Shown here: one piece after another, positions 1 through 64,000 of the stretch
How the letters are laid out: each line of letters opens with the position of its first letter
How positions within the stretch are numbered: position 1 is the stretch's first letter
NCBI RefSeq assembly: GCF_002208115.1
Contig: NZ_CP020946.1
Coordinates: 2,170,001 to 2,234,000 of the forward strand
Length of the DNA: 64,000 nt
Direction of reading: 5' to 3'
DNA from: Bdellovibrio bacteriovorus
GTDB lineage: Bacteria; Bdellovibrionota; Bdellovibrionia; Bdellovibrionales; Bdellovibrionaceae
Notes under the pieces: model-generated
Told to the model about the DNA's origin: nothing
What the model saw: only the letters and a program-made list of their open reading frames with translations
The model's database searches: none
Position numbers and translations under genes: made by a program

Positions 1-82
1 TTAGTTGGAATATGATTTCAACTCTAGAATGTGACGCTAGTGCTCGCCAGCAATCGTCCGATCACACTTGCCACTTAGGCAC

Positions 83-1930
83 TTAAGTCGGCTTATACTC
101 CGGCACCAAGCTTTTTAGCACCTCGCGCACGGCGGGTTCATCACCCGTACTGCATGCGCTGCGCATCTGATCTAAAGACTGCATAAGCTTAGACAATTCG
201 ATCGAAGCCTCTTCCGCTGTCATGATTCGAGGGTGAGCAGTCCAGCTTACGTTTTCACCGATAAGTAATTCTTCATACAGCTTTTCGCCGGGGCGAAGTC
301 CGGTGAATTCTATACTGATATCACCTTGTCCGGTATCTGGGTTTCGAACCTCAAGACCACTGAGCTCGATCATCTTTTTAGCAAGATCCACTATCTTTAC
401 TGATTCGCCCATATCAAGCACGAAGACATCCCCACCCTTACCCATGGCTCCGGCCTGCAAAACAAGCTGAGCCGCTTCGGGGATGGTCATGAAGTAACGA
501 GTGATATCAGGATGAGTTACAGTAACCGGGCCCCCGTGACGAATCTGTTCTTTAAACAAAGGTACGACGGAGCCGGAGGACCCTAATACATTTCCGAAAC
601 GAACCATACAAAAACGCGTAGAATGGGACTTGTCCTGAGACAACCCTTGCAAAACCAGCTCGGCCAGACGTTTTGAAGCCCCCATAATGTTTGTTGGTCG
701 AACAGCTTTGTCGGTGGAAATCAGAACAAAGGTTTCTACCTTACATTTGATAGCCGCTTTTGATGCCGACAGTGTTCCAAAGACATTGTTCACAATGCCC
801 GCAATGACATTGGATTCAACTAGGGGCACGTGTTTATAGGCAGCCGCATGATAGATCGTTTGAACTCCGTGGCTTGCGATCATTTTTTCTAAATGTTCGG
901 TATTTAGAACATCACCCAGAACCGGAACAACTTCAAAATTAATACGGTGCTTAAGAATGTCTTGCTCGATCTTGTACAGAGCGTACTCGGCCTGCTCAAA
1001 AATGATCAGCTTTTTCGGGGTATTCAAGATAATCTGGCGACACAACTCAGAACCAATAGATCCACCCGCCCCTGTCACCAATACGACTTTGTCGCGAATG
1101 CATGACTTAATCAGGTCTTCAAACGGCGGAACAGGATCACGGCCCAACAGATCTTCGACGCCCACCTCACGAATGTCTTCGATACGGACCTTGCCATCGA
1201 CGAGTTCGCCAATGCCTGGAAGAGTTTTCAAGCGAATGTCGACATTTTCAAAGCGCTGGATTATTTCACGACGGCGGGACCTGCTGGCTGAAGGCATTGC
1301 GATGAGAAGTTGATTGCAGTCCTCAGCACCCATGATATTCAAAGCTTCGTCAGGAGAGTAAACGCGGATACCGGCAACACTAGTCCCGTGCAGCTGTCTA
1401 TTGTCGTCGAAGAATGCAACCGGCCTAAACTCAGGACCTGACATCAGCGCCAAAGCTGTTTGCAAACCAGATCGGCCCGCACCGTAAATAGCCACGGGTT
1501 GTCTGCGATCTTGCTCCCGCTCTAAAGAGCGCAACACGCCTCGCGCAATAAAACGACTAGAAGTAATATAGGCAATCGCTATAATCCAGTAAATCACGAT
1601 AGATGAGCGTGGAACGCCCGTAACATTTCCCATTACAACGGCCGCAGTAAGCAATAGCACAGAAAGACTCACACCATAAAAGACGGTCGCAATAATGCGA
1701 TCATCCATGTATCGAATCACAGCTCGGTACAATCCTACTCGAATAAAGATCGGGACAGTCAGAAACGGAATAGCAAGAAACAGCCACCAGAACGACGAAA
1801 CTTCAGGGCGAACTGTACCCAAGCGCAAAGCAATCGCGGAATACAACGCCAAAGGAAGAAGTATGACGTCGCAGAAAAGCATGATGAAAATCTTAATTCT
1901 TCGCGGCAGTCCCGCAATACGCACAAACAT
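83..1930 (-). CDS. Membrane nucleoside-diphosphate-sugar 4,6-dehydratase (WbpM/FlaA1/PglF type)
   Basis: 615 residues, the length of the long WbpM/CapD/PglF class. The first ~140 residues hold about four hydrophobic helices. A Rossmann-like region follows, and the catalytic SDR domain starts near residue 284 with GAGGSIGSELCRQ. The catalytic Tyr is replaced by Met in NIMGASKRLAE, the S-M-K arrangement known for this family, so the product is probably a UDP-4-keto-6-deoxy-N-acetylhexosamine made from UDP-GlcNAc. It is divergent from the acetyltransferase at 2097 across a 166-bp gap that must hold both promoters. It would supply the first sugar of an O-antigen or glycan. The family is certain; the exact sugar product is inferred. 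Confidence 0.93.
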   Translation of the reverse strand: MFVRIAGLPRRIKIFIMLFCDVILLPLALYSAIALRLGTVRPEVSSFWWLFLAIPFLTVPIFIRVGLYRAVIRYMDDRIIATVFYGVSLSVLLLTAAVVMGNVTGVPRSSIVIYWIIAIAYITSSRFIARGVLRSLEREQDRRQPVAIYGAGRSGLQTALALMSGPEFRPVAFFDDNRQLHGTSVAGIRVYSPDEALNIMGAEDCNQLLIAMPSASRSRRREIIQRFENVDIRLKTLPGIGELVDGKVRIEDIREVGVEDLLGRDPVPPFEDLIKSCIRDKVVLVTGAGGSIGSELCRQIILNTPKKLIIFEQAEYALYKIEQDILKHRINFEVVPVLGDVLNTEHLEKMIASHGVQTIYHAAAYKHVPLVESNVIAGIVNNVFGTLSASKAAIKCKVETFVLISTDKAVRPTNIMGASKRLAELVLQGLSQDKSHSTRFCMVRFGNVLGSSGSVVPLFKEQIRHGGPVTVTHPDITRYFMTIPEAAQLVLQAGAMGKGGDVFVLDMGESVKIVDLAKKMIELSGLEVRNPDTGQGDISIEFTGLRPGEKLYEELLIGENVSWTAHPRIMTAEEASIELSKLMQSLDQMRSACSTGDEPAVREVLKSLVPEYKPT

Positions 1931-2096
1931 CTGAGATTCCTTATAAAATCAGTGATGGATCATTACATAAGGAACTTTGATCTACAATACTTCATATATA
2001 CGCCATGGCGCACCCCTATCAAAAAAACTCGACCTAAAATACCAACATTTGACTTCGATCTCGATATTTTGAATCGTTGAGTTTTAAGAGGAAACA

Positions 2097-2690
2097 ATGA
2101 ACAAAAAACCCATTTTCATCATAGGAGCTGGCGGACATTCCAAAGTAACGTCAGAAATCATCACCAGCCAAAACTGGGAAATTTTAGCCTACATTGACGA
2201 AGGAAGCACCTCAGACCACTTCCTTGGGAAGCCCGTATTCAAGAGCTTGGAGCAAGCTGAGTCTGCCAATCCGTCAGTCGACCATGCCTTCATTGCTATT
2301 GGCAACAATGAAGCCAGATCCAAATGGGCCAATATTCTTTCTAAAAATGACTACACACTTCCTCACTTTGTCCACCCATCAGCCTTGGTGTCCCCTAGCG
2401 CCCAACTGTCGCAAGGAGTCTTAGTCTGCGCGATGGCTGTTGTCGGCCCCTCTGCCATCGTAGGACAAGGCACCATTGTAAATTGTGGCGCTATCATAGA
2501 TCATGACTCCGTTGTCGGCTCATTCGCGCACTTAAGCCAAAGAGTGCTCGTTTCCGGCGGTGCAAAGATCGGGTCAAATGCACTCGTCGGACCGGGAAGC
2601 ATAATTGAAAAACTTGCTGCGGTTAAAGAAGACTCCATTATAGCCTCAGGAACCGTAATTGCAACGGCGCGCAAACAGTGCTTTCAATGA
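2097..2690 (+). CDS. Sugar O/N-acetyltransferase, PglD/NeuD family
   Basis: 197 residues. An N-terminal Rossmann-like nucleotide-sugar binding part carries IIGAGGHSKV at residues 6-15. A left-handed beta-helix of hexapeptide repeats follows from about residue 90. The motif NCGAIIDHD contains the His used as general base in PglD, and a second His lies in GSFAHLSQ. The start ATG is preceded by AGAGGAAACA. It is translationally coupled (ATGA at 2687-2690) to the sugar transferase downstream, so the two probably act on the same UDP-amino sugar. In Campylobacter the partner set is PglF-E-D-C. No PglE aminotransferase is present here, so the acceptor substrate is uncertain. Confidence 0.88.
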   Translation: MNKKPIFIIGAGGHSKVTSEIITSQNWEILAYIDEGSTSDHFLGKPVFKSLEQAESANPSVDHAFIAIGNNEARSKWANILSKNDYTLPHFVHPSALVSPSAQLSQGVLVCAMAVVGPSAIVGQGTIVNCGAIIDHDSVVGSFAHLSQRVLVSGGAKIGSNALVGPGSIIEKLAAVKEDSIIASGTVIATARKQCFQ

Positions 2691-3292
2691 CAACGCCATC
2701 CATCTCACTGTACCATCAGCTTTCATTTATGATTAAACGTATTTTTGACCTTGTTCTTTGTGTTATCGCTTTTGCAATTTTTGGAATACCGTTGTTGCTA
2801 GTTTACGTAGCCGTGAAAGTTACGTCTAAAGGACCAGCACTTCACTGGTCCAAACGAGTTGGAAGAGACAATAAAATTTTTCTAATGCCTAAGTTCAGAT
2901 CTATGTTGGTGGATACCCCGCAAGTTGCCACCCATTTGCTTACAGATCCAAAAAAGTACCTTACCCCTATCGGCGGATTAATCCGCAAAACGAGCTTGGA
3001 CGAGCTACCGCAGTTACTGTCGGTTTTAAAGGGTGATATGAGCTTTGTCGGGCCGCGTCCGGCCCTTTTCAATCAAGATGACCTGGTAGCTCTGCGAACC
3101 CAGCATGGCATTGAAAAACTTAAACCAGGCATAACCGGCTGGGCCCAAGTAAATGGGAGAGACGAACTGCCTATTCCTGTTAAAGTTGAGTTTGACAAGT
3201 ACTACGTAGAAAACCAATCCGTAGCCTTAGACATCAAGATTCTGCTCATGACTGTATTCAAGGTTATGCGCAGTGACGGAGTCAGCCACTAA
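2687..3292 (+). CDS. Initiating sugar-phosphate transferase (PglC/WcaJ-type bacterial sugar transferase)
   Basis: A monotopic phosphoglycosyl transferase of about 201 residues, the small PglC-like form without the extra N-terminal membrane domain of WbaP. It has a hydrophobic re-entrant helix (residues ~18-40), the basic stretch KRVGRDNKIF, KFRSM, then KTSLDELPQL with the Asp-Glu pair that forms the covalent intermediate in this family, and GPRPAL. It transfers a sugar-1-phosphate to undecaprenyl phosphate at the inner membrane. I prefer the ATG at 2687 (ATGA overlap with the acetyltransferase stop) over the in-frame GTG at 2678. Its stop overlaps the next start as TAATG. Confidence 0.92.
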   Translation: MTTPSISLYHQLSFMIKRIFDLVLCVIAFAIFGIPLLLVYVAVKVTSKGPALHWSKRVGRDNKIFLMPKFRSMLVDTPQVATHLLTDPKKYLTPIGGLIRKTSLDELPQLLSVLKGDMSFVGPRPALFNQDDLVALRTQHGIEKLKPGITGWAQVNGRDELPIPVKVEFDKYYVENQSVALDIKILLMTVFKVMRSDGVSH

Positions 3293-4161
3293 TGTTCAAA
3301 GTTTTGTTAACTGGTGCATCCGGCTTTGTTGGCAGCAACTTCTTACAACGTCATGGTGAAGATTTCACCATAACTACGGTAAGTTTAAAATCATCTTCTC
3401 CAGAATCCTTAAACCTTCGTGGCTACGACTGCATACTTCACTGCGCCGCCTTGGTTCACCAGATGCAAGGTGCGCCCGAAGATCAATACTTTGCAGTCAA
3501 CTACGAGTTAACTAAAAAACTGGCTAATACTGCAAAGCGAGCCGGAGTTCCCCACTTTGTATTTGTCAGCACTGCACACGTCTTTGGCGACTCGGGAGAT
3601 TTATACGACCACGCCAGAAGACTGGATGAAAAATCACCATGCCACCCGCATGATCCTTATGGCCGAAGCAAGCTTGCAGCGGAGCAATATCTTCAATCTT
3701 TGTCCGATGAAACTTTCAAAGTTTCCATCGTAAGACCACCAATGGTTTATGGAAAAGGTGCCAAAGGAAACATCCTTAGCCTTATCAAATTGGTAAAAAC
3801 TGTCCCTTTTATGCCTTTGGGCTACAAAGAGAACGCCAGGAGTATTGTTTACGTAGGGAATCTTTGCTACCAACTCTCTCTGATTATCCAAAAGAGAGCT
3901 GGCGGAATATTCCTTCCTCAAGATAGGGAGCCTATTTCAATTGGAACCCTGGTTGAATCCATTGCTCTTGCCTTAAAGGTAAAACGAATCATCTTTAAGC
4001 CGCCACAAATGCTTCTTAAGGCATTATTTGCATTAACCCCAAAGGTCTCCCTACGACTATTTGGAACTCTCGCAATGAACAGCACCGAAAGCGACAGAGC
4101 CATTGAATACAAAGCCCCGATGACTACATTGGAGGCATTACAAGAGATGATTCGGAATTAA
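3292..4161 (+). CDS. Extended SDR: nucleotide-sugar epimerase or 4-ketoreductase (WbpV-like)
   Basis: 289 residues. The NAD(P)-binding motif GASGFVGSNF is at residues 8-17, and the YxxxK catalytic pair is in PYGRSKLAAE near residue 122. The active-site Ser/Thr region reads VSTAHVFG. It shares one base with the preceding transferase stop (TAATG) and closes a three-gene coupled unit. With a WbpM-type dehydratase and a PglC-type transferase alongside, a 4-ketoreductase making a QuiNAc- or FucNAc-type primer sugar is as plausible as a 4-epimerase. The sequence alone does not decide between them. Confidence 0.8.
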   Translation: MFKVLLTGASGFVGSNFLQRHGEDFTITTVSLKSSSPESLNLRGYDCILHCAALVHQMQGAPEDQYFAVNYELTKKLANTAKRAGVPHFVFVSTAHVFGDSGDLYDHARRLDEKSPCHPHDPYGRSKLAAEQYLQSLSDETFKVSIVRPPMVYGKGAKGNILSLIKLVKTVPFMPLGYKENARSIVYVGNLCYQLSLIIQKRAGGIFLPQDREPISIGTLVESIALALKVKRIIFKPPQMLLKALFALTPKVSLRLFGTLAMNSTESDRAIEYKAPMTTLEALQEMIRN

Positions 4162-4320
4162 GCTACAAGCAAGTCAAGAAAAACCCATCCATTAATTGAC
4201 CAAAGTGTCTCACTTTTCTCTCGCCAGACTATTAACGAAGAAGCTTAGTACATAGTTTTTTTTAATCCCAAAGTTTCCTTTCATTTCTTGGCGGAGCATT
4301 TTTGCCCCCCTCCCTTATAA

Positions 4321-4425
4321 CTTGCGTCTGCCGCCAAAGTATGGGCGATGGATTTTATTCAGGACCAATTGCTCGATGGTCGAGATATCCACTACCTTAC
4401 TTTTGTGGATAAGCTTATTCGTGCG
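4321..4425 (+). pseudogene. IS3-family transposase scrap (integrase core start)
   Basis: Reading from 4321, the translation contains VWAMDFIQDQLLDGR and then LTFVDK. This matches the start of the rve/DDE core of IS3-type OrfB proteins, which typically reads WSMDF..D.L.DGR...LTVVD and includes the first catalytic Asp. A TAA stops the frame at 4318-4320 and similarity fades after about 4425, so only about 35 codons survive. I see no terminal repeats. It lies in a 544-bp gene-poor gap between the SDR and the Wzz-like gene and marks an old insertion. Confidence 0.5.
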
Positions 4426-4517
4426 ATGATTCTCATAAAGACCCTGATCTTCCGAGGGGACAGGTCAAACACATCGAGACTCGAAAAACCTCCTTCCTGA
4501 TAAAGGGGGAAGCTCAC
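4421..4517. repeat. Diverged repeat, copy 1 (partner at 8087-8184)
   Basis: This ~97-bp stretch aligns in the same orientation with 8087-8184. Shared blocks include GCGATGATTCTCA, TCGAGACTC and GATAAAGGGG. Read on the minus strand, both copies encode matching short peptides (PLYQEGGF.SLDVF here, PLYLEEGFLSLDVF in copy 2). Some differences fall at third codon positions, and copy 2 carries stops. They are probably two decayed copies of one coding sequence. The parent gene is not recognised. Downstream, 4518-4705 holds the leader of the gene at 4706, where I see no further structure I can support. Confidence 0.55.
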
Positions 4518-4705
4518 ACTCATTGACTAATTCCACCACTGTTAACGAAAAATAGTTACTATCGTCACGTGTCGCCGTGGCGCGCCATGATGCCATATAT
4601 TTGTGTTAGCATGATGATTTTGCGCTCAAATTAGGTGTATACAGAACCTTATCGAATTGGGAACAGGGATTCTCGGTTTTGAGAACTTGGAAAGGCATTA
4701 AATAA

Positions 4706-6013
4706 ATGTTCAAAAACTGCAAACCTCTGAATGAACTTACAAGTGTAATTCAAAGAAACAAGTGGGTGTTCTGCGTGACTCTGGTCACGTTGTTAGCATT
4801 TTTCTCTTATTGCATTTCTTTGAATCCTCGCACCCCACGCGCACGCATTGTAGTTCAAATTGCAGATTGGGCTGTTCCATACTTAGGCAAAAGCATTGGG
4901 CTTGACAACATTTGGAATGAAGATGTCCTTCGTTTGAAAGTTTCCGAATATCCACAAGAAGCTACTCGCCTTGAAGCTAGCAGCCCCATTTTTTGGGGAG
5001 AAAACTCAGTTCTAACGATAGATTCCATTTCCACGGACGTCGAAGGACAAACTGTAACATTGCTCCTGGAGAAATACGAAGGAGACAAATTCCACATCAA
5101 AGGTCCAAAAGCCACGACGGAGTGCGTAGTGGGCACCTTATGTCGTTCTGAGGAAAATAAGACCAATCTCCTAATTAGCCGTTTTTCTGCTCCGTCTGGT
5201 AAGATGATGGAAGTTGCTCTTGGAACTACCCAAGAGTTTCTTAGTGATTTACAGAAAAAAGTTCGTGTCCAAAGTATTCCTGGCATCTTTGGCCTAGTGG
5301 AGATCTCGATCGTCGGAGTCGCTGGCAAACAAGCCGAGCAACGTCTTCGCTATCTTGCAGACCTCTATATTAAAAACCTAAAAAAGGTTTTAGGAGACAA
5401 ACTCCTAATGCGTGTCAACGCGATGGCGGAAATCATACCTGGTCTTCTTTTCGTAGATACTACGGGCGAGATTCATACATTAAATGCACCGGCTATTTTC
5501 TCAGCAGACAAGTATAACAAATACTTGCCAGATGCCACTGCAACATTTCAGGAGTTGTTAGTCTTAGAAGAATACCTAGTTCTAGAGCAACTAGATTCTA
5601 TTGGCTCTACAAAAGAAGATTCTTCCCCTCATAATAAAGGTAATGGAAATAAAAAGTACGAGCGCACTTTGGGAAGACGCTTAAGCCTTCTAAAGAAATT
5701 AGAAAATCTACCTCTGTCTACAAGACAACAGTTTTTCCAAGATCTCCAACAAAATTTAACGCGCAACCTGACCCTGCGAGTATCTCAGAAAATTAATCTC
5801 GAGCTAGAGAACCGGGGGAAAATACAAGATTCTATTGTGGTGGCTTCACAGCCTCAAATAGATGCATCGACTAGCAATTTATATACAATCTCTGTGGCAC
5901 TCTTTATTGCGGTGATCAGCTTTTTAGGGGCACTCACATTGGTGTTAATACGCGACAATAATTTCTTAACTCGCATTCAAAATGCACTCTCTACCCGCTT
6001 TCACCAAAGTTAA
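4706..6013 (+). CDS. Wzz-like polysaccharide co-polymerase candidate (two-TM membrane protein)
   Basis: 435 residues with one membrane helix near residues 20-40 and a second near 393-418, enclosing a large, probably periplasmic, partly helical domain. This is the topology and length range of Wzz/PCP chain-length regulators. I do not see the conserved Pro-Gly motif of the second helix clearly, so the call rests on topology and position: three bases upstream of a Wzy-like polymerase. The nearest Shine-Dalgarno is GGAAAGG about 11 bases from the ATG, which is weak. Base composition is AT-rich like its neighbour, fitting a transferred O-antigen unit. Confidence 0.5.
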   Translation: MFKNCKPLNELTSVIQRNKWVFCVTLVTLLAFFSYCISLNPRTPRARIVVQIADWAVPYLGKSIGLDNIWNEDVLRLKVSEYPQEATRLEASSPIFWGENSVLTIDSISTDVEGQTVTLLLEKYEGDKFHIKGPKATTECVVGTLCRSEENKTNLLISRFSAPSGKMMEVALGTTQEFLSDLQKKVRVQSIPGIFGLVEISIVGVAGKQAEQRLRYLADLYIKNLKKVLGDKLLMRVNAMAEIIPGLLFVDTTGEIHTLNAPAIFSADKYNKYLPDATATFQELLVLEEYLVLEQLDSIGSTKEDSSPHNKGNGNKKYERTLGRRLSLLKKLENLPLSTRQQFFQDLQQNLTRNLTLRVSQKINLELENRGKIQDSIVVASQPQIDASTSNLYTISVALFIAVISFLGALTLVLIRDNNFLTRIQNALSTRFHQS

Positions 6014-6016
6014 ACC

Positions 6017-7252
6017 ATGTTGGCAATAGGGCTTTTGATTCTTTTTCTTTTTGGTGCTTCACGCGGTCGGGTTACTTCTCCGGAAGTTATTCTAGTAAGC
6101 CCTTGGCTTGCGGGCACAACCGTCCTTACTGCCGCGGGAATGCTACCTTTCGTCCCGACACTGCAATACCTTCTTCTCTTTTCATTTATAATGTTTGAAT
6201 ACTTCTTTTTGTCGTTCATATGTCAAGGCCTTACCCTGCAACGGCCTCCAACTTTAAAAAATGTAGCCATATTCTCTAAAGAAATAGCTCCAATGCTTGT
6301 TGTCTTATTCACAATTCCAGCTGTCTTTTACTTGGCAAAAGTTTTCATCAATGTGCAAGAAAGCGGAGTAGGTTTTGGGCAATATATTCTAAAGGTGCGT
6401 GCTTTAGCCCACGCCGGCCATGGAATTGATGTTAAACACCCCTATATCTATCGAATCATAAACTTCGGATTAGCCGGGACTTTTTTACTTTATTATGAAC
6501 GAACGCGAAATTTAGTTACGCGATCCATGTTCCTTTTCTACATGGCATTGTTTTCGTTGGTACTTTTAGCTAGTCTCATGGAAGGCAATCGATCGAACAT
6601 CATTTTTTATGCTATCTGCTTCTTTATTGCATACCTTACTTCATCCAAAGTTCACTACTTAAAAATTTCCTTGGCAGTCACCGCATTTATCGTCCTGTTT
6701 TCGATTTCAAATCCTATTTTCCGCCTAAATATGTCATTGAGCTGGGAAGCATTTGTCATTGGACTAAAATATTTCGGTGTGTACGCGTTTGGTACAATTC
6801 TATCATTTCCGCACTACTGGTCCTACGACATCAGCCAATACTGGGGTGCCTTCGATATTATCGTTAGTAAATTTCTAGGACCTAATGCACATTTACTTGG
6901 AGCAAAGGAATTCTTCATTATCGACTACGTAAAAATATTCGAAAATCTAGATACTAATGTCTACTCAGGTTATGCCGTATTAGACAATTACCTTGGGGCA
7001 GGAGCCCTTCTCTACCTCTTTATAAAAGCCATGTTTTTTGGTGTATTTTATAGACTAAAGGATCTTCATAGCTTCTTTGGGGCAAGCTACATCATTCTAT
7101 TATCAGGGTTAGCCCTGACAATTTACCACGACTTTTTTATTACTTCTCTCTATTTGATCTTTAACTTAGGTTTGTTCTGGATACTGAGTGCAGTTTGCAA
7201 AAAAGCTGCGCTTGCATTCCACTGCTTTTATAATTGGCTCGCTCGAATTTGA
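6017..7252 (+). CDS. Wzy-like O-antigen/oligosaccharide polymerase candidate
   Basis: 411 residues and almost entirely hydrophobic, with roughly ten to twelve predicted membrane helices and a longer polar loop around residues 250-310 (KFLGPNAHLLGAKEF). Such poorly conserved polytopic proteins beside a Wzz-like gene are typical Wzy polymerases, which join undecaprenyl-linked repeat units at the periplasmic face. It starts 3 bp after the Wzz-like gene and surely shares its transcript. The 3' end overlaps the oppositely oriented glycosyltransferase remnant by 25 bp. Function is inferred from topology and context; no catalytic motif is diagnostic. Confidence 0.6.
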   Translation: MLAIGLLILFLFGASRGRVTSPEVILVSPWLAGTTVLTAAGMLPFVPTLQYLLLFSFIMFEYFFLSFICQGLTLQRPPTLKNVAIFSKEIAPMLVVLFTIPAVFYLAKVFINVQESGVGFGQYILKVRALAHAGHGIDVKHPYIYRIINFGLAGTFLLYYERTRNLVTRSMFLFYMALFSLVLLASLMEGNRSNIIFYAICFFIAYLTSSKVHYLKISLAVTAFIVLFSISNPIFRLNMSLSWEAFVIGLKYFGVYAFGTILSFPHYWSYDISQYWGAFDIIVSKFLGPNAHLLGAKEFFIIDYVKIFENLDTNVYSGYAVLDNYLGAGALLYLFIKAMFFGVFYRLKDLHSFFGASYIILLSGLALTIYHDFFITSLYLIFNLGLFWILSAVCKKAALAFHCFYNWLARI

Positions 7253-7833
7253 TCTAATAGATAGCCAGACTGAAATACTAAATCACGTTCTCGAATATAC
7301 TCTTTAGAGGCACCTTTATTTTGCCTGCTGTACTCTTCCAAAAAGACCTCAATAAGTCTCGCCGCCTCGTCAACAGAGGCATCATGTCTAATGTTCAAAC
7401 AGCGATCTGCACTTAGACTTCTCAACAAAGGCGTGCTTCCTAAGTCCGCCATGATGTTGATAATAGGCTTACCTGTCGCCACATACTCCACTACTTTACT
7501 AGGAGTCATAACACAATTAGTGTTCTCGACGTTCACAAGGATATCTGCCAGTTTCACGGCACTAATCGCCCCCTCTCTCGACAAAGGCCCATGATACTTG
7601 CTTATGTCTCCATCCACCTCAAAGTGAAAACCATTCGGGGGGCCATAAACATTAAACTCATAAGGAATTTTATTCATCTTTCCCAGTTTTGCGAAAATAG
7701 CGAGCATACGGTCTGGCTCACGAATGCCTTTATGAAAATTACCAACGTAAACGACATTAATTTTCTTTCTAGATTCTTTAGCTGAAGATGCCGAATTGAA
7801 AAGTTCAAAATTTACTAAGTGAGGTAGGATCTT
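7228..7833 (-). pseudogene. Glycosyltransferase (GT-B) C-terminal half, truncated
   Basis: The frame opens after a TAA at 7834-7836 and runs about 200 codons with no good start near its 5' end. The first methionine (7707) lies inside a conserved strand that begins VVYVGNFHKGIREPDR. The visible part is the C-terminal nucleotide-binding lobe of a GT-B enzyme, with TPSKVVEYVATGKPI near the end. The whole N-terminal acceptor lobe is missing. A ~160-residue protein from ATG 7707 would lack the interdomain cleft, so I call a gene remnant. It converges on the Wzy-like gene and overlaps it by 25 bp. Confidence 0.75.
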
Positions 7834-7836
7834 TTA

Positions 7837-8262
7837 TCCTCCATAAACCCATCACAATGGATAAATGCTGTAGCCGACTATCTTGACCAATTCGATTTAT
7901 CAGTTGGAAGGGCAAAGTATACAAATTTGAAGTCCAAATAAGTTCGCCGCACCAATGCCATCAATCCAAATCCACCAATTATTTTTAACATCAAACGATT
8001 TTTCCGTGACAATACCAAACTCAAATAAACGGGGTTCACTCCAAGAATTTGCACACAGAAGAATATTGCAACAGACCGTTAAAATGCTGCGATGATTCTC
8101 ACAAAGTCTTAGGATCATTCGGTGGGGATAGGGCAAAATACGTCGAGACTCAAAAATCCCTCTTCCAGATAAAGGGGTGAATTCACCGGTAGATAATATT
8201 AATTGGGACCAATAAAGAAACAACGTCACCTCAAGTAACAAAGATATCCCACCACCCCTTGT
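7837..8262. other. Gene-poor gap with decayed sequence
   Basis: About 426 bp between the glycosyltransferase remnant and the 3' end of the membrane transferase at 8263. It contains repeat copy 2 (8087-8184). A 113-codon minus-strand frame (8241-7900) has no recognisable motif and runs through the repeat in a different frame from the one that matches copy 1, so I do not call it a gene. No convincing promoter, terminator or RNA is visible. Confidence 0.5.
8087..8184. repeat. Diverged repeat, copy 2 (partner at 4421-4517)
   Basis: Shares with copy 1 the blocks GCGATGATTCTCA, TCGAGACTC and GATAAAGGGG in the same order and spacing, with small indels. In the minus-strand frame that matches copy 1 (SPLYLEEGFLSLDVF), this copy has stop codons after about 20 residues, so it is non-functional. 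The two copies are about 3.7 kb apart and flank the Wzz-like/Wzy-like pair together with the glycosyltransferase remnant. Confidence 0.55.
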
Positions 8263-9933
8263 CTACTCAAATAGGCGATTAGAATAGATCTCTTCAGGAA
8301 AAAACTTTCTTATGAAGTCCGGGTCAACCAGCTCCTCCGGTTCGTAGCGACACACATCCACCAGATAGTTATAAAATGTATTTTGAATCCCAATTCTCTC
8401 AGACAAAACACCAGGCAGGCAGAAAATCGGACGCTCTTCATTGGCCTTAGCAATAGCCTCAGCCACGCCATCTACTTTCAGACCATACCCCTTCACATAC
8501 ATCGGCACCTTGCCATACACAATCTGCTGTGAGGGATTCAGAGTCGAAAACAGAAAGGACTGGTTTCTTGGCCCGGTCGTGCTGAAATAGTCCTCGGTAA
8601 ACTCATGTCGGCGATAAAATGACAGTGTCATCGCAGGCTTATGATCACCGAAAATCACAAACATCACAGGACGTTTGCTTTTCTTCGCCAACTCTGCGGC
8701 CGCAGACTGGAACTCTAAAAACTGTTTTACAGTTTTATCAAGTTTTTCTTTATAAACCGCCTCGCCACCGTCACCATCTGTGTCAGCATAGGGTCCGTGG
8801 GTATAAACAGTGATAAGAAAAGCAAAAGTCTTTTTTCCAGCTTCAAGATTTTCTTGGTACTTTGCAAGGGCCAAATCAAAAAGCACTTTATCTTCTGGAT
8901 ATTTGCCTTTTTCTGGCAGGTTCATATCCTCTGCAAAGAAAGATCTTTGAAATCCGAATTTCGGGTGAACGATATCACGCTTCCAAAAGAAGCCGTCATT
9001 GGTATGGGCTGACCAAGTGTCATAGCCATTTTCAGCAAATATTCGAGGAACCGCCATGGCCTCCTTGGAATACCGCTCAGCAAAGTACTGAAAATCAATG
9101 CCCTTATAGCGGCGGCTTGGCAAGCCCGTCAAAACCTCGAACTCGGCCTCGGCCGTCATCCCACCATACACCGGAGAAATCACCGTCGAATGGGCAAAGC
9201 CCTCTTTTTCAAGGTCTGCAATCGGGGTCACAAAGCTGTCATTACTGCTGGTGTAACAAGATTCACAAAGCACCAGGAACACATCGGGTTCTTCCTTCGG
9301 TCTTTTTACATCCACCAAAGACTTTACATCGTCATATGGAAGCTTGCCTTTGGTCGGGATCTGGCCCGTTGGTAAAGTCAGGAAAATATGATTCAAAATG
9401 CCATTTTCTTTGACGTTGGTAGTGAAACTCCAATCCACATAGTTCACCCGGGTCACCTTAAACAAGGTACCCACCAAACTGTCTTGAGTTTCAGTTGGCT
9501 GCCGCTCCTGCACAAAAGATGTCGCAACAACAAAAAACACCGGCAAGAACAAGAGTTGCTTCTTCGAGAAGGACAACCCCCTCCATAGAGTTACCAGAAT
9601 TCCGATCACAATCGCTGGCAGAACATAGTCTGCATAACTTTTTAGGAACAACGCCTGCTTCCATGCAAAGATGTCTGAAGCCTCAAACGGAGAGTTCGTC
9701 AATGCCATCTTCATTAGATGGATTCGCAGAAAAAAACATTCGACGAAAAACACCAACAAGGCTGCAGAGAAAGGCCTTAAAAACAACAAACAAGAGAAAT
9801 ACAGCAACCAGGGCATCAAAAGTTTGCCGGGCAAGCTGATCTTAAAAACAGCAACTTGCAACGATATACTTAGAAGACTTAGGAGCAACAAACCCCATAA
9901 GACTAGATTTCTATTTGGCACTTTCAAACGCAT
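8263..9933 (-). CDS. LtaS/sulfatase-family membrane phosphotransferase, paralog 1
   Basis: 556 residues: about five membrane helices in residues 10-145, then an extracytoplasmic alkaline-phosphatase-fold domain. Metal-site motif VLCESCYTS has Glu224. GGMTAEAEFEVLTG places the likely nucleophile at Thr260, as in LtaS-type enzymes. FGDHKP supplies the late Asp-His metal ligands. Such enzymes move phosphoglycerol or phosphoethanolamine groups onto glycans or lipids. A close paralog with the same spacing (Glu224, Thr260) lies at 11259-12932, with the O-antigen ligase between them. ATG 9933 has AGGA about 10 bases upstream. The family is well supported; the substrate is unknown. Confidence 0.88.
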   Translation of the reverse strand: MRLKVPNRNLVLWGLLLLSLLSISLQVAVFKISLPGKLLMPWLLYFSCLLFLRPFSAALLVFFVECFFLRIHLMKMALTNSPFEASDIFAWKQALFLKSYADYVLPAIVIGILVTLWRGLSFSKKQLLFLPVFFVVATSFVQERQPTETQDSLVGTLFKVTRVNYVDWSFTTNVKENGILNHIFLTLPTGQIPTKGKLPYDDVKSLVDVKRPKEEPDVFLVLCESCYTSSNDSFVTPIADLEKEGFAHSTVISPVYGGMTAEAEFEVLTGLPSRRYKGIDFQYFAERYSKEAMAVPRIFAENGYDTWSAHTNDGFFWKRDIVHPKFGFQRSFFAEDMNLPEKGKYPEDKVLFDLALAKYQENLEAGKKTFAFLITVYTHGPYADTDGDGGEAVYKEKLDKTVKQFLEFQSAAAELAKKSKRPVMFVIFGDHKPAMTLSFYRRHEFTEDYFSTTGPRNQSFLFSTLNPSQQIVYGKVPMYVKGYGLKVDGVAEAIAKANEERPIFCLPGVLSERIGIQNTFYNYLVDVCRYEPEELVDPDFIRKFFPEEIYSNRLFE

Positions 9934-10036
9934 CAGCTGGATATCCTACATAAATTTCGTCCCCCCACACCAGCATTAACGCGTGTGAGCGCAAAAACTC
10001 AGTGACAGATTAGCGTTCAAAAAATAAAGTTCTTCA

Positions 10037-11296
10037 ATGTCCATCAATACATCCAAGTTTACTTCCACCTTGATTTTAGCTTTTTTTCCTCTGTCGCTTG
10101 CCATCAATCTTGTGAACTTTTTCTGGATGGATACTGTCTTTATTTTGAGCACTATCGGAGCATTGTTTTGGGCAAAAAGGAGCCACTCGGACCTCAAAGA
10201 GGTTTTCGGTTTAAAAAGTAAGACTTTGCTTGTACTACTTCTTATTTACTTCTTTTCTGGAATTACTGGATATGTCCTGCATAGCCCCATGCAGACCAAC
10301 GAGTGGGTTAAAATCTCAAACCTACGCTGGATCTGGGGATTATTTGCATGCTACTCCATCGGGCACATTCTTGCTGCACAAGGCAAAAAAATGCTTGATC
10401 ACCGGCACTTTATAGCATTGCTGACAGTCCTACTTGCGATAGTTTTCAACCATCTGAATGTGACGTCGGGAGCTTTCTTCAGCCCAGCGGTCAGACTTCA
10501 GGGATTTTATAGCAATCCCGCCTTTTTTGCCATGGCCGCAGTGGTACTTTGGGCATCCTTGATACCTTACTTAATTTACAACCATTCCAAAGCATCGGGA
10601 CTTGGGGCGACAGCTCTTCTCACCTGCCTTACTGTCATTCTTATCGCGACCTACACAAGATCATCGTGGATTGCCATGGTTGCCGTTTTAATTTTTACTT
10701 TATTCTACACCAAAAACAAAAAGGCAATTTTGGTAGCTGGTTTAACACTGGCAGCAGCCACAACAGCAGTACTATTTAATCTGTTCCAAATGAAGGATAG
10801 GATTTTACAAACCCTTGATTTTTCCGGTGTCTCTCAGGGAGCTCGCATCGAGATCTGGAACGCCACATGGCACATCTTCCTGGATCACCCTGTCTTTGGC
10901 GTTGGCTTTGAGTATGCTGTAAAACTTTACAAAGACTATTACATCAAGTTAGGTCAATCTACGGTCTACATCCCTGGCCACGCTCACAACCAATTCTTGG
11001 ACGTTTTATCCGGATCTGGGATTGTCGGCTTGATCGGATACCTGGGTGTATTTGGGGCGGGCTTTGTCTTCTTCCACAAAAAATTCAAATCCGCGACAGA
11101 CATCCTATCAAAACAGCTTTCCTTAGGCTCCTTACTTTGCATCGTCGCCTTGTTCGGCTGCTCCTTTACAGAAACCCCGATCATCCAACAGGAAACCCGC
11201 AATTACGTGCTTATAGTGCTGGGCTTTTCCTATGGATACCTGTCTCGCGGCGCGGGCACTAGTCAAACAACCGATCCCCGTAAATCTCATCTGTAA
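10037..11296 (+). CDS. O-antigen ligase (WaaL/Wzy_C family)
   Basis: 419 residues with about ten to twelve membrane helices and one large periplasmic loop. The loop carries GARIEIWNATWHIF and, near residue 315, GHAHNQFLDVLSGSG. This is the conserved His-bearing signature of the WaaL/Wzy_C superfamily, which joins undecaprenyl-linked O-polysaccharide to lipid A-core. The Arg in QGARIEIW matches another conserved ligase position. It is divergent from paralog 1 (103-bp gap) and converges on paralog 2, overlapping its tail by 38 bp. A role as polymerase cannot be excluded, but a separate Wzy-like gene lies at 6017. Confidence 0.82.
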   Translation: MSINTSKFTSTLILAFFPLSLAINLVNFFWMDTVFILSTIGALFWAKRSHSDLKEVFGLKSKTLLVLLLIYFFSGITGYVLHSPMQTNEWVKISNLRWIWGLFACYSIGHILAAQGKKMLDHRHFIALLTVLLAIVFNHLNVTSGAFFSPAVRLQGFYSNPAFFAMAAVVLWASLIPYLIYNHSKASGLGATALLTCLTVILIATYTRSSWIAMVAVLIFTLFYTKNKKAILVAGLTLAAATTAVLFNLFQMKDRILQTLDFSGVSQGARIEIWNATWHIFLDHPVFGVGFEYAVKLYKDYYIKLGQSTVYIPGHAHNQFLDVLSGSGIVGLIGYLGVFGAGFVFFHKKFKSATDILSKQLSLGSLLCIVALFGCSFTETPIIQQETRNYVLIVLGFSYGYLSRGAGTSQTTDPRKSHL

Positions 11297-12932
11297 AGTA
11301 ATTCTTTAAGACGTCCGGATCGACCAACTCTTCCGGATCTTTGCGGCAGGTGTCCACCAGATAGGTGAAATATGCCGTGTGGACACCCAGTTGCTCAAAC
11401 ATAAGGCCCGGCAGACAAAACAAAGGCCGATTGCTGTTGGCTTTAGTAATTTCCGCCGCCACCGCTGAATCATCCATCCCATAGCTTTTCACGTACAATG
11501 GCACCTTGCCGAACACGATCTGTTGCGCTGGATTCAAGGTCGAAAACTGAAAAGACTCGTTTTTAGCACCTTTAGAGCTAAAAAAGTCTTCATTGAATTC
11601 ATGACGTTTATAGAAAGAGATCGTCATGGCGGGTTTGTGATCCCCAAATATCACGAACATCACCGGGCGGTTATTCTCCCGAGCTAATCTTACCGCTTCG
11701 TTCTTAAATTCCAAGTACTGACGTACGGTGATTGCAAGCCTTTGCTTGTAGTCGGCCTCACCACCATCACCGTCAGTTTCTGTATAGGGACCGTGTGTGT
11801 AAAGGGACAGAAGGAATGCAAAAGTCTTCTTCCCCGCCTTCAGGTTTTCTTTATATTCTGAAAGTGCCAGATCAAAAAGAATCTTGTCTTCGGGATAAGT
11901 GCCTTTTTTCCCTTCCAGATTCATCGAATCAGAGAAAAAAGTCCTTTTAAATCCAAATTTCGGGTGGACGATTTCCCTTTTCCAGAAAAAACCCGGCAGA
12001 GGGTGTGACGAAAAAGTGTCGTAACCACTGTCTGCAAAAATACGAGGAATCGCATCGGGCTTTTCGGAGTACCTTTCTGCAAAGTACATATAGTCGATCC
12101 CCTTGTAACGACGACTTGGAAGGCCGGTCAGGACCTCAAACTCCGCCTCGGCCGTCATCCCCCCATATACTGGCGAAATGACTGTCGCATGTGCAAAACC
12201 GTCCTTTTCGAGATCCATAATCGGCGTCTCAAAGCTGTCGTTGCTGCTGGTATAGCAGGATTCGCACAACACTAAAAACACGTCGGGCTGATTCTTTGCT
12301 TTCTTAGGATCGATCATCGTCTTAAGATTGTCGTAGGGAAGCTTCCCCTTGGCCGGCACCTGCCCCGTCGACATGGTTAAAAAAATATGATTCAGAATTC
12401 CGTTTTCTTTGACGTTGGTGGCAAAGTTCCAATCCACATAAACCACACGGGCAAGCTTAAATAAGGAACTGACCGGATTTGCCTTAGCCTCAGTGGGATG
12501 GCGCTCCTGCACAAAGGACATCGCAACCATGAAAAAGACCGGTAAGAATAGCAATTGCTTTTTATTAAAAGACAGTCCTTTCCAAAGGGAAATCAGGATC
12601 CCTATAATGATCGCTGGGACCACATAGTCAACGTAGCTTTTTAAAAAGAAGGCCTGCTTCCAAGCAAAAAGATCTGATGCCTCAAACGGCGAATTCGTTA
12701 AGGCTAACTTCATCAGATGAATACGCGCCCCAAGACATTCAAGTAGGAAAACGAAAAATGCAGCTGGATAGGGCCTTAAAAAGACCAAGACCGAGAAATA
12801 CAGCAGCCAGGGCATCAAGAGTTTAACAATCAGAAGATACTTAAAGGCAAATACCTGCAGAAGTACGCTAAGCACACTTAGCAGCAACAAACCCCATAGC
12901 ACCTGATTTTTTTCCGGCCATCTGATTCGCAT
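11259..12932 (-). CDS. LtaS/sulfatase-family membrane phosphotransferase, paralog 2
   Basis: 557 residues, similar along its whole length to the product of 8263-9933, with the same helix pattern and the same key residues: Glu224 in VLCESCYTS, Thr260 in GGMTAEAEFEVLTG, and FGDHKP. The pair therefore arose by duplication and both copies look intact. It starts 9 bp after the GT17 gene and is probably co-transcribed with it. Its last 12 codons overlap the convergent ligase gene. A role in modifying lipopolysaccharide or a periplasmic glycan is inferred from the neighbours; the transferred group cannot be told from sequence. Confidence 0.88.
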   Translation of the reverse strand: MRIRWPEKNQVLWGLLLLSVLSVLLQVFAFKYLLIVKLLMPWLLYFSVLVFLRPYPAAFFVFLLECLGARIHLMKLALTNSPFEASDLFAWKQAFFLKSYVDYVVPAIIIGILISLWKGLSFNKKQLLFLPVFFMVAMSFVQERHPTEAKANPVSSLFKLARVVYVDWNFATNVKENGILNHIFLTMSTGQVPAKGKLPYDNLKTMIDPKKAKNQPDVFLVLCESCYTSSNDSFETPIMDLEKDGFAHATVISPVYGGMTAEAEFEVLTGLPSRRYKGIDYMYFAERYSEKPDAIPRIFADSGYDTFSSHPLPGFFWKREIVHPKFGFKRTFFSDSMNLEGKKGTYPEDKILFDLALSEYKENLKAGKKTFAFLLSLYTHGPYTETDGDGGEADYKQRLAITVRQYLEFKNEAVRLARENNRPVMFVIFGDHKPAMTISFYKRHEFNEDFFSSKGAKNESFQFSTLNPAQQIVFGKVPLYVKSYGMDDSAVAAEITKANSNRPLFCLPGLMFEQLGVHTAYFTYLVDTCRKDPEELVDPDVLKNYFTDEIYGDRLFD

Positions 12933-12941
12933 CGTTGAACC

Positions 12942-13769
12942 TTACAACAAAAGCAATTTAGAGTACTTGGCCTGGTATTCTTGCACGTACCTTGGCAGGC
13001 GCTCCACCCCAACCGGTTTAAATTTCATCGGGCGATTGAAGATGTCCTTCCCGGATCGCACCTGGGTTTCTACCCACTGGGGGTTGAACATATCTTCGGT
13101 CATGTATTCTGTATGACTGTAGGCGCGCATTTTTTTAAGAATCATCTCGGTTCCACCCATGAACGAGAAATGCCATCCCCCGTCCATCACCATGGTGTGT
13201 TCGCTGTCTTTTTTACTGCGATAGGTGCGCATGTTGTTACAGCCGTATTTCTTGAAATAGGAATAGTTCGCCATCACCGTTCCATGCCAAGGGATATAGT
13301 CCTTGTACATTTCGTTGGGCTCGGTGTGCTCATACGCCAAGTTGTTCAGGTAATAGTAGTAAAGCTCCTGATAAAAGGTCTTAATCCCCGGCTTATGCAG
13401 GTATTCGGTGACCTTTTCCGGAGTCGGGATTTCGTCCACGTCAGAGAAGATGATCACATCCTCAGGAGCACAATTCACCAGTGCTTTCGCCAGGGCGTTA
13501 CGTTGATAGTCTTCACGGTCCCAGTTGCTGAAGGGTCTTAGCTTCTTCCAATTCACTTTCGGGAAGTCTTCGACCACCACATGAATGATCTTGGATTCAA
13601 ACTGGGCGTAGCGTTGCTTGTTTTCGATATAAAAAAGCGGCTTGTCAGTCCCGCGGAAGGTCTTTTTGGATTCGATAATAACAAATTTATCGACGACCTT
13701 ATCCAGTACGTTCAGGCGAATATCCAACAGATCCAGCTCATCATAAAACACAAAGCAATCGTATACCAT
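12942..13769 (-). CDS. Glycosyltransferase family 17 protein
   Basis: 275 residues without a signal peptide. The N-terminus (YDCFVFYDELDLLDIRLN) and FVIIESKKTFRG are the hallmark opening of GT17, the family of eukaryotic N-glycan GlcNAc-transferase III and its bacterial homologues. IFSDVDEIP near residue 100 is the DxD-like metal/nucleotide-binding site. It is probably a cytosolic sugar transferase acting on surface-glycan precursors. The gene sits 9 bp upstream of LtaS-like paralog 2, suggesting linked activity. The ATG at 13769 has no strong Shine-Dalgarno. Donor and acceptor are unknown. Confidence 0.85.
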   Translation of the reverse strand: MVYDCFVFYDELDLLDIRLNVLDKVVDKFVIIESKKTFRGTDKPLFYIENKQRYAQFESKIIHVVVEDFPKVNWKKLRPFSNWDREDYQRNALAKALVNCAPEDVIIFSDVDEIPTPEKVTEYLHKPGIKTFYQELYYYYLNNLAYEHTEPNEMYKDYIPWHGTVMANYSYFKKYGCNNMRTYRSKKDSEHTMVMDGGWHFSFMGGTEMILKKMRAYSHTEYMTEDMFNPQWVETQVRSGKDIFNRPMKFKPVGVERLPRYVQEYQAKYSKLLLL

Positions 13770-13896
13770 GGGCCCAAAATACCGAATATGCTGGCAAAAA
13801 TGTACCAGTAAGTCTTCAAAGGGTTTGCGTCAATTCATAAGACACAGCCTGTCGAAATGGATGTACAGCCCCAAGCCCTCGTAGTATGAAAAAACC

Positions 13897-15726
13897 ATGA
13901 GCTTCCTGTTTTCATCCCTGGGCTTCCTTCTTCGCATCACCGTCATTGGCGCAGTCTTTCGCGCCATTGTGGCCATTTACCTGCAAATCTGGGATTTGAT
14001 GGACTTTGCCTCCATCAAAAACACCTTTCCGGCCTTCCTGCACGGCTGGCACTTTGATCTGGCGATTGGTTCCGTTGTTTACCTTTTGCTGTACTGGATG
14101 ATTCTTCTGTTTAAGCTTTCGCCGAAAGCCGCCAAACGCTGGAACTTCCTGTTTCTGTGGTTCTACATCGTCATGATCGTCACCGACTCTCTGTACGCCA
14201 AAGAGACCGGACGTCATTTGTCTTACGAAATTTACTCGCTCTTCACGATCGAAGGATCGATGCTGAGTCTTTTTGGTCGTTACTGGATCGCAGTGCTCGT
14301 CTCCTTGGCGGCGGCGGCCAGCTTGAATCTTTGGGTGTCCCCCAACTATAAAACCACGTCGGGCCCCGCGGGTCGCATCTTTGCCATGCTGGTGGCAGCC
14401 GTGATGGCGGTCATGGGATTCCGAGGCTTTGAAGGCATCCCACAGGACCCATCTTGGGCTTATCGCGCAGGCGGAGGCCCCCAAGGGGCCTTCTTGGCCC
14501 TGAACGGAGCCTATGGAATCTTCTGGGCCGCGGTGGGTGAAAAGAAATCCAGTAAAGAAAACATCGCCCTCCCCAAAGACATCAACACCGAGAAAGTTTT
14601 TGCCGCATGGAAAGCCCAGCGTGGCATCCATACACCCATCGGCGGCTTTGATGGCAACATCGTGATTGTCTTTCTGGAAAGTTGGTGGGGGTCCGAGGTC
14701 GACCGTATTCAAGACGGCGTTGAGATCCTGCCGTTCTTCAACAAACTTCGCCGCGAGTCCCTGCACACAGATCTGTTCCTGGCCGGCGGTCATCGCACCA
14801 CCGAAGGGATTTTCTCAAGCATGTGCAGCCTTCCCAACCCACTGGGAAAAAGCATCATGTACTCGGAAATTGAAAACAAAGACTTTGTCTGCCTTCCCCG
14901 TTTGCTCAGCGAAAAAGGCTATAGCTCGGCCTTCTTCCAAGGATCTGATCAATACACCAGCGGCACGGGATTGTTGGTGCTAAAGACCGGCTTCCAAAGC
15001 TCGTATGGAAAACGCGACATTCCTGATTACGAGAAGCTTGAGCAAAACGCCTGGGGTGTTTACGACACGGATTTGTATAAATTTGCACTGGATAAAATGA
15101 ACGGCCTGCGTGAGCCGTTCCTGGTGGGAATCAACACCAACACCACCCATGACAACTTGTTCCCGGCCAGAGCCGATCGCCAGAAGTATAAAACCATCCG
15201 CCAGTGGGCTGATACGGAACTTCAAGATTTCCATAAGCTGCTAGCCAGTCGCAAGTGGGAAAAAGACTGGCTGCTGGTCTTGGTTGCTGATCACACCACT
15301 TATGGTGGATCCAGCATCTTCGATCACTATGCGATTCCGTTCCTGATGAAACACTACACCAAAGACGGCAAAGAAAGCCGCGTGCTACCGAACAAACTTT
15401 TACCGGGAGCTTTCTCTCAGCCCGACATCGCGGCCACCTTGGCTGACATCACAGGCGTGAAAGCTCCGACGTTTTTGGGTCGCTCCTTGGCTCGCCCCGA
15501 ATCATTCAGCCCGGGCGCCAGCATTTTCCATCTGGGTCAGTCGGCTTGGTTTGATGGTGATTGGGCCGTGGTCTTTAACATCCGCAAACCGGGTGAAGAA
15601 AGATGCTTTAAGTGGAAAGAGGACATGAGCTTCACCAAAGAATCCCCATGTCCCACCCAAGGAAAAAAAATGCACGAAGAAGGCTTAAGCTATATCAAAG
15701 AGTCGCAGGAGCTTTTGTTTAAGTGA
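13897..15726 (+). CDS. LtaS-like phosphoglycerol transferase family protein, third member
   Basis: 609 residues: about five N-terminal membrane helices (to ~residue 170), then the sulfatase-fold domain. IVFLESWWG holds the metal-binding Glu. HRTTEGIFSSMCSLP holds the likely Thr nucleophile in the usual RTxEG context. VLVADHTTYGG supplies the late Asp-His ligands. It is clearly distinct from the 8263/11259 pair, lacking their ESCYTS and GGMTAE signatures, so it is a separate subfamily rather than another duplicate. It is divergent from the GT17 gene and followed by a hairpin at 15740-15782. The likely role is transfer of phosphoglycerol or a similar group to an envelope glycan. Confidence 0.87.
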   Translation: MSFLFSSLGFLLRITVIGAVFRAIVAIYLQIWDLMDFASIKNTFPAFLHGWHFDLAIGSVVYLLLYWMILLFKLSPKAAKRWNFLFLWFYIVMIVTDSLYAKETGRHLSYEIYSLFTIEGSMLSLFGRYWIAVLVSLAAAASLNLWVSPNYKTTSGPAGRIFAMLVAAVMAVMGFRGFEGIPQDPSWAYRAGGGPQGAFLALNGAYGIFWAAVGEKKSSKENIALPKDINTEKVFAAWKAQRGIHTPIGGFDGNIVIVFLESWWGSEVDRIQDGVEILPFFNKLRRESLHTDLFLAGGHRTTEGIFSSMCSLPNPLGKSIMYSEIENKDFVCLPRLLSEKGYSSAFFQGSDQYTSGTGLLVLKTGFQSSYGKRDIPDYEKLEQNAWGVYDTDLYKFALDKMNGLREPFLVGINTNTTHDNLFPARADRQKYKTIRQWADTELQDFHKLLASRKWEKDWLLVLVADHTTYGGSSIFDHYAIPFLMKHYTKDGKESRVLPNKLLPGAFSQPDIAATLADITGVKAPTFLGRSLARPESFSPGASIFHLGQSAWFDGDWAVVFNIRKPGEERCFKWKEDMSFTKESPCPTQGKKMHEEGLSYIKESQELLFK

Positions 15727-15739
15727 CAATCCGCATGTT

Positions 15740-15782
15740 ATCAAAGAGTCCTGGATGCCAGTGGCTTGGGGACTCTTTTGAT
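15740..15782. terminator. Convergent hairpin terminator
   Basis: ATCAAAGAGTCC at 15740-15751 pairs with GGACTCTTTTGAT at 15770-15782, with one bulge, around an ~18-nt loop. It lies between convergent genes and overlaps the last codons of the GT39 gene. A run of four T's inside the right arm serves the plus strand; no long T-tract follows. Confidence 0.55.
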
Positions 15783-17204
15783 CATCGGATTTCGACGTTT
15801 TCTTTCCAACGTACTGCAATTCTCTGCCGTAGACAGCAAAATCCAAAGGTCGTTCCATGCACAAATGTGCTCGGCAATCTGAAAGACAGAATCATTCTTC
15901 AGATTACGAAATAACAGGATGCCATCCTCATGAGTCAAATTTGAAAGAACCTTTGGCATATCTTCAGAATCAAACATCACAGGCACCCGGTCCCAGTACC
16001 AAGCCACATACGAACTGGTCATTTCACCGCGAACCCGGTCTTCTTCCGTCGCTTCAAAATAAATATTCTTTATCGGAGTCCGCTTCACATCGTCAGAAAG
16101 AGCGAAAATTCCAGCACTCCCCACATTGTGAACCGTGACGGGCAAAAAGCTGACCAAGAAGAAATAGGCCACCCCAACATAGAAAAGCCCGCGACTCCAG
16201 TTTAATGTGTTCAATTTGACTCTTTGAGAAATCAGAAAAGCGGCCCCCAGAGCGATCCAAGGGAAAATAGGCACCAAATACTGCCGATTGTGGCGATGAC
16301 TGAAACCATACACCGCAAAGTGGATAATAAATTCAAGGGCCACTGCACAGGCGAGCAACCGATGGTTTCGTTTCCACATCAACACCAGTCCGGGAATAAA
16401 GAGAAGAGCCACCAAATGAGCATGCGTCAATGCATCCCTAATATACCAAATAGCCCCCACCGGATCAGTCGCCGCCTCCTGAATATCGTTATGAACTACG
16501 AACTGGCGATACCAGTACGACTTCCAGAAAAGAAATCCTTGTGAGGAATAGTGACCCCAGGTAAACAGCCCCAGCGGAGCCAAGAAACCAATCAACGCGA
16601 GGCTCACCGCTCTGAGTTTCCAGCCACTTCTCATCAGGAAAAAAATCGCCACCGGAAATATCCCGACAGCGGCAGCTCCTTTAACAAGCACTGCCAAGCT
16701 TAGAAAGAATCCTGTCGCCAAACTATCCAGGGCCGAGCCATCAGGAACAACCCTGCTGGAAAAGTAAAACGCCACCAGCATAAAGGAAACCATCGGCATA
16801 TCGAGCCAACCGCTGGACATAAAGTTCATATAAACATTAATAGACAAAAGACACAGCGTCGCCACCAAGGCCGTATTTTCATCAACCAAACGGCGAATAG
16901 CCGAGAAGAAAGCCAGCACCCCTACAATTCCCAAAATGGATGCTGAGAAATGTATTCCTTGGGCAGTCGCACCGAGCAACTTGATAGAAATCGCATTAAG
17001 CCAGAGGCCCAAATAAGGATGCTCTACAAAGGGATCAAAGATACCAGGGGCCAGCTTGGGGCGAAACCAATCCCCGCTCTCTAACAGTCCACGCGCTATT
17101 GCGCCATAGGTGGCCGTGTCTAATCCAACCCCAGGTTCCCAGCTGTTAGCAAAGACAAAAAAAACAAAAGAAAGTCCAATCCAAAGGACACTAGTCCCAC
17201 GCAT
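15741..17204 (-). CDS. GT39-type (PMT_2/ArnT-like) membrane glycosyltransferase
   Basis: 487 residues with an N-terminal helix, about ten further membrane helices to ~residue 360 and a C-terminal periplasmic part. The first periplasmic loop GLDTATYGAIARGLL...GDWF, followed by EHPYLGLW, matches the PMT_2 pattern, in which an acidic residue in loop 1 is catalytic. These enzymes use polyprenyl-phosphate sugars to glycosylate lipid A or other periplasmic acceptors. Similarity to ArnT is general, so aminoarabinose should not be assumed. It lies downstream of the AlgI/AlgJ-like pair on the same strand, after a 121-bp gap with a weak GAGCT/AGCTC hairpin (17290-17305). Confidence 0.8.
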   Translation of the reverse strand: MRGTSVLWIGLSFVFFVFANSWEPGVGLDTATYGAIARGLLESGDWFRPKLAPGIFDPFVEHPYLGLWLNAISIKLLGATAQGIHFSASILGIVGVLAFFSAIRRLVDENTALVATLCLLSINVYMNFMSSGWLDMPMVSFMLVAFYFSSRVVPDGSALDSLATGFFLSLAVLVKGAAAVGIFPVAIFFLMRSGWKLRAVSLALIGFLAPLGLFTWGHYSSQGFLFWKSYWYRQFVVHNDIQEAATDPVGAIWYIRDALTHAHLVALLFIPGLVLMWKRNHRLLACAVALEFIIHFAVYGFSHRHNRQYLVPIFPWIALGAAFLISQRVKLNTLNWSRGLFYVGVAYFFLVSFLPVTVHNVGSAGIFALSDDVKRTPIKNIYFEATEEDRVRGEMTSSYVAWYWDRVPVMFDSEDMPKVLSNLTHEDGILLFRNLKNDSVFQIAEHICAWNDLWILLSTAENCSTLERKRRNPMIKRVPKPLASRTL

Positions 17205-17325
17205 GTTGTCGCCTCATTGTAATGTAAACAAACATTACATCATCACAATAAAACAAACAACTGTTGGTTTTTTAAAAGAATTGCGAGCTTTAGCTCACCA
17301 CTATGCCTGGACCTCCACCCAGCTC

Positions 17326-18366
17326 TTACTTGCCGATCCCTGCATTTCCAACAAGCACCGGCTTCAGCATTAACATCATCGCCTTGCACGTCGCGTGAGA
17401 TCCATCATCCCAGAAAGAAGGTCCGGCATCATCCCCGGGCACTCCGTCCCAGTAAGACTGCACGTGAACCTTGTCGGACTCGAGGCCCTTGATCATCTCT
17501 AGCCAATTTTGGTGAGACTTCGCCGCTTCCGGGTGGTCTTTCGCGTGTCTGCGAACGAATTCAGGATGGAACGGCGGAACCAGAACCAGGACTTCCACAC
17601 CCTGTTCAGCCGTGGCTTTGATCTGCTTTTTGAATAAATCGACAAATTTGGCATTCAGTGGCGCCTTCATCGGACCACCGAAAGTGGAATAGCTGACGTC
17701 GATTTCTTTGGCTAAAACATCCGGAGTGGTTTTTCCGGCATAGTCAGCCGCCGCGCACTTTTGATAATCAATGCCACTGCCGCTGCCTTTGGGCGCAAAC
17801 ATGCCGTCAGCTTTTTTCTGATTCAACTGATGAATAGCCGCTTCCAACGTGTTGTGACTGATCAGACTTTGCAGGTGCTCTAGATAGTACTTCATCCCAT
17901 CAAGGCCTTCGACGTCTGCCAAAAGCTTTTCACGCAACACTGGCGTCTGACGAACCTTCACGTCCGTCACTTCCCCCGCAAGTTCGAAATAGTCGGCAAT
18001 CCAGATGACTTTTTTCAAAGGCAGCTTTTGATCCAAAGCGGTTCTTAACAGCGACACTTTCAAAAGAAGGCCTGCGCCGCCCTTGGAAAGATTGATCGTT
18101 TTTAGCCCGGTGACTTCTTCCACCCACAAAGCGGAAGTCGTTTCACCACGGGAAGACCCCAAAATCACAACTTCAGCATTGGGATTAGCCCCCACAATCT
18201 GGGCCGCCTGATAATAGACGTTCTGGCTTTGTCTGTTGGTATCAATAACGTCACAGCGATAATAACACATCGGATCCACAGCAAAGTTAAACCCCGCCAC
18301 CAGCCCCATAAGTCCGATGATGAAAGCCGCAAGAAAAAGAATCATTTTCAAAGTATTGCTTTTCAT
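17326..18366 (-). CDS. Exported SGNH/AlgJ-like partner of the MBOAT acyltransferase
   Basis: 346 residues from the ATG at 18366. An in-frame GTG at 18375 is possible, but AGGTGGGG sits 5 bases before the ATG, so the shorter start is better. An N-terminal signal-anchor (residues ~5-30) precedes a domain with VVILGSSRGETT, the Gly-x-Ser block I seen in SGNH/AlgJ-type O-acetyltransferase partners. Late DDGSHATCKA resembles a block V with a D..H pair. It directly follows the MBOAT gene (stop 18376). In alginate and cellulose acetylation, the MBOAT protein passes acyl groups to such a periplasmic partner. The target polymer here is unknown. Confidence 0.65.
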   Translation of the reverse strand: MKSNTLKMILFLAAFIIGLMGLVAGFNFAVDPMCYYRCDVIDTNRQSQNVYYQAAQIVGANPNAEVVILGSSRGETTSALWVEEVTGLKTINLSKGGAGLLLKVSLLRTALDQKLPLKKVIWIADYFELAGEVTDVKVRQTPVLREKLLADVEGLDGMKYYLEHLQSLISHNTLEAAIHQLNQKKADGMFAPKGSGSGIDYQKCAAADYAGKTTPDVLAKEIDVSYSTFGGPMKAPLNAKFVDLFKKQIKATAEQGVEVLVLVPPFHPEFVRRHAKDHPEAAKSHQNWLEMIKGLESDKVHVQSYWDGVPGDDAGPSFWDDGSHATCKAMMLMLKPVLVGNAGIGK

Positions 18367-18375
18367 ACGCCCCAC

Positions 18376-19794
18376 CTAGAATTGGAAGTAAAGGAATGGA
18401 GATTCCTCACCCATGTACATCAGACACACTACAAACATCAGGGCCATCAAAGCCGCTCGCCACAATGTGGGCTTAAATTCGCGCTCCCAGGTGTTCTTGG
18501 CCAGGAAGGCCACCAAGATCCCGACACCCAAAGCTGCAAAGAAACGGTCCTTGTGTTTCAGCGGAATCAACGTGATGTCCCAGTTGATGTCGCCATTTAA
18601 CATAAACACCTTCTGCAACCAGAACAGCGCCTGATCAACTGAATGCGCGCGGAAGAACACCCAACCCACACAGACCAGGAAGAACGTGAAAGTCCATTTG
18701 ACGTACTTGTTACCAACACCCTTCCAACCACGGTCCTTAAACAGTCTTTCAATCGCCAAGATCCCGCCGTGGAAACAACCCCAGACCAGATATGTCCAGT
18801 TCGCCCCGTGCCACAGGCCCCCGATCGCCATGGTCAAAAACAGATTGCGGTAGGTTTTCAAAACCCCGGCGCGATTTCCCCCCAGGGAGATATAAAGGTA
18901 ATCCTTTAACCACGAAGACAGCGTGATGTGCCAACGTTGCCAGAACTCTGTGATCGACAACGACTTGTACGGAGAATTAAAGTTCTGCGGGAACTGAATG
19001 TTCATCATCAGTCCCAACCCCACGGCCATGTCGGAATAACCGCTGAAATCGAAATACAACTGCATGGTGTAGCCGATCATGGCAATCCAAGCCTCAGCCG
19101 TAGAAGCCCCGGCCATATTCATCACCAGCGGATCCACCACCGCCGCGATACGATCAGCAATCATCATCTTTTTCGCCAGACCGAACACGAAGAAATAACA
19201 ACCCTTCCAGAAGTTCTCTGGATTGAAGAAGTAGGTTTTGGAATCTTCCAGCTGGGGAACGATATAGTTATGGCGAACCAGTGGACCAGAGATCTGGTGC
19301 GGAAACAAAGTCACATAACCCGCAAACTCCAAAAGGTGCGCATGCGCATTGGAGGTCCTGCGGTAAACGTCAATCACGTAAGATAAGGACTGGAACGTGT
19401 AAAAGGAAATACCGATGGGCAGTACGAGATTTAAAATCGGCAGCGGCGGAGCAAGCCCCGTCACCTGCAGGGCTCCGTTCAAAGAGTCGGCAAAGAAGTT
19501 GTAATATTTAAAGAATCCAAGAATGCCGAGATTGGCGATCACCGAAATCAGCAGGAAGGTCTTTCGGCGAGCCTGTGAGGTCGTCATTGAAATGGCTTTT
19601 GCTAAATAGAAATCCAGCACCACCGTGAACAACAGCAGGAACACATACACCGTGCTCCAGTAACAATAGAAAAACACACTTGAAAGGAACAAGAACCACA
19701 GTTGCAGGTTCTTTTTCGTGATCCAGTAATAGCCCAGCAAAGTGAACGGCAGGAACAGGAATAAAAAGGCGTAGGAATTAAATAGCATGGGCAA
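18376..19794 (-). CDS. MBOAT-family polysaccharide O-acyltransferase (AlgI-like)
   Basis: 472 residues, the usual AlgI length, with about ten membrane helices. Conserved features include YFDFSGYSDMAVGLG, FWQRWHITLSSWLKDYLYISLGG split by a short gap, and the catalytic His in GLWHGANWTYLVWG near residue 320. It moves acyl (acetyl) groups across the inner membrane for O-acetylation of a surface polysaccharide. It is immediately followed by the exported AlgJ-like gene, forming a two-gene module within the polysaccharide region. The family is certain; the acylated polymer is inferred to be the cell's O-antigen or another exopolysaccharide. Confidence 0.93.
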   Translation of the reverse strand: MPMLFNSYAFLFLFLPFTLLGYYWITKKNLQLWFLFLSSVFFYCYWSTVYVFLLLFTVVLDFYLAKAISMTTSQARRKTFLLISVIANLGILGFFKYYNFFADSLNGALQVTGLAPPLPILNLVLPIGISFYTFQSLSYVIDVYRRTSNAHAHLLEFAGYVTLFPHQISGPLVRHNYIVPQLEDSKTYFFNPENFWKGCYFFVFGLAKKMMIADRIAAVVDPLVMNMAGASTAEAWIAMIGYTMQLYFDFSGYSDMAVGLGLMMNIQFPQNFNSPYKSLSITEFWQRWHITLSSWLKDYLYISLGGNRAGVLKTYRNLFLTMAIGGLWHGANWTYLVWGCFHGGILAIERLFKDRGWKGVGNKYVKWTFTFFLVCVGWVFFRAHSVDQALFWLQKVFMLNGDINWDITLIPLKHKDRFFAALGVGILVAFLAKNTWEREFKPTLWRAALMALMFVVCLMYMGEESPFLYFQF

Positions 19795-19974
19795 ACACTA
19801 CCCAAAAAATGACTCAGAAAAAAGGTTCTGCTGCTGTTTTTGGGTCACAGTGCGTCTAAGTCACTCTCCCCCAAAGAAACAGGCAATTTCAGATCCGAAC
19901 CTGGGACTCGGTCGCCTTCAGAAGCAGGTATTGCGCAATTTATTAACTCCCGCTTCTTGCTCTCAAACCCCATA

Positions 19975-20009
19975 TTGACAATTTCACCAGAATACGGTAT
20001 TTTACCGTA
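19975..20009 (+). promoter_or_regulatory. Promoter with overlapping palindromic operator of the toxin-antitoxin operon
   Basis: TTGACA (19975-19980), a 17-bp spacer and TATTTT (19998-20003) form a near-consensus sigma-70 promoter. A perfect inverted repeat, TACGGTA-TTT-TACCGTA (19993-20009), covers the -10 element and start site. This is the arrangement expected for autorepression by the HTH antitoxin encoded at 20293. Confidence 0.75.
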
Positions 20010-20021
20010 CTGAAAGGTTCT

Positions 20022-20303
20022 ATGGAAAGTCGAACACAGGTTCGAATATCCAGATTCGCAGAGAAACAGTTAAAAAGAATCCCTTCACACATTAAAGAGG
20101 CCCTACGTTATTGGGCAGAATCCATCGAGCTGATCGGTTTGAGTCAGACAAGAAAGCTCCCTGGCTACCATGACGAGCCTCTAAAGGGAGACCGCAAGGG
20201 ACAACGATCCATACGACTAAATCGTTCTTATAGAGCAATCTACGTCGAAACAGTCAAAGAGATTGAAATCATCGTCATTGAGGTGAACAAGCATGAGTTC
20301 TAA
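20022..20303 (+). CDS. RelE/HigB-like toxin
   Basis: 93 residues of the RelE/ParE fold. VRISRFAEKQLKRIP opens the family pattern, LKGDRKGQRSIRLNRSYRAIY holds the basic catalytic strand region, and IIVIEVNKHEF ends it as in HigB/YoeB-type mRNA interferases. GAAAGG lies 5 bases before the ATG. The gene comes first in the operon and overlaps the antitoxin start by 11 bp, the toxin-first order typical of higBA. It probably cleaves mRNA on the ribosome when released from the antitoxin. Activity is inferred; the fold assignment is good. Confidence 0.85.
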   Translation: MESRTQVRISRFAEKQLKRIPSHIKEALRYWAESIELIGLSQTRKLPGYHDEPLKGDRKGQRSIRLNRSYRAIYVETVKEIEIIVIEVNKHEF

Positions 20304-20598
20304 GAGCCTGACAAAGATTTTAGAGAAAGAACTGGGCCCGATGTCCTTTGGTGGCTTCCTGCGCGCGGCAAGGACCGCCAAGTCCCTTTCCCAAAAAGAA
20401 ATGGCGGAGCTGTTAGATATCTCCAAAAGCACTCTCTGCGACATCGAAAAGGGCCGGCAAAATGTAAGCATTGATCTTGCCGCAAAGATTGCAAGGAGAT
20501 GCGGCTTGTCCGAAGTATTGGCTGTCGAACGTGCCATTCACGATTATTTGCGAAAAGCCGGACTAAAAATGACTGTCCAGATTCGGAAGTCCTCTTAA
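20293..20598 (+). CDS. HigA-like HTH (XRE) antitoxin
   Basis: 101 residues with a central helix-turn-helix (residues ~33-85): LSQKEMAELLDISKSTLCDIEKGRQ is the classic XRE recognition segment, here broken by no gaps but cited as two halves, LSQKEMAELL and ISKSTLCDIE. The extended N-terminus (residues 1-30) is likely to contact the toxin. It should repress its own operon through the palindrome at 19993-20009. The gene overlaps the toxin by 11 bp. A GC hairpin follows just after the stop. Confidence 0.88.
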   Translation: MSSKSLTKILEKELGPMSFGGFLRAARTAKSLSQKEMAELLDISKSTLCDIEKGRQNVSIDLAAKIARRCGLSEVLAVERAIHDYLRKAGLKMTVQIRKSS

Positions 20599-20625
20599 AA
20601 ATCGGCGCGCCAGTTTTGACGCGCC
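20598..20625 (-). terminator. Hairpin terminator after the SNF2 helicase gene
   Basis: GGCGCG (20604-20609) pairs with CGCGCC (20620-20625). On the minus strand the hairpin is followed by GATTTTTAA, giving a U-tract for transcripts from 20654. It lies 16 bp beyond the AACCAGGAACCTTTTA element at the helicase stop codon. Confidence 0.65.
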
Positions 20626-20640
20626 ATGAGCCCTAAAAAG

Positions 20641-20656
20641 AACCAGGAACCTTTTA
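20641..20656 (-). repeat. 3'-end element, copy 1 (AACCAGGAACCTTTTA)
   Basis: On the minus strand this reads TAAAAGGTTCCTGGTT, and its first three bases are the stop codon of the SNF2 gene. The same 16-mer, differing at one base, lies at the mvk stop (54380-54395) and just past pstB (28631-28646). A short T-tract (GGTTCTTTTT) follows here before the terminator hairpin. Confidence 0.6.
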
Positions 20657-23600
20657 CTTAAGACCCAACAAGAAGTCGAAGTCCTCTTTGGTCAGGGCGC
20701 CACCGGCGCCGGTCAGGTCCGTGCTGGCTTCCGCTTCCGAGAACAGGCTTTGGAACTTGCGGTTTTTGCGCTCTTTCAACAGCTCCATCTTTTCTTCCAG
20801 GGATTCATGCATGATATAGCGGAAGACCTGAACGGCCTTACGCTGCCCCAAACGGTGCGCACGGTCTGTGGCCTGATTTTCCACTGACGGATTCCACCAT
20901 GGCTCCAAGTGGAAGACATAGCTGGCCTTGGTCAAATTCAAACCCACCCCGCCCGTTTTCAGAGTCATCACCAGAACGGCTCCGCCCTTGGTTTCGTTGA
21001 AGTCCTTTAGGATCTTCTGACGTTGTTTGGTCGGAATCGCCCCGTGCAGGACAAAGACCGGGATGCCGACTGCTTTCAGAAGCTTTTCGGTGCGCTCCAG
21101 AGTCTGCAGGAACTGAGTAAAGACCAGCGCACTTTCACCGGACTCGATGATCTCTTGCAAAGAGTCCATCAGGGCCTCAAGCTTCGGCGGAGTCTTTTCG
21201 TACTTCACTTCCGGCAAGGCCCCCGGATCAGAACAAGCCTGACGAAGGCGCAGAAGCGCGGTTAACATCTGCAACTGGGACTGAGCCTCCCCCGCCTCGC
21301 GGATGGTGTCTTGAATGCGCTGATTATACGCAATCGCAATGTCGCGATAGATCTGCTTTTGCTTGTCTTCAAAGGCGATGCTGACCTTGGTTTCCTGTTT
21401 TTCAGGAAGTTGATCCAGGATTTCTTTTTTAGTTCTGCGCATGATCAAAGGCTTGGTTTTAAGCTTCAGATCCTCGACGTCTTCAAGTAACACCACTTCA
21501 GTGTTCACGAAGTGACGGCGGAAATCATCGTACTTACCAAGACATCCCGGCACCACCAGATCCAACAACGAATAGAACTCACCAAAGTGATTTTCCATCG
21601 GCGTACCGGTCAGACACATTTTAAATCGGGCGTTTAACATACGCGCCGAGCTGGTTCTTTTCGCCGTAATGTTTTTCAAATTCTGGGCCTCGTCAAAGAT
21701 CAGCACATTCCAGTTGTACTGACTTAGGAACTCGTCGTTTTCCATCAAAAGACCATAGGTCGTAACCACCACCAACGGTTCTTTGGCCTCAAGCCTTTTG
21801 CCGATGCGATCATGGTCTTTACTGGTAAAGATCTCAAATGGCAGCTCTGGAGTGAACTTTGCCACTTCGCTTTCCCAGTTGTACACCAGACTTGAAGGCA
21901 CGACGACCAACACCTGCCCCAGTTGCTCGCGCGTGCGAAGCAGATCCAGGAAGGACAGCGCTTGCAGAGTTTTCCCCAGACCCATGTCATCCGCCAGCAG
22001 TGCGCCCATGCGCAGAGTGAAGAGATCCAGCAACCACTGCACGCCTTCGTGCTGATAAGTCTTTAGCTCCGCTTTCACAGAACCCGGCAGCTTCACCAAA
22101 TCCGTGCGTGATCCCAAACCATCATAGAATGCACAGATGCGCTTCCATTCATCATCCCCGCGGAAGGCATAACCTGACGCCCGCAAGGCCAGCAATTCAA
22201 GCGCTTGATGCTTTGGCAGTTGATAGTACTTGTCAGTCCAGGCTTTTTTCGACGAATCTTTTTTACCCGCCTGAAGCTTTTGCCAGAAACCTTCCAAACG
22301 GCGCAGTGAAGGGATTTCCTTGCGCGGCACCAGGAAGAACTTTCCGTCGTATTCAACCACGCCACCGCTTCCCATGCTTTTTAACTGGGTGGCATCGATT
22401 TCTTTGCCTTGCAGGAAGAAACGAGGATTCAATTCAAACCAGTTCAGCATGCCTTCATCAAGTTTGCTGACGATCTGGAAGTCGACAACGAATTCGTTCT
22501 GCCCCAGCTCTTGCAACAACTGACCACGCACGTAAAGGCGAATGCCATGATCTACCAGGGGCTGCAACAACCCCAAAGACTGCGTCGGCGTAACGTCTTC
22601 TTTGCCCCATGACGGCATAAAGAAATGACCTTGCTCCAACATTGGATCTTCTTCGATCTTTCCATCCCAGGTCTTGGTCAGAAGACCGGTGCGGGCCCGC
22701 TTAAAGGCACTGCCTTGAGTGGAAAGAGCCATGTATTTTAGAATTTCATAAAGAACGCGGAACTCCCGTTCAACAGATCCCGAGAACAGGTATTCACCCT
22801 TGGAACTGTAAATGGCTTCACGCTCACCCACCGATTTCAGGACCTTGGCGACATAGTCGGCAAAGATACCTAAAACGCCTTTAGAACACAGTTCATCCAA
22901 CGGCTGAGTCTTGGTAAGACTAGTTCCGTCACCAGTCACTAAAAGGCTGTGGACCCGGGTGTGCAACGCCGGGAAGATATTCGCCGGATCACAAGTCGTT
23001 CCGTCAGTCAGTTGACCTTCAAAGTGATAAGTCAGGGCTTCCAAAGTCAGATACTGCAAGACGCCCAGATGCTTTAGGATCTTCAAATCCCATTCGCGCT
23101 TTTTAAAACTGCTGGAGGCCAGAGTTTTAACCTCCGTTTGCAGCAAAAAGCCCAGGCCCTCTTGCAAAGTGCGCATGATCAACACAACCGGAGTGCTGAA
23201 GCCCCTTTTGCTGACGGATTCTTTTTCGTTTAGCGTGAAGACTTTTTCCGGAACAAAGCCCGCATCGTCCTGATGGTGCAGATTCAGGACACTCGCAATC
23301 GCCCCCATGTCATGACTGCCACCTTGAACCCGCACCGGAAGTGAGCGACCGCGCAGGAACTTCATAAAGGCCGCGGTTTCGCCTTTACCTTCCACATGCA
23401 GGTGCGAAAACGTCCTTGGACGGTCCACCTTCAACTGGCGGGAATAAAACTGATCTAGAGCTTCGCTTTCTTTCTTCCACGCAAAAGCGACCACCGCTCC
23501 GCTTGAAAAATCCACGGCGAAGTTATCAAAGAAAATGTATTTTTGACGGTCTTTTTGCGCCGTCAGCAGTGCCGAGGTCTTTACTTCCTCAGAACCGCTG

Positions 23601-24646
23601 AATTCAACCTTCCATTCAAAGGCGTATTCGGCTTCAACGCTGATATTGGAAACCTGGAAGGCCTTGCCAAGATCCTTTTGATCCTGCAAATAAAACTTCA
23701 GGTCCCCTTTGTTCACCCGACGCGTGATACGAGAAAGAAGCTCCTGCATGACGGATTCAATATCCAAAAGATCCCGGCTAAAGAAGCGATGTGGATCGCT
23801 TGGCAACAGCGGCCAGTAAACCTCAAAGGTCTCTTTGCGCGCCGGGCCTGGCAATAGATCGCGGGGCACAACAGAACGATAAGCATGACGAAGAATATCT
23901 CGGCTGCTGATCTGCACACCGTCACTGAAATTATATCTTAAGAGCCCGGCCAACTGATCCTGATGGCGCACATCCGCCCAATAAACGGTTTCTTTTTGCA
24001 AAGAGCCGCGGAAGGCCTGGGGAAGACCCCATACCGCCCCCGTGCTGGCATCATCCCCTTCAGGAACGCGGGTCAGCTCATAGACCTTATTCCAATCTGG
24101 CAGATATTCTTCCAAGGCACGATCGTCGTCCAAAGACAGGGTTTCAGAAACCAGACTGATGGATTCAAGTTTTAAGTTGTCAGGCAGGCCTTTGCCATCC
24201 CCTTCACCGCGACGGGCTTTTTGGGTTTCCGTCAGATCCCAGAAATCCTCACAGAAGTTACTGACTTGAAAACTGTGATTGCGCAGGAATCCGCGATCCA
24301 CCGACAGGGCCCACCAAATCAGAATCAACGACGCCCACTCATGAACACAGATGTCTTCTTTGTCCTTGCGGCTTTCAGCACACTGGGCACAGTGGAATGT
24401 CAGATCCCCGCCCTCGCCGTCTTCTTCGACCTGCACATAGGATTTGCGCAAAGAGGATTCTTCCGCATAAACGAACTGAATTTCCAGTCCGCCGTCTTCC
24501 TTCTTTTGGATGTTGTGACCATCCAGGGACATTTTTTTAAGAATGCGAAATGCATTTTCAGCAACAGGCATTTGCTCCAGGGTCGCAAGATCCTTGGGGC
24601 TGACTAAATGAGAAATTTTTTGAAGACTTAATCCGGAAAAGGCCAT
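20654..24646 (-). CDS. SNF2-family helicase with SWIM zinc finger
   Basis: 1330 residues. A SWIM-type finger near residues 78-100 (CAQCAESRK...ICVHEWA) suits protein or DNA binding. Residues ~150-840 are a long family-specific region. The SNF2 ATPase begins near 850: Walker A DDMGLGKTLQAL (~885), DEAQ box IFDEAQNLKN (~985), motif III LTGTPMEN, then helicase C with FTQFLQTLERT, MTLKTGGVGLNLT and TDRAHRLGQ. All ATPase motifs look intact. It is a DNA translocase that remodels DNA-protein complexes; the precise role (RNA polymerase recycling, repair) is unknown. It starts 2 bp after the SDR gene and is the last gene of a GNAT-SDR-SNF2 run. Confidence 0.92.
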   Translation of the reverse strand: MAFSGLSLQKISHLVSPKDLATLEQMPVAENAFRILKKMSLDGHNIQKKEDGGLEIQFVYAEESSLRKSYVQVEEDGEGGDLTFHCAQCAESRKDKEDICVHEWASLILIWWALSVDRGFLRNHSFQVSNFCEDFWDLTETQKARRGEGDGKGLPDNLKLESISLVSETLSLDDDRALEEYLPDWNKVYELTRVPEGDDASTGAVWGLPQAFRGSLQKETVYWADVRHQDQLAGLLRYNFSDGVQISSRDILRHAYRSVVPRDLLPGPARKETFEVYWPLLPSDPHRFFSRDLLDIESVMQELLSRITRRVNKGDLKFYLQDQKDLGKAFQVSNISVEAEYAFEWKVEFSGSEEVKTSALLTAQKDRQKYIFFDNFAVDFSSGAVVAFAWKKESEALDQFYSRQLKVDRPRTFSHLHVEGKGETAAFMKFLRGRSLPVRVQGGSHDMGAIASVLNLHHQDDAGFVPEKVFTLNEKESVSKRGFSTPVVLIMRTLQEGLGFLLQTEVKTLASSSFKKREWDLKILKHLGVLQYLTLEALTYHFEGQLTDGTTCDPANIFPALHTRVHSLLVTGDGTSLTKTQPLDELCSKGVLGIFADYVAKVLKSVGEREAIYSSKGEYLFSGSVEREFRVLYEILKYMALSTQGSAFKRARTGLLTKTWDGKIEEDPMLEQGHFFMPSWGKEDVTPTQSLGLLQPLVDHGIRLYVRGQLLQELGQNEFVVDFQIVSKLDEGMLNWFELNPRFFLQGKEIDATQLKSMGSGGVVEYDGKFFLVPRKEIPSLRRLEGFWQKLQAGKKDSSKKAWTDKYYQLPKHQALELLALRASGYAFRGDDEWKRICAFYDGLGSRTDLVKLPGSVKAELKTYQHEGVQWLLDLFTLRMGALLADDMGLGKTLQALSFLDLLRTREQLGQVLVVVPSSLVYNWESEVAKFTPELPFEIFTSKDHDRIGKRLEAKEPLVVVTTYGLLMENDEFLSQYNWNVLIFDEAQNLKNITAKRTSSARMLNARFKMCLTGTPMENHFGEFYSLLDLVVPGCLGKYDDFRRHFVNTEVVLLEDVEDLKLKTKPLIMRRTKKEILDQLPEKQETKVSIAFEDKQKQIYRDIAIAYNQRIQDTIREAGEAQSQLQMLTALLRLRQACSDPGALPEVKYEKTPPKLEALMDSLQEIIESGESALVFTQFLQTLERTEKLLKAVGIPVFVLHGAIPTKQRQKILKDFNETKGGAVLVMTLKTGGVGLNLTKASYVFHLEPWWNPSVENQATDRAHRLGQRKAVQVFRYIMHESLEEKMELLKERKNRKFQSLFSEAEASTDLTGAGGALTKEDFDFLLGLK

Positions 24647-24648
24647 CC

Positions 24649-25674
24649 CTACAAGGTAGCAGAAGTCCTTGAAGAATAAAATTCTTTATACCAGTGAATT
24701 GTTTCTTTCAGAGCATCTGTGAGATTTCTTTGAACTTTCCAGTTCAGATCGCTCTGAGCGAGCTTTGAATCCAAATTCGCATGAACTGACAAAGAGGACT
24801 TCGACCCCTCGCCCAAATTCACCCGGGCATTTTCTCCCCAAGCCACAGCCAAAGCTTGCGCAACTTCGCCGACTGTGCTAGTATCTTTCGCCGCAAAATT
24901 ATAGGTGGGCGCCAGCTTCGGCCCGCGCTCATACAAGGCTTCGGCAAGACACATCAACCCCGCCACCTGATCCTGCACATGAATCCACGGACGCACGGAC
25001 TGCGGGTTCTTTAAATCAAAACTGTTCCCCGCAACGAAGGCCTGCACGGCCTGCGGAACCAACGCGTGCTCGGTAAAATCCCCACCGCCGATAGCAGAAC
25101 CCATGCGGGCTGTGGCAACGGCGATTTTATGTTTGTTGTATTTTTCAGGAGCAAAAAAACTCTGACGATAAGAAAGCGCAATCATCTCGGCGCACAACTT
25201 GGCTGTCGGCAAAATCGCGGACGGGGCCACGGCGTCTGTTTCAGCCAGATCCTCTCCGGAACTTTTCCGTGCATAGACCTTATCTGAACTGACCACCACC
25301 AACGAGCGAACCGACGCTGTTTCCCGCATCAGCTCCATCAGGGTGGCTGTCCCTAATGCCGCTTTGGCAAAAGTTTCCAAAGGTCTTTTGCCAAGATCTG
25401 AAATCAGACCGCTTTCACCTAAATGCAGAACCACGTCGGCTTGCGCAAACTGCAAAGCTTCGCGCAAAGCGGACTCATCCCGCAGGTCCCCGTAGGTCAT
25501 CGAGATTTTCTGTCCAAGATTTTTCAGGTCAAAAAGATTGGGAGAAGTGCTGGCTGGCTCACCAAAGCCAAACACCTGAGACCCGGAATCCAGCAGCGTT
25601 TGCACCAACCACGCCCCCAGAAAACCCGTGGGGCAGGTGATGAAAACTCTTTTGCCGTTCCAAAAATGAGTCAC
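24649..25674 (-). CDS. SDR nucleotide-sugar dehydratase (CDP-glucose 4,6-dehydratase/RfbG-like)
   Basis: 341 residues, an extended SDR. ITCPTGFLGAWLVQTL at residues 13-28 is the NAD-binding glycine motif with Cys-Pro replacing the usual Gly-Ala. VVSSDKVYA supplies the Ser-Asp catalytic pair. ATARMGSAIGGGDF and RPWIHVQD are typical of RfbG and related dehydratases. The expected YxxxK pair is not obvious: the segment after the active site reads PSAILPTAKLCAEMIALSYR, with a Lys in AKLCAE but Thr three residues before it where Tyr would be expected. It may therefore be catalytically altered. It lies 3 bp after the short GNAT gene and 2 bp before the SNF2 gene. Confidence 0.75.
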   Translation of the reverse strand: MTHFWNGKRVFITCPTGFLGAWLVQTLLDSGSQVFGFGEPASTSPNLFDLKNLGQKISMTYGDLRDESALREALQFAQADVVLHLGESGLISDLGKRPLETFAKAALGTATLMELMRETASVRSLVVVSSDKVYARKSSGEDLAETDAVAPSAILPTAKLCAEMIALSYRQSFFAPEKYNKHKIAVATARMGSAIGGGDFTEHALVPQAVQAFVAGNSFDLKNPQSVRPWIHVQDQVAGLMCLAEALYERGPKLAPTYNFAAKDTSTVGEVAQALAVAWGENARVNLGEGSKSSLSVHANLDSKLAQSDLNWKVQRNLTDALKETIHWYKEFYSSRTSATL

Positions 25675-25677
25675 GGC

Positions 25678-25992
25678 TTAAGCGCCGCCAAGAAGGTTTT
25701 GCTCAACACCCTGACCGCGATGATCCGGATGCACCCAGTGCGCCAGAACCTTGCCTTCATAGTTCCAGTAAAAGCCCACAGGATCGGTTTCAAAGATCGC
25801 CACACGCAGTTGGCCGTTCTTTTCAGTCGCTTTCATTTTCAAAAGGGTCTGAGCCAGGGATTCAGGGCTGATTTTCCCGCTGGATGCTGATGGCGTGCAG
25901 TGAGCCTCATAAAGGCGGGCCAGCAAAGAAAGCTCAACAAGGTTGAACATGCTTTCACGAATAAAGTACTTATCAGTCTGAAGTGATGTCAT
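25678..25992 (-). CDS. Short GNAT-like acetyltransferase fragment
   Basis: 104 residues. The C-terminus AHWVHPDHRGQGVEQNLLGG matches GNAT motif A, including the R/Q-x-x-G-x-G pyrophosphate loop, and VGFYWNYEGKVL would be the preceding strand. The protein then stops, missing the last strands and helix of a normal ~150-residue GNAT. The stop is 3 bp from the SDR start, so the truncation is fixed within an operon. It is either a remnant kept for coupling or a minimal cofactor-binding protein. No frameshift restoring a longer C-terminus is obvious, because the SDR uses the adjacent sequence. Confidence 0.55.
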   Translation of the reverse strand: MTSLQTDKYFIRESMFNLVELSLLARLYEAHCTPSASSGKISPESLAQTLLKMKATEKNGQLRVAIFETDPVGFYWNYEGKVLAHWVHPDHRGQGVEQNLLGGA

Positions 25993-26059
25993 CCCAATAG
26001 CCTAACTATAGTGACGCTTACAGGCTAACGAAAATAATACATCTGACGCACAGCCCACA

Positions 26060-26281
26060 CTAACGTCGCTTTCGACCCCACGAAAGGTCTGGTTTGATTT
26101 TTTTTGAAACGCAATCTCTAAGATAGAGATTTATCAAAGTCTGATATGGTATCTCAGTGTCTCCGGACAAGCCCTGGAAATAGACAATAACATCATCATC
26201 AAGACGAATTGTCGTACGTGTTTTGAGCTTTTTAGCGTAAGGATTCTTTTCGGCTTGGGAAAAATCATAGTTCTTTTTCAT
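26060..26281 (-). CDS. BrnA-like antitoxin (ribbon-helix-helix)
   Basis: 73 residues. KLKTRTTIRLDDDVIVYFQ followed by YQTLINLYLRDCV is the ribbon-helix-helix pattern of BrnA antitoxins, with the DNA-binding strand RTTIRLDDD. It starts 6 bp after the BrnT-like toxin gene and is co-transcribed with it. BrnA proteins bind BrnT and repress the operon. The palindrome at 26592-26616 upstream of brnT is the expected operator. Confidence 0.82.
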   Translation of the reverse strand: MKKNYDFSQAEKNPYAKKLKTRTTIRLDDDVIVYFQGLSGDTEIPYQTLINLYLRDCVSKKIKPDLSWGRKRR

Positions 26282-26287
26282 AAAAGC

Positions 26288-26572
26288 TCACCTTGCAAAA
26301 TACTGATTGGCTTCTGTTTTAGTAGCCCGTCTAGCTGATATGATCCGGATCATATTCTGATCTTCCCAATAAAGATGAACCACGATCAGGACTGCACCTT
26401 TTAAACTTCGCCCCAAAAGAACAAATCGCTCTTCTCCGACGGAATGAATATCGTCTCTGATTAACAAAGCTCTTTCATCATGAAAAACGCTTGATGCCTC
26501 ATCAAAGGAAACTCCGTGCTTTTTCTTATTGGAGTCGGCTTTCTTTTGGCTCCAGACAAACTCTATACTCAT
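26288..26572 (-). CDS. BrnT-like ribonuclease toxin (DUF497)
   Basis: 94 residues, the normal BrnT length. IEFVWSQKKADSNKKKHGVSF opens the family (W....A..N..KHGV.F), FHDERALLIRDD and SVGEERFVLLGRS follow, and IRIISARRATKTE is the conserved C-terminal basic strand. BrnT is a RelE-fold ribonuclease. Toxin-first order and the short spacing to brnA match known brnTA operons. The start ATG is preceded by a palindromic promoter region. Confidence 0.88.
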   Translation of the reverse strand: MSIEFVWSQKKADSNKKKHGVSFDEASSVFHDERALLIRDDIHSVGEERFVLLGRSLKGAVLIVVHLYWEDQNMIRIISARRATKTEANQYFAR

Positions 26573-26591
26573 AGTACAACAGACTCCGTAT

Positions 26592-26616
26592 TTTGTACAT
26601 ATCCATTATGTACAAA
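26592..26616 (-). promoter_or_regulatory. Palindromic operator upstream of brnTA
   Basis: A perfect inverted repeat: TTTGTACATA (26592-26601), a 5-bp centre, TATGTACAAA (26607-26616). On the minus strand the arms supply TTGTAC and TACAAAAT, which could act as -35 and -10 like boxes. A further TTGTAC half-site lies closer to the toxin start. This suits binding by a dimeric ribbon-helix-helix antitoxin. Confidence 0.7.
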
Positions 26617-26706
26617 TATTAACTGTCTGTTTTTACTGCAATAAACGAACGAACCACCCGAGGCGCAACACCTTAGGGATGGCTCTTTAAGTTGTCGAAA
26701 TTCGGA

Positions 26707-27486
26707 TTAATGTCGCTTGGATTCGCTAGCCGCGATAAGCTTTCCCTGCTTTGAACTTGGTTCTGAGACCCTTCCCTCCATGAAGCGGGCCAACACCTCA
26801 GTAAACATCAAGCTAATATGATTTGGGGCTTCGCCTAAAGTGGGAACATCAGCCACATAGAAGCGGTTCTTGGATTGGACAATGTAAGGCACGATTTCCC
26901 GAGTGACCGAATTGCGGGATTCAGCCAGCATCGAGAACTTGCTCATATCCGAAGGCAATAGCTCCACTTGTTCAGCCAGGGTTTTGCCGGTCTTTTTAAA
27001 GAAGCCACCCTCGTACAGGACTTCATCAAAAAAGCCTGTGAATTCCTGCCTTGCCATGCGCAGGAATCTTAGGCCCATCTCGTTTTCAAGACGCGGCCCC
27101 ATCTGCCAGATGTTATAACCAAACCACGCGACACTCCCCTTGGAGTTCATAAAGTCTTCAACAAACACCCGGGGAACGCGGTGGTCAAAATGAGTTCCTA
27201 CATAAATATTTTTATCGCAGCGATGAACCTCGCCAGACTGATAATCAGCAATGCGTGAAGAATGAATGGCATAGCCGATGTACGGAGCCAAAAGCCCGCG
27301 CAACTGTTGGGCAAAGGCTTTCCCTGAGGCCAATTGGTCCCGGGATTCTGAATCAAAATAAATCTGCACACAGTTCATGGGTGCCGTCTGCGACAGTCCG
27401 CGAAAGGCCGCGATGCCAAGACTGCCGAAAATCACCAGCCCCAAAAGAACCATGGAGCGAAACCATGCGCCTTTTTGAAGTCTCAT
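26707..27486 (-). CDS. Membrane-anchored protein resembling the N-terminal part of DUF2334
   Basis: 259 residues with one N-terminal membrane helix (residues ~12-30), then a presumably periplasmic region. IYVGTHFDHRVPRVFVEDF, VAWFGYNIWQM and RFYVADVPTLGEAPNHISL follow the order of conserved blocks at the front of DUF2334 polysaccharide-deacetylase-like proteins. The metal-binding deacetylase domain that should come next is absent. Either it is a shortened relative or it only shares the accessory domain. The gene stands alone, with 120-150 bp non-coding on each side. Functional assignment is tentative. Confidence 0.45.
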   Translation of the reverse strand: MRLQKGAWFRSMVLLGLVIFGSLGIAAFRGLSQTAPMNCVQIYFDSESRDQLASGKAFAQQLRGLLAPYIGYAIHSSRIADYQSGEVHRCDKNIYVGTHFDHRVPRVFVEDFMNSKGSVAWFGYNIWQMGPRLENEMGLRFLRMARQEFTGFFDEVLYEGGFFKKTGKTLAEQVELLPSDMSKFSMLAESRNSVTREIVPYIVQSKNRFYVADVPTLGEAPNHISLMFTEVLARFMEGRVSEPSSKQGKLIAASESKRH

Positions 27487-27637
27487 TCTTCACCTACTTG
27501 AAAGGGATAACCAAGGCTATCGAGGTCTTTTAAAAAACTCGAGTTAAGATGATGTAAGATCGTGAAGAAGCATTTACTTCGAACCCCTGACTAAATAGCT
27601 GTTGTCCGTGAGCAAAGAGACTTCTATGCTGTGAGAT

Positions 27638-28588
27638 ATGACAAAGCTATTGATTACAGTATTAGCAGTTATCAGCTCCTCCATCTCCGTTTCAGCCTTT
27701 GAATTGTCCCAAGGACTGACTCCGCCGGGCCGCCAGCGTCCGACGTTCAACTATATTGGATTTTTTTATGACAAAGCCGAGTTCCCGCAAGAAAGCGCTA
27801 ACATGCGCTATCAACTGGTGGACTTAAGCTCCCCGGTTTACAAAACTGAAACCCAGGCAGTGAGCTTGAGTTTTTCCGGCAGCCAGATGACCGTGGACCC
27901 GGCTCAGAACGGTCATTCCGAACTTTACGACATTGATTTTGGTGTCAGCTACACAGAAGTGCTGGGTGAAAAGCGCATGTGGTCCGTTATGCTGAACTAT
28001 GGCTCTGCCAGCGACAAGCCCTTCTATGACCCGACAGTTTCCACCTTGGGTATCACCGCTTTTTATTCCTACCCGAGCGATGAAAAAAGCAGCTGGCTGT
28101 TGCTGGCGAACTATTCCAACAACCGCCCGATCCTGAATAACATCCCGCTGCCGGGCTTTGCGTGGTTCTATTATCCGTCACGTGAACTGCAGATGGTTTT
28201 AGGGGCTCCGTTTGCCTCGATCAACTGGCAGTTTGCTGACAAGTTCGGCCTGACTTTCTTCACCCTGGTTCCGTGGGTGGTCAAAAGCACCGTGTACTAT
28301 AAGCTGAATGACTTTGCGCAAGTGTATGCCGGAATGGACTTCAGTCAGGTGACTTACCTGCCTTATGGCCGCGAAAACCGCGACGACCGTTTGTTCTATG
28401 ATGAAAAGAAATTCCTGATGGGCATCAAGTCGCCGCTTTCAAAATCTGTCTTTGCCGACTTTGAAGTGGGTCACGCCTTTGACCGAAGATTCTTCATGGC
28501 CGAAAACTACGAAATCAACCCAGGTAACCAAGTCGACATCGGCAACGCCTACTACGCCAAAATGGCCCTGAAAGTCGCTTTCCAATAA
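27638..28588 (+). CDS. Predicted outer-membrane beta-barrel protein
   Basis: 316 residues. A signal peptide (residues 1-20, ending SVSA) precedes a sequence rich in alternating hydrophobic/polar strands with aromatic girdles, for example MWSVMLNYGSAS, FAQVYAGMDFS and VFADFEVGHAF. It ends in a Phe-containing strand (MALKVAFQ), the usual C-terminal signature for BAM insertion. Resemblance to the DUF6268 outer-membrane proteins is possible but unproven. It is a single gene, divergent from 27486, and ends at the minus-strand terminator of pstB. Ligand or role is unknown. Confidence 0.65.
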   Translation: MTKLLITVLAVISSSISVSAFELSQGLTPPGRQRPTFNYIGFFYDKAEFPQESANMRYQLVDLSSPVYKTETQAVSLSFSGSQMTVDPAQNGHSELYDIDFGVSYTEVLGEKRMWSVMLNYGSASDKPFYDPTVSTLGITAFYSYPSDEKSSWLLLANYSNNRPILNNIPLPGFAWFYYPSRELQMVLGAPFASINWQFADKFGLTFFTLVPWVVKSTVYYKLNDFAQVYAGMDFSQVTYLPYGRENRDDRLFYDEKKFLMGIKSPLSKSVFADFEVGHAFDRRFFMAENYEINPGNQVDIGNAYYAKMALKVAFQ

Positions 28589-28616
28589 AAGAAAACGGCG
28601 CACTTTCGATGCGCCG
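28586..28616 (-). terminator. Terminator of the pst operon
   Basis: CGGCGCA (28596-28602) and TGCGCCG (28610-28616) form a 7-bp GC stem with a 7-nt loop. On the minus strand it is followed by TTTTCTTTTAT. It ends transcription from pstB and overlaps the stop of the convergent beta-barrel gene. Confidence 0.8.
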
Positions 28617-28630
28617 TAGCCAGAAAAAAC

Positions 28631-28646
28631 AACCAGGCACCTTTTA
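28631..28646 (-). repeat. 3'-end element, copy 2 (AACCAGGCACCTTTTA)
   Basis: Minus strand TAAAAGGTGCCTGGTT begins 7 nt past the pstB stop codon. It is followed by GTTTTTT and then the terminator hairpin, the same order as at the SNF2 gene. It is identical to the copy at mvk (54380-54395). Confidence 0.6.
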
Positions 28647-28652
28647 ACGGTT

Positions 28653-29420
28653 TTACCCGAAGCGGCCTGTGATGTAGTTTTCGGTGCGCTGATCTTTGGG
28701 GTTGGTGAAGATTTGATCGCTGGCGCCGAATTCGATCAGGTCGCCCAGATACATGAACGCCGTGAAGTCAGACACGCGGGCTGCCTGGTGCAGGCTGTGC
28801 GTGACGATCGCGATGGTGACGTCTTTACGAAGTTCCTGAATCAGTTCTTCGATGTGACGAGTGGAGATCGGATCCAATGCAGAAGTGGGTTCATCGAGCA
28901 GCAGGATTTCTGGTTCCGTCGCCAAAGCACGCGCGATGCACAGACGCTGCTGCTGCCCGCCGGAAAGTGCGGTTGCTGAAGAATGCAAACGGTCTTTGAC
29001 TTCATTCCACAGGCTGGCTTGCTGCAGGGACTTTTCAACTTGTTCTTCGATGAAGCTTTTCTTTTTCACCCCGCGCACCGTCAGACCGTACGCGACGTTG
29101 TCATAGATGCTTTTTGGGAAGGGATTCGGTTTTTGGAAAACCATCCCGATACGCATGCGCACTTCCATCGGGTCGATTTCTTTACCCAGAATGTTGCTTT
29201 GATTTGGATAAAGCAGAATTTCGCCCTGGTACTGGGCATTGGCGTAAAGGTCATGCATGCGGTTGAAACAACGCAAAAGCGTGGTCTTACCGCAACCGGA
29301 TGGACCGATCAAAGCGGTGACACGATTTTCATAGATCGGCAGCGTGATGCCGTTCAGAACCTTTTTATCACCGTAAGAAAAAACCAGATTTTTAACTTCA
29401 GCGCGCAAATTCAACTGCAT
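28653..29420 (-). CDS. pstB: Phosphate ABC transporter ATP-binding protein PstB
   Basis: 255 residues, the full family length. Walker [10 protein letters not shown] is at residues ~39-47, the Q-loop is [10 protein letters not shown] (the Pro-rich form typical of PstB), the signature [10 protein letters not shown], and Walker [13 protein letters not shown]. It powers high-affinity phosphate import with PstA/PstC. It starts 3 bp after pstA. No phoU follows; instead the transcript ends in a terminator with the 16-bp 3'-end element. Confidence 0.97.
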
Positions 29421-29423
29421 AAA

Positions 29424-30341
29424 TTACCACTTCATCTTTTTACGGAAACGGGAGCGCAGGTAAATCGCCCCACCGTTCATAATCAAAGTCATCACAAGCA
29501 ACACCACACCGGTGGCCGCCGCGTTCACGTGGAACTCCGGCTGAGGTCGTGACAACCAGTTAAACATCTGAATCGGCATCACGGTGAATGGATCCATGAG
29601 CCAGTTAAAGTTCAAGTAAGGGAACTGCCCGTCAATCGGCGGAGTCGGCAAAAACGCAATAAACGTCAACGCCCCGATCGTGATCAGCGGAGCCGTTTCA
29701 CCGATCGCGCGAGAAAGTGAAATGATCACGCCCGTCAGGATGCCGCCGGAAGAATAAGGCAGAATATGATAGCGGATGGTCTGCCACTTGCTGGCCCCCA
29801 TGGCGTAGCTCGCTTCGCGGATTGTGTTTGGGATCGCACGGATGGCTTCCCGTGTGGTCACGATGATGATGGGTAAAACCAAAAGACCCAAAGTCAGACC
29901 GGCCGTCAGAATGCTCTGACCCAGTTTCAGCTTGTAAACAAAAAGACCCAGCGCCATCAAACCGTAAGTGATTGATGGAATCCCCGCCAGATTAATGATG
30001 TTCAATTCAATGATCTGTGACACCCAGTTTTTCTTGGAGTATTCTTCAAGGTAAACCCCGGCGGCCACCCCTAAAGGAATCGCACAAAATGCGGTGGTCA
30101 CCATGATCAGGAAAGACCCCACCCACGCCGACAAAATCCCCGCTTTTTCAGCAAAGCGCGACGGGAAGTTCACAAAAAATTCAGCATTGATGCGCGGGAT
30201 CCCGGTCATACCCAGATCCACAATCAAAGCCAGCAAAGTCACCAGCGCAAAAAGCAGTGATAACAGCCCCATCATGGCAAAAGCAAAATCCCACATCTGA
30301 CGGCGCTTGATATTCGCCAAAAGTTCCTGACGTGAATCCAT
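29424..30341 (-). CDS. pstA: Phosphate ABC transporter permease PstA
   Basis: 305 residues with six predicted membrane helices. The EAA-type coupling loop reads REASYAMGASKWQTIRYHILPYS. The sequence ITYGLMALGLFVY and the C-terminal SLSRAIGETAPLI are strongly PstA-like. It forms the inner-membrane channel with PstC. It abuts pstC with no intergenic base (its start 30341 follows the pstC stop at 30342) and is 3 bp from pstB, so translation of the three is coupled. Confidence 0.95.
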   Translation of the reverse strand: MDSRQELLANIKRRQMWDFAFAMMGLLSLLFALVTLLALIVDLGMTGIPRINAEFFVNFPSRFAEKAGILSAWVGSFLIMVTTAFCAIPLGVAAGVYLEEYSKKNWVSQIIELNIINLAGIPSITYGLMALGLFVYKLKLGQSILTAGLTLGLLVLPIIIVTTREAIRAIPNTIREASYAMGASKWQTIRYHILPYSSGGILTGVIISLSRAIGETAPLITIGALTFIAFLPTPPIDGQFPYLNFNWLMDPFTVMPIQMFNWLSRPQPEFHVNAAATGVVLLVMTLIMNGGAIYLRSRFRKKMKW

Positions 30342-31280
30342 TTACTCTTTCTCCTGGAACTTTTTACGCAGCCACAGGCCCACGATATTGAAACACAAGG
30401 TCAGAACCAAAAGACTCAACCCCGCCACGTAAATACTCTGATACCCGATCGAACCGTGAGGCAAATCACCCAGGCTGACCTGAACGATAAAGGCCGTGAT
30501 GGTCGCCGCGGGTTCCGTAGGATTGATGGTCAGGTTTGGTTGCATGCCGGCCGCAATCGCCACAACCATGGTTTCACCCAAAGCACGGGAAATACCCAGG
30601 ATGTAAGCAGAGGTAATCCCGGAGAAAGCCGCCGGAATCACCACGCGGAAGGCCGTCTGCATGCGCGACGCCCCCACAGCAAAGGACGCCTCGCGCAGGT
30701 GATTAGGCACTGAGCGCATGGCATCTTCACTAAGACTGGACACATAAGGAACGATCATCACCCCGATCACAATCCCCGCACTCAGGACATTAAAGCCACC
30801 AAGATTAGGAATGATTTTTTGCAAAAGAGGCGTCACAAATAACAAAGCAAAATAGCCGTACACGACGGTTGGTACAGCGGCGAGAAGCTCTAGGACGGGT
30901 TTTAAAATTTCGCGCGCCGACGGACGAACGTATTCACTTAAGAACGCTGCCGCAACCGTCCCCAGTGGAATCGCTACCGACAAAGCAATAACGGTGGAAA
31001 GCAAAGTTCCACTGAGCAGAGGCAAAATACCATAGCGGGCATTTTCAAAAAGCGGAGTCCACTGCGTGTCGGTTAAAAAGTCTTTCAAGGATACATGCGC
31101 AAAGAACGGCATGCTTTCCGTCACCAGAATACCGACAATGCCGATAGTGACCAGAACTGAGGAAGCCGCTGCCAGAAACAGAACCGTTTCAATGGCGCGT
31201 TCCCTTAAACGACGCATCCGCCGGACCGGGTGGTCGGCGGATGTGAATTCAGAAAGTTTTCTAAGTTGGCTTTTACTCAC
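30342..31280 (-). CDS. pstC: Phosphate ABC transporter permease PstC
   Basis: 312 residues. A cytosolic N-terminus rich in Arg (residues 1-30) precedes six membrane helices. TVVYGYFALLFVTPLL and the coupling loop REASFAVGASRMQTAFRVV are characteristic, as is ISRALGETMVVAIAAG. It is the PstA partner in the phosphate channel. The gene lies 9 bp after pstS. Confidence 0.95.
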   Translation of the reverse strand: MSKSQLRKLSEFTSADHPVRRMRRLRERAIETVLFLAAASSVLVTIGIVGILVTESMPFFAHVSLKDFLTDTQWTPLFENARYGILPLLSGTLLSTVIALSVAIPLGTVAAAFLSEYVRPSAREILKPVLELLAAVPTVVYGYFALLFVTPLLQKIIPNLGGFNVLSAGIVIGVMIVPYVSSLSEDAMRSVPNHLREASFAVGASRMQTAFRVVIPAAFSGITSAYILGISRALGETMVVAIAAGMQPNLTINPTEPAATITAFIVQVSLGDLPHGSIGYQSIYVAGLSLLVLTLCFNIVGLWLRKKFQEKE

Positions 31281-31289
31281 AAGGCTAAA

Positions 31290-32291
31290 CTACAACGAAC
31301 CTTCACGTTTCATCAACTCTTCAATTTTCAAACCCACTTCAGAGTGGCCGCCAAACACGGTGCCAAGCTTGTTCTTTTTGATGTGTTCTTTAACCAGGTC
31401 ATAAGCTTTGGCTGGAAGTGGAACGTACTTCACCTGTGGAACGATTTCGAAAGACTTGCTGATATAGAAGTTCACGAAATCTTTTACTTCCGCTTTCGCC
31501 ATGGATTTTTCGCTGACATAGATAAAGATCGGACGAGACAGAGGGAAGTAAGAACCGTTCTCAACGGTTTCACGACCTGGAAGCACCGCTTCGTTTTTCT
31601 TAGGGGCTTTGTCGCCGCCAATGATAGCTACGACTTTCAGCTTACCTTTGTTTTCTTCATAGTACGCCAATGGCACATAACCCAAAGCGTAAAGATCGTT
31701 GGAAACACCCGTCACCAGTGTGTTGTCATCTTCAGAAGCCGTATAATCACCACGGGAAGACTTGGACTTACCCACAACCGCTTCAGTGAAGTAGTCAAAG
31801 GTACCAGAGTCAGAACCTGCACCATAAAGTTTCAGCTTTTCTTTTGGCCAAGCTGGATTGACGTCAGCCCAGGTGCTGATTTTACCTTGAGCGCTTGGTT
31901 CCCACATTTTCTTAAGGTCTGCCACAGTGACGGACTTCAACCATGTGTTTTTAGGATTTACCACCACAGCAGTAGCGTCATAAGCAACTGGAAGCTCTAG
32001 GAACTTGATCCCCGCTTTACGGCAAGCTTCGATTTCAGAGGCCTGAATAGGACGGGAGGCATTTTGAACGTCCGTTTCACCACGGCAGAATTTTTTGAAG
32101 CCGCCACCTGTTCCGGAGATACCCACGGTCACACGAACTTTGCCACGCTGGGATGTCTGGAATTCTTCTGCCATCGCCTCAGTGATCGGGAACACAGTGG
32201 AAGAACCATCAATCTTGATAACTGGAGCCTGAGCGTGCGCAAAAGCCGCGCCCATAACAACGGACAAAGACACTACAAAGTTGGTCAACAT
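31290..32291 (-). CDS. pstS: Periplasmic phosphate-binding protein PstS
   Basis: 333 residues. The signal peptide is cleaved after FAHAQA (residues 1-21). The phosphate-binding loop [18 protein letters not shown] and [16 protein letters not shown] are typical of the PstS/PhoX-type binding proteins, with [12 protein letters not shown] as the second half of the site. It is first in pstS-pstC-pstA-pstB. AGGGAGA precedes the ATG. The 123-bp gap to the divergent kinase gene must hold the promoter. I see no convincing Pho box, so phosphate control is assumed from family knowledge. Confidence 0.95.
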
Positions 32292-32414
32292 AAAATCTCC
32301 CTATGGATTTATGAGCCAAACTCTAGCACTATGATATTGCGCTGTATTGTTAAGGTTTTATTATGATTTTAGCCGTTTCGCGTTACCAAAACCTAGGATA
32401 GACTAAATAAATCT

Positions 32415-33944
32415 ATGATTACAGATCTTCTGAAAGACCAAAGTACTCTGCTCGAAAAGATCAATAAAACGATCCCCAACAGCGTCTATATTTTCGACCT
32501 GAACGAGGTCAATATGGTGTGGTTCAACGACCGGGTAAAAGATCTGTACGGCTATACACTGGCAGAACTTCGTGCTCTGGGCGCGGAATATTATGCCAGG
32601 TCCATGCACCCGGATGATATTCCCGTTTTAAACGCTGCGATCGAAAAGTCCCGCACCCTGAAAGAGGGCGAGGTTATTTCCATCGAGTACCGTTTTAAGG
32701 ATCACAACGGCCAATACCATTGGATCAATGACCGCATCACCCCCTTTTCCCGTGATGAAAACGGCAATGTCGCCACTATTTTAGGCATTGCCACCGACGT
32801 GGATGACCGCAAGAGCTATGAAGAGACATTAAAAAAGACCATCGAAAAAATGAATCTGTCCCTGTCTGCCGCCAACATGGGAACCTGGGAATGGGACATC
32901 GAAAAAAACCGTCTGCAATGGGACACGAAAATGTACGAAATGCATGACGTGCCGGTGCTGCCGGGGCTGAACCCCATGGACGAAATCTGGAAACGTGCCA
33001 TTCGCGAGGACATGGAAAACGTCAATCGCCGCATCCAAGAGGCCGTTGAAAACCGCCAGGATTTCTATGTCACTTACCGGGTGACCCATTCAAACCAGCA
33101 AATCCATCACATCAAGTGTTATGGCAAATTCATGACCAACACCGGAAGCCCGCGCATGTACGGCGTGGCCTGGGATTCCACCGAAGAATTCCAGACCGAA
33201 CGGGAAATGGCCGAAGCCAAGGCCAAGCTTATCTCTTCCACCAAGATGGCGGCCCTGGGCGAAATGTCGGGTGGTATCGCGCATGAAATCAACAATCCCC
33301 TGACAGTTATTCAGGCCCGCGCGTTTCAATTGCAGCAAATGGTCGACGCCGGCAAAATGGACCCGACAAAAATCAAACAGGCCGCAGAAAGCATCAGCCG
33401 CACCGCCGACAAGATTGCCCGTATCATCAAATCCCTGCGCTCTTTTGCCCGGGAAGGAACTTACGATCCGTTTGAAGTGGTGCCTGTAAAACAAATCATC
33501 GAAGAAACTTTGGAATTCTGCCGCACGCGGTTTTACAACCACGGTGTGGAAGTCGAAGTCGGTGAAATTGATCCGGAACTTGAAGTCGAATGCCGCCTGA
33601 TTCAGATCGAACAGGTTCTGCTGAATCTTTTGAACAACTCTTTTGATGCGATCAGTGATTTGCAGGAAAAATGGATTCGCATCAAAGTTGTCGAGCTTGT
33701 CGACAGCATTGAAATCCACGTGATTGATTCCGGCGATGGCATTCCGGAAAAGGTTGCCGAACAGATCATGCTGCCATTCTTTACCACCAAGGAAGTCGGC
33801 AAAGGCACTGGTTTGGGTCTAAGTATTTCTGCAGGGATTATGAAAAGCCATAAAGGCGAACTGCTGCTGGACTCTCAGGCGGCGAACACAACATTTGTGG
33901 TGCGTCTGCCGCGCTGGCAGGAAGACGAAGCGCTGAGCTATTGA
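32415..33944 (+). CDS. Cytosolic PAS-PAS sensor histidine kinase
   Basis: 509 residues without membrane segments. The first PAS domain (~20-135) ends in the PAC pattern YRFKDHNGQYHWINDR, and the second covers ~145-265. HisKA has MAALGEMSGGIAHEINNPL with His290 as the phospho-acceptor. HATPase_c carries the N box (LLNLLNNSFDAI), the G1 box (DSGDGIPEK) and GTGLGLSIS. It is a soluble two-component kinase with no receiver or regulator gene next to it. It is divergent from pstS, but a role in phosphate sensing is only suggested by position. No clear Shine-Dalgarno precedes the ATG. The 3' end overlaps the Fur-family gene by 7 bp. Confidence 0.92.
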   Translation: MITDLLKDQSTLLEKINKTIPNSVYIFDLNEVNMVWFNDRVKDLYGYTLAELRALGAEYYARSMHPDDIPVLNAAIEKSRTLKEGEVISIEYRFKDHNGQYHWINDRITPFSRDENGNVATILGIATDVDDRKSYEETLKKTIEKMNLSLSAANMGTWEWDIEKNRLQWDTKMYEMHDVPVLPGLNPMDEIWKRAIREDMENVNRRIQEAVENRQDFYVTYRVTHSNQQIHHIKCYGKFMTNTGSPRMYGVAWDSTEEFQTEREMAEAKAKLISSTKMAALGEMSGGIAHEINNPLTVIQARAFQLQQMVDAGKMDPTKIKQAAESISRTADKIARIIKSLRSFAREGTYDPFEVVPVKQIIEETLEFCRTRFYNHGVEVEVGEIDPELEVECRLIQIEQVLLNLLNNSFDAISDLQEKWIRIKVVELVDSIEIHVIDSGDGIPEKVAEQIMLPFFTTKEVGKGTGLGLSISAGIMKSHKGELLLDSQAANTTFVVRLPRWQEDEALSY

Positions 33945-34387
33945 CAGCGGGAGCACACACCGAAGAAATCCAGGCGGTGGGCCACTTGTTTGTACCCCAT
34001 CGCCTCAACCATCTTGATGTGCTGATCCAGATCACAAATATGCAAAGGCTCCACCCGCTGACAATGGCGGCAGATCACATGGTGATGATGGTGGCCGGAT
34101 TCCAAGGTCAGTTCAAAACGCGCCACCCCATCACCGAATTCCAAACGGGAAACCAGGCCGGCTTCTTCAAACTTTTTCAAGATGCGATAGATGGTCACCA
34201 GGTCCATGCCGTCGGATTTATCGTCGATCTTTTTAAAGATCTCGTCGGCGGAAATAGGTTCTGGATGATGCAGAAGGATCCCCAGCAATTGACTGCGCTG
34301 CTGGGTCAGTTTCATCCCGGCTTTGCGCACTCTCTCGTTCAGAGAGTCGATATCAATGTTTTTACGATCGTGGCTGCACTTTGTCAT
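33938..34387 (-). CDS. Fur-family metal-responsive repressor
   Basis: 149 residues. The winged helix (residues ~20-95) includes KLTQQRSQLL, ISADEIFKKI and MDLVTIYRILKKFEEAGLV, the Fur recognition helix. The dimerisation/metal part has a HHHHHVICRHC cluster followed by a C-terminal CSRC, giving two CxxC pairs for structural zinc. Whether the effector is Fe, Zn, Mn or peroxide cannot be told by eye; the run of His and Asp/Glu fits Fur or Zur. It stands alone on the minus strand, converging on the kinase gene. Confidence 0.92.
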   Translation of the reverse strand: MTKCSHDRKNIDIDSLNERVRKAGMKLTQQRSQLLGILLHHPEPISADEIFKKIDDKSDGMDLVTIYRILKKFEEAGLVSRLEFGDGVARFELTLESGHHHHHVICRHCQRVEPLHICDLDQHIKMVEAMGYKQVAHRLDFFGVCSRCQ

Positions 34388-34441
34388 ACCCTAGGAGATA
34401 CACCAAATGCCGCCCAAAATCCACTTTCCGGGCAGGAAAAT

Positions 34442-35158
34442 TCACTTTCTACGGTCTTCCAGGGCATTGAGGCCGTAATAGGTATAGCTCAAAGCCGATA
34501 TAATGGGGACGAAGAAGAAAGCCAGCGGAATATATGAGAGGAGTCCTAATAAAAGCCCCATCAGATACAGGGACCCGGATTCTTCAGATTCAATGCTTTT
34601 ACGCTCTTCTTTGGAGGCATAATCCTGAAGGACATCGTACAAAAAGACCTTTTTATTCAGCCAGGCCGTCAGAACCAGCGGCACCACCAGCTGACAGCCC
34701 GGAATCAGCCACAGTGGCAAAGTCACCATAAAGCCTACCACAAACAGGATCGTGGCCTTGAGTGTATTCCAGACACTTCCCACCACCGTCCCGCCCCGGC
34801 GTTTTTCAAGATTGCGGAAATCCTGATCCCCAACCCACTTCAGCACGATCGGCATCACAAACACCGACACAATCAACACCGAAATCACATAGGCCAAAGG
34901 AATGAAGATCATCACCAAAAACAGCATTGCCAGCCACAGCGACAAGTCCGTCAAACCCGTGACCTGCTGCACCCACTGAAAGCCCCACAGATTGCCAATG
35001 AGGCCGGCAACCCCCGCGGTCCATGCGCTCCAGTAAACAATGAACAGCACCAGCAGCACAAAAACCGTGGCCACCGGAGGTCCCAAAATCAAAAGAAACA
35101 TCCGCAGTCGCAAGAGTGATTCAAAGGCCTGTTTCAGAGCGCGAAAAATGTTTTTCAT
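34442..35158 (-). CDS. EI24/CysZ-like polytopic membrane protein
   Basis: 238 residues from ATG 35158. The longer in-frame extension to 35704 runs antisense through the phosphatase gene and is rejected. About six hydrophobic segments follow a short basic N-terminus (MKNIFRALKQAFESLL), the usual start of EI24-domain proteins (CysZ, sulfate uptake). SALSYTYYGLNALEDRR at the end resembles the family's aromatic C-terminal block. Sulfate transport is possible, but no sulfur genes are nearby. It is divergent from the phosphatase gene (54 bp). Confidence 0.72.
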   Translation of the reverse strand: MKNIFRALKQAFESLLRLRMFLLILGPPVATVFVLLVLFIVYWSAWTAGVAGLIGNLWGFQWVQQVTGLTDLSLWLAMLFLVMIFIPLAYVISVLIVSVFVMPIVLKWVGDQDFRNLEKRRGGTVVGSVWNTLKATILFVVGFMVTLPLWLIPGCQLVVPLVLTAWLNKKVFLYDVLQDYASKEERKSIESEESGSLYLMGLLLGLLSYIPLAFFFVPIISALSYTYYGLNALEDRRK

Positions 35159-35212
35159 ATTCTGATTTTTTCTCTTTCCGATGCCACTGGCAAGTGCTTC
35201 AATAGAGCCACT

Positions 35213-35806
35213 ATGCGAAAAACCATTCATCTCTTCCGTCATGGGCTTACCGACTGGAACTCGCAGCTTCGCCTGCAGGGACACACAGATATTCCTCTTA
35301 ATGAAGAGGGCCGCCAGCAGGCCTTGAGTCTGCAACTGTTCTTCCGCGACAACCCGGTGGAATTCTTTGTCAGCAGTGACCTGACCCGCGCCCAACAAAC
35401 AGCGCATATCGCCAATCATCATCTGGCAAAACCAATGCTGCTTCAGCCCGGCTTCCGTGAAGTCAATATGGGTAAAATCGAAGGCATGACCCGTGAAGCC
35501 GTAGCCCAGGAGTACGGGCCCCAGGCCTGGGAAAAATGGGTGTCTGTGGATCGCGAGCATTTTGATTTTGCATTCCCGGATGCAGAAAACACCTGGGCGA
35601 CGGTAGAGCGTTTTTCCGCGGCGCTCAGCGCTTTGTGTGAACAGCACGATTTTGACAGCATCGGCCTTTGCACACATGGACTGGCGATGCGCCGGTTCCT
35701 GCATTCATTGCGACCGGACATCACCGAAAGCCTGCCCACTCCGAACTGCGTGGTTTACACAATCGAGTGGGATTCAGAAAGCAAAGAGTTCTACTTTAAT
35801 TCATAG
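35213..35806 (+). CDS. Histidine phosphatase (phosphoglycerate mutase-like) family protein
   Basis: 197 residues. The catalytic LFRHGLTDWN (RHG motif, phospho-His at residue ~9) is followed by LQGHTDIPLNEEGRQQA, SSDLTRAQQTA and the second catalytic His in GLCTHGLAMRRF. It belongs to the GpmB/CobC/SixA clan: cofactor-independent phosphatase activity is more likely than true mutase activity, because the length and the GHTDIPLNEEG loop fit the phosphatase branch. The last 16 bp overlap the convergent cti gene. The natural substrate cannot be deduced. Confidence 0.85.
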   Translation: MRKTIHLFRHGLTDWNSQLRLQGHTDIPLNEEGRQQALSLQLFFRDNPVEFFVSSDLTRAQQTAHIANHHLAKPMLLQPGFREVNMGKIEGMTREAVAQEYGPQAWEKWVSVDREHFDFAFPDAENTWATVERFSAALSALCEQHDFDSIGLCTHGLAMRRFLHSLRPDITESLPTPNCVVYTIEWDSESKEFYFNS

Positions 35807-38220
35807 CGGGTCAGATCCAGGTAACCGAAATTCACCGGATCTGATTTTCTCATCGCGGCGTGCATTTCATCATAGAAAGACCAGAACCTGGCATTGCTGC
35901 GGCGAAGACCATAGCGAGTGACCAGGTTTTGATAGTCCTCTGCGGACTTCATGGCGCGAACCTGGATAACGAACGCGGGCAGTTCATTTTCCTTCACGTT
36001 AAAGATCATGTTCGGGTAAGAACCCCACACCCCTTCACGCACCGTCAGCGTGTCGCTCTTGGGATCCATGCGCAAAGACTCACCCAGAATCCAAGAGATG
36101 TTTTCATGCTCTTTGTTGTGAATGAGTGAATAGATCTTCAATCCCTTGGGCGTTTTGATATTCAGTAACGCCAGATCCGGGAAGAACTGGGAAAACGGCG
36201 AAGAGGCTTCGGCCTTTACCGCCGCGATTTTGCGCAGTTCTTTGTCCAGTCCCTGCACTTTCCATTGAGCCTGCATGCTGTCGGGGACTTCCAGATTCTT
36301 CCAGTTGATAAAGTCCCAGTCGCCACGCACGGTTGCGTTCTGATGGAAGAACAGCACCTTTTGCACAAACTGCTTTTTGGTGTGGTTGTCTTCGTTGAAT
36401 TTGATGCCGGTCGGTTCGCCAGAGCCCAAGGTCGGGAAAACATAGGACATTTTCGCCTGAGTCAGCAAACCGCGATACCACTCGCGGCGATAGATTAAAC
36501 GCTCTTCCGCTGGCAGGAAGGCCAGGAACAGCTCTTCTGCCTCCATCCGGATCATATCCATGTAAACACGAGTCAGCAATTGGTGCGACACATTGCCGAA
36601 GACATCAAAGTTCACCACCAGGTTATAAACCAATCGCTCGAACAAAGGATAATCCAGCATAAAGACGGTCTTGGAAAGATCACCCACAGCACCCTTCATA
36701 ACCACCGCATTGTCATCGTGACGAAGCACCGTCAAAGTGGCATTGGAATTAAAGCCCCCGCCGTCCCAGACATCTTTCAGGGTGTACCCCTCAGGACGAA
36801 GTTTGGAGAGTTCTTCCGTGCGAAGCTTGCGATAGTTTTCGCGATGATCGACCAGTTTCTTATAGAATAGCGGTGTTTCTTTCACATCCACATCACTGCC
36901 CCACACCCCCGGCATCATCAATAGGCCCGCCGCTTTGTCTGCATACTTTTGCGAAAGCACCATGTTGTCAGAAGAAGGATTCAGGAAAAAGACATAGAAC
37001 TGTTCTTGAATGGAGTTCACCGCCATGCTGCCGTTACAAACCGGGCCTTTGATAAAGGTGCTGACCTGATACTGGGCATCGTCCAGCAGGAACTGATAGC
37101 GGGCCTTCACCGGAATGTCTTTAAATGCCACGAAGGGATTTTCAGCCACCCCTGGCTCATAACTTGGCAAAGAAGAAACCTTCCAGGATTCAGCCAGGAA
37201 AAGTTCTTTATAGCGTTCCAGTTTTGCCGGGCTCCAAGGATATGGGATGTGGGTCTTTTTAACGACCGTACCCGGGAATTTTTGCAAGCAGTACCAGAAT
37301 TTCGCTGTCCCGGGATTGTCATTCGGGCGACGAGTGGCGATCTCTTGAACCCCCAGAGCACAGGCTTGTTTTGAGCGCACCAGTCTGAAAAATTCCTCTG
37401 ACTTTTCCGGGAAATGAATGTGCGCCAGGAAAAGATGTTCATAGATATAGCGACTGACCAGTTTTTGGCGAAGGTTTTCCTGATTCAGGAATTCCTCCCA
37501 TTGGCGCACCTGTTTTTGCAATTCAGCAGACGGCGTGTTCTGGCGTTTTAATTCTTCAGCGTCCGGTCCGGGGCTCCCCGCCGCCACCCAGCTTTTCAGA
37601 GTTGAAAGTTCGGTGGCATTCAGGGCCGGAAAGCCATAAGGCATGCCCAGCTCGGGTGAGTTTTTTGCCAGAAGCTGATAGTCAGTCATGGTCTGAGCAC
37701 AGACCTGAGAATCAGAGACCTGCTTGGTGATCTTTGCGTTTTTCGCTGTGGCGCGTAGCTGGGTTATCTGGAAAAACAGATTTTGGGCAGGATCTTTGCT
37801 GGTGCTGACCTCATAGAAACCGCGCTTGCGCCACTCTTCCGCATGGGCATCAATCCAAATACGTGAGGGCTCAACACTTTTAAGGCGAGTGCCGTCATAG
37901 ACGTTTAATTTGTTCGCGCCCCTCTGAAATCCCTCGAAATTCTGCAAATTCAGCTGGCAGGGAGCATTAAAACAGCTGTGGCAGGCCAGACAGCGATTGT
38001 CAAAAAGCGGTTGGATTTTACGGGAGTAAAGAGTTGCTTCCGTTAGAGGAGCAGGAGCTGCTCCAGTCTGCGTGCCTGGCGGCACTCCGACACTGCCGGC
38101 CGGGGCCGAGGCACTGCCGGCGGGGGCCGCTGCTCCAGCTTGCGTGCCTGGCGGCACTTCAGCACTGCCGGCTGAGGCCGACATGAAAAAACAAAGTAGC
38201 AAAGGTAGAATGAATTGCAT
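35791..38220 (-). CDS. cti: Fatty acid cis/trans isomerase, periplasmic heme protein
   Basis: 809 residues from ATG 38220 (an upstream in-frame extension would overlap the gene at 38297). A signal peptide (residues 1-20) is followed by a Pro/Ala/Gly linker with two imperfect 24-residue repeats (~21-60), then the heme-binding CLACH at residues 77-81 with extra cysteines (HSCFNAPC). The rest matches the CTI family in length and content (NGSMAVNSIQEQFYVFFLNPSSD). Cti converts cis to trans unsaturated fatty acids in membranes under solvent or heat stress. The low-complexity linker is unusual for this family. Confidence 0.85.
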   Translation of the reverse strand: MQFILPLLLCFFMSASAGSAEVPPGTQAGAAAPAGSASAPAGSVGVPPGTQTGAAPAPLTEATLYSRKIQPLFDNRCLACHSCFNAPCQLNLQNFEGFQRGANKLNVYDGTRLKSVEPSRIWIDAHAEEWRKRGFYEVSTSKDPAQNLFFQITQLRATAKNAKITKQVSDSQVCAQTMTDYQLLAKNSPELGMPYGFPALNATELSTLKSWVAAGSPGPDAEELKRQNTPSAELQKQVRQWEEFLNQENLRQKLVSRYIYEHLFLAHIHFPEKSEEFFRLVRSKQACALGVQEIATRRPNDNPGTAKFWYCLQKFPGTVVKKTHIPYPWSPAKLERYKELFLAESWKVSSLPSYEPGVAENPFVAFKDIPVKARYQFLLDDAQYQVSTFIKGPVCNGSMAVNSIQEQFYVFFLNPSSDNMVLSQKYADKAAGLLMMPGVWGSDVDVKETPLFYKKLVDHRENYRKLRTEELSKLRPEGYTLKDVWDGGGFNSNATLTVLRHDDNAVVMKGAVGDLSKTVFMLDYPLFERLVYNLVVNFDVFGNVSHQLLTRVYMDMIRMEAEELFLAFLPAEERLIYRREWYRGLLTQAKMSYVFPTLGSGEPTGIKFNEDNHTKKQFVQKVLFFHQNATVRGDWDFINWKNLEVPDSMQAQWKVQGLDKELRKIAAVKAEASSPFSQFFPDLALLNIKTPKGLKIYSLIHNKEHENISWILGESLRMDPKSDTLTVREGVWGSYPNMIFNVKENELPAFVIQVRAMKSAEDYQNLVTRYGLRRSNARFWSFYDEMHAAMRKSDPVNFGYLDLTRYELK
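38057..38187 (-). repeat. Tandem 72-bp repeat inside cti
   Basis: GCTGCTCCAG recurs at 38057 and 38129, exactly 72 bp apart, each followed by a closely matching GTGCCTGGCGGCACT block; the second unit is incomplete. It encodes the VPPGTQ...AAPA linker of the isomerase. The in-frame period (24 codons) would let copy number vary without a frameshift. Confidence 0.75.
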
Positions 38221-38296
38221 TAAATGGGGCTCCCTGTGTATTCTGCAAATATAAAACTCTTTCTTGCTTAAAGGAAAGATAAAGACGAGGTCGCTT

Positions 38297-38815
38297 ATGC
38301 AAAAAATTCCGTTCCAGACAGTGCAAAATTCCATCGATAAAATCTGCAGTATCACGGAAGAAAGCGACCTGGAAAAAGCGTCCCAGCATCTTTTTGAGGT
38401 TCAGCCGGATCTTGCGGGCTTCTTTATGGAGTTTATTGAAGACATGAGCGAAGGTGCTCAGGATCTGGGCTTCATGATGGCATTGATCCTGAACCGTTCA
38501 TTTGAAGAACAGTATCAGAATCTGCGTGCAATGAACGAAGATGAAGTGATCGAGCGCTTTGAGAAGAACGAAGCAGAATTTGAAAAATATCTGCAAATCA
38601 ACGATGACATGATCGCAGACCTTCAGGACAAAGCCGCGCAAGCAGGCCAGCCGGAAATTCTGAATTACATCATCGAAGAGCTGTTCATGTCCCCGGAACT
38701 GGAGCCGGCTTTGGAAGCCAATGAGCAGGTTCACCTGTTCATCGTGTGCAAGTTCTTCGTGGACTGCCTGAATGACCTGGCCAACGAAACGGCCCCGGAA
38801 ATGATCCGCCACTAA
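38297..38815 (+). CDS. Conserved acidic helical protein of unknown function
   Basis: 172 residues from ATG 38297, with AGACGAGG six bases upstream. An in-frame ATG at 38264 is less well placed. The sequence is predicted mostly alpha-helical and strongly acidic (for example EDMSEGAQDLGF and NEDEVIERFEKNEAEFEKY), with no signal peptide or membrane helix, so it is probably cytosolic. I recognise no domain. A strong rho-independent terminator follows directly, making it a monocistronic unit divergent from cti. Confidence 0.75.
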   Translation: MQKIPFQTVQNSIDKICSITEESDLEKASQHLFEVQPDLAGFFMEFIEDMSEGAQDLGFMMALILNRSFEEQYQNLRAMNEDEVIERFEKNEAEFEKYLQINDDMIADLQDKAAQAGQPEILNYIIEELFMSPELEPALEANEQVHLFIVCKFFVDCLNDLANETAPEMIRH

Positions 38816-38830
38816 GGCTTTGAATTTTCA

Positions 38831-38861
38831 AAGGCGTCTCACTCTGAGACGCCTTTTTTTT
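38831..38861 (+). terminator. Rho-independent terminator
   Basis: AAGGCGTCTC (38831-38840) pairs with GAGACGCCTT (38846-38855) around ACTCT, followed by a run of T's to 38861. It ends the gene at 38297 and also argues against a protease start upstream of 38889. Confidence 0.92.
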
Positions 38862-38888
38862 GGCTTGTGGCTTGCACCACCAAGCTGC

Positions 38889-40055
38889 ATGAAGCTGCTC
38901 TATTCCCTGCTATTGATTTTCAGCCTTTGGAGCCTGCCTGTTCAGGCTGGCGGTGCCCCTTTGTGCGCCGACGTCTTCCAAATACAGGCACCCGCGGAAA
39001 TCATCTGGGGAACACTGCGCGCCGACTTCAAACACCACACACGCTATACCGTGGACCTGAAACAAAGCACCCAGATCAAAAACCAATGCAACCTTGGCAC
39101 CTGTCACCTGCATTCGTGGATGTCACACCTTGAACGAAGTTACGAACAAAAGACCGGTCAGACCCTGACCTTGTCCAACGAATATCTAAGCGCCCGCCAC
39201 TGGCTGGAGCGCAGCCTGCAACGCCTGGAAAAAACCTCTAAAGACGTCGAAGTCAAACTGGGCGCGGGCCCCCTGTTTTCACGGGAAAGTATTCTGGAAT
39301 ACGGCCTTTTGCCCGAAGGCGCGTGGAAACCAAAATCTGATTTCATGCTAAATCCACAGGCCAAGAAAATGTCAGAATTCATTGAAAACATTCTGGTGCG
39401 AACCCAGTGGCAGGCCGAAAGAACACCAGAAGGCCCTGGCAGAGATGCAGTCCTTGCGCAGGGACGAAATCAAATCAAAAATCTTTTCCGTCAGATGGTG
39501 GGCGAAATGCCGACACAGTTTGAATTCCAAGGACAGACCTGGACACCGAAAGACTTTGCCAAAGCCTATTTCGAATCTTTTGAAGGTCCGAAGACTCAGG
39601 TCGCAATTCACAATGATCGCAAGGCCAAGCCGGAACTAACCAAAACCTCACAGGGCCGAAAACTTACGACCTCTATCGATGCGGTCGAAAACACCGCCCG
39701 CCGAATGTTAGACAAGGGCGAAGCCGTGTATCTGTCCTATGACCACCATGCGGAATACGTCGACGCCGCCACCGGCATCATGTCCATTCGTGCTTTCCAT
39801 ATTCCCACCTATGCCCGCCCGGCCACTCGCCAGATGCGTGAGGCATTTGACACAAACAGTGGCGGACACGCGGTGCAGATCGTGGGCTATGAACTGGATC
39901 CGCGCACCGGGCGCGTTGCGAAGTGGAAAATTCGCAACAGCTGGGGCACGAAAAAGGGCGATGAGGGCCATTATCACATGTACGATGATTATTTCCGCGC
40001 CTTTGCTAAATCCATCACGGTGCCATCCTCAGCACTGCCATTTGTGCCCATGTAA
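38889..40055 (+). CDS. Secreted papain-like (C1 family) cysteine protease
   Basis: 388 residues from ATG 38889, placed after the terminator of the previous gene. The signal peptide ends at VQA (residue 20). IKNQCNLGTCHLHSW holds Gln66 and Cys72, the same six-residue spacing as papain Gln19/Cys25. GGHAVQIVGYE contains His327, and KIRNSWGTKKGDEGHYHMY contains Asn350, so the full catalytic set is present. The Trp after the catalytic Cys is replaced by His, and a long insert (~100-310) separates the halves, somewhat like C1B enzymes. No separate propeptide is obvious. A secreted protease suits prey degradation, which is inferred. Confidence 0.82.
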   Translation: MKLLYSLLLIFSLWSLPVQAGGAPLCADVFQIQAPAEIIWGTLRADFKHHTRYTVDLKQSTQIKNQCNLGTCHLHSWMSHLERSYEQKTGQTLTLSNEYLSARHWLERSLQRLEKTSKDVEVKLGAGPLFSRESILEYGLLPEGAWKPKSDFMLNPQAKKMSEFIENILVRTQWQAERTPEGPGRDAVLAQGRNQIKNLFRQMVGEMPTQFEFQGQTWTPKDFAKAYFESFEGPKTQVAIHNDRKAKPELTKTSQGRKLTTSIDAVENTARRMLDKGEAVYLSYDHHAEYVDAATGIMSIRAFHIPTYARPATRQMREAFDTNSGGHAVQIVGYELDPRTGRVAKWKIRNSWGTKKGDEGHYHMYDDYFRAFAKSITVPSSALPFVPM

Positions 40056-40083
40056 ATAAACCTGCAGAGCCCACTCCGCCGCC

Positions 40084-40104
40084 GGAGATCAGTCACTGAT
40101 CTCC
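40084..40104. repeat. Perfect 21-bp inverted repeat between convergent genes
   Basis: GGAGATCAGT-C-ACTGATCTCC, ten-base arms around one base. It lies between the protease stop (40055) and the stop of the copper-protein gene (40125). No T-tract follows on either strand, so it is a cruciform/terminator candidate or a protein-binding site. Confidence 0.5.
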
Positions 40105-40124
40105 AACAACGAAGCCTATTTGAA

Positions 40125-40514
40125 TTAGATACGAGCGGACATCTGAGAAGGCTTTACCCGCACGGTCATTCCAGCCATGCCCCGACAGTGCTCTGCACAC
40201 TTACGACAAATATCGGCGCATTTGATCACCATCGGATCTTCAGGGAACTTTTCACATTCCATGGCAGTGCGCGCGCAAGTCTGAAAGCACAGTTCGGCCG
40301 CCTGGGGGGCAAAATCGGCTTCAGCGATTTCCATTCGCGCATGCAAATCGCAGGTGTCGGCACAAAGCTGCAGCAACGACATCAGGTCCGTCTGCGCAAA
40401 GCGCATTCCCTGTTCCTGCACGTGGTTCAGCGTTTCCAGACACACACGGTACGTTGTGAAGCAAAAGTTGATACACTTCGCCGTATCACTGTCCTGCAAA
40501 GGATTCATTCTCAT
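40125..40514 (-). CDS. Four-helix-bundle cysteine-rich copper-binding protein (DUF326/Csp-like)
   Basis: 129 residues with cysteines spaced along predicted helices: CINFCFTTYRVC, CADTCDLHAR, CFQTCARTAMEC and CADICRKCAEHC, the pattern of cytosolic copper storage proteins (Csp3) and DUF326. There is no signal peptide, so it would act in the cytosol, binding Cu(I) inside the bundle. GGAGGGC lies 4 bases before the ATG and overlaps the end of the upstream 61-residue gene, so the two are one transcript. Copper sequestration is inferred from the family. Confidence 0.85.
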   Translation of the reverse strand: MRMNPLQDSDTAKCINFCFTTYRVCLETLNHVQEQGMRFAQTDLMSLLQLCADTCDLHARMEIAEADFAPQAAELCFQTCARTAMECEKFPEDPMVIKCADICRKCAEHCRGMAGMTVRVKPSQMSARI

Positions 40515-40523
40515 AATGCCCTC

Positions 40524-40709
40524 CTAGGCTCGTGGATTCTTTTTGGATGAAGACACGTTCTGAGATTCACGGCTTTCAGATTCTTCCTCGCGGTGATCGG
40601 CAGAGTGATCCATCTGTTTGCTGCGACTGCGCTGATGTTGTGCCTTTAAAGCCCCGTCGAAGCGCTTGCTTGTTTGACTGAAACCTTTGTTTTTATGATG
40701 ACCAGACAT
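40524..40709 (-). CDS. Small basic His/Ser-rich protein, copper-protein operon
   Basis: 61 residues, highly polar: MSGHHKNKGF at the start, DHSADHREEESESRE in the middle and SSKKNPRA at the end. It has no signal peptide or membrane helix and is probably disordered. AAAGGAGG lies 5 bases before the ATG, one of the best ribosome sites in the window, which supports it as real. It is 9 bp upstream of the Csp-like gene. The five histidines could bind metal, but no family is recognised. Confidence 0.7.
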   Translation of the reverse strand: MSGHHKNKGFSQTSKRFDGALKAQHQRSRSKQMDHSADHREEESESRESQNVSSSKKNPRA

Positions 40710-40822
40710 GCTAGCCTCCTTTGTTCAAAAGTTCCCCCTTAGGATAACAAATTCGCTTGGACACCGTGTAGCTCAACTCAAAAGAGGCCCCGCATTCGTG
40801 GTAAGAATCATTCGCTCCTCTT

Positions 40823-40850
40823 TTGACTATGCTGGCTGACAGTTTAATTT
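40823..40850 (+). promoter_or_regulatory. Predicted promoter of the small secreted protein gene
   Basis: TTGACT (40823-40828), 16 bp, TAATTT (40845-40850). A start near 40857 would give a ~148-nt leader before the ATG at 41005, holding the two hairpins at 40864-40914. Confidence 0.5.
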
Positions 40851-40863
40851 TTACACCCTTCCA

Positions 40864-40914
40864 GGACAAAATACCCGTTGTCCAAAAACGACCAGGACAA
40901 GATCAGGCTTGTCC
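40864..40914 (+). ncRNA. Tandem hairpins in the 5' leader of the gene at 41005
   Basis: GGACAA (40864-40869) pairs with TTGTCC (40878-40883), and GGACAAG (40895-40901) pairs with CTTGTCC (40908-40914). Both are preceded by CCA, a 31-bp period. They fall inside the predicted leader transcript and do not code for anything recognisable. They may form an mRNA-stability element, a binding site for an RNA-binding protein or an unrecognised regulatory RNA. Confidence 0.45.
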
Positions 40915-41004
40915 GGGAATCTTCCGAACGCCTTCCAATTCCATTTGAAACATCACGGAAACTGGTGGAATCAGTGCCCATCAAACAAACCAAAAGGAGA
41001 ATTT

Positions 41005-41469
41005 ATGAAAAACGTATTCGCTATGATCGCTTTGTTGATTTCTGCTTCCGTGGCATCTGCTCACACTGCTGACACTTCCTGGGAAGTTCTTATGGCTGAC
41101 ACCAACCTGAAAATTGATGCTCCGGTTGTATTCATGGGTCACGCGGTGGACTACACATTCGTGTGTGCTGATGGCAACATGCTAAGAACTAAAAAGGCCG
41201 TTGCTCAGCGTGAAACTATCTTTATCGGCAAAAACCGTTCTAAAGAAGTCATCACTGGCTACAAGTACCTTTACACTCCGATCAAATACACTCGCACAGT
41301 TTCTGATTGCAAATACATCGGTAAAAACCGTGAAGTTTGCACAGACAAAGTGGTTTCCGGCACTTACCCACTGACTGTAAACGTGAAGGTTTCCAAAAAA
41401 ATGAGCTCTCGCAACGACACTTACAAATTCTTGTTCAACAAGGCTTTGACTGTTCCTTCTTGCCACTAG
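41005..41469 (+). CDS. Small secreted protein of unknown function
   Basis: 154 residues from ATG 41005 (AAAGGAGA 4 bases upstream). The signal peptide ends ASVASA (residue ~19). The mature ~135 residues hold four cysteines that could form two disulfides and basic motifs repeated with variation: IGKNRSKEV and IGKNREVCT, each in a predicted strand pair. No family recognised. Many codons end in T (GCT, GTT, ACT, CGT), unlike the C/G-ending neighbours, as often seen in highly expressed genes. It is a single gene with its own promoter and a strong terminator, probably abundant in the periplasm or exported. Confidence 0.75.
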   Translation: MKNVFAMIALLISASVASAHTADTSWEVLMADTNLKIDAPVVFMGHAVDYTFVCADGNMLRTKKAVAQRETIFIGKNRSKEVITGYKYLYTPIKYTRTVSDCKYIGKNREVCTDKVVSGTYPLTVNVKVSKKMSSRNDTYKFLFNKALTVPSCH

Positions 41470-41481
41470 TCTGCATTTTTC

Positions 41482-41512
41482 ACCCGGGGCTTGCATAGCA
41501 AGCCCCGGGTTT
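41482..41512 (+). terminator. Strong hairpin terminator
   Basis: ACCCGGGGCTTG (41482-41493) and CAAGCCCCGGGT (41499-41510) form a 12-bp stem with a 5-nt loop, followed by TTTCAATTTT. It isolates the gene at 41005 from the regulator at 41578. Confidence 0.85.
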
Positions 41513-41577
41513 CAATTTTGAAACTTGCCAAACTCGGGCGCCGCCAATAGGTCCTCTGGAAACAAGTGAGGTCGTCC

Positions 41578-42345
41578 ATGCAGGAATCCACCGCATCGAT
41601 TCAGGATCAAGTCAGCCAGGACATTGGCCGATTTTTGCAGCGTCATAAAGACCCGCGTAAAGGGCTGCTGCAATTGTCCGCCAAGACCCGCATTCACACC
41701 AAGACCCTGAGACGACTGGTCTTAAAAGAGCACAACCCGACGTATCAGACCCTGTACAAGCTTTATTCCTGCCTTATCGGAACTGCCGACTTGGGACAAA
41801 TGCTAAACTCTGCGCCGGTTCTGATTCAGGAAAAACTCAAGCGCACCGATCCGCAATTGAAGTCCTCCCCACTGCACAAATACAATGTCAGTATCGAACA
41901 GGAACTGATCAAGGACCCCTGTTTTTCAGAGCTCTATGTTCTTGCCGATACAAGACCTTTTGATCTGAAGTTTGTTCGCAGCCGGTTTGGTGAATATGGC
42001 ATCGAGATTCTTCACAAGATGCTGCAGTTAAACGTCCTGCGTCTGCTGGAAAACGGTCGCTATGCCTTAGGCAGCAACCGTTCAACTTTTTCTGCCGAGG
42101 CCATCAAAGCCGTTGGTCTTCGTCTGACCGAAAAGTATGCAAAGCCTTCTCGTACCGACGAAAACTATGCCAACTATATGAATTTGTTTTTTGAATCCAT
42201 CAACGAAGTCACTTATCGAAAGTGGCTGGATATCGATGTCCAGGCTTTCCAGGACAAAATGCGCCTGCTGGAAGACCCGTCATCCCGCGGGTCCTTACCG
42301 ATATTCATGTTCAATGTGATCGACACCCTTCAGGAGCCATCATGA
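41578..42345 (+). CDS. TIGR02147/DUF4423-like regulator coupled to an exported peptide
   Basis: 255 residues from ATG 41578, preceded by GTGAGG. An N-terminal HTH-like segment (residues ~15-70, LLQLSAKTRIHTKTLRRLV followed by NPTYQTLYKLYSCLIG) resembles an XRE-type DNA-binding domain. The C-terminal ~170 residues resemble the helical domain of TIGR02147 proteins, which are frequent in Bdellovibrio and Fibrobacter. The ATGA at 42342-42345 couples it to a 40-residue exported peptide. By analogy with peptide-sensing regulators, it could control or sense that peptide. This is an inference from order and overlap only. Confidence 0.65.
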   Translation: MQESTASIQDQVSQDIGRFLQRHKDPRKGLLQLSAKTRIHTKTLRRLVLKEHNPTYQTLYKLYSCLIGTADLGQMLNSAPVLIQEKLKRTDPQLKSSPLHKYNVSIEQELIKDPCFSELYVLADTRPFDLKFVRSRFGEYGIEILHKMLQLNVLRLLENGRYALGSNRSTFSAEAIKAVGLRLTEKYAKPSRTDENYANYMNLFFESINEVTYRKWLDIDVQAFQDKMRLLEDPSSRGSLPIFMFNVIDTLQEPS

Positions 42346-42464
42346 AGTTCATTATCTGCGTTCTTTTACTGACTCTTTTAACTGCCTCTGACGGTTCTGC
42401 ACGTGGTGGCGGGGCCGCTGGTGGTTCTGGAAATTCCTCGCCGAAAAACGGTAACAACAAATAA
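42342..42464 (+). CDS. 40-residue exported Gly-rich peptide, coupled to the regulator
   Basis: The product is MKFIICVLLLTLLTASDGSA plus RGGGAAGGSGNSSPKNGNNK: a clear signal peptide followed by a 20-residue Gly/Asn/Ser-rich mature part. Its start lies within the ATGA at the end of the regulator, so it is translated by coupling. It is too small to be an enzyme, and the composition suits a secreted signal or a matrix peptide. A second coupled pair at 51290-52827 encodes an exported protein whose predicted mature end starts RGPGG. Confidence 0.6.
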   Translation: MKFIICVLLLTLLTASDGSARGGGAAGGSGNSSPKNGNNK

Positions 42465-42499
42465 GTCATCCCCCGCAGAGGCCAGGTGTTTTCAACTGG

Positions 42500-42551
42500 A
42501 AAAAGAGTTCTCATGTTTATCAAAATTGCGCATTTGAGAAAGGCTCTTTTT
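42500..42551 (+). repeat. Long-range inverted repeat before the fibre gene
   Basis: AAAAAGAG (42500-42507) can pair with CTCTTTTT (42544-42551), with a second inner pair CTCA/TGAG. The hairpin could end transcription from the regulator pair. It lies ~90 bp upstream of the fibre gene. Confidence 0.4.
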
Positions 42552-42641
42552 AGGCGCTCTTCGGTCCGGATTTCACCACTAAATAGGTAATCCGGTGAAT
42601 AAATATTTTAACAATTCGGCTCTTGGACCGACAAGTTTTCC

Positions 42642-45056
42642 ATGCTTAAGAATGCTGTCGCCATGTGGCCCGTTTTGTTTTTCTCAATTGTTGCACAAGC
42701 TGCCCCCAACACACTGACTTATCAAGGGCGCATCGTTAAATCCGACGGTATGCCTTTGGAATACAACAACGTCAGCTTCCTATTTGAGATCAAATCCGAA
42801 GACGGCCTGTGCGTTTACTATCGTGAACAAAAAAACGGTGTGAACATGACGAACTCCAAAGGGGTTTTTGATGTGCCGCTGGGGACCGGGACGAAACTTT
42901 TTCCCACTTCCGGCAGCGTGGGCCTTAAAGAGGTCTTTGATAACTCCACCACTTTGGACTGCGCTGATGTGAACAACAATGTCGCCAGCAGCAAAGGTCC
43001 GATCGCCACTCAAGCTCGCAGACTGAGCGTGCAGTTTCATGACGGTGTTGGCTGGAATCTAATCACTCCCGACAACGAAATCCGCTCGGTGCCTTATGCG
43101 CACTTTGCCTCTTCGGCGTTGAAACTTGGAAACTATTCCGCCACCGATTTCGTGCGCACCAATGCCTTGCCCGCCGCCGCTTGCAGCGCAGGACAGGTGG
43201 TGTTTTTTGACGGCAGCGATTTCACCTGTGTCACCGACGCGGGCGGGACCGGTGTCATTTCTGATGTATTGGCTGGAACCGGCGTCACTGTCACCGGCAC
43301 CACCAGCAAAACCGTGAACGTCACCTACGGCACGACAACTGGCACTGCGGCTCAAGGCAATGACAGCCGTATCACGGGTGCGTTCCAGTCAGCCACGAAC
43401 CTGGGGGGCGATCTCAGCGGAACTCTTCCTAATCCGACTGTGGCAAAAATCCAGGGCATTGCCGTGGCGACAACAACTCCCCAAACAGGACAGGTTTATC
43501 GCTATGGAGCAACGGAACTTGAGCCAGTGTACTTTGGCGTTGATGATTTGCGTACGTCAACTGGGCTTGCGCAATTCGCAACCTCCTGTACGGCTTCTCA
43601 GACTCTGACCTGGTCGGCAGTCACAGATGCTTTTACTTGCTCGAACATCACGGGTCTTGATGCCGATGTGATTACGGCCGGCACGATTGACGCCGCCCGA
43701 TTGCCTTCATCGGTGACTTTGCCACAGATCGCAGCACCGGCAATCTCAGCAGCCGAAGAAGGCCGTATCTATTTTGATTCCACCGAGAAAAAATTCAAAG
43801 TTTCTCAAGGCGGTTCGGCCTATACGGATCTGGTTTCTGCCGTCACCTTCCCGCTACGAGGTGCCAGTGGAAGTGCGGGGCAACCTAGCTATTCCTTCAC
43901 CACCGACACCGACACCGGAATGTTCAACCTCGGTTCCAATTCAATTGCCCTCAGTACAGGTGGCACGTCCCGCTATCAGATCTCAGACAAGATGCATAGA
44001 ATGGGTGATATGGGATCAGGAACCAACAACCCTTCGGGTTTTGCGTTTGATTCCCGGTACTACGGAGGCGGCAGCAGCTATCACACCGGCCGCTTTACCG
44101 TCACTGGCAGCAACACTTTCACAGCAAATGCCGGGATCTCCGGACCTGCGGCAGGCTTCTCCAACTCCGTTTCCGGCACGGTTGCCGTCAGCGGTGATCA
44201 GGGCGCAATGGAAGGAACCAGCCTCATGAGCGTTTCAGGAGGCTTCACAGGAACCGCCTACGGTGTTCGTGGAACAACCACACTCAGCACACCCAGCTCT
44301 GTCCCGTCAACGACCGTTGTCGGTCTGCAAACAGGCCTTTGGGGTCTGGCGAAAATGGGTAACACTGCCAACCTACCGACAGCTCTTAAAGTCAACGCCA
44401 TCACCTCGGACTTTCTGCTTGATGGCACCACAGGCAACGGAGTCACTGTCGATCAAGGCGCCGGACTTGAAATCAGATCCAGCATTTCTTCCTTCGACAC
44501 TTTAAATCAATTTACGGGTGTGATGATTCGCGCTCCTACGGGCACAGGCACGATCACCAGTAAATACGCGATTCTGACTGAAGCCAATGCCGGTTCAGTC
44601 GGCATCGGCACCCTGACGCCCGCCTACATGCTGCATGTGAATGGAACCGCGGGTGGCACTTCGTGGGCCAACACTTCAGACCGCCGTTTCAAACGCAATA
44701 TCGCCACCATTGATTCCAGTCTTGAAAAAGTTCTGCAACTGCGTGGTGTGACCTATGACTGGCGAACCGAAGAATTCCCGCAAAAGAATTTTGAAAAAGG
44801 CCAGCAAGTGGGCTTGATCGCGCAAGAGGTTCAAGCCGTGTTCCCGGATGTCGTTACGAAAGACAACGACGGTTTCTTGGCTGTTCAATACGCCAACCTT
44901 GTTGCTCCTTTGATAGAGGCGATGAAAGAATTCCACGCAAAATGGAACTCTGAAAATGAAGCTTTGAAAGCGGAAAACGCCATTCTGAAGCAGCAGGTTC
45001 AGGCCCTGCAAAAGTGGGCTTGCCAGCAGGACCCAACGGCGGACTTCTGCCGCTAA
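42642..45056 (+). CDS. Fibre/adhesin with C-terminal peptidase S74 chaperone (MAT-type)
   Basis: 804 residues. The signal peptide ends VAQA (residue ~20). The N-terminal domain (NTLTYQGRIVKSDGMPLEY to ~150) is the type found in Bdellovibrio cell-surface proteins. The middle (~150-660) is rich in Gly, Thr and Ser with beta-strand repeats and trimeric-fibre-like stalk (for example GNYSATDF). The C-terminal S74 domain has the self-cleaving Ser679/Lys684 pair in TSDRRFKRNI, IAQEVQAVFP, then a coiled coil (~765-795, ENEALKAENAILKQQ). S74 domains trimerise and autocleave. Bdellovibrio MAT proteins are known to be displayed at the prey-contact pole. Prey recognition is inferred. Confidence 0.82.
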   Translation: MLKNAVAMWPVLFFSIVAQAAPNTLTYQGRIVKSDGMPLEYNNVSFLFEIKSEDGLCVYYREQKNGVNMTNSKGVFDVPLGTGTKLFPTSGSVGLKEVFDNSTTLDCADVNNNVASSKGPIATQARRLSVQFHDGVGWNLITPDNEIRSVPYAHFASSALKLGNYSATDFVRTNALPAAACSAGQVVFFDGSDFTCVTDAGGTGVISDVLAGTGVTVTGTTSKTVNVTYGTTTGTAAQGNDSRITGAFQSATNLGGDLSGTLPNPTVAKIQGIAVATTTPQTGQVYRYGATELEPVYFGVDDLRTSTGLAQFATSCTASQTLTWSAVTDAFTCSNITGLDADVITAGTIDAARLPSSVTLPQIAAPAISAAEEGRIYFDSTEKKFKVSQGGSAYTDLVSAVTFPLRGASGSAGQPSYSFTTDTDTGMFNLGSNSIALSTGGTSRYQISDKMHRMGDMGSGTNNPSGFAFDSRYYGGGSSYHTGRFTVTGSNTFTANAGISGPAAGFSNSVSGTVAVSGDQGAMEGTSLMSVSGGFTGTAYGVRGTTTLSTPSSVPSTTVVGLQTGLWGLAKMGNTANLPTALKVNAITSDFLLDGTTGNGVTVDQGAGLEIRSSISSFDTLNQFTGVMIRAPTGTGTITSKYAILTEANAGSVGIGTLTPAYMLHVNGTAGGTSWANTSDRRFKRNIATIDSSLEKVLQLRGVTYDWRTEEFPQKNFEKGQQVGLIAQEVQAVFPDVVTKDNDGFLAVQYANLVAPLIEAMKEFHAKWNSENEALKAENAILKQQVQALQKWACQQDPTADFCR

Positions 45057-45073
45057 CCGAACGTTCTCAACGT

Positions 45074-45100
45074 ATTCCGCCGCCGTAGCCGAGGCGGAAT
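45074..45100 (+). terminator. Terminator-like hairpin after the fibre gene
   Basis: ATTCCGCC (45074-45081) pairs with GGCGGAAT (45093-45100) around an 11-nt loop, starting 17 bp past the fibre stop. No clear T-tract follows, so termination efficiency is uncertain. Confidence 0.45.
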
Positions 45101-45212
45101 GCGTCAGTTGCCTTTGAGCAAGAAAACATAAAAAAAAGGACAAAGGGCCTGAGTTAGCAAAAACTCATGAATGTTTAGTATTCTTCGTTACAATATTTTC
45201 CACGGAGGATAA

Positions 45213-45797
45213 ATGAAACACCTAATTGCAGCCCTTGTTCTTACAACATCAGCCAACGCCTTTGCTCAGGAAACCCCTGCTCAAGAGTCCCGTCAGGACC
45301 TGAGAAAGCGCACTCACGGTATGACTTGGGAAATGTCCAGTTCCAACACCAAGCTCAAAAACAAAGACACCAACGCTGAATCAGAAACCACATCCACTGA
45401 GACAAAATTCGGCTATCTGTACAACTTCGGCCGTTTTGAACTGGGTGGCGCATTTAGCTCTGCAACAGACAAGAACGAAGACACTGGTGACAAAACCACT
45501 GCGGGAACTTTTGAGCTTATCGGTCAGGTTAACATCATCAAAAATGAACCGGGCGAAGACCTGATCCCCTACGCTGCTTTGAGTTTGGGAAGTCTGGTCA
45601 TGGAATCCGGAACAGTCGAAGCCAAAGGCAGCACCGCAAGTCTTGGCTTTGGTTTGAAATGGTTCCCGCTATCAGAGATCTTTGCTTTGAAGGCAGAGCT
45701 TGGCGCGGGATCAGCAACCATTAAAGACGACAACTCTGATGTGGAATTGGAAGTTAAAGCTTCCTACTTCAACGTCGGCTGGGCGTTTTACTTCTAA
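45213..45797 (+). CDS. Small outer-membrane beta-barrel protein
   Basis: 194 residues. The signal peptide ends ANAFAQ (residue ~19). The rest is about eight alternating-polarity strands with short turns (FGYLYNFGRFELGGAFS, TFELIGQVNII, YAALSLGSLVM, ASLGFGLKWFP) and ends in FNVGWAFYF, the aromatic last strand expected for BAM-inserted barrels. GGAGG lies 5 bases before the ATG. The size fits an OmpW/OmpX-like eight-stranded barrel, but no closer family is recognised. It has its own terminator, and about 155 bp separates it from the fibre gene. Confidence 0.75.
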   Translation: MKHLIAALVLTTSANAFAQETPAQESRQDLRKRTHGMTWEMSSSNTKLKNKDTNAESETTSTETKFGYLYNFGRFELGGAFSSATDKNEDTGDKTTAGTFELIGQVNIIKNEPGEDLIPYAALSLGSLVMESGTVEAKGSTASLGFGLKWFPLSEIFALKAELGAGSATIKDDNSDVELEVKASYFNVGWAFYF

Positions 45798-45822
45798 TTT
45801 CAAATATCAAGATACAGAAATA

Positions 45823-45850
45823 AAAAAGGCCTCTTGCGAGGCCTTTTTTA
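45823..45850. terminator. Bidirectional terminator
   Basis: AAAAAAGGCCTC-TTGC-GAGGCCTTTTTT: A-tract, 6-bp GC stem, T-tract, with the poly-T usable on both strands. It separates the convergent beta-barrel gene (45797) and MerR-type gene (45857). Confidence 0.93.
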
Positions 45851-45856
45851 TTGAAA

Positions 45857-46378
45857 CTATTTGAAAATCTGACGGACTCTGCGGATATCCAGGATCAAGT
45901 CCTCCACCGCTTCGTTGATGCCCTCAAGTTTATGGTAAACTTGGGTCATGTCTTTTTCTTTCTTCACGTGCGCTTTCAGCTCTTTCATCGCGTTACGTGC
46001 GCCCTCGATAGAGAAGCGGTCACGGTGCAAAAGCTTGCGGATCAGAAGAGCGTTTTCAACATCCTTGCGCGTATACATACGCTGGTTGTTGGACGCCTTT
46101 TTCGGGCGAAGAACTTCAAACTCTGTTTCCCAGTAGCGCAAAACATATTGTTTGATGCCCAGGATTTCGGCCACGTCGCCGATTTTGAAACCCATCTTGT
46201 CCGGGATCGCGTTGATCTCTTCCAGAAGTTTTTCATCACACAGCATGGCTGGGATGGAAATCGGAGAGGTCGCCGTCACCGGGACTGAAGTGGCAACTTC
46301 AGCCTGCTCGATGAAATCAATATGATGGTCCCCTAGTGAAAGTTCAGAACTTTCGACCTCCAGGGACGGATTACTCAT
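45857..46378 (-). CDS. MerR-family transcriptional regulator
   Basis: 173 residues from ATG 46378. An earlier in-frame ATG (46408) would begin inside the ihfA tail and add a Thr/Met-rich stretch, so it is unlikely. The winged HTH reads FKIGDVAEILGIKQYVLRYWETEF and RMYTRKDVENALLIRKLLH, from ~residue 65; the 60-residue acidic N-terminal extension is unusual. The C-terminal helix (~130-173) is a short dimerisation coil. It overlaps ihfA by 8 bp and is translated with it. A MerR-type gene next to ihfA and pheT is a known arrangement in related deltaproteobacteria. Confidence 0.87.
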   Translation of the reverse strand: MSNPSLEVESSELSLGDHHIDFIEQAEVATSVPVTATSPISIPAMLCDEKLLEEINAIPDKMGFKIGDVAEILGIKQYVLRYWETEFEVLRPKKASNNQRMYTRKDVENALLIRKLLHRDRFSIEGARNAMKELKAHVKKEKDMTQVYHKLEGINEAVEDLILDIRRVRQIFK

Positions 46379-46742
46379 TGTCGTCGTAGTCGTCATCATC
46401 GTCCTCATCTTTCAAGTGAGCGTATTCCTCACCATTCAGCATCGCCTTCAAAACTTGAGACGGACGGAAGGTAAGAACACGGCGTGCAGAGATCTTGATC
46501 TGCTCCCCTGTCTGAGGGTTGCGACCAATGCGCTCGTTTTTGCCACGAACAACGAAATTACCGAAACCAGAAATCTTAACTTTTTCGCCATCTTGAAGAA
46601 CAGTCTTCAAGGTGTCGAAAACAAGTTCCACCAATTCAGAAGCCTCTTTTTTGGAGAAACCAATCTTCTGATATACGTTCTCGACGATATCGGCCTTAGT
46701 CACAGTTGATTTACCTAAGTTCTGGCCTGCCATAATAGTCAT
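46371..46742 (-). CDS. ihfA: Integration host factor alpha-type HU/IHF protein
   Basis: 123 residues. The HU/IHF fold (residues ~15-105) has TVTKADIVENVYQKIGFSKKEASELV, then GFGNFVVRGKNERIGRNPQTGEQI, in which the Pro-containing beta-arm intercalates DNA, and ISARRVLTFRPSQVLK. Position next to pheT supports the alpha subunit. The C-terminus ends AHLKDEDDDDDYDDNE, an acidic tail not found on typical IHF. It probably bends DNA; the tail may modulate binding. Its stop overlaps the MerR start. Confidence 0.88.
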   Translation of the reverse strand: MTIMAGQNLGKSTVTKADIVENVYQKIGFSKKEASELVELVFDTLKTVLQDGEKVKISGFGNFVVRGKNERIGRNPQTGEQIKISARRVLTFRPSQVLKAMLNGEEYAHLKDEDDDDDYDDNE

Positions 46743-46848
46743 TCACTCCAATTAAATATCTTCAAGCGCTGCTTCAGCTTTCGCCCTGCGGGCTACAGCA
46801 CTGCGGCTATGCCTTAAGCCTAACAACTAACTGAAAACAATCAAGAAT

Positions 46849-49290
46849 TTATCTCACAGAAAGATCAAAATTCTTCTTCAAACTCTCTAGAATCTTGGTT
46901 GTTGTCTCGTTAATCTGGGTTTCTTGCAGTGTGGCATTCTTATCCTGCAGCCAGATACGGATGGCGACGGATTTTTTGCCCGCTTCCATCTTATCGCCTT
47001 CATACAAGTCAAAGACGTCCACATTCAAAAGAAGACCTGCTCCCGCCTTGCGGATGTCTTTTAGGACATCGCCGACTTTCAGGGTTTTTGGCATCACAAA
47101 GGCAAAGTCACGCTCCACTACCGGGAACTTGGACACGCTTTGGATACGGTATGGACGAGGCTGGCCTTTATAAAGCTGATCCAGATCCAATTCAGCCAAA
47201 GCCGCAGGAACACGGATCTTATTGTCTTCCAAAAGCAACGGATGCACGGTCCCGATGAAGCCCACTTTCTTACCTTCCACCAACAACTGAGCGAACTGCC
47301 CTTGGTGCAAGAACCCCGGAACCTCAGACTTATTCGCCGGAGTCACCCAAGTGTAAGAAGAGATATTCAAAGACTTCAACAGCACTTCAACTGCCGCTTT
47401 AAGTTCATAAACAACCGGATAATCCAGAGATTTGTTCCAAAGGTTGCTGGCGCGACCCCAGATCGCCATCCCCACACGGCTGCCTTCAGCAAAACCGCCG
47501 TCCTCTTTCACATGGAAGGTGCTGCCCATTTCAAACAGACGCCCCTGCATGTTGCCAGAGTGGAAGTTGTTGTTCAGGTTTCTGAACAGACCAAAGCTCA
47601 AAGAACCACGCATCACGTCCATTTCCTCGTTCAGAGGATTCAGGATGCGGATCTCTTTTTCAGTCACCGTCAGGCCCGCTGCTTTCATGGATTCCAAAGA
47701 ACCCAGGAAAGCTTTCTGAGCTTTGGAGCCGACAAAGGCAAAGTTCACTGCCTGCTGGAAGCCCTCACCACGCAAAAGTTCGCTGGTGGTACGGTTCAAC
47801 ATAAAGGTCTTGTCCTGGAAGCTCGGAGCTGCCGCCAAAGCAGGCAACGCCTCTGGAATATGCTCATACCCATTCAGGCGAGCGTATTCTTCGACCAGGT
47901 CCATGTCTTGTTCGATATCAAAGCGGAAGGTCGGAGGAAGCACGGTGAAGGTCTCACCATTTTTAGTGATCTCACACCCCAGCCGTTTCATGAAATCGAC
48001 GAATTTGTGTTCTTCCGCTTCATAACCCAAACGTTCAGACACCGTTTTAATGGTGATCGTCACTGGCGCTTTTTTCACCGGGTTTGGATAGAAGTCATGA
48101 TGGTCAGCATACGCTTCGCCACCCGCCACTTCCAGAATCAAAGCCGCTGCACGGTTCAAACCGCGCAAAGTTCCATCCGGATCCACACCCCGGGCAAAGC
48201 GGTAAGAGGAATCCGTGTCGATACCGTGCGAACGTGAAGTTTTACGCGCACTCATCGGCAGGAAGTAAGCAGCTTCCAGGAACACTTCGGTCGTGGAATC
48301 AGAAACGCCAGAGTTTTTACCACCCACAACGCCCGCCAGACACACCGGATGATTGGCATCACGAATGGTCAGTTCAGCGCCGCTCAGGGCGATTTCGGTT
48401 CCGTCCAAAGTGATGAATTTTTCACCCGCTGTTGCACGGTCCACGATGATTTTTTTGCCGTTGATGAAAGCCGCATCAAAAGCGTGCAACGGCTGACCCA
48501 GCTCCAACATCACGTAGTTTGTCACGTCCACGATGTTGTTGATGGAATTCATGCCCACGCTTTCAAGGCGGGATTTCAACCAAGCCGGGCTTGGGCCCAC
48601 TTTCACACCCTTCAAGAAACGGCCCGCGTAACGCGGGCACAGATCGAAGGCTTTAACGTCCAAAGCAATTTCAGACTTGGTGGATTTGCCGTTGGTTTTG
48701 ACTTCTGTGGAAGGAACTTTCAGTTCTTTCCCGAACAATGTCGAAACTTCGCGTGCCAGACCAAAGTGAGACAGACAGTCCGCACGGTTCGCCGTGACTT
48801 TCAATTCGAAAGTCACGTCATCATAACCGCCGTATTCAGCGTACGCTTTACCCACCGGAGCATCCGCTGGCAAAATCGCGATGCCTTCCGATTCCGTCGC
48901 CAGGCCCAGCTCTTTCAAAGAGCACAGCATCCCGGCAGAATCCACGCCACGAACTGCGGATTTTTTAATCGCAAAGTTCCCCGGCAAAACCGCACCCGGC
49001 AAAGCCACGATCACACGGTCGCCAGCTTTGTGGTTTTGTGCGCCACACACGATCTGATGAACAACGCCCTCGCCCGTAGAAACACGGCACAAAGAAAGCT
49101 TGTCAGCATTCGGGTGTTTGTCTTTTTCAAGGATGTGACCAATCACCACGTGATTGAAGTCTTTCGCACGATTGGTGATTTCTTCAACCTCCAAACCGCC
49201 ACGGGTCAATGCTTCCGCCAGGACTTCTGGCTTTTGGAAGAATTCGGTCACGTCTACATAATCATGGAGCCATTTTAAGCTGATCTTCAT
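46849..49290 (-). CDS. pheT: Phenylalanyl-tRNA synthetase beta subunit
   Basis: 813 residues, the standard bacterial length. An N-terminal tRNA-binding (EMAP-like) domain has [21 protein letters not shown] (split here), followed by the B3/B4 editing domain ([18 protein letters not shown]), the B5 domain, the catalytic-like core and the C-terminal ferredoxin-fold anticodon-binding domain ([13 protein letters not shown]-type segment [14 protein letters not shown]). With PheS it charges tRNA-Phe as an alpha2beta2 enzyme. The start overlaps the pheS stop by 4 bp. A 106-bp gap separates it from ihfA. Confidence 0.98.
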
Positions 49291-50312
49291 TTTACAAACT
49301 GCCTTAAGAATCTTACGTCGTTTTCAGGGAACAAGCGGATGTCTTCGATGCCGTACTTGATGATGGCCATGCGCTCAACACCAAAGCCGAAAGCAAAGCC
49401 CTGCCATTTAGGATATTCAATTTTAGCTGCCTGGAACACTTTCGGGTTCACCAGACCGCAACCGCCGATTTCAATCCAGCCGCTTTGTTTGCACAAAGAA
49501 CAGCCTTTGCCCTTGCAGATCGGGCAAGAACAGTCGACTTCCGCCGAAGGTTCGGTGAAAGGGAAATAGCTGGGACGGAAACGGGTTTTCAGACCCGGGC
49601 CGAAAAATTCACGCACGAAGAAGCTGATGGTCCCTTTCAGGTCCGCCATGGAGATTTTCTCATCCACGCACAAAGCTTCAATCTGGTGGAAATTCGGAAG
49701 ATGTGAAATATCACTGTCGCAACGGAACACCGGACCCGTGCCGATCACACGCAGTGGAAGTTCTTCATTTTCCAAAGAATGGATTTGAATCGGAGACGTG
49801 TGAGTTCTTAGAACGTGGGTTTTGTCGACGAAGAAGGTATCCGCCATGTCTCGCGCCGGGTGGTCCGCCGGGATGTTCAGGGCTTCAAAGTTATAGTAAT
49901 CCTTTTCGATCATCGGACCGGTGCGGATGCTGTAACCCAGGCGGGACATCACAGTGAAGATTTCTTCCACCACGATGTTCACCGGGTGCGCAGTCCCTTT
50001 TGGTTGAGAGAACGCCGGCAAGGTCATGTCGATTTCCTCAGCCGCCATTTTTGCAGAGATCTCTTGTTTTTTAAGAGCATCTTCGGCCTCGGTGTAAGCG
50101 GCTTCTAGAAGCTGCTTCACTTCGTTCACTTTTTTACCAAAAAGAGGTTTTTCCTCTTTCGGCAAAGAAGCCATTTCTTTCATGATTTCAGTCAGGGACC
50201 CGCTTTTACCCAGGTACTGAACTTTCAGATCATAGAGGTCTTTGGAGCTGGGGGCCGCTTTAAAGGCCGCCAGGGCGTTATCTTTGATGGAATCAAGTTT
50301 GGTCGTCGACAT
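49287..50312 (-). CDS. pheS: Phenylalanyl-tRNA synthetase alpha subunit
   Basis: 341 residues. An N-terminal coiled coil (~1-90) precedes the class II catalytic domain with motif 2 ([18 protein letters not shown]), motif 3 [18 protein letters not shown], and the zinc-like Cys cluster [18 protein letters not shown] in the insert, present in some bacterial PheS. It is the catalytic subunit. It is translated together with pheT. It is divergent from rsmG (111 bp). rpmI-rplT, which usually precede pheS, are about 9 kb away here. Confidence 0.98.
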
Positions 50313-50423
50313 AGGTTCTCAATATCCCTCTGGAGGCCCGTATTTTCAAGCATTTAGCTTTTACACACGGCGCAGAAAAGACTTGAGGTTTAAGGGCTTT
50401 AGACCTATGTTCCCCCGACTGCT

Positions 50424-51290
50424 ATGGCCCATAAGAACAAGACCAACTACAGCCCGTATAAAGCCCGCCAAGAAGCCCGTCATGGGTCCAAAGGCGCTGG
50501 CGCACCTCCTGCGACCTCCAACATGGGCCGCCATAAGAAACCAGAGACGATCTATGACATCCATGAGGCCAATGATCGCCTTGCTGATGTCTTCCGCAAT
50601 CACGGATTTGATCTGGTCAGCCACAGCCAAAGGCAGCAACTGGCGCACTTTTACCGCCTTTTGATGCTGAATCAGGAAAAAGAGAACTTCACGCGCCTGT
50701 TGAAACTGCGCGATGTCGCGATCAAACACTTTATCGACAGCATCATCATCATGAAATACACGGACCTTCAGTTCCCATTGCTGGACGTGGGCACCGGGCC
50801 GGGCTTCCCGGGAATTCCGCTTAAAATCATGTACCCGGATCAGCAGATCCTTTTGGGTGAAGGCGTTCAGCGCCGTGTGGAATTCTTAAAACATGTCCGC
50901 AGCGAGATGAAGCTACAAAAGCTTGACATCCTGGGCCGCAACATCAACAAGCACTGTGTTTACCCTGTCCGCGGCGCCATCACCCGCGCAGTTGAAGATA
51001 TTGGCAACACCCTTGGGAACGTGATCAGCTGCCTTGAAATCGGCGGCCGCGTTTATTTCATGAAAGGCCCCGGCGTGGGTCCTGAGATTGAAGCTGCGAA
51101 AAAAGACTGGGCCGAGTACTACAAACTGGTTCAGGACGTGGCGTATTCCCTGCCGCAGACCCCACATGAACGTCGCTTGGTCGTTTATGAAAAAATCAAG
51201 AACATGCCTTTGCCGGAAGAAGACGAAGGCGAAGAGCTTTTGATGGACGAACTTTCCAACGAAGAAAAAAGACGCTGGGCTAAATACTGA
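50424..51290 (+). CDS. rsmG: 16S rRNA m7G527 methyltransferase RsmG
   Basis: 288 residues. The SAM-binding core LLDVGTGPGFPGIPLKI, GEGVQRRVEFLKHV and CVYPVRGAITRAVEDIGNTL follows the RsmG (GidB) pattern. The N-terminal ~60 residues (MAHKNKTNYSPYKARQEAR) form a basic extension absent from typical RsmG (~210 aa), and the C-terminus is also longer and acidic (PLPEEDEGEELLMDELSNEE). It methylates G527 of 16S rRNA at the decoding site. The stop overlaps the next start (TGATG). The usual mnmG/parAB neighbours are absent from this window. Confidence 0.9.
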   Translation: MAHKNKTNYSPYKARQEARHGSKGAGAPPATSNMGRHKKPETIYDIHEANDRLADVFRNHGFDLVSHSQRQQLAHFYRLLMLNQEKENFTRLLKLRDVAIKHFIDSIIIMKYTDLQFPLLDVGTGPGFPGIPLKIMYPDQQILLGEGVQRRVEFLKHVRSEMKLQKLDILGRNINKHCVYPVRGAITRAVEDIGNTLGNVISCLEIGGRVYFMKGPGVGPEIEAAKKDWAEYYKLVQDVAYSLPQTPHERRLVVYEKIKNMPLPEEDEGEELLMDELSNEEKRRWAKY

Positions 51291-52417
51291 TGTCTGACTC
51301 CACCCAGAACACCTCATTGCAACTGGCACGTTTGCAGCACCGTAAAGGGGCGCTGCACGAGGCCCGTTTATTGAGCGAAGAGGCCATGGTGGAAGCCTCG
51401 GCCCGCGGACAGTCCCAAGACTGGATTGAATCCGCCCGTCTTTACTTCCAGTGTTGTCATGAGTTGGAAGAGCTTTCTGAAGCTCAATCCGTTATTGATC
51501 AAACGATCAATTTAAGCCGAAACACTTCGGATGAGCGCTTGCAGGGCATGGCTGAAAACCTGATCGGCTCCTGGCTTTTGGCCAACGGCAAATTGCAGGA
51601 ATCTCAAGACTACATCAACTCAGCCATTGAGAAAGCCACACAATCTGGCGATCTCGACACCTTGGTGCGCGCGCTGTTCACCAATGCAATGTCCCGCGCC
51701 TTTGAACCCGCTCAATTTGCTCAAAGCCTGCTGCAACTGAACAAACTCGACACCATTCTGGCAGAGATGGACAACGCTGAAATGCAGCTGACGTCGCGTC
51801 TGTTGCGCACCCATATCTTCACCCAAACCGGGAAGCTGGAAGCTGCGAATGATCTTTTGTGGGACTGCTATGAACAGGCCAAACTGCACGGCTTCCACCT
51901 GCTGATTTCCCGTATTCTGGCGCAGATGGCCTTTGTAAACCGCGAACTGGGCAACAAAGAAGCCTATCGCATTTACGCCGAACTGGCTTTGCGTGGAACC
52001 GACAAAACCCGTCTGCCGCGCGTTTATAAATTCATCCGTCAAATGTGCCCTGAAGATATTGTTCGCAATGCACCTCAGTTTGATTTCCAGATCGACGAGG
52101 CGGCGCGCAGTGTTCAGGAGCGCACCAAGGGCCTGATTGACTTCCGCAATCAGCATATTCTTTTTGACCTGGCTTTATTGTTCATCAAAAAAGCCGGCAC
52201 CCGTTATTCCAAGGAAGATCTGATAGAAATCATCTGGCAGCAGGCTTATGACCCTGAACTGCATGACAATCTGATTTACGTTTCGATCAAACGTCTGCGC
52301 GCCCTGCTTGAGCCTGACATGGAAAGCCCAAGATACATCCTGCGCGACCGCAAAGGTTATTACTTTAATCCGCAATCATCTGTGCACTTCAGACAATCGG
52401 AGGAAGCTACTTTATGA
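51290..52417 (+). CDS. TPR-like regulator with C-terminal winged-helix DNA-binding domain
   Basis: 375 residues. Residues ~5-245 are helical repeats in TPR style, with repeated Ala/Leu-rich pairs (for example KLEAANDLLWDCYEQAKLHGF). Residues ~285-365 form an OmpR/PhoB-type winged helix: TRYSKEDLIEIIWQQ, then NLIYVSIKRLRALLEPD as the recognition helix and RDRKGYYFNP as the wing. There is no receiver domain, so the TPR part probably senses a peptide or protein. It overlaps rsmG upstream (TGATG) and the exported-protein gene downstream (ATGA at 52414). Confidence 0.78.
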   Translation: MSDSTQNTSLQLARLQHRKGALHEARLLSEEAMVEASARGQSQDWIESARLYFQCCHELEELSEAQSVIDQTINLSRNTSDERLQGMAENLIGSWLLANGKLQESQDYINSAIEKATQSGDLDTLVRALFTNAMSRAFEPAQFAQSLLQLNKLDTILAEMDNAEMQLTSRLLRTHIFTQTGKLEAANDLLWDCYEQAKLHGFHLLISRILAQMAFVNRELGNKEAYRIYAELALRGTDKTRLPRVYKFIRQMCPEDIVRNAPQFDFQIDEAARSVQERTKGLIDFRNQHILFDLALLFIKKAGTRYSKEDLIEIIWQQAYDPELHDNLIYVSIKRLRALLEPDMESPRYILRDRKGYYFNPQSSVHFRQSEEATL

Positions 52418-52827
52418 AAACACTCCTGTTAGTAATTCTCGCTGTTTTCAGTATTTCAGCCCATGCCCGCGGCCCGGGTGGTGACCCCGTCATTCCATGG
52501 CCAACGTTTGTTTCACTGACTCCGGTCACTTGCGAACAGCTCCAGGGCGACTGGGTGGCTTATGATCACAACTCCATCTGGTTTGTGAATCTGGAAATGC
52601 GTGAAGGCGACGCTCTGTCCACATTGCGCATCAAGTCCCATGCCCTGTTCACACACAAAGCCACCGGTTGGCTGGAGGCGGACGGTCCGTTGTTCTATGG
52701 TAAGATCGCCATGGATCCGACCCACTTCTATGACGTGATTGTCTTCAGAGACCTGGACGGAACCAAGATTCGTATCATCAAAGGTCCGCAGAAATACTTC
52801 GACCTGAAACTTTACCGCCGCGAGTAG
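52414..52827 (+). CDS. Small exported protein coupled to the TPR regulator
   Basis: 137 residues. The signal peptide ends ISAHA (residue ~18), so the predicted mature end is RGPGGDPVIPW. The rest holds strands with aromatic residues (DWVAYDHNSIWFVNLEM, RIIKGPQKYFDLKLYRRE) and looks like a small beta-barrel or lipocalin-sized fold. No family recognised. The 4-bp overlap with the regulator implies fixed stoichiometry. Compare the 40-residue peptide at 42342 (mature end RGGG), also coupled to a regulator. A signal or a sensed partner for the TPR protein is possible. Confidence 0.65.
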   Translation: MKTLLLVILAVFSISAHARGPGGDPVIPWPTFVSLTPVTCEQLQGDWVAYDHNSIWFVNLEMREGDALSTLRIKSHALFTHKATGWLEADGPLFYGKIAMDPTHFYDVIVFRDLDGTKIRIIKGPQKYFDLKLYRRE

Positions 52828-52835
52828 GAACAGCC

Positions 52836-53591
52836 GTGATTGAAATCAGCTCTAAAACCAACGACCATTTCCGCCGCTGGAGCGACCTCAGCTCTGCGCG
52901 CGGAATTAAAAAGCATTCTGAATTTATTCTGATGGGCGAAAAGCTGATCGAAGAGTTTTTGGAAAACCCGAACTTCCGCATCAAGGGTGAAATCGTGCAC
53001 GAGGACCTGAAGTCCGTGACGATGACCGCGCCTAAGCTTAAAGGCCAGCGCATCCCGGTTTTCAAACTGCCCAAAGCACTGTTTAACGAAATTGACGTCG
53101 TGGGCACGCACTACAATCTTCTGGTTCTGGAACCGAAAGAGATCGCTCCGCTTACAGCTGCAAAAGCTGAAGGCCTGGAAGTGATCTCCCCCTTGGGCGA
53201 TCCTTCCAACCTGGGCGCTTTGGCGCGTTCCTCTTTGGCATTTGGTGCGAGCAAAATGATTCTGACCGAAGAAAGCTGTTCCCCGTACCATCCCAAAGCG
53301 ATCAAGGCTTCCGCGGGGGCTTTGCTGAAACTGCCGTTGTTTAAGATCGGTAAATTTGCAGACTTTGTTTCCAACAATGATCAGATCTATGCTTTGGACA
53401 TGAAGGGCGAAAGTGTCGCGAATTTCAAATGGCCGAAAAATGTGCGTATTGCCTTGGGCGAAGAAGGTCCTGGCTTCAGTGGGATTAAGAACCTGCAGCG
53501 CCTGTCTGTAGCTACCCAGAGCGTGGAATCCCTGAATGCCACCGTCGCTGGCAGTATTGCGCTGTACAGCTACTCTTGTCAGCACCGCTAA
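52836..53591 (+). CDS. TrmH/SpoU-family RNA 2'-O-methyltransferase
   Basis: 251 residues. An N-terminal substrate-binding part (~1-95) precedes the SPOUT domain with the three family motifs: LGDPSNLGALARSS, ALGEEGPGF, and VATQSVESLNATVAGSIALY, in which the Asn and Ser are catalytic/structural. It methylates a ribose 2'-OH in rRNA or tRNA. The exact target cannot be assigned, though the length and N-domain resemble rRNA methyltransferases of the RlmB type. It starts 8 bp after the exported protein gene, closing a four-gene operon. Confidence 0.9.
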   Translation: MIEISSKTNDHFRRWSDLSSARGIKKHSEFILMGEKLIEEFLENPNFRIKGEIVHEDLKSVTMTAPKLKGQRIPVFKLPKALFNEIDVVGTHYNLLVLEPKEIAPLTAAKAEGLEVISPLGDPSNLGALARSSLAFGASKMILTEESCSPYHPKAIKASAGALLKLPLFKIGKFADFVSNNDQIYALDMKGESVANFKWPKNVRIALGEEGPGFSGIKNLQRLSVATQSVESLNATVAGSIALYSYSCQHR

Positions 53592-53628
53592 CCCGTTCAG
53601 TCTTGGCGCAGGCGTGAACTGCGCCTGT

Positions 53629-54366
53629 TTATTTATTCATGTAATGCCTGCGTTTTTCTGCAGGCAGCTTTTCCAAAGAATAGCGCAGCATCGTTCTTGG
53701 CATCTTGGCCGCATATTGATCCAGAAACTTCAGCAGTTTTTCTTCGCTGACTCTTTTACCCATTTCCCGCAACATCCAGCCCACCGCCTTGTGAATCAGG
53801 TCGTGCTCGTCCTTCAACAGAAGCTTTGCGATCTTAAGCGTGTCGGCGGACTCGCCATTATAGATAAAATGAAAAGTCGCCAGCATGGCAATCCGGCGCT
53901 GCCACAGGTTCTTGGATGTCGCAAGTTCCTGCAAAACAGAACGATCTCGATTCAGCAGATAGCCACCAACAATGGCTGGTGCGGAGGTGTCCACCAGGTC
54001 CCAGTTGTTCACGTACTTTGAATTCTTGATATAAAGCTTAAAGATACGGGCTTGTTCTTTTTCAGTGGCCTCTTGAAACTGCGACACCAAAATCAGCAGA
54101 GCTATCAGACGCTCTTCGTGATTCGCGGACTTCACCAGACTATCAAGCTCTTTCAAACTAAGAGCGGAAGCATACTTTTTGGCGATTTTACGGCTTTGCG
54201 GAACGGTCAGACCTAAAAAGACATCGCCCTCAGCATACTCGCCTTTTCCGGTTTTGAAGAATCTTTGCAAGACGACGGCGCGACTGGCATCCGCATGACT
54301 TTGAACGTCCTTTTGCAGCTGCGATACCGCTGACAATGCTTGCGAAATGCCTGACTTTTTCTTCAT
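53629..54366 (-). CDS. AlkD-like DNA alkylation repair protein
   Basis: 245 residues from ATG 54366. The in-frame extension to 54555 overlaps mvk and is rejected. The protein is all-helical with HEAT-like repeats, as in AlkD: RFFKTGKGEYAEGDVFLGLTVP (split here), NWDLVDTSAPAIVGGYLL with the conserved Trp-Asp pair that contacts DNA, and KAVGWMLREMGKR. AlkD excises 3- and 7-alkylpurines. It follows mvk by 26 bp and is probably at the 3' end of the same long transcript, though not functionally related. Confidence 0.87.
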   Translation of the reverse strand: MKKKSGISQALSAVSQLQKDVQSHADASRAVVLQRFFKTGKGEYAEGDVFLGLTVPQSRKIAKKYASALSLKELDSLVKSANHEERLIALLILVSQFQEATEKEQARIFKLYIKNSKYVNNWDLVDTSAPAIVGGYLLNRDRSVLQELATSKNLWQRRIAMLATFHFIYNGESADTLKIAKLLLKDEHDLIHKAVGWMLREMGKRVSEEKLLKFLDQYAAKMPRTMLRYSLEKLPAEKRRHYMNK

Positions 54367-54379
54367 GCTCGCCGCCTTC

Positions 54380-54395
54380 AACCAGGCACCTTTTA
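54380..54395 (-). repeat. 3'-end element, copy 3 (AACCAGGCACCTTTTA)
   Basis: Minus strand TAAAAGGTGCCTGGTT, whose first three bases are the mvk stop codon. Identical to the pstB copy. No hairpin follows; the alkD start is 13 bp further on, so here the element sits inside an operon. Confidence 0.6.
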
Positions 54396-55280
54396 GCAGG
54401 GGATTAATTGAGATTGGATTTCTGCCGGGGGCAGTGAGGTCCACAGGGACAAGACGTAGCCGCCACCGCCAGAACCGGTTGGTTTTACGGCCAGGGCGCC
54501 TTGTTCTTTGAGCCAGGCGATGTGTTTTGCGGGTTCGCCTTCGTTCAGGTCCCACTTTTCAAAGCAGTCACCTGCCAGGGTCAGGGCTTTTGCCAAAACT
54601 GGCAGGCCTGTTTTTTCATCCATCTTCAGGGCTGTTTCCAAGATGCCCACGGCTTCAGCCATCTGCTGATCGATCTTTTCACCCACTGTGGGATTTTTCA
54701 GAAGCAGGTCTTTCACCTTGTTCACAGCATCCACGGTGACACCGCGTTTGCCAGAATAAGAGATGTACCAGTGCGGTTTCCACGCCGGGGTCAGAGGCTT
54801 CTTTTCGCCATTACGTACAAAACGCAGACCTTCACCACTTAAGGCAACGGCAATATCAACGCCGCTGGATTCACCATGGAACAGGTTTTCCAAATTGCGG
54901 GCGAATTCATAGTAGTCCTCTTCAACAACATACCCCAGATATCCCAACCAACGGGTCAGGGCCACACAAAGCGCGGCGGAAGCGCCCATGCCCGCCCCCA
55001 CAGGAATGGAGGATTCCAGCAACAAGGTGCCTTTTAAATCGGAGCGTTTAATGCCTTTAAGCTCGCACGCCTTTTCAAGCACGCCCCACACCAGCAATTG
55101 CAATTCTTTGCCGTGATCCCCGACCAGACGCAGTTCCAACGGCTGCTCGCCGCGGGAATAACTTAAATCCAGATTGCGGGACTGGATGGGAAACACCACC
55201 GCCGGCACACCACGCAAAACCGCGTGCTCACCAGCTATGATACATTTACCAAAGGCTTTGCAGGTGAAATCAATGGACAT
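54393..55280 (-). CDS. mvk: Mevalonate kinase
   Basis: 295 residues, GHMP superfamily. CKAFGKCIIAGEHAVLRGVPAV is the mevalonate-kinase opening (GEHAVLxGxPA). Motif 2 is PVGAGMGASAALCVAL, with HGESSGVDIAVA containing the catalytic Asp, and KPTGSGGGGYVLSLW is motif 3. It phosphorylates mevalonate with ATP. The start overlaps the mvaD stop by 11 bp. It is the last mevalonate gene in fni-mvaA-pmk-mvaD-mvk. Confidence 0.94.
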   Translation of the reverse strand: MSIDFTCKAFGKCIIAGEHAVLRGVPAVVFPIQSRNLDLSYSRGEQPLELRLVGDHGKELQLLVWGVLEKACELKGIKRSDLKGTLLLESSIPVGAGMGASAALCVALTRWLGYLGYVVEEDYYEFARNLENLFHGESSGVDIAVALSGEGLRFVRNGEKKPLTPAWKPHWYISYSGKRGVTVDAVNKVKDLLLKNPTVGEKIDQQMAEAVGILETALKMDEKTGLPVLAKALTLAGDCFEKWDLNEGEPAKHIAWLKEQGALAVKPTGSGGGGYVLSLWTSLPPAEIQSQLIPC

Positions 55281-56250
55281 TGTCTTTCACACCTTCAAAG
55301 GCCATGACCTTGAAGTCCTTTTCAAAATGCTCACGATACTGCGCGAACTGTTTTTTCTGATCATGACGGAACAACAAGTGCACGTTGGCACCCGCATCCA
55401 TGGTCACCAAAGGGCCATCTTGCCATTTGTTCCAAAACGCCTGGCAATCTTCCAGAACCTTTTTGGATCCATCGTTCATATAAGTGAAAGACGGCGTGCT
55501 GGTTTCAAACAAACGGTGCATATCGATGAACTCATCCCAGACGATCTGACGCGCGATATGCCAGTCATTGAACTGCAAGGCCATGCTTAGGTCTTTCAGG
55601 CGCAATTCCGCACGCTCTGGACGACCGGTGAAACGCGGGCTTGTGGTCACAAGTTTGTGCGCCTCAGAACTGGAAACCTCTTTTTTAGAGTCTTCGACAA
55701 TCACCACCATGTGGTGCAGGTTTTTGACTTCAAACGCCATCGGCTCGGCGTATTCATGCTGCCACAGCGCCCACGGTGTGAACAAGGAACGGCAGGAAGA
55801 ACCCGAACCCTGACGGGAAAGCTCGGAAAGATATTTTTTATCCGTCCCCCATGGCTGTGGGTTGATCTGCTGGAACATTTCTGCCGCCGCCAAAGTCAGG
55901 GCCGCAAAACTGGAAGCCGAGCTGGCCAGACCGCAGTCTGATGGGAAATTGTTCGCAGACTCAATCAGGAAACTTTGTTTTACGCCCCACTTGTCCTTTA
56001 GATTTTGCAGGTGCTTGATAAAGCGCTGCTGGCCTTTTTCAGACAATTCGATTTTTTGCAGGTCTTCACGAACCAAGGGTTTCCACTGATCTTGTGCGCC
56101 GTCGATTTCAGTCAGGCGAACATAGGTGCGCAGGTTTTCCAAAGTATAGGACAACGAACCGTTGGTCGGTTTATTGCCAGAGCCCTCAATTTTACCCATG
56201 TACTTGATAAGGGCGATATTGGATGGAGCAGATACAGTCACTTGTTTCAT
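55270..56250 (-). CDS. mvaD: Diphosphomevalonate decarboxylase
   Basis: 326 residues. APSNIALIKYMGK at the start and TNGSLSYTL match the family, CGLASSASSFAALTLAA is GHMP motif 2, and the Arg/Ser-rich RQGSGSSCRSLF contains the conserved pocket (GSxxRS). It decarboxylates diphosphomevalonate to isopentenyl diphosphate. Its stop overlaps mvk and its start is coupled to pmk (4-bp overlap, ATGA at 56247). Confidence 0.94.
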   Translation of the reverse strand: MKQVTVSAPSNIALIKYMGKIEGSGNKPTNGSLSYTLENLRTYVRLTEIDGAQDQWKPLVREDLQKIELSEKGQQRFIKHLQNLKDKWGVKQSFLIESANNFPSDCGLASSASSFAALTLAAAEMFQQINPQPWGTDKKYLSELSRQGSGSSCRSLFTPWALWQHEYAEPMAFEVKNLHHMVVIVEDSKKEVSSSEAHKLVTTSPRFTGRPERAELRLKDLSMALQFNDWHIARQIVWDEFIDMHRLFETSTPSFTYMNDGSKKVLEDCQAFWNKWQDGPLVTMDAGANVHLLFRHDQKKQFAQYREHFEKDFKVMAFEGVKDNVH

Positions 56251-57146
56251 AGGCTACCTCGGACCTGAAGTCCGGACGAGATTTTATCAGAGGAAGAAAG
56301 CACGGACAGGCCCTTGCTTTCACAGTAGGCTTTAACACCTGCAGTTTCACCTTTGGCCGTCACAATCGCCATCACATCCACCCCCAAAGCGCCACAACCT
56401 TTGGCGGCTTTGACTCCAGGGATTTGATTGATGTCCGCCAATAGTTTCAGTGTCGGTTCGCAGGTAAAGTTCAGTTTTAATAATTCCTGGGCATAGGCTT
56501 TCACACCTTCAACAAAACGAGCACTGTCAATCTTGTCAAAAGCATCCCGGATCGTCAGCATGGCGCTTTCAAGCCCCGCCGTCGGGAAGACTGGCAAAGT
56601 GCGCAGGTGTTCGTGGGTCGCAAGTTTGTTACCAGTATGCACCAGCAACAATTCCAGATCATCAAACGGCCAGCTGGCCACCGAAATCATCCCACGACGT
56701 TTTTCAAAGAAGGTCATGGAACCCTTCAACTGCGCCACCAGGTCGGCGCCACTTGGACGCTGACCCTGCCCGTTCCAGGCGACATGATAGTACACTTCAA
56801 GCATGTGTTTGAAGTCGAGATACTTTTCCATGTCCATTTGGTGGGCCTCTTTATAAAGCCACATCGCATAGACTGAAAGGAACTGCGCTGTTGAGGCGCC
56901 AAAGCCGCCTTTGCCGGAATAAGCATCACGGAAAGTGATATCAAAATTTCTGAAATAACCCCGGTGTTTGCTCATGAAAACGCCGGCTGGGCTTTCCGGG
57001 TGAATGCCCAGAACGTCGCCTTTGCCGCGGGAAATTTCCGTTTCAAAGCATGGCTGCGAAAGGAAGAACAGCGTCGGTCCTTCCGCCAAAGCCAGGTATT
57101 CACCAGCAATAAATGTTTTTCCGGGAACGGAGAAGACCAAAGACAA
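56247..57146 (-). CDS. Phosphomevalonate kinase-type GHMP kinase
   Basis: 299 residues. SVPGKTFIAGEYLALAEGP opens a GHMP kinase close to phosphomevalonate kinases, followed by GKGGFGASTAQFLSVY (motif 2) and KAAKGCGALGVDVMAIV (motif 3). PSGADLVAQ marks the substrate-side loop. It sits between mvaD and mvaA and is the only candidate for the phosphomevalonate kinase step in the cluster. It is shorter than most eukaryote-type PMKs (~350-450). The function is inferred from position plus family. Confidence 0.82.
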   Translation of the reverse strand: MSLVFSVPGKTFIAGEYLALAEGPTLFFLSQPCFETEISRGKGDVLGIHPESPAGVFMSKHRGYFRNFDITFRDAYSGKGGFGASTAQFLSVYAMWLYKEAHQMDMEKYLDFKHMLEVYYHVAWNGQGQRPSGADLVAQLKGSMTFFEKRRGMISVASWPFDDLELLLVHTGNKLATHEHLRTLPVFPTAGLESAMLTIRDAFDKIDSARFVEGVKAYAQELLKLNFTCEPTLKLLADINQIPGVKAAKGCGALGVDVMAIVTAKGETAGVKAYCESKGLSVLSSSDKISSGLQVRGSL

Positions 57147-57155
57147 GGTCTGCTC

Positions 57156-58472
57156 CTAGGAATGATGTTGAGTCGTGGACGCCGGGGTTTTCTGAGCCGC
57201 ACGAAGTTCTTTCAGAACGTCGATGGCATTGCTCAGGGAAATACGCTTGCGAATCGCCAGAATTTCTTCCAGTTTTTTCTGAACCAGAGGAATTTCTTTT
57301 TCCTCGGCCCCCGCACCCAGAGCCAGATTTTTGGTGTGAAGTTTCATATGACCTTCGATGATACCCACCGTGGTCAAAGCCTTCAAAGCACCCAGATTCT
57401 GCACCAGGCCCACGGCCGCGATGATACGCGACAATTCGTTGGCAGATTTAGTGTCCAGCATTTTCATGGAAAGCATCGCGGTCGGATGCAAAGTCGTCAC
57501 ACCACCCACGGTGCCCACAACCAGCGGCGCTTCAAACACGCCCACCAGGCTTTTACCTTCACGGTACCAGCGGGTGATGGAACGGTACTGACCATCACGG
57601 CAGGCGTAAGCATGAATGCCCGCTTCCACCGCGCGCCAGTCGTTACCAGTCGCAATCAAAATCGGATCAATGCCGTTCAGGACACCTTTGTTGTTGGTGG
57701 CTGCACGGTACGGATCCATTTGCGCGAACAAAGAGGCTTCTTCAATTTTTTCAGCCAATTCAGGATCAATGTCATCAATACGCACAACCGCGCGAGTGAC
57801 TTTGGAATCCACCAGATTAGACAGAATGCACATGGTGACTTTTTCACCCGTGAACTGTTCAATCGGCTCTTTCAGGTATTCACACACCTGATTGACGATG
57901 TTAGCCCCCATGGCATCACAAGGATCCATCAGGATGTGAATCACCGCCATGTCAGATCCGTCACCACGAGGCACACGGCGCACGTGAAGATCACGCACCC
58001 CGCCTCCACGACGAACCAGACCAAAGGCCACTTCGCGATTGGCCGCTTCAATCAGATAGTTTTTCTGAGCCAGAATTTGTTTTTCAAAGTCCGCAAAGCT
58101 GCGGATTTTCGCCAACTGGATCTGACCGATGATTTCGTTCCCCACGACCTCTGTTGTGATAGAGCCGGATTCACGAATCCATTTGGCTGTTTTAGAGCAA
58201 GCCGCCACGATGGAGGTTTCTTCCACCGCCATAGGAACTACAAAGTCTTTGCCGTCCACGCGCATGTTGGTAACAACCCCCAGCGGAAGCTGGAAGTAAC
58301 CAATCACGTTTTCAATAAACTTTTCACCCAAGGAAGTGTCTTTCAAACCGCCTTTGGCAAGGTAGTCCGCTTCGGCTTCGTTCAATGCACCGACTTCTTT
58401 AAGTGCTTTCAGACGCTCTTCACGAGACAGTTTGGAGAAACCTTTAAAGATATCCTGAAGTTGTTTTGTCAT
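57156..58472 (-). CDS. mvaA: Hydroxymethylglutaryl-CoA reductase (class II type)
   Basis: 438 residues. ENVIGYFQLPLGVVTNMRVDG (split here), the catalytic region GDGSDMAVIHILMDPCDAMGANIVNQ, the DAMGxN motif, and GTVGGVTTLHPTA are conserved in HMG-CoA reductases; the length matches class II enzymes such as that of Pseudomonas mevalonii and Staphylococcus. With the kinases downstream it works biosynthetically, making mevalonate. It starts in a 4-bp overlap with fni and is 9 bp upstream of the pmk-like gene. Confidence 0.93.
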   Translation of the reverse strand: MTKQLQDIFKGFSKLSREERLKALKEVGALNEAEADYLAKGGLKDTSLGEKFIENVIGYFQLPLGVVTNMRVDGKDFVVPMAVEETSIVAACSKTAKWIRESGSITTEVVGNEIIGQIQLAKIRSFADFEKQILAQKNYLIEAANREVAFGLVRRGGGVRDLHVRRVPRGDGSDMAVIHILMDPCDAMGANIVNQVCEYLKEPIEQFTGEKVTMCILSNLVDSKVTRAVVRIDDIDPELAEKIEEASLFAQMDPYRAATNNKGVLNGIDPILIATGNDWRAVEAGIHAYACRDGQYRSITRWYREGKSLVGVFEAPLVVGTVGGVTTLHPTAMLSMKMLDTKSANELSRIIAAVGLVQNLGALKALTTVGIIEGHMKLHTKNLALGAGAEEKEIPLVQKKLEEILAIRKRISLSNAIDVLKELRAAQKTPASTTQHHS

Positions 58473-59512
58473 TGAATCACCTTCTTGCTTTGGAGGTCTT
58501 TCAGATTGCGGCAGCCCGTGCAGAACAGAGTGGTTTTTAGTTCCAGCTCCAAGCGGGTCAGCAAATTCTCAAGAGCCTCATCGCCCTGAAGAGCCGCTTC
58601 CAGGAAAGGTTTTGCAACCCCCACCTTTGAAGCTCCCAACGCCATAAGTTTACCAATTTCCAAACCATTTCTCACGCCGCCCGATGCCCAGAGCTGATAC
58701 TCTACCCGGGCTTCGATGGCATTCAGCATGCTTTGCTTCGTGCTGATGCCCCAGTTGGCGAAAGTTTGGGCTACGTGATAAAGCATGTCGGATTCTTCCG
58801 AACGATAGCCTTCCACACGACCCCAGTGTGTCCCACCCTTACCGCTAACATCCACGCCGTAAATGCCGGTGCTGGAAAGACGCTTTAAAGTGTCCACGGA
58901 AAAACCGCAGCCCGTTTCCTTCACAATCACCGGCACACCGGCCAGTTTCACCAGATTTTCAATCGCGGAAAGACCGTTTTTGAAATCTGTCGTGCCTTCG
59001 GGCTGCAAAGCCTCTTGCAAAGGATTCAGGTGGACGAACAAAGCCACCGCTTCGGTGGAATCAATCAGTCGGCGGATTTTATCAATCGGCGACTTGATGA
59101 GCTGAGCGATTCCAATATTGCCAAGCAAGCGGGCTTTCGGCGCCTGTTTGCGCACGCGCGCCCATTCTTCGGCAGCATTGGAATCTTCCAGTTCACGACG
59201 TTGCGAACCAACCCCCATCAGAATCTGACGGCGGTCACTCAGACGCGCCAATGCCTCATTGATCTCGCGGCCCTTTTCGTGGCCCGCAGTCATTGAAGAG
59301 ATAAAGATTGGAGATGAAAGTGGGATGGACTCCCCGGAAAAAAAGAAAGAGGTCGAAACATCGACCTCTTTAAAGTTCAGATCAGGCAAAGCCTCATGAA
59401 TTAAAGTGATCGAGTCCAATCCGTTTTGTCCATCGGTCTGGGACCTTGGATCCAGCGCAATCCTGATATGATCGCGCTTTCTTTTTTCAAACTGACTATT
59501 GGACTCGTCCAT
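58469..59512 (-). CDS. fni: Type 2 isopentenyl-diphosphate delta-isomerase (FMN-dependent)
   Basis: 347 residues. The start RKRDHIRIALDP, SPIFISSMTAGHEKG, MGVGSQRRELED, VHLNPLQEALQPEGTTDF, VIVKETGCGFS and GVDVSGKGGTHW follow the type II IDI family, in which FMN and NADPH are needed to interconvert IPP and DMAPP. It heads the mevalonate gene set, 49 bp after rplT, overlapping mvaA by 4 bp. No HMG-CoA synthase gene is present in the window. Confidence 0.95.
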   Translation of the reverse strand: MDESNSQFEKRKRDHIRIALDPRSQTDGQNGLDSITLIHEALPDLNFKEVDVSTSFFFSGESIPLSSPIFISSMTAGHEKGREINEALARLSDRRQILMGVGSQRRELEDSNAAEEWARVRKQAPKARLLGNIGIAQLIKSPIDKIRRLIDSTEAVALFVHLNPLQEALQPEGTTDFKNGLSAIENLVKLAGVPVIVKETGCGFSVDTLKRLSSTGIYGVDVSGKGGTHWGRVEGYRSEESDMLYHVAQTFANWGISTKQSMLNAIEARVEYQLWASGGVRNGLEIGKLMALGASKVGVAKPFLEAALQGDEALENLLTRLELELKTTLFCTGCRNLKDLQSKKVIQ

Positions 59513-59561
59513 GGGGCTAAGGCTCCTTTAACAGAGCTTTGCTGTACTTTTTAGCTTTGGC

Positions 59562-59909
59562 TTATGCCAAAGCGTGTTTGCAAAGTGCAGTGAATGCTGC
59601 TGCGTCGTTGATAGCAAGGTCAGCCAAGATTTTACGGTCAACTTGGATGCCAGCTTTAATCAAGCCACCGATCAAACGAGAGTATGTAGTCCCGTTCAAA
59701 CGAGCTGCTGCATTGATACGCTGATTCCACAAAGTGCGGAAGTTACGTTTGTTAACTTTGCGATCGCGGTAAGCGAAAGCCATACCACGGTCATTTTTCT
59801 CTACCGCGTGGATGTACGCGCGAGAACCTGCGCTGTAGTAACCTTTTGCTCTTTTAAGAACTTTTTTGTGACGAGCACGATTTGTTTTACCAGATTTTAC
59901 ACGAGCCAT
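59562..59909 (-). CDS. rplT: Ribosomal protein bL20
   Basis: 115 residues, the usual size. [24 protein letters not shown] at the N-terminus (split here), [24 protein letters not shown], and [14 protein letters not shown] are diagnostic. It binds 23S rRNA early in 50S assembly and in many bacteria represses its own operon. The gene follows rpmI by 74 bp and precedes fni by 49 bp, so the mevalonate genes may be read from the ribosomal promoter. Confidence 0.98.
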
Positions 59910-59983
59910 TTTGAACCTCTATTACGCCTCTATTACGCCACGGACTTTGCCGGGCACCGAAAGACAATTTTTAAATTAAAAAA

Positions 59984-60175
59984 CTAGAATACCAAGCAAC
60001 GACGAACTTGAAGCATGTTCGCGTCTTCTACATATGATGTTTTACCTAGTTGTCTTTTCGTCTTAGAGCTCATGTGAGAGTTCAGGTGACGCATGCGAGT
60101 GCTTTTTTTCTTAACTTTACCGCTTGAAAGAACTTTCAAACGCTTCTTAGCGCCAGAGTGAGTGCGCATTTTCAT
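59984..60175 (-). CDS. rpmI: Ribosomal protein bL35
   Basis: 63 residues from ATG 60175. An in-frame ATG 15 bases upstream (60190) would add five residues absent from the family, and GGAAGG lies about 8 bases before 60175. MKMRTHSGAKKRLKVLSSGKVK (split here), then MRHLNSHMSSKTKRQLG, is diagnostic of L35. infC, which usually heads the infC-rpmI-rplT operon, is absent upstream; the divergent lipoprotein gene begins instead. Confidence 0.97.
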   Translation of the reverse strand: MKMRTHSGAKKRLKVLSSGKVKKKSTRMRHLNSHMSSKTKRQLGKTSYVEDANMLQVRRCLVF

Positions 60176-60505
60176 ATAGATACCTTCCACCGATAAGGCG
60201 TTCTTCCCGAAAGGGAGGACTCTTAACCATTGCCTTAGACAGTCGTAAATACGGACTCACTGTTTTAGGGTGAAAGGTGTGGGAAATCAAGCTTTTTGAG
60301 GACTTAGTGGTTTTGATGCTAATTGAGAGGTCCTCTCATATTTAAGAGCTCCCGAGAGCGGTCATTGCAGGATCTTAATTGCCCCCATAAAAGCCCCTGT
60401 TTCCGCGGAAAACCAGTGGAAAGGCTGGTGTTTCCAGCTGTTTATAGAACATTTTCCCCCAAACTGGGGATTTAGATCTGTTCATAGAAATCCGAAGAGG
60501 TTTCC
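60176..60505. promoter_or_regulatory. Divergent intergenic region between rpmI and the lipoprotein gene
   Basis: About 330 bp with both promoters. Visible signals: a 15-bp near-palindrome TGAGAGG-T-CCTCTCA (60324-60338), direct repeats CTGTTTATAGAA (60438-60449) and CTGTTCATAGAA (60478-60489) exactly 40 bp apart, and between them a CCCC/GGGG hairpin around AAACT. AAGAGG sits ~6 bases before the lipoprotein ATG. No L20-type leader was recognised for rpmI. No RNA gene is seen. Confidence 0.45.
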
Positions 60506-63500
60506 ATGAATTGTACGTTTCTTAACACCACCTATCTGATCCGCCGGGCGCAAAGGCTGCTTATTTGCTTTGGCCTGCTGATTTTGACCGGATGTTCACT
60601 GGAACTGCAAATCGCGGCTGAAGACTCCACCCCGACGACCCTGAAGTGGAACAGCGATTCCCTGGGACAGCAAGGCCTGCTGAAGGCCGAATGGAACCTT
60701 CCTGAAAAAGCCGACATCAAAGAACAGCAGGTTCTTTATTTCCGCGGTGATTCCTGCGCCACCCCGATCCTGCCAGTAGCCAACGTCGGCCCGGCTGAAA
60801 CATCTCACCTGCCCACGTTCACCCCGGAAGACGGCGTCGAGTACACGTTCAAGGTCTTCGTCCTGTCCAAAGACGGCAGTGTGGCTTCTTCTTCGTGCTC
60901 TAACCCGATCACCTATTTTGGTGCGTTTTCCATCGAAAGTCTTTCCCAGTCCATCATCAATGAAAGCAACGTGACGGCCGCCCCGTTCAAGGGTACTTGC
61001 CTGCTGGGGTCTTCGATCGAGTTTACTGCCGCAGCAACACCTTTGCTGACCTTCACCTGCAGCGCGCGCCAGTGGACCCAGAATCTGGATTTCAGTTCTT
61101 TACCGACACTTTTCAGCGGTGACCTGATCGCCACCGTCACCGCCCCCGGGGCCGCCGCCAAGGAATACCGCCTGGCTATCACCAAAGATGTGGTGCCTCC
61201 GACAATCACCTTAAATGCTCTGGCGACGATCACTTCTGCCAATCAAGGTGCCTATTCTGTTAGTGGGACTTGTTCAGAGGCGACGCGAGTCGTTTCTGTG
61301 ACTGCCGGATCTGTAAATGCCGAATTCACCTGCACGGGCGGAACTTTTTCCGGGTCACTAAACCTTGCTTCGCTGTCCGGCACATCCGTCGCTGTCTCTG
61401 CAACCCACACTGACGCGGTCGGAAACACACGCACAGCCACATCGACTGCGAACCGCGATGTCACAGCCCCTGTGGTGAATTCTCTGGCCCTGAATAACGG
61501 CGATGCGGCGACAAACTCGCTGAGTGCGACCTTGAACAGTTCTGTCACTGATGCCGCAGAGATGTATTTAAGCTCTGTGGCGACTTGTACCGGCGGAAGC
61601 TGGGTCGCTTACAATGCCGCAGCCCCTTGGACCCTGACCAACAGCAATGCCACGAACACCGTCTATGCAAAATTCCGCGACAGCGTGGGGAACGAATCCC
61701 CTTGTGTCAGTGATGATATTCTTCATGACAACGTGGTCCCGACCCTGGCGTTCACCCTTCCCGTTGCTGGCACCATCGTCAATTCTGCCAATGTGACTGC
61801 CTTCACCGTCAGTGGTACTTGTTCTGAAAACAACCGATCTGTGAATTTTTCCGGTCCTGGCGGATTCACCGGGACGACCATCTGTACGGGGTCGGCCTTT
61901 TCAGCCATCCTGGATTTGAGCGACCTGCCGCAAGGCACCTTCCAACTGACAGCGTCTTTGAATGATGCTGCGGGGAATTCCAATACGGCGAATTCTCCGA
62001 CCTATAATAAAGACACCCAAGCTCCGACCGGAACTTTGAGCATTAATTCCGGAGCGGCTTCGACGAATGATCTTGCGGTTTCACTTGGACTGACCAGTGC
62101 AGATGCCGCAGACATGTATATCACCAACACCGCGGGCTGCACCACAGGTGGAGCGTGGGAAGCTTTTGCCACTGGCAAAGCGTGGACTCTGACCACGGCG
62201 GATGCCGTGAACACGGTGTATGTTAAATTCAGAGACGCCGCCGGAAACTCTTCCAGTTGCTATGACGACAGCATCACTCACAACAGCACGGTGCCGTCAC
62301 TGTCACTGGCCTCTCCGGCCGATGGAAGTTACGTCAATCTTTCCAATGTGTCCGCTTTTGTGATTTCCGGAGCGTGTTCTGAAGACGGCCGTCCGGTGCA
62401 GATCTCTGTCACAGGCCAAGCTGCCACAACGGCCACATGCTCTGGCAGCTCTTGGACAAAAACTCTGGATCTGAGTGCAGCAGCCCAAGGCAATCTGACC
62501 TTCACCCTGGATCATTCACGCGCCAGTGGTGCGGTAGCGCCGACAGTCACAAAGGTCTTTGCCAAAGACACTGTTGTTCCGACTGTGAACAGCTTTGTTA
62601 TTAACAACAATGATGCCTACACCACTAGCTTAAGCGCCAACTTAAGCAGCACGACCACGGACGGCGTACAGATGTATGTTACCAACACCGCGCTTTGTCT
62701 GAGTGGTGGCGCATGGGAAACTTTCAATGCCAGCAAAGCCTGGACACTGCCGACGGCCAACAACACCAATACGGTCTATTTCAAAGTTCGTGATGTTGCC
62801 GGAAATGAATCCGACTGCGCTTTTGATTCGATCATTCATGATTCCGTTTCCCCGACTGTCACCCTGACATCACCAGTGGCCGGAACATTCATCAATTCAT
62901 TGAATCAGACGGCCTTTAATCTTTCCGGCGCTTGCTCTGAAAACGGTCAAGCTGTCAATTTGACCGTCACCGGTCACGCCGGGATCACTGGTACTGCGAC
63001 CTGTACAACCGGTGCCTGGAGCAGTTCTTTGGATCTGAGCTCTTTGGCCGACACGGCTGGCACACCCTACACCGTGGTGGCTTCTCACAGTCGCGTCAGC
63101 GGAAACAATGCCACAGCGTCATCAACCTATCCGAAAGACTCCCAATCCCCGGGTGCCGCGACTATTACAGGCGCACCGACAGGAACCAACACCACAGGCA
63201 CTCTGAATGTGACTGTCGGTGGTACGGACATCACGCACTATCGTTACTTTATTGTGGCTCCGGGTGGCACTGAGGTCTGCACAAACAGTGCGGCCTACAC
63301 CGGAAGTGACATCGTCGTTGCGACTAAAATCACGGACTCTCTGGCAGCGCAAGGAGCTTACAAGCTTTGCGTTTTCGGCCGCGATTCTGCCGGCAACTGG
63401 TCCACAGCAAGCTCTCAGGCGACATGGACACGGGACTCGCAAGGTCCGGTGATTCTAACGGTGGATGCGACAACGGCGGATGGCACGTATGGCCCAGGCC

Positions 63501-64000
63501 AGTCCGTACAGGTTCGTGTGACGTTTGACGAAAATGTGACTGTCACCGGAACTCCGCAACTGACTCTTGAAACCGGCGCCACCGACCGTGTGGTCAACTA
63601 TACAAGTGGCTCGGGCTCGGCTCAGCTATTGTTTAACTACACCATTCAAACCGGCGATGAAAATCCGGATCTGGATTACACCAGCACAACAGCCCTTGCT
63701 TTGAACGGCGGGACCATCCGGGATATTCTTAGCAACAATGCCACGCTGACACTTCCCGCCCCGGGAACTGCGAATTCTTTGGCTGGAACAAAGAATATCG
63801 TGGTGGAGGCTTATTCAAGCCCGCTGGCGAAAGCCATCTTGAGCAATACTCCGATGGGAGCTGATTCAAGCAATGTTCTTGATATCACCGTATCGGGTCT
63901 GGATGTTGTTGCCTACAAGTACAAACTGGGTTTATCTGGATCTGTCGACTGTTCAACGTCCACGGGCTATTCAGCTGAAATTCCTGCAGCGACGCACATC
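60506..64000 (+). CDS. Giant Ig-repeat lipoprotein (3' end beyond the window)
   Basis: The frame from ATG 60506 stays open for 1165 codons to the window edge. Residues 1-30 form a lipoprotein signal with lipobox LILTGC (Cys30, Ser31), so it is likely anchored in the outer membrane. After ~200 residues of unlike sequence come Ig-like modules in paired units starting near 61463, 62018, 62573 and 63143, each ~555-570 bp, with a conserved A.PTG..S-type linker, DxxGN turns and a Cys-Ser-E motif (GTCSEN, GACSED, GACSEN). Near 63480 a different module (GPGQSVQVRVTF) resembles a known calcium-type adhesin repeat. It is a surface stalk or adhesin; the end is unseen. Confidence 0.85.
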   Translation, partial: MNCTFLNTTYLIRRAQRLLICFGLLILTGCSLELQIAAEDSTPTTLKWNSDSLGQQGLLKAEWNLPEKADIKEQQVLYFRGDSCATPILPVANVGPAETSHLPTFTPEDGVEYTFKVFVLSKDGSVASSSCSNPITYFGAFSIESLSQSIINESNVTAAPFKGTCLLGSSIEFTAAATPLLTFTCSARQWTQNLDFSSLPTLFSGDLIATVTAPGAAAKEYRLAITKDVVPPTITLNALATITSANQGAYSVSGTCSEATRVVSVTAGSVNAEFTCTGGTFSGSLNLASLSGTSVAVSATHTDAVGNTRTATSTANRDVTAPVVNSLALNNGDAATNSLSATLNSSVTDAAEMYLSSVATCTGGSWVAYNAAAPWTLTNSNATNTVYAKFRDSVGNESPCVSDDILHDNVVPTLAFTLPVAGTIVNSANVTAFTVSGTCSENNRSVNFSGPGGFTGTTICTGSAFSAILDLSDLPQGTFQLTASLNDAAGNSNTANSPTYNKDTQAPTGTLSINSGAASTNDLAVSLGLTSADAADMYITNTAGCTTGGAWEAFATGKAWTLTTADAVNTVYVKFRDAAGNSSSCYDDSITHNSTVPSLSLASPADGSYVNLSNVSAFVISGACSEDGRPVQISVTGQAATTATCSGSSWTKTLDLSAAAQGNLTFTLDHSRASGAVAPTVTKVFAKDTVVPTVNSFVINNNDAYTTSLSANLSSTTTDGVQMYVTNTALCLSGGAWETFNASKAWTLPTANNTNTVYFKVRDVAGNESDCAFDSIIHDSVSPTVTLTSPVAGTFINSLNQTAFNLSGACSENGQAVNLTVTGHAGITGTATCTTGAWSSSLDLSSLADTAGTPYTVVASHSRVSGNNATASSTYPKDSQSPGAATITGAPTGTNTTGTLNVTVGGTDITHYRYFIVAPGGTEVCTNSAAYTGSDIVVATKITDSLAAQGAYKLCVFGRDSAGNWSTASSQATWTRDSQGPVILTVDATTADGTYGPGQSVQVRVTFDENVTVTGTPQLTLETGATDRVVNYTSGSGSAQLLFNYTIQTGDENPDLDYTSTTALALNGGTIRDILSNNATLTLPAPGTANSLAGTKNIVVEAYSSPLAKAILSNTPMGADSSNVLDITVSGLDVVAYKYKLGLSGSVDCSTSTGYSAEIPAATHI

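Follow-up and report, generated by a model that had tools for sequence, protein, structure and literature searches.

A regulator gene coupled to a 40-residue, apparently exported Gly-rich peptide in a three-gene cassette of Bdellovibrio bacteriovorus

Results

Comparison with related genomes indicates that a 40-codon open reading frame overlapping the end of a regulator gene in Bdellovibrio bacteriovorus is gene B of a three-gene cassette, A-R-B, which lies in the 64,000-nucleotide stretch of DNA analysed here (hereafter the window; contig NZ_CP020946.1, positions 2,170,001 to 2,234,000). The explanation that we prefer, to which we give an even chance of being right, is that the cassette is locally controlled, the regulator R acting on A and, behind a terminator, on R itself and B, while B is exported and works with A. 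All three genes are read on the forward strand. Gene A (41005..41469) encodes a predicted exported, all-beta protein of 154 amino acids with four invariant cysteines; gene R (41578..42345, in a frame that opens at a GTG at 41566) encodes the 255 amino acid regulator; and gene B (42342..42464) encodes 40 amino acids, made up of a predicted signal peptide (42342-42401) and the Gly-rich 20-residue mature peptide RGGGAAGGSGNSSPKNGNNK (42402-42461). Between A and R there is an intrinsic terminator on the same strand (41482..41510), a GC-rich 13-pair hairpin with a T-rich tail.

The ATG of B (42342-42344) overlaps the TGA stop codon of R (42343-42345) as ATGA at 42342-42345, confirming what an earlier note on this DNA had claimed, and this overlap suggests that B is made in step with R. 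An AGGAG ribosome-binding site for B lies on the forward strand within the last codons of R (42332..42336). The open frame of B extends upstream to a GTG at 42222, and the ATG at 42342 is the start that is conserved across species. Signal peptides were called throughout by a hydropathy rule and an Ala at position -1; by this rule and by eye the N-terminus MKFIICVLLLTLLTASDGSA, which precedes RGGG, is consistent with a Sec signal peptide carrying Ala at -1, in keeping with the signal peptide and 20-residue mature part starting RGGG that had been proposed.

A search for R homologues in 66 genomes of the family yielded 15 loci in 13 genomes, and the small downstream frame which the earlier note had proposed looking for was there: an open reading frame for a Gly-rich, predicted exported product lies directly 3' of R in all 15 loci, in a short form (39-49 residues) in 13 and in a longer form in the other two. 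The overlap was likewise kept, B starting at -4 relative to the R stop (ATGA) in nine loci and at -1 (TAATG) in four, with one at -8 and one right behind the stop, and GGAG-type ribosome-binding sites were found at the matching position in most homologues. Among other genes in the same regions only about 3 of 212 were coupled to an exported product (Fisher p ~1e-18 against the R-B coupling, the homologues not being independent). A homologue of A lies immediately 5' of R in 15 of 15 family loci. R is absent from 14 of the 24 genomes of the genus, and the cassette is thus dispensable.

The GGGxxGG core of B is invariant among the 13 short forms, the note having named conservation of the RGGG start as support for its reading, and this Gly-rich beginning of the mature part (the Gly head) hardly differs between species whose regulators are ~45% divergent. 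When this genome was compared with the two most closely related to it, dN for the mature part of B was ~0.02-0.05 and dS ~0.7-1.9; the mature part is more constrained than the signal peptide, with dN/dS well below 0.1. By these rates mature B is under strong purifying selection, and the low dN relative to dS indicates that B is a selected protein-coding gene in which the constraint is on the peptide and not on the DNA. A cause of the Gly head at the nucleotide level, such as an RNA site, was considered and is disfavoured, as the synonymous sites of the head vary freely. A genus-wide search for orphan copies of B away from R gave no convincing score.

The structure model of R was of moderate quality (pLDDT 72.8), with its C-terminal third poorly predicted. 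In the model residues 4-86 align with XRE and lambda-repressor helix-turn-helix domains (HTH; Z ~6.5-7.4), with Foldseek probabilities of 0.95-0.99 for R against SinR and DdrO, and residues ~102-190 form an ArsR/MarR-like winged helix with strands (best Z 8.9), behind which ~65 poorly predicted residues remain. As modelled, then, R comprises two DNA-binding domains and is too short to hold a TPR peptide receptor of the RRNPP kind as well. A fold search of the PDB matched R with HTH and winged-helix proteins domain by domain only, and a PDB sequence search returned nothing credible for R or A. Fold matches of R to ComR were set aside; they rest on the HTH and have low TM-scores, with rmsd values of 11-19 Å.

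The description of R as TIGR02147-like holds in a remote sense only. The TIGR02147 model matched neither R nor any of the 19 R family members scanned at the curated NCBIfam cut-off, and in this genome it finds other genes and not R, but a profile-profile comparison by hhalign did align R with TIGR02147 (96%, E 3e-9, colinear over 220 columns), where 20 column-shuffled controls reached at most 2.2%, and the match was weaker when the alignments were small. By these profile comparisons R is a remote relative of the TIGR02147 proteins and not a member. Some R proteins also show a weak resemblance to the HTHs of HigA-type antitoxins.

Proteins of the A family are ~155 residues long, carry a predicted signal peptide of their own and the four invariant cysteines, and have no Gly head. 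The structure model of A is all beta (pLDDT 84.7), and a fold search of the PDB with it gave no match above Z 2.5 and no convincing structural relative, so that the fold points to no function. Most homologues have a hairpin like the terminator at 41482-41510 in the A-R spacer. Paralogues of A are also found elsewhere without R; one in this genome (L113, G000:C1:1113920-1114378), lacking both R and the operator described below, adjoins an apparent FAD-dependent oxidoreductase gene, a neighbour that is also kept in several related genomes.

Upstream of A are two candidate operator dyads, GGACAAAATACCCGTTGTCC (40864..40883) and GGACAAGATCAGGCTTGTCC (40895..40914), both exact GGACAA-N8-TTGTCC and 31 bp apart, or about three helical turns. 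They are the only matches in the window, where 0.24 would be expected at up to 1 mismatch, and with spacers of 7-9 the 3.77-Mb genome holds no other exact match. When both copies were scored as a tandem (maximum 24), the region before A scored 19-24 in 12 of 15 family R cassettes and 16-18 in the remaining three, whereas 14 A paralogues without R scored 11-14, which is the level of random windows (mode 13); the few random windows with high scores are best explained by their including the operator itself. The second dyad is weaker in L040 and L041, L112 has no clear dyad and L069 has a single half-site. Related dyads built of GGACA/TGTCC elements, GGACATGTCC or GGACAT-N9-ATGTCC, stand before the unrelated A genes of the L068, L070 and L071 cassettes, which argues that the site goes with the regulator rather than with A. 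Across the genomes compared, the operator is thus conserved and linked to R, and R most likely binds the tandem GGACAA-N8-TTGTCC sites. No shared operator was seen before R or B; the A-R spacer contains the terminator.

The suggestion that the layout might recur across Bdellovibrionota was borne out in deeper relatives, where members of the R family are coupled to exported proteins of 100-180 residues with the same Gly head. In two deep loci of the family (L012/L041 and L027/L040) B has ~165 residues and consists of a signal peptide, the Gly head and a diverged A domain, and in Bacteriovorax (L112) it consists of the Gly head GGSGGIAGGSSTG and a domain 56% identical to that cassette's own A. 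In L068, L069 and L071, which come from other families of the order, the place of A is taken by an unrelated protein of ~100 residues, and B joins the Gly head to a copy of that protein, with A-B identities of 73%, 68% and 56% respectively; L070 has the same plan with an A-B identity of 27%. In L068 and L069, A and B from a single cassette resemble each other more than they do the copies in other cassettes. What stays constant across cassettes is the Gly head and the coupling to R, and the domain behind the head follows A; as that domain is swapped or lost while the head is kept, the head is probably the working part of B. The R phylogeny, built by maximum likelihood, groups all short-B loci in a single clade (97/99), consistent with the 40-residue form having arisen by one loss of the A domain.

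The regulators that the TIGR02147 model (Fsuc_second) does detect form a paralogous family, with 1 to 32 strong matches per Bdellovibrio genome, and like R they are often coupled by -4 or -1 overlaps to exported proteins with a Gly head. At 7 of the 12 TIGR02147 loci inspected in this genome the regulator is coupled at -4 or -1 to a predicted exported protein, and at an eighth the exported protein begins 10 bases downstream. In a sample of the genus 19 of 40 TIGR02147 regulators are stop/start-coupled to an exported protein, and 18 of these 19 partners have a Gly head (NGGG, GNGG or RGGG near the predicted mature N-terminus), compared with 1 of 71 background exported proteins. Many of the loci compared are orthologues, and the head pattern, like the operator consensus, was defined after the sequences had been seen, so that p-values overstate the independence of these observations. 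The TIGR02147 partners, including the pairs from this genome, fall into seven sequence families, and ten that were scanned gave no Pfam match above cut-off and no NCBIfam match. R differs from these regulators in being unmatched by the model and in its partners, which are A and either a Gly-headed copy of A or the head alone.

Some further loci resemble the cassette in part. L127 and L132 encode an A-like exported protein, a TIGR02147-looking regulator and an exported protein that has both a GTGGG/GNGGG head and a HELGHQ motif, which is the same cassette plan on a different regulator branch. Distant relatives of R in L074, L076 and L077 lie directly downstream of exported proteins; those in L076 and L077 have a Gly-rich stretch near the C-terminus (DGGEFSGGSRK and NGGEFSGGSRK) and that in L074 has one near its end. 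The window itself holds a second coupled pair, in which a gene for a 375 amino acid protein (51290-52417), helical-repeat-like by eye with a C-terminal winged helix, overlaps by ATGA a gene for a 137 amino acid exported protein (52414-52827) whose predicted mature part starts RGPGGDP. This pair (51290-52827) may likewise join a regulator, here possibly one with TPR-like repeats, to an exported Gly-headed protein.

Searches of Pfam and NCBIfam with R, A and B gave no significant match, and no member of the cassette is named there; a search of a phage collection found no DNA similar to the locus, and a first conservation scan on the broad alignment A4 found no sufficiently conserved stretch. The literature searched on Bdellovibrio peptide signalling contained nothing on this locus, and no mention of TIGR02147 was found in the literature searched. 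The module as a whole appears to be undescribed in these libraries and in this literature. A gene for a mosaic adhesive trimer (MAT) fibre, which includes an S74 chaperone domain, lies at 42642-45056, 177 bases downstream of B; such fibres are known in Bdellovibrio (PMC10769870). It is not part of the cassette, as MAT homologues follow the cassette in near relatives of this strain only.

Discussion

The earlier note had read the locus as a peptide quorum-sensing pair, new for a predatory Gram-negative, and while that statement about the host is reasonable for Bdellovibrio, and a DNA-binding regulator locked to a tiny, apparently exported peptide is indeed present, a pheromone pair of the Rap-Phr or Rgg-SHP type is not supported. 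The likeness to the RRNPP systems (Rgg-SHP, ComRS, Rap-Phr) lies in a regulator gene beside a gene for a tiny exported peptide and, for Rgg and ComR, in the XRE-like HTH. An N-terminal HTH of this kind is present in Rgg, ComR, PlcR and PrgX and not in Rap, and the peptide receptor of RRNPP proteins is a C-terminal TPR domain of ~200 residues, all helical. In a pheromone pair the 20-residue peptide, or a fragment of it, would re-enter the cell and bind R as in those systems. The small size, apparent export and strong conservation of a product locked to a regulator, and a regulator apparently acting on its own locus, speak for this. Against it, R as modelled has no space for such a receptor, and in relatives the R gene is coupled to exported proteins of full size. 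The Gly core, moreover, hardly changes across species whose regulators are only 55% identical, unlike a signal that bears specificity, and R belongs to a three-gene cassette in a Gram-negative with an exported A that the candidate operator faces. We therefore regard a pheromone as improbable. The main rival to our reading is that the Gly head marks regulator-coupled exported proteins for sorting or processing, and that the 40-residue form is a decoy or occupancy sensor for this pathway. The head's frequency in TIGR02147-coupled proteins of several unrelated families, and its rarity in the background, speak for this, but A is headless and yet has its own signal peptide, and the heads are short and variable in form and belong to no known pathway; on balance such a tag is rather unlikely.

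Two other readings are very unlikely indeed. One is that B is the decaying leftover of a former A-domain protein, as the single loss of that domain in the short-B clade might suggest; the purifying selection on the mature part, together with the overlap and ribosome-binding site retained in 13 loci after the loss, already disfavours it. The other is that B is a small membrane toxin and R its antitoxin or repressor. B does have a short, hydrophobic N-terminus next to a regulator gene, and the HigA-type resemblance of some R proteins points the same way, but an Ala at -1 ahead of a conserved Gly-rich mature part speaks for a signal peptide that is cleaved off, the ancestral B was a 160-residue exported protein and the candidate operator faces A and not R-B.

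The cassette, the overlap and the conservation of the head are evident in the sequence comparisons, as are the single loss of the domain and the conserved operator with its link to R, and we return to the locally controlled cassette as the reading we prefer. R would be a local regulator that binds the tandem operators before A and sets its expression, and read-through past the A terminator would lead to expression of R itself and of B; R would keep the amounts of A and B matched. B would be exported, cleaved and act outside the cytoplasm. Its ancestral form was probably the Gly head with a second copy of the A domain, of which this clade keeps the signal peptide and head, and the head most likely acts with A or with A's ligand, as a partner, competitor or assembly modulator; a role of this sort is favoured by B having once been a second copy of A, close to the A of its own cassette. 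It is also possible, though doubtful, that the cassette belongs to a so far undescribed system, widespread in Bdellovibrionota, of TIGR02147-superfamily regulators translationally locked to Gly-headed exported partners, with the head as their common active element (a tag, ligand or signal) and the 40-residue peptide as its minimal natural form, feeding information from outside, or from prey, back to the regulator.

What began as one odd open reading frame is now a testable module in a model predator. It has a regulator and a tandem operator that is nearly unique, together with a family of exported proteins and a peptide of 20 residues, and none of these parts bears a family name. The layout of the TIGR02147 loci suggests that a sizeable share of the predator's uncharacterised exported proteins are regulator-locked units, and such units would offer a way to study how the proteins that face prey are turned on and off.
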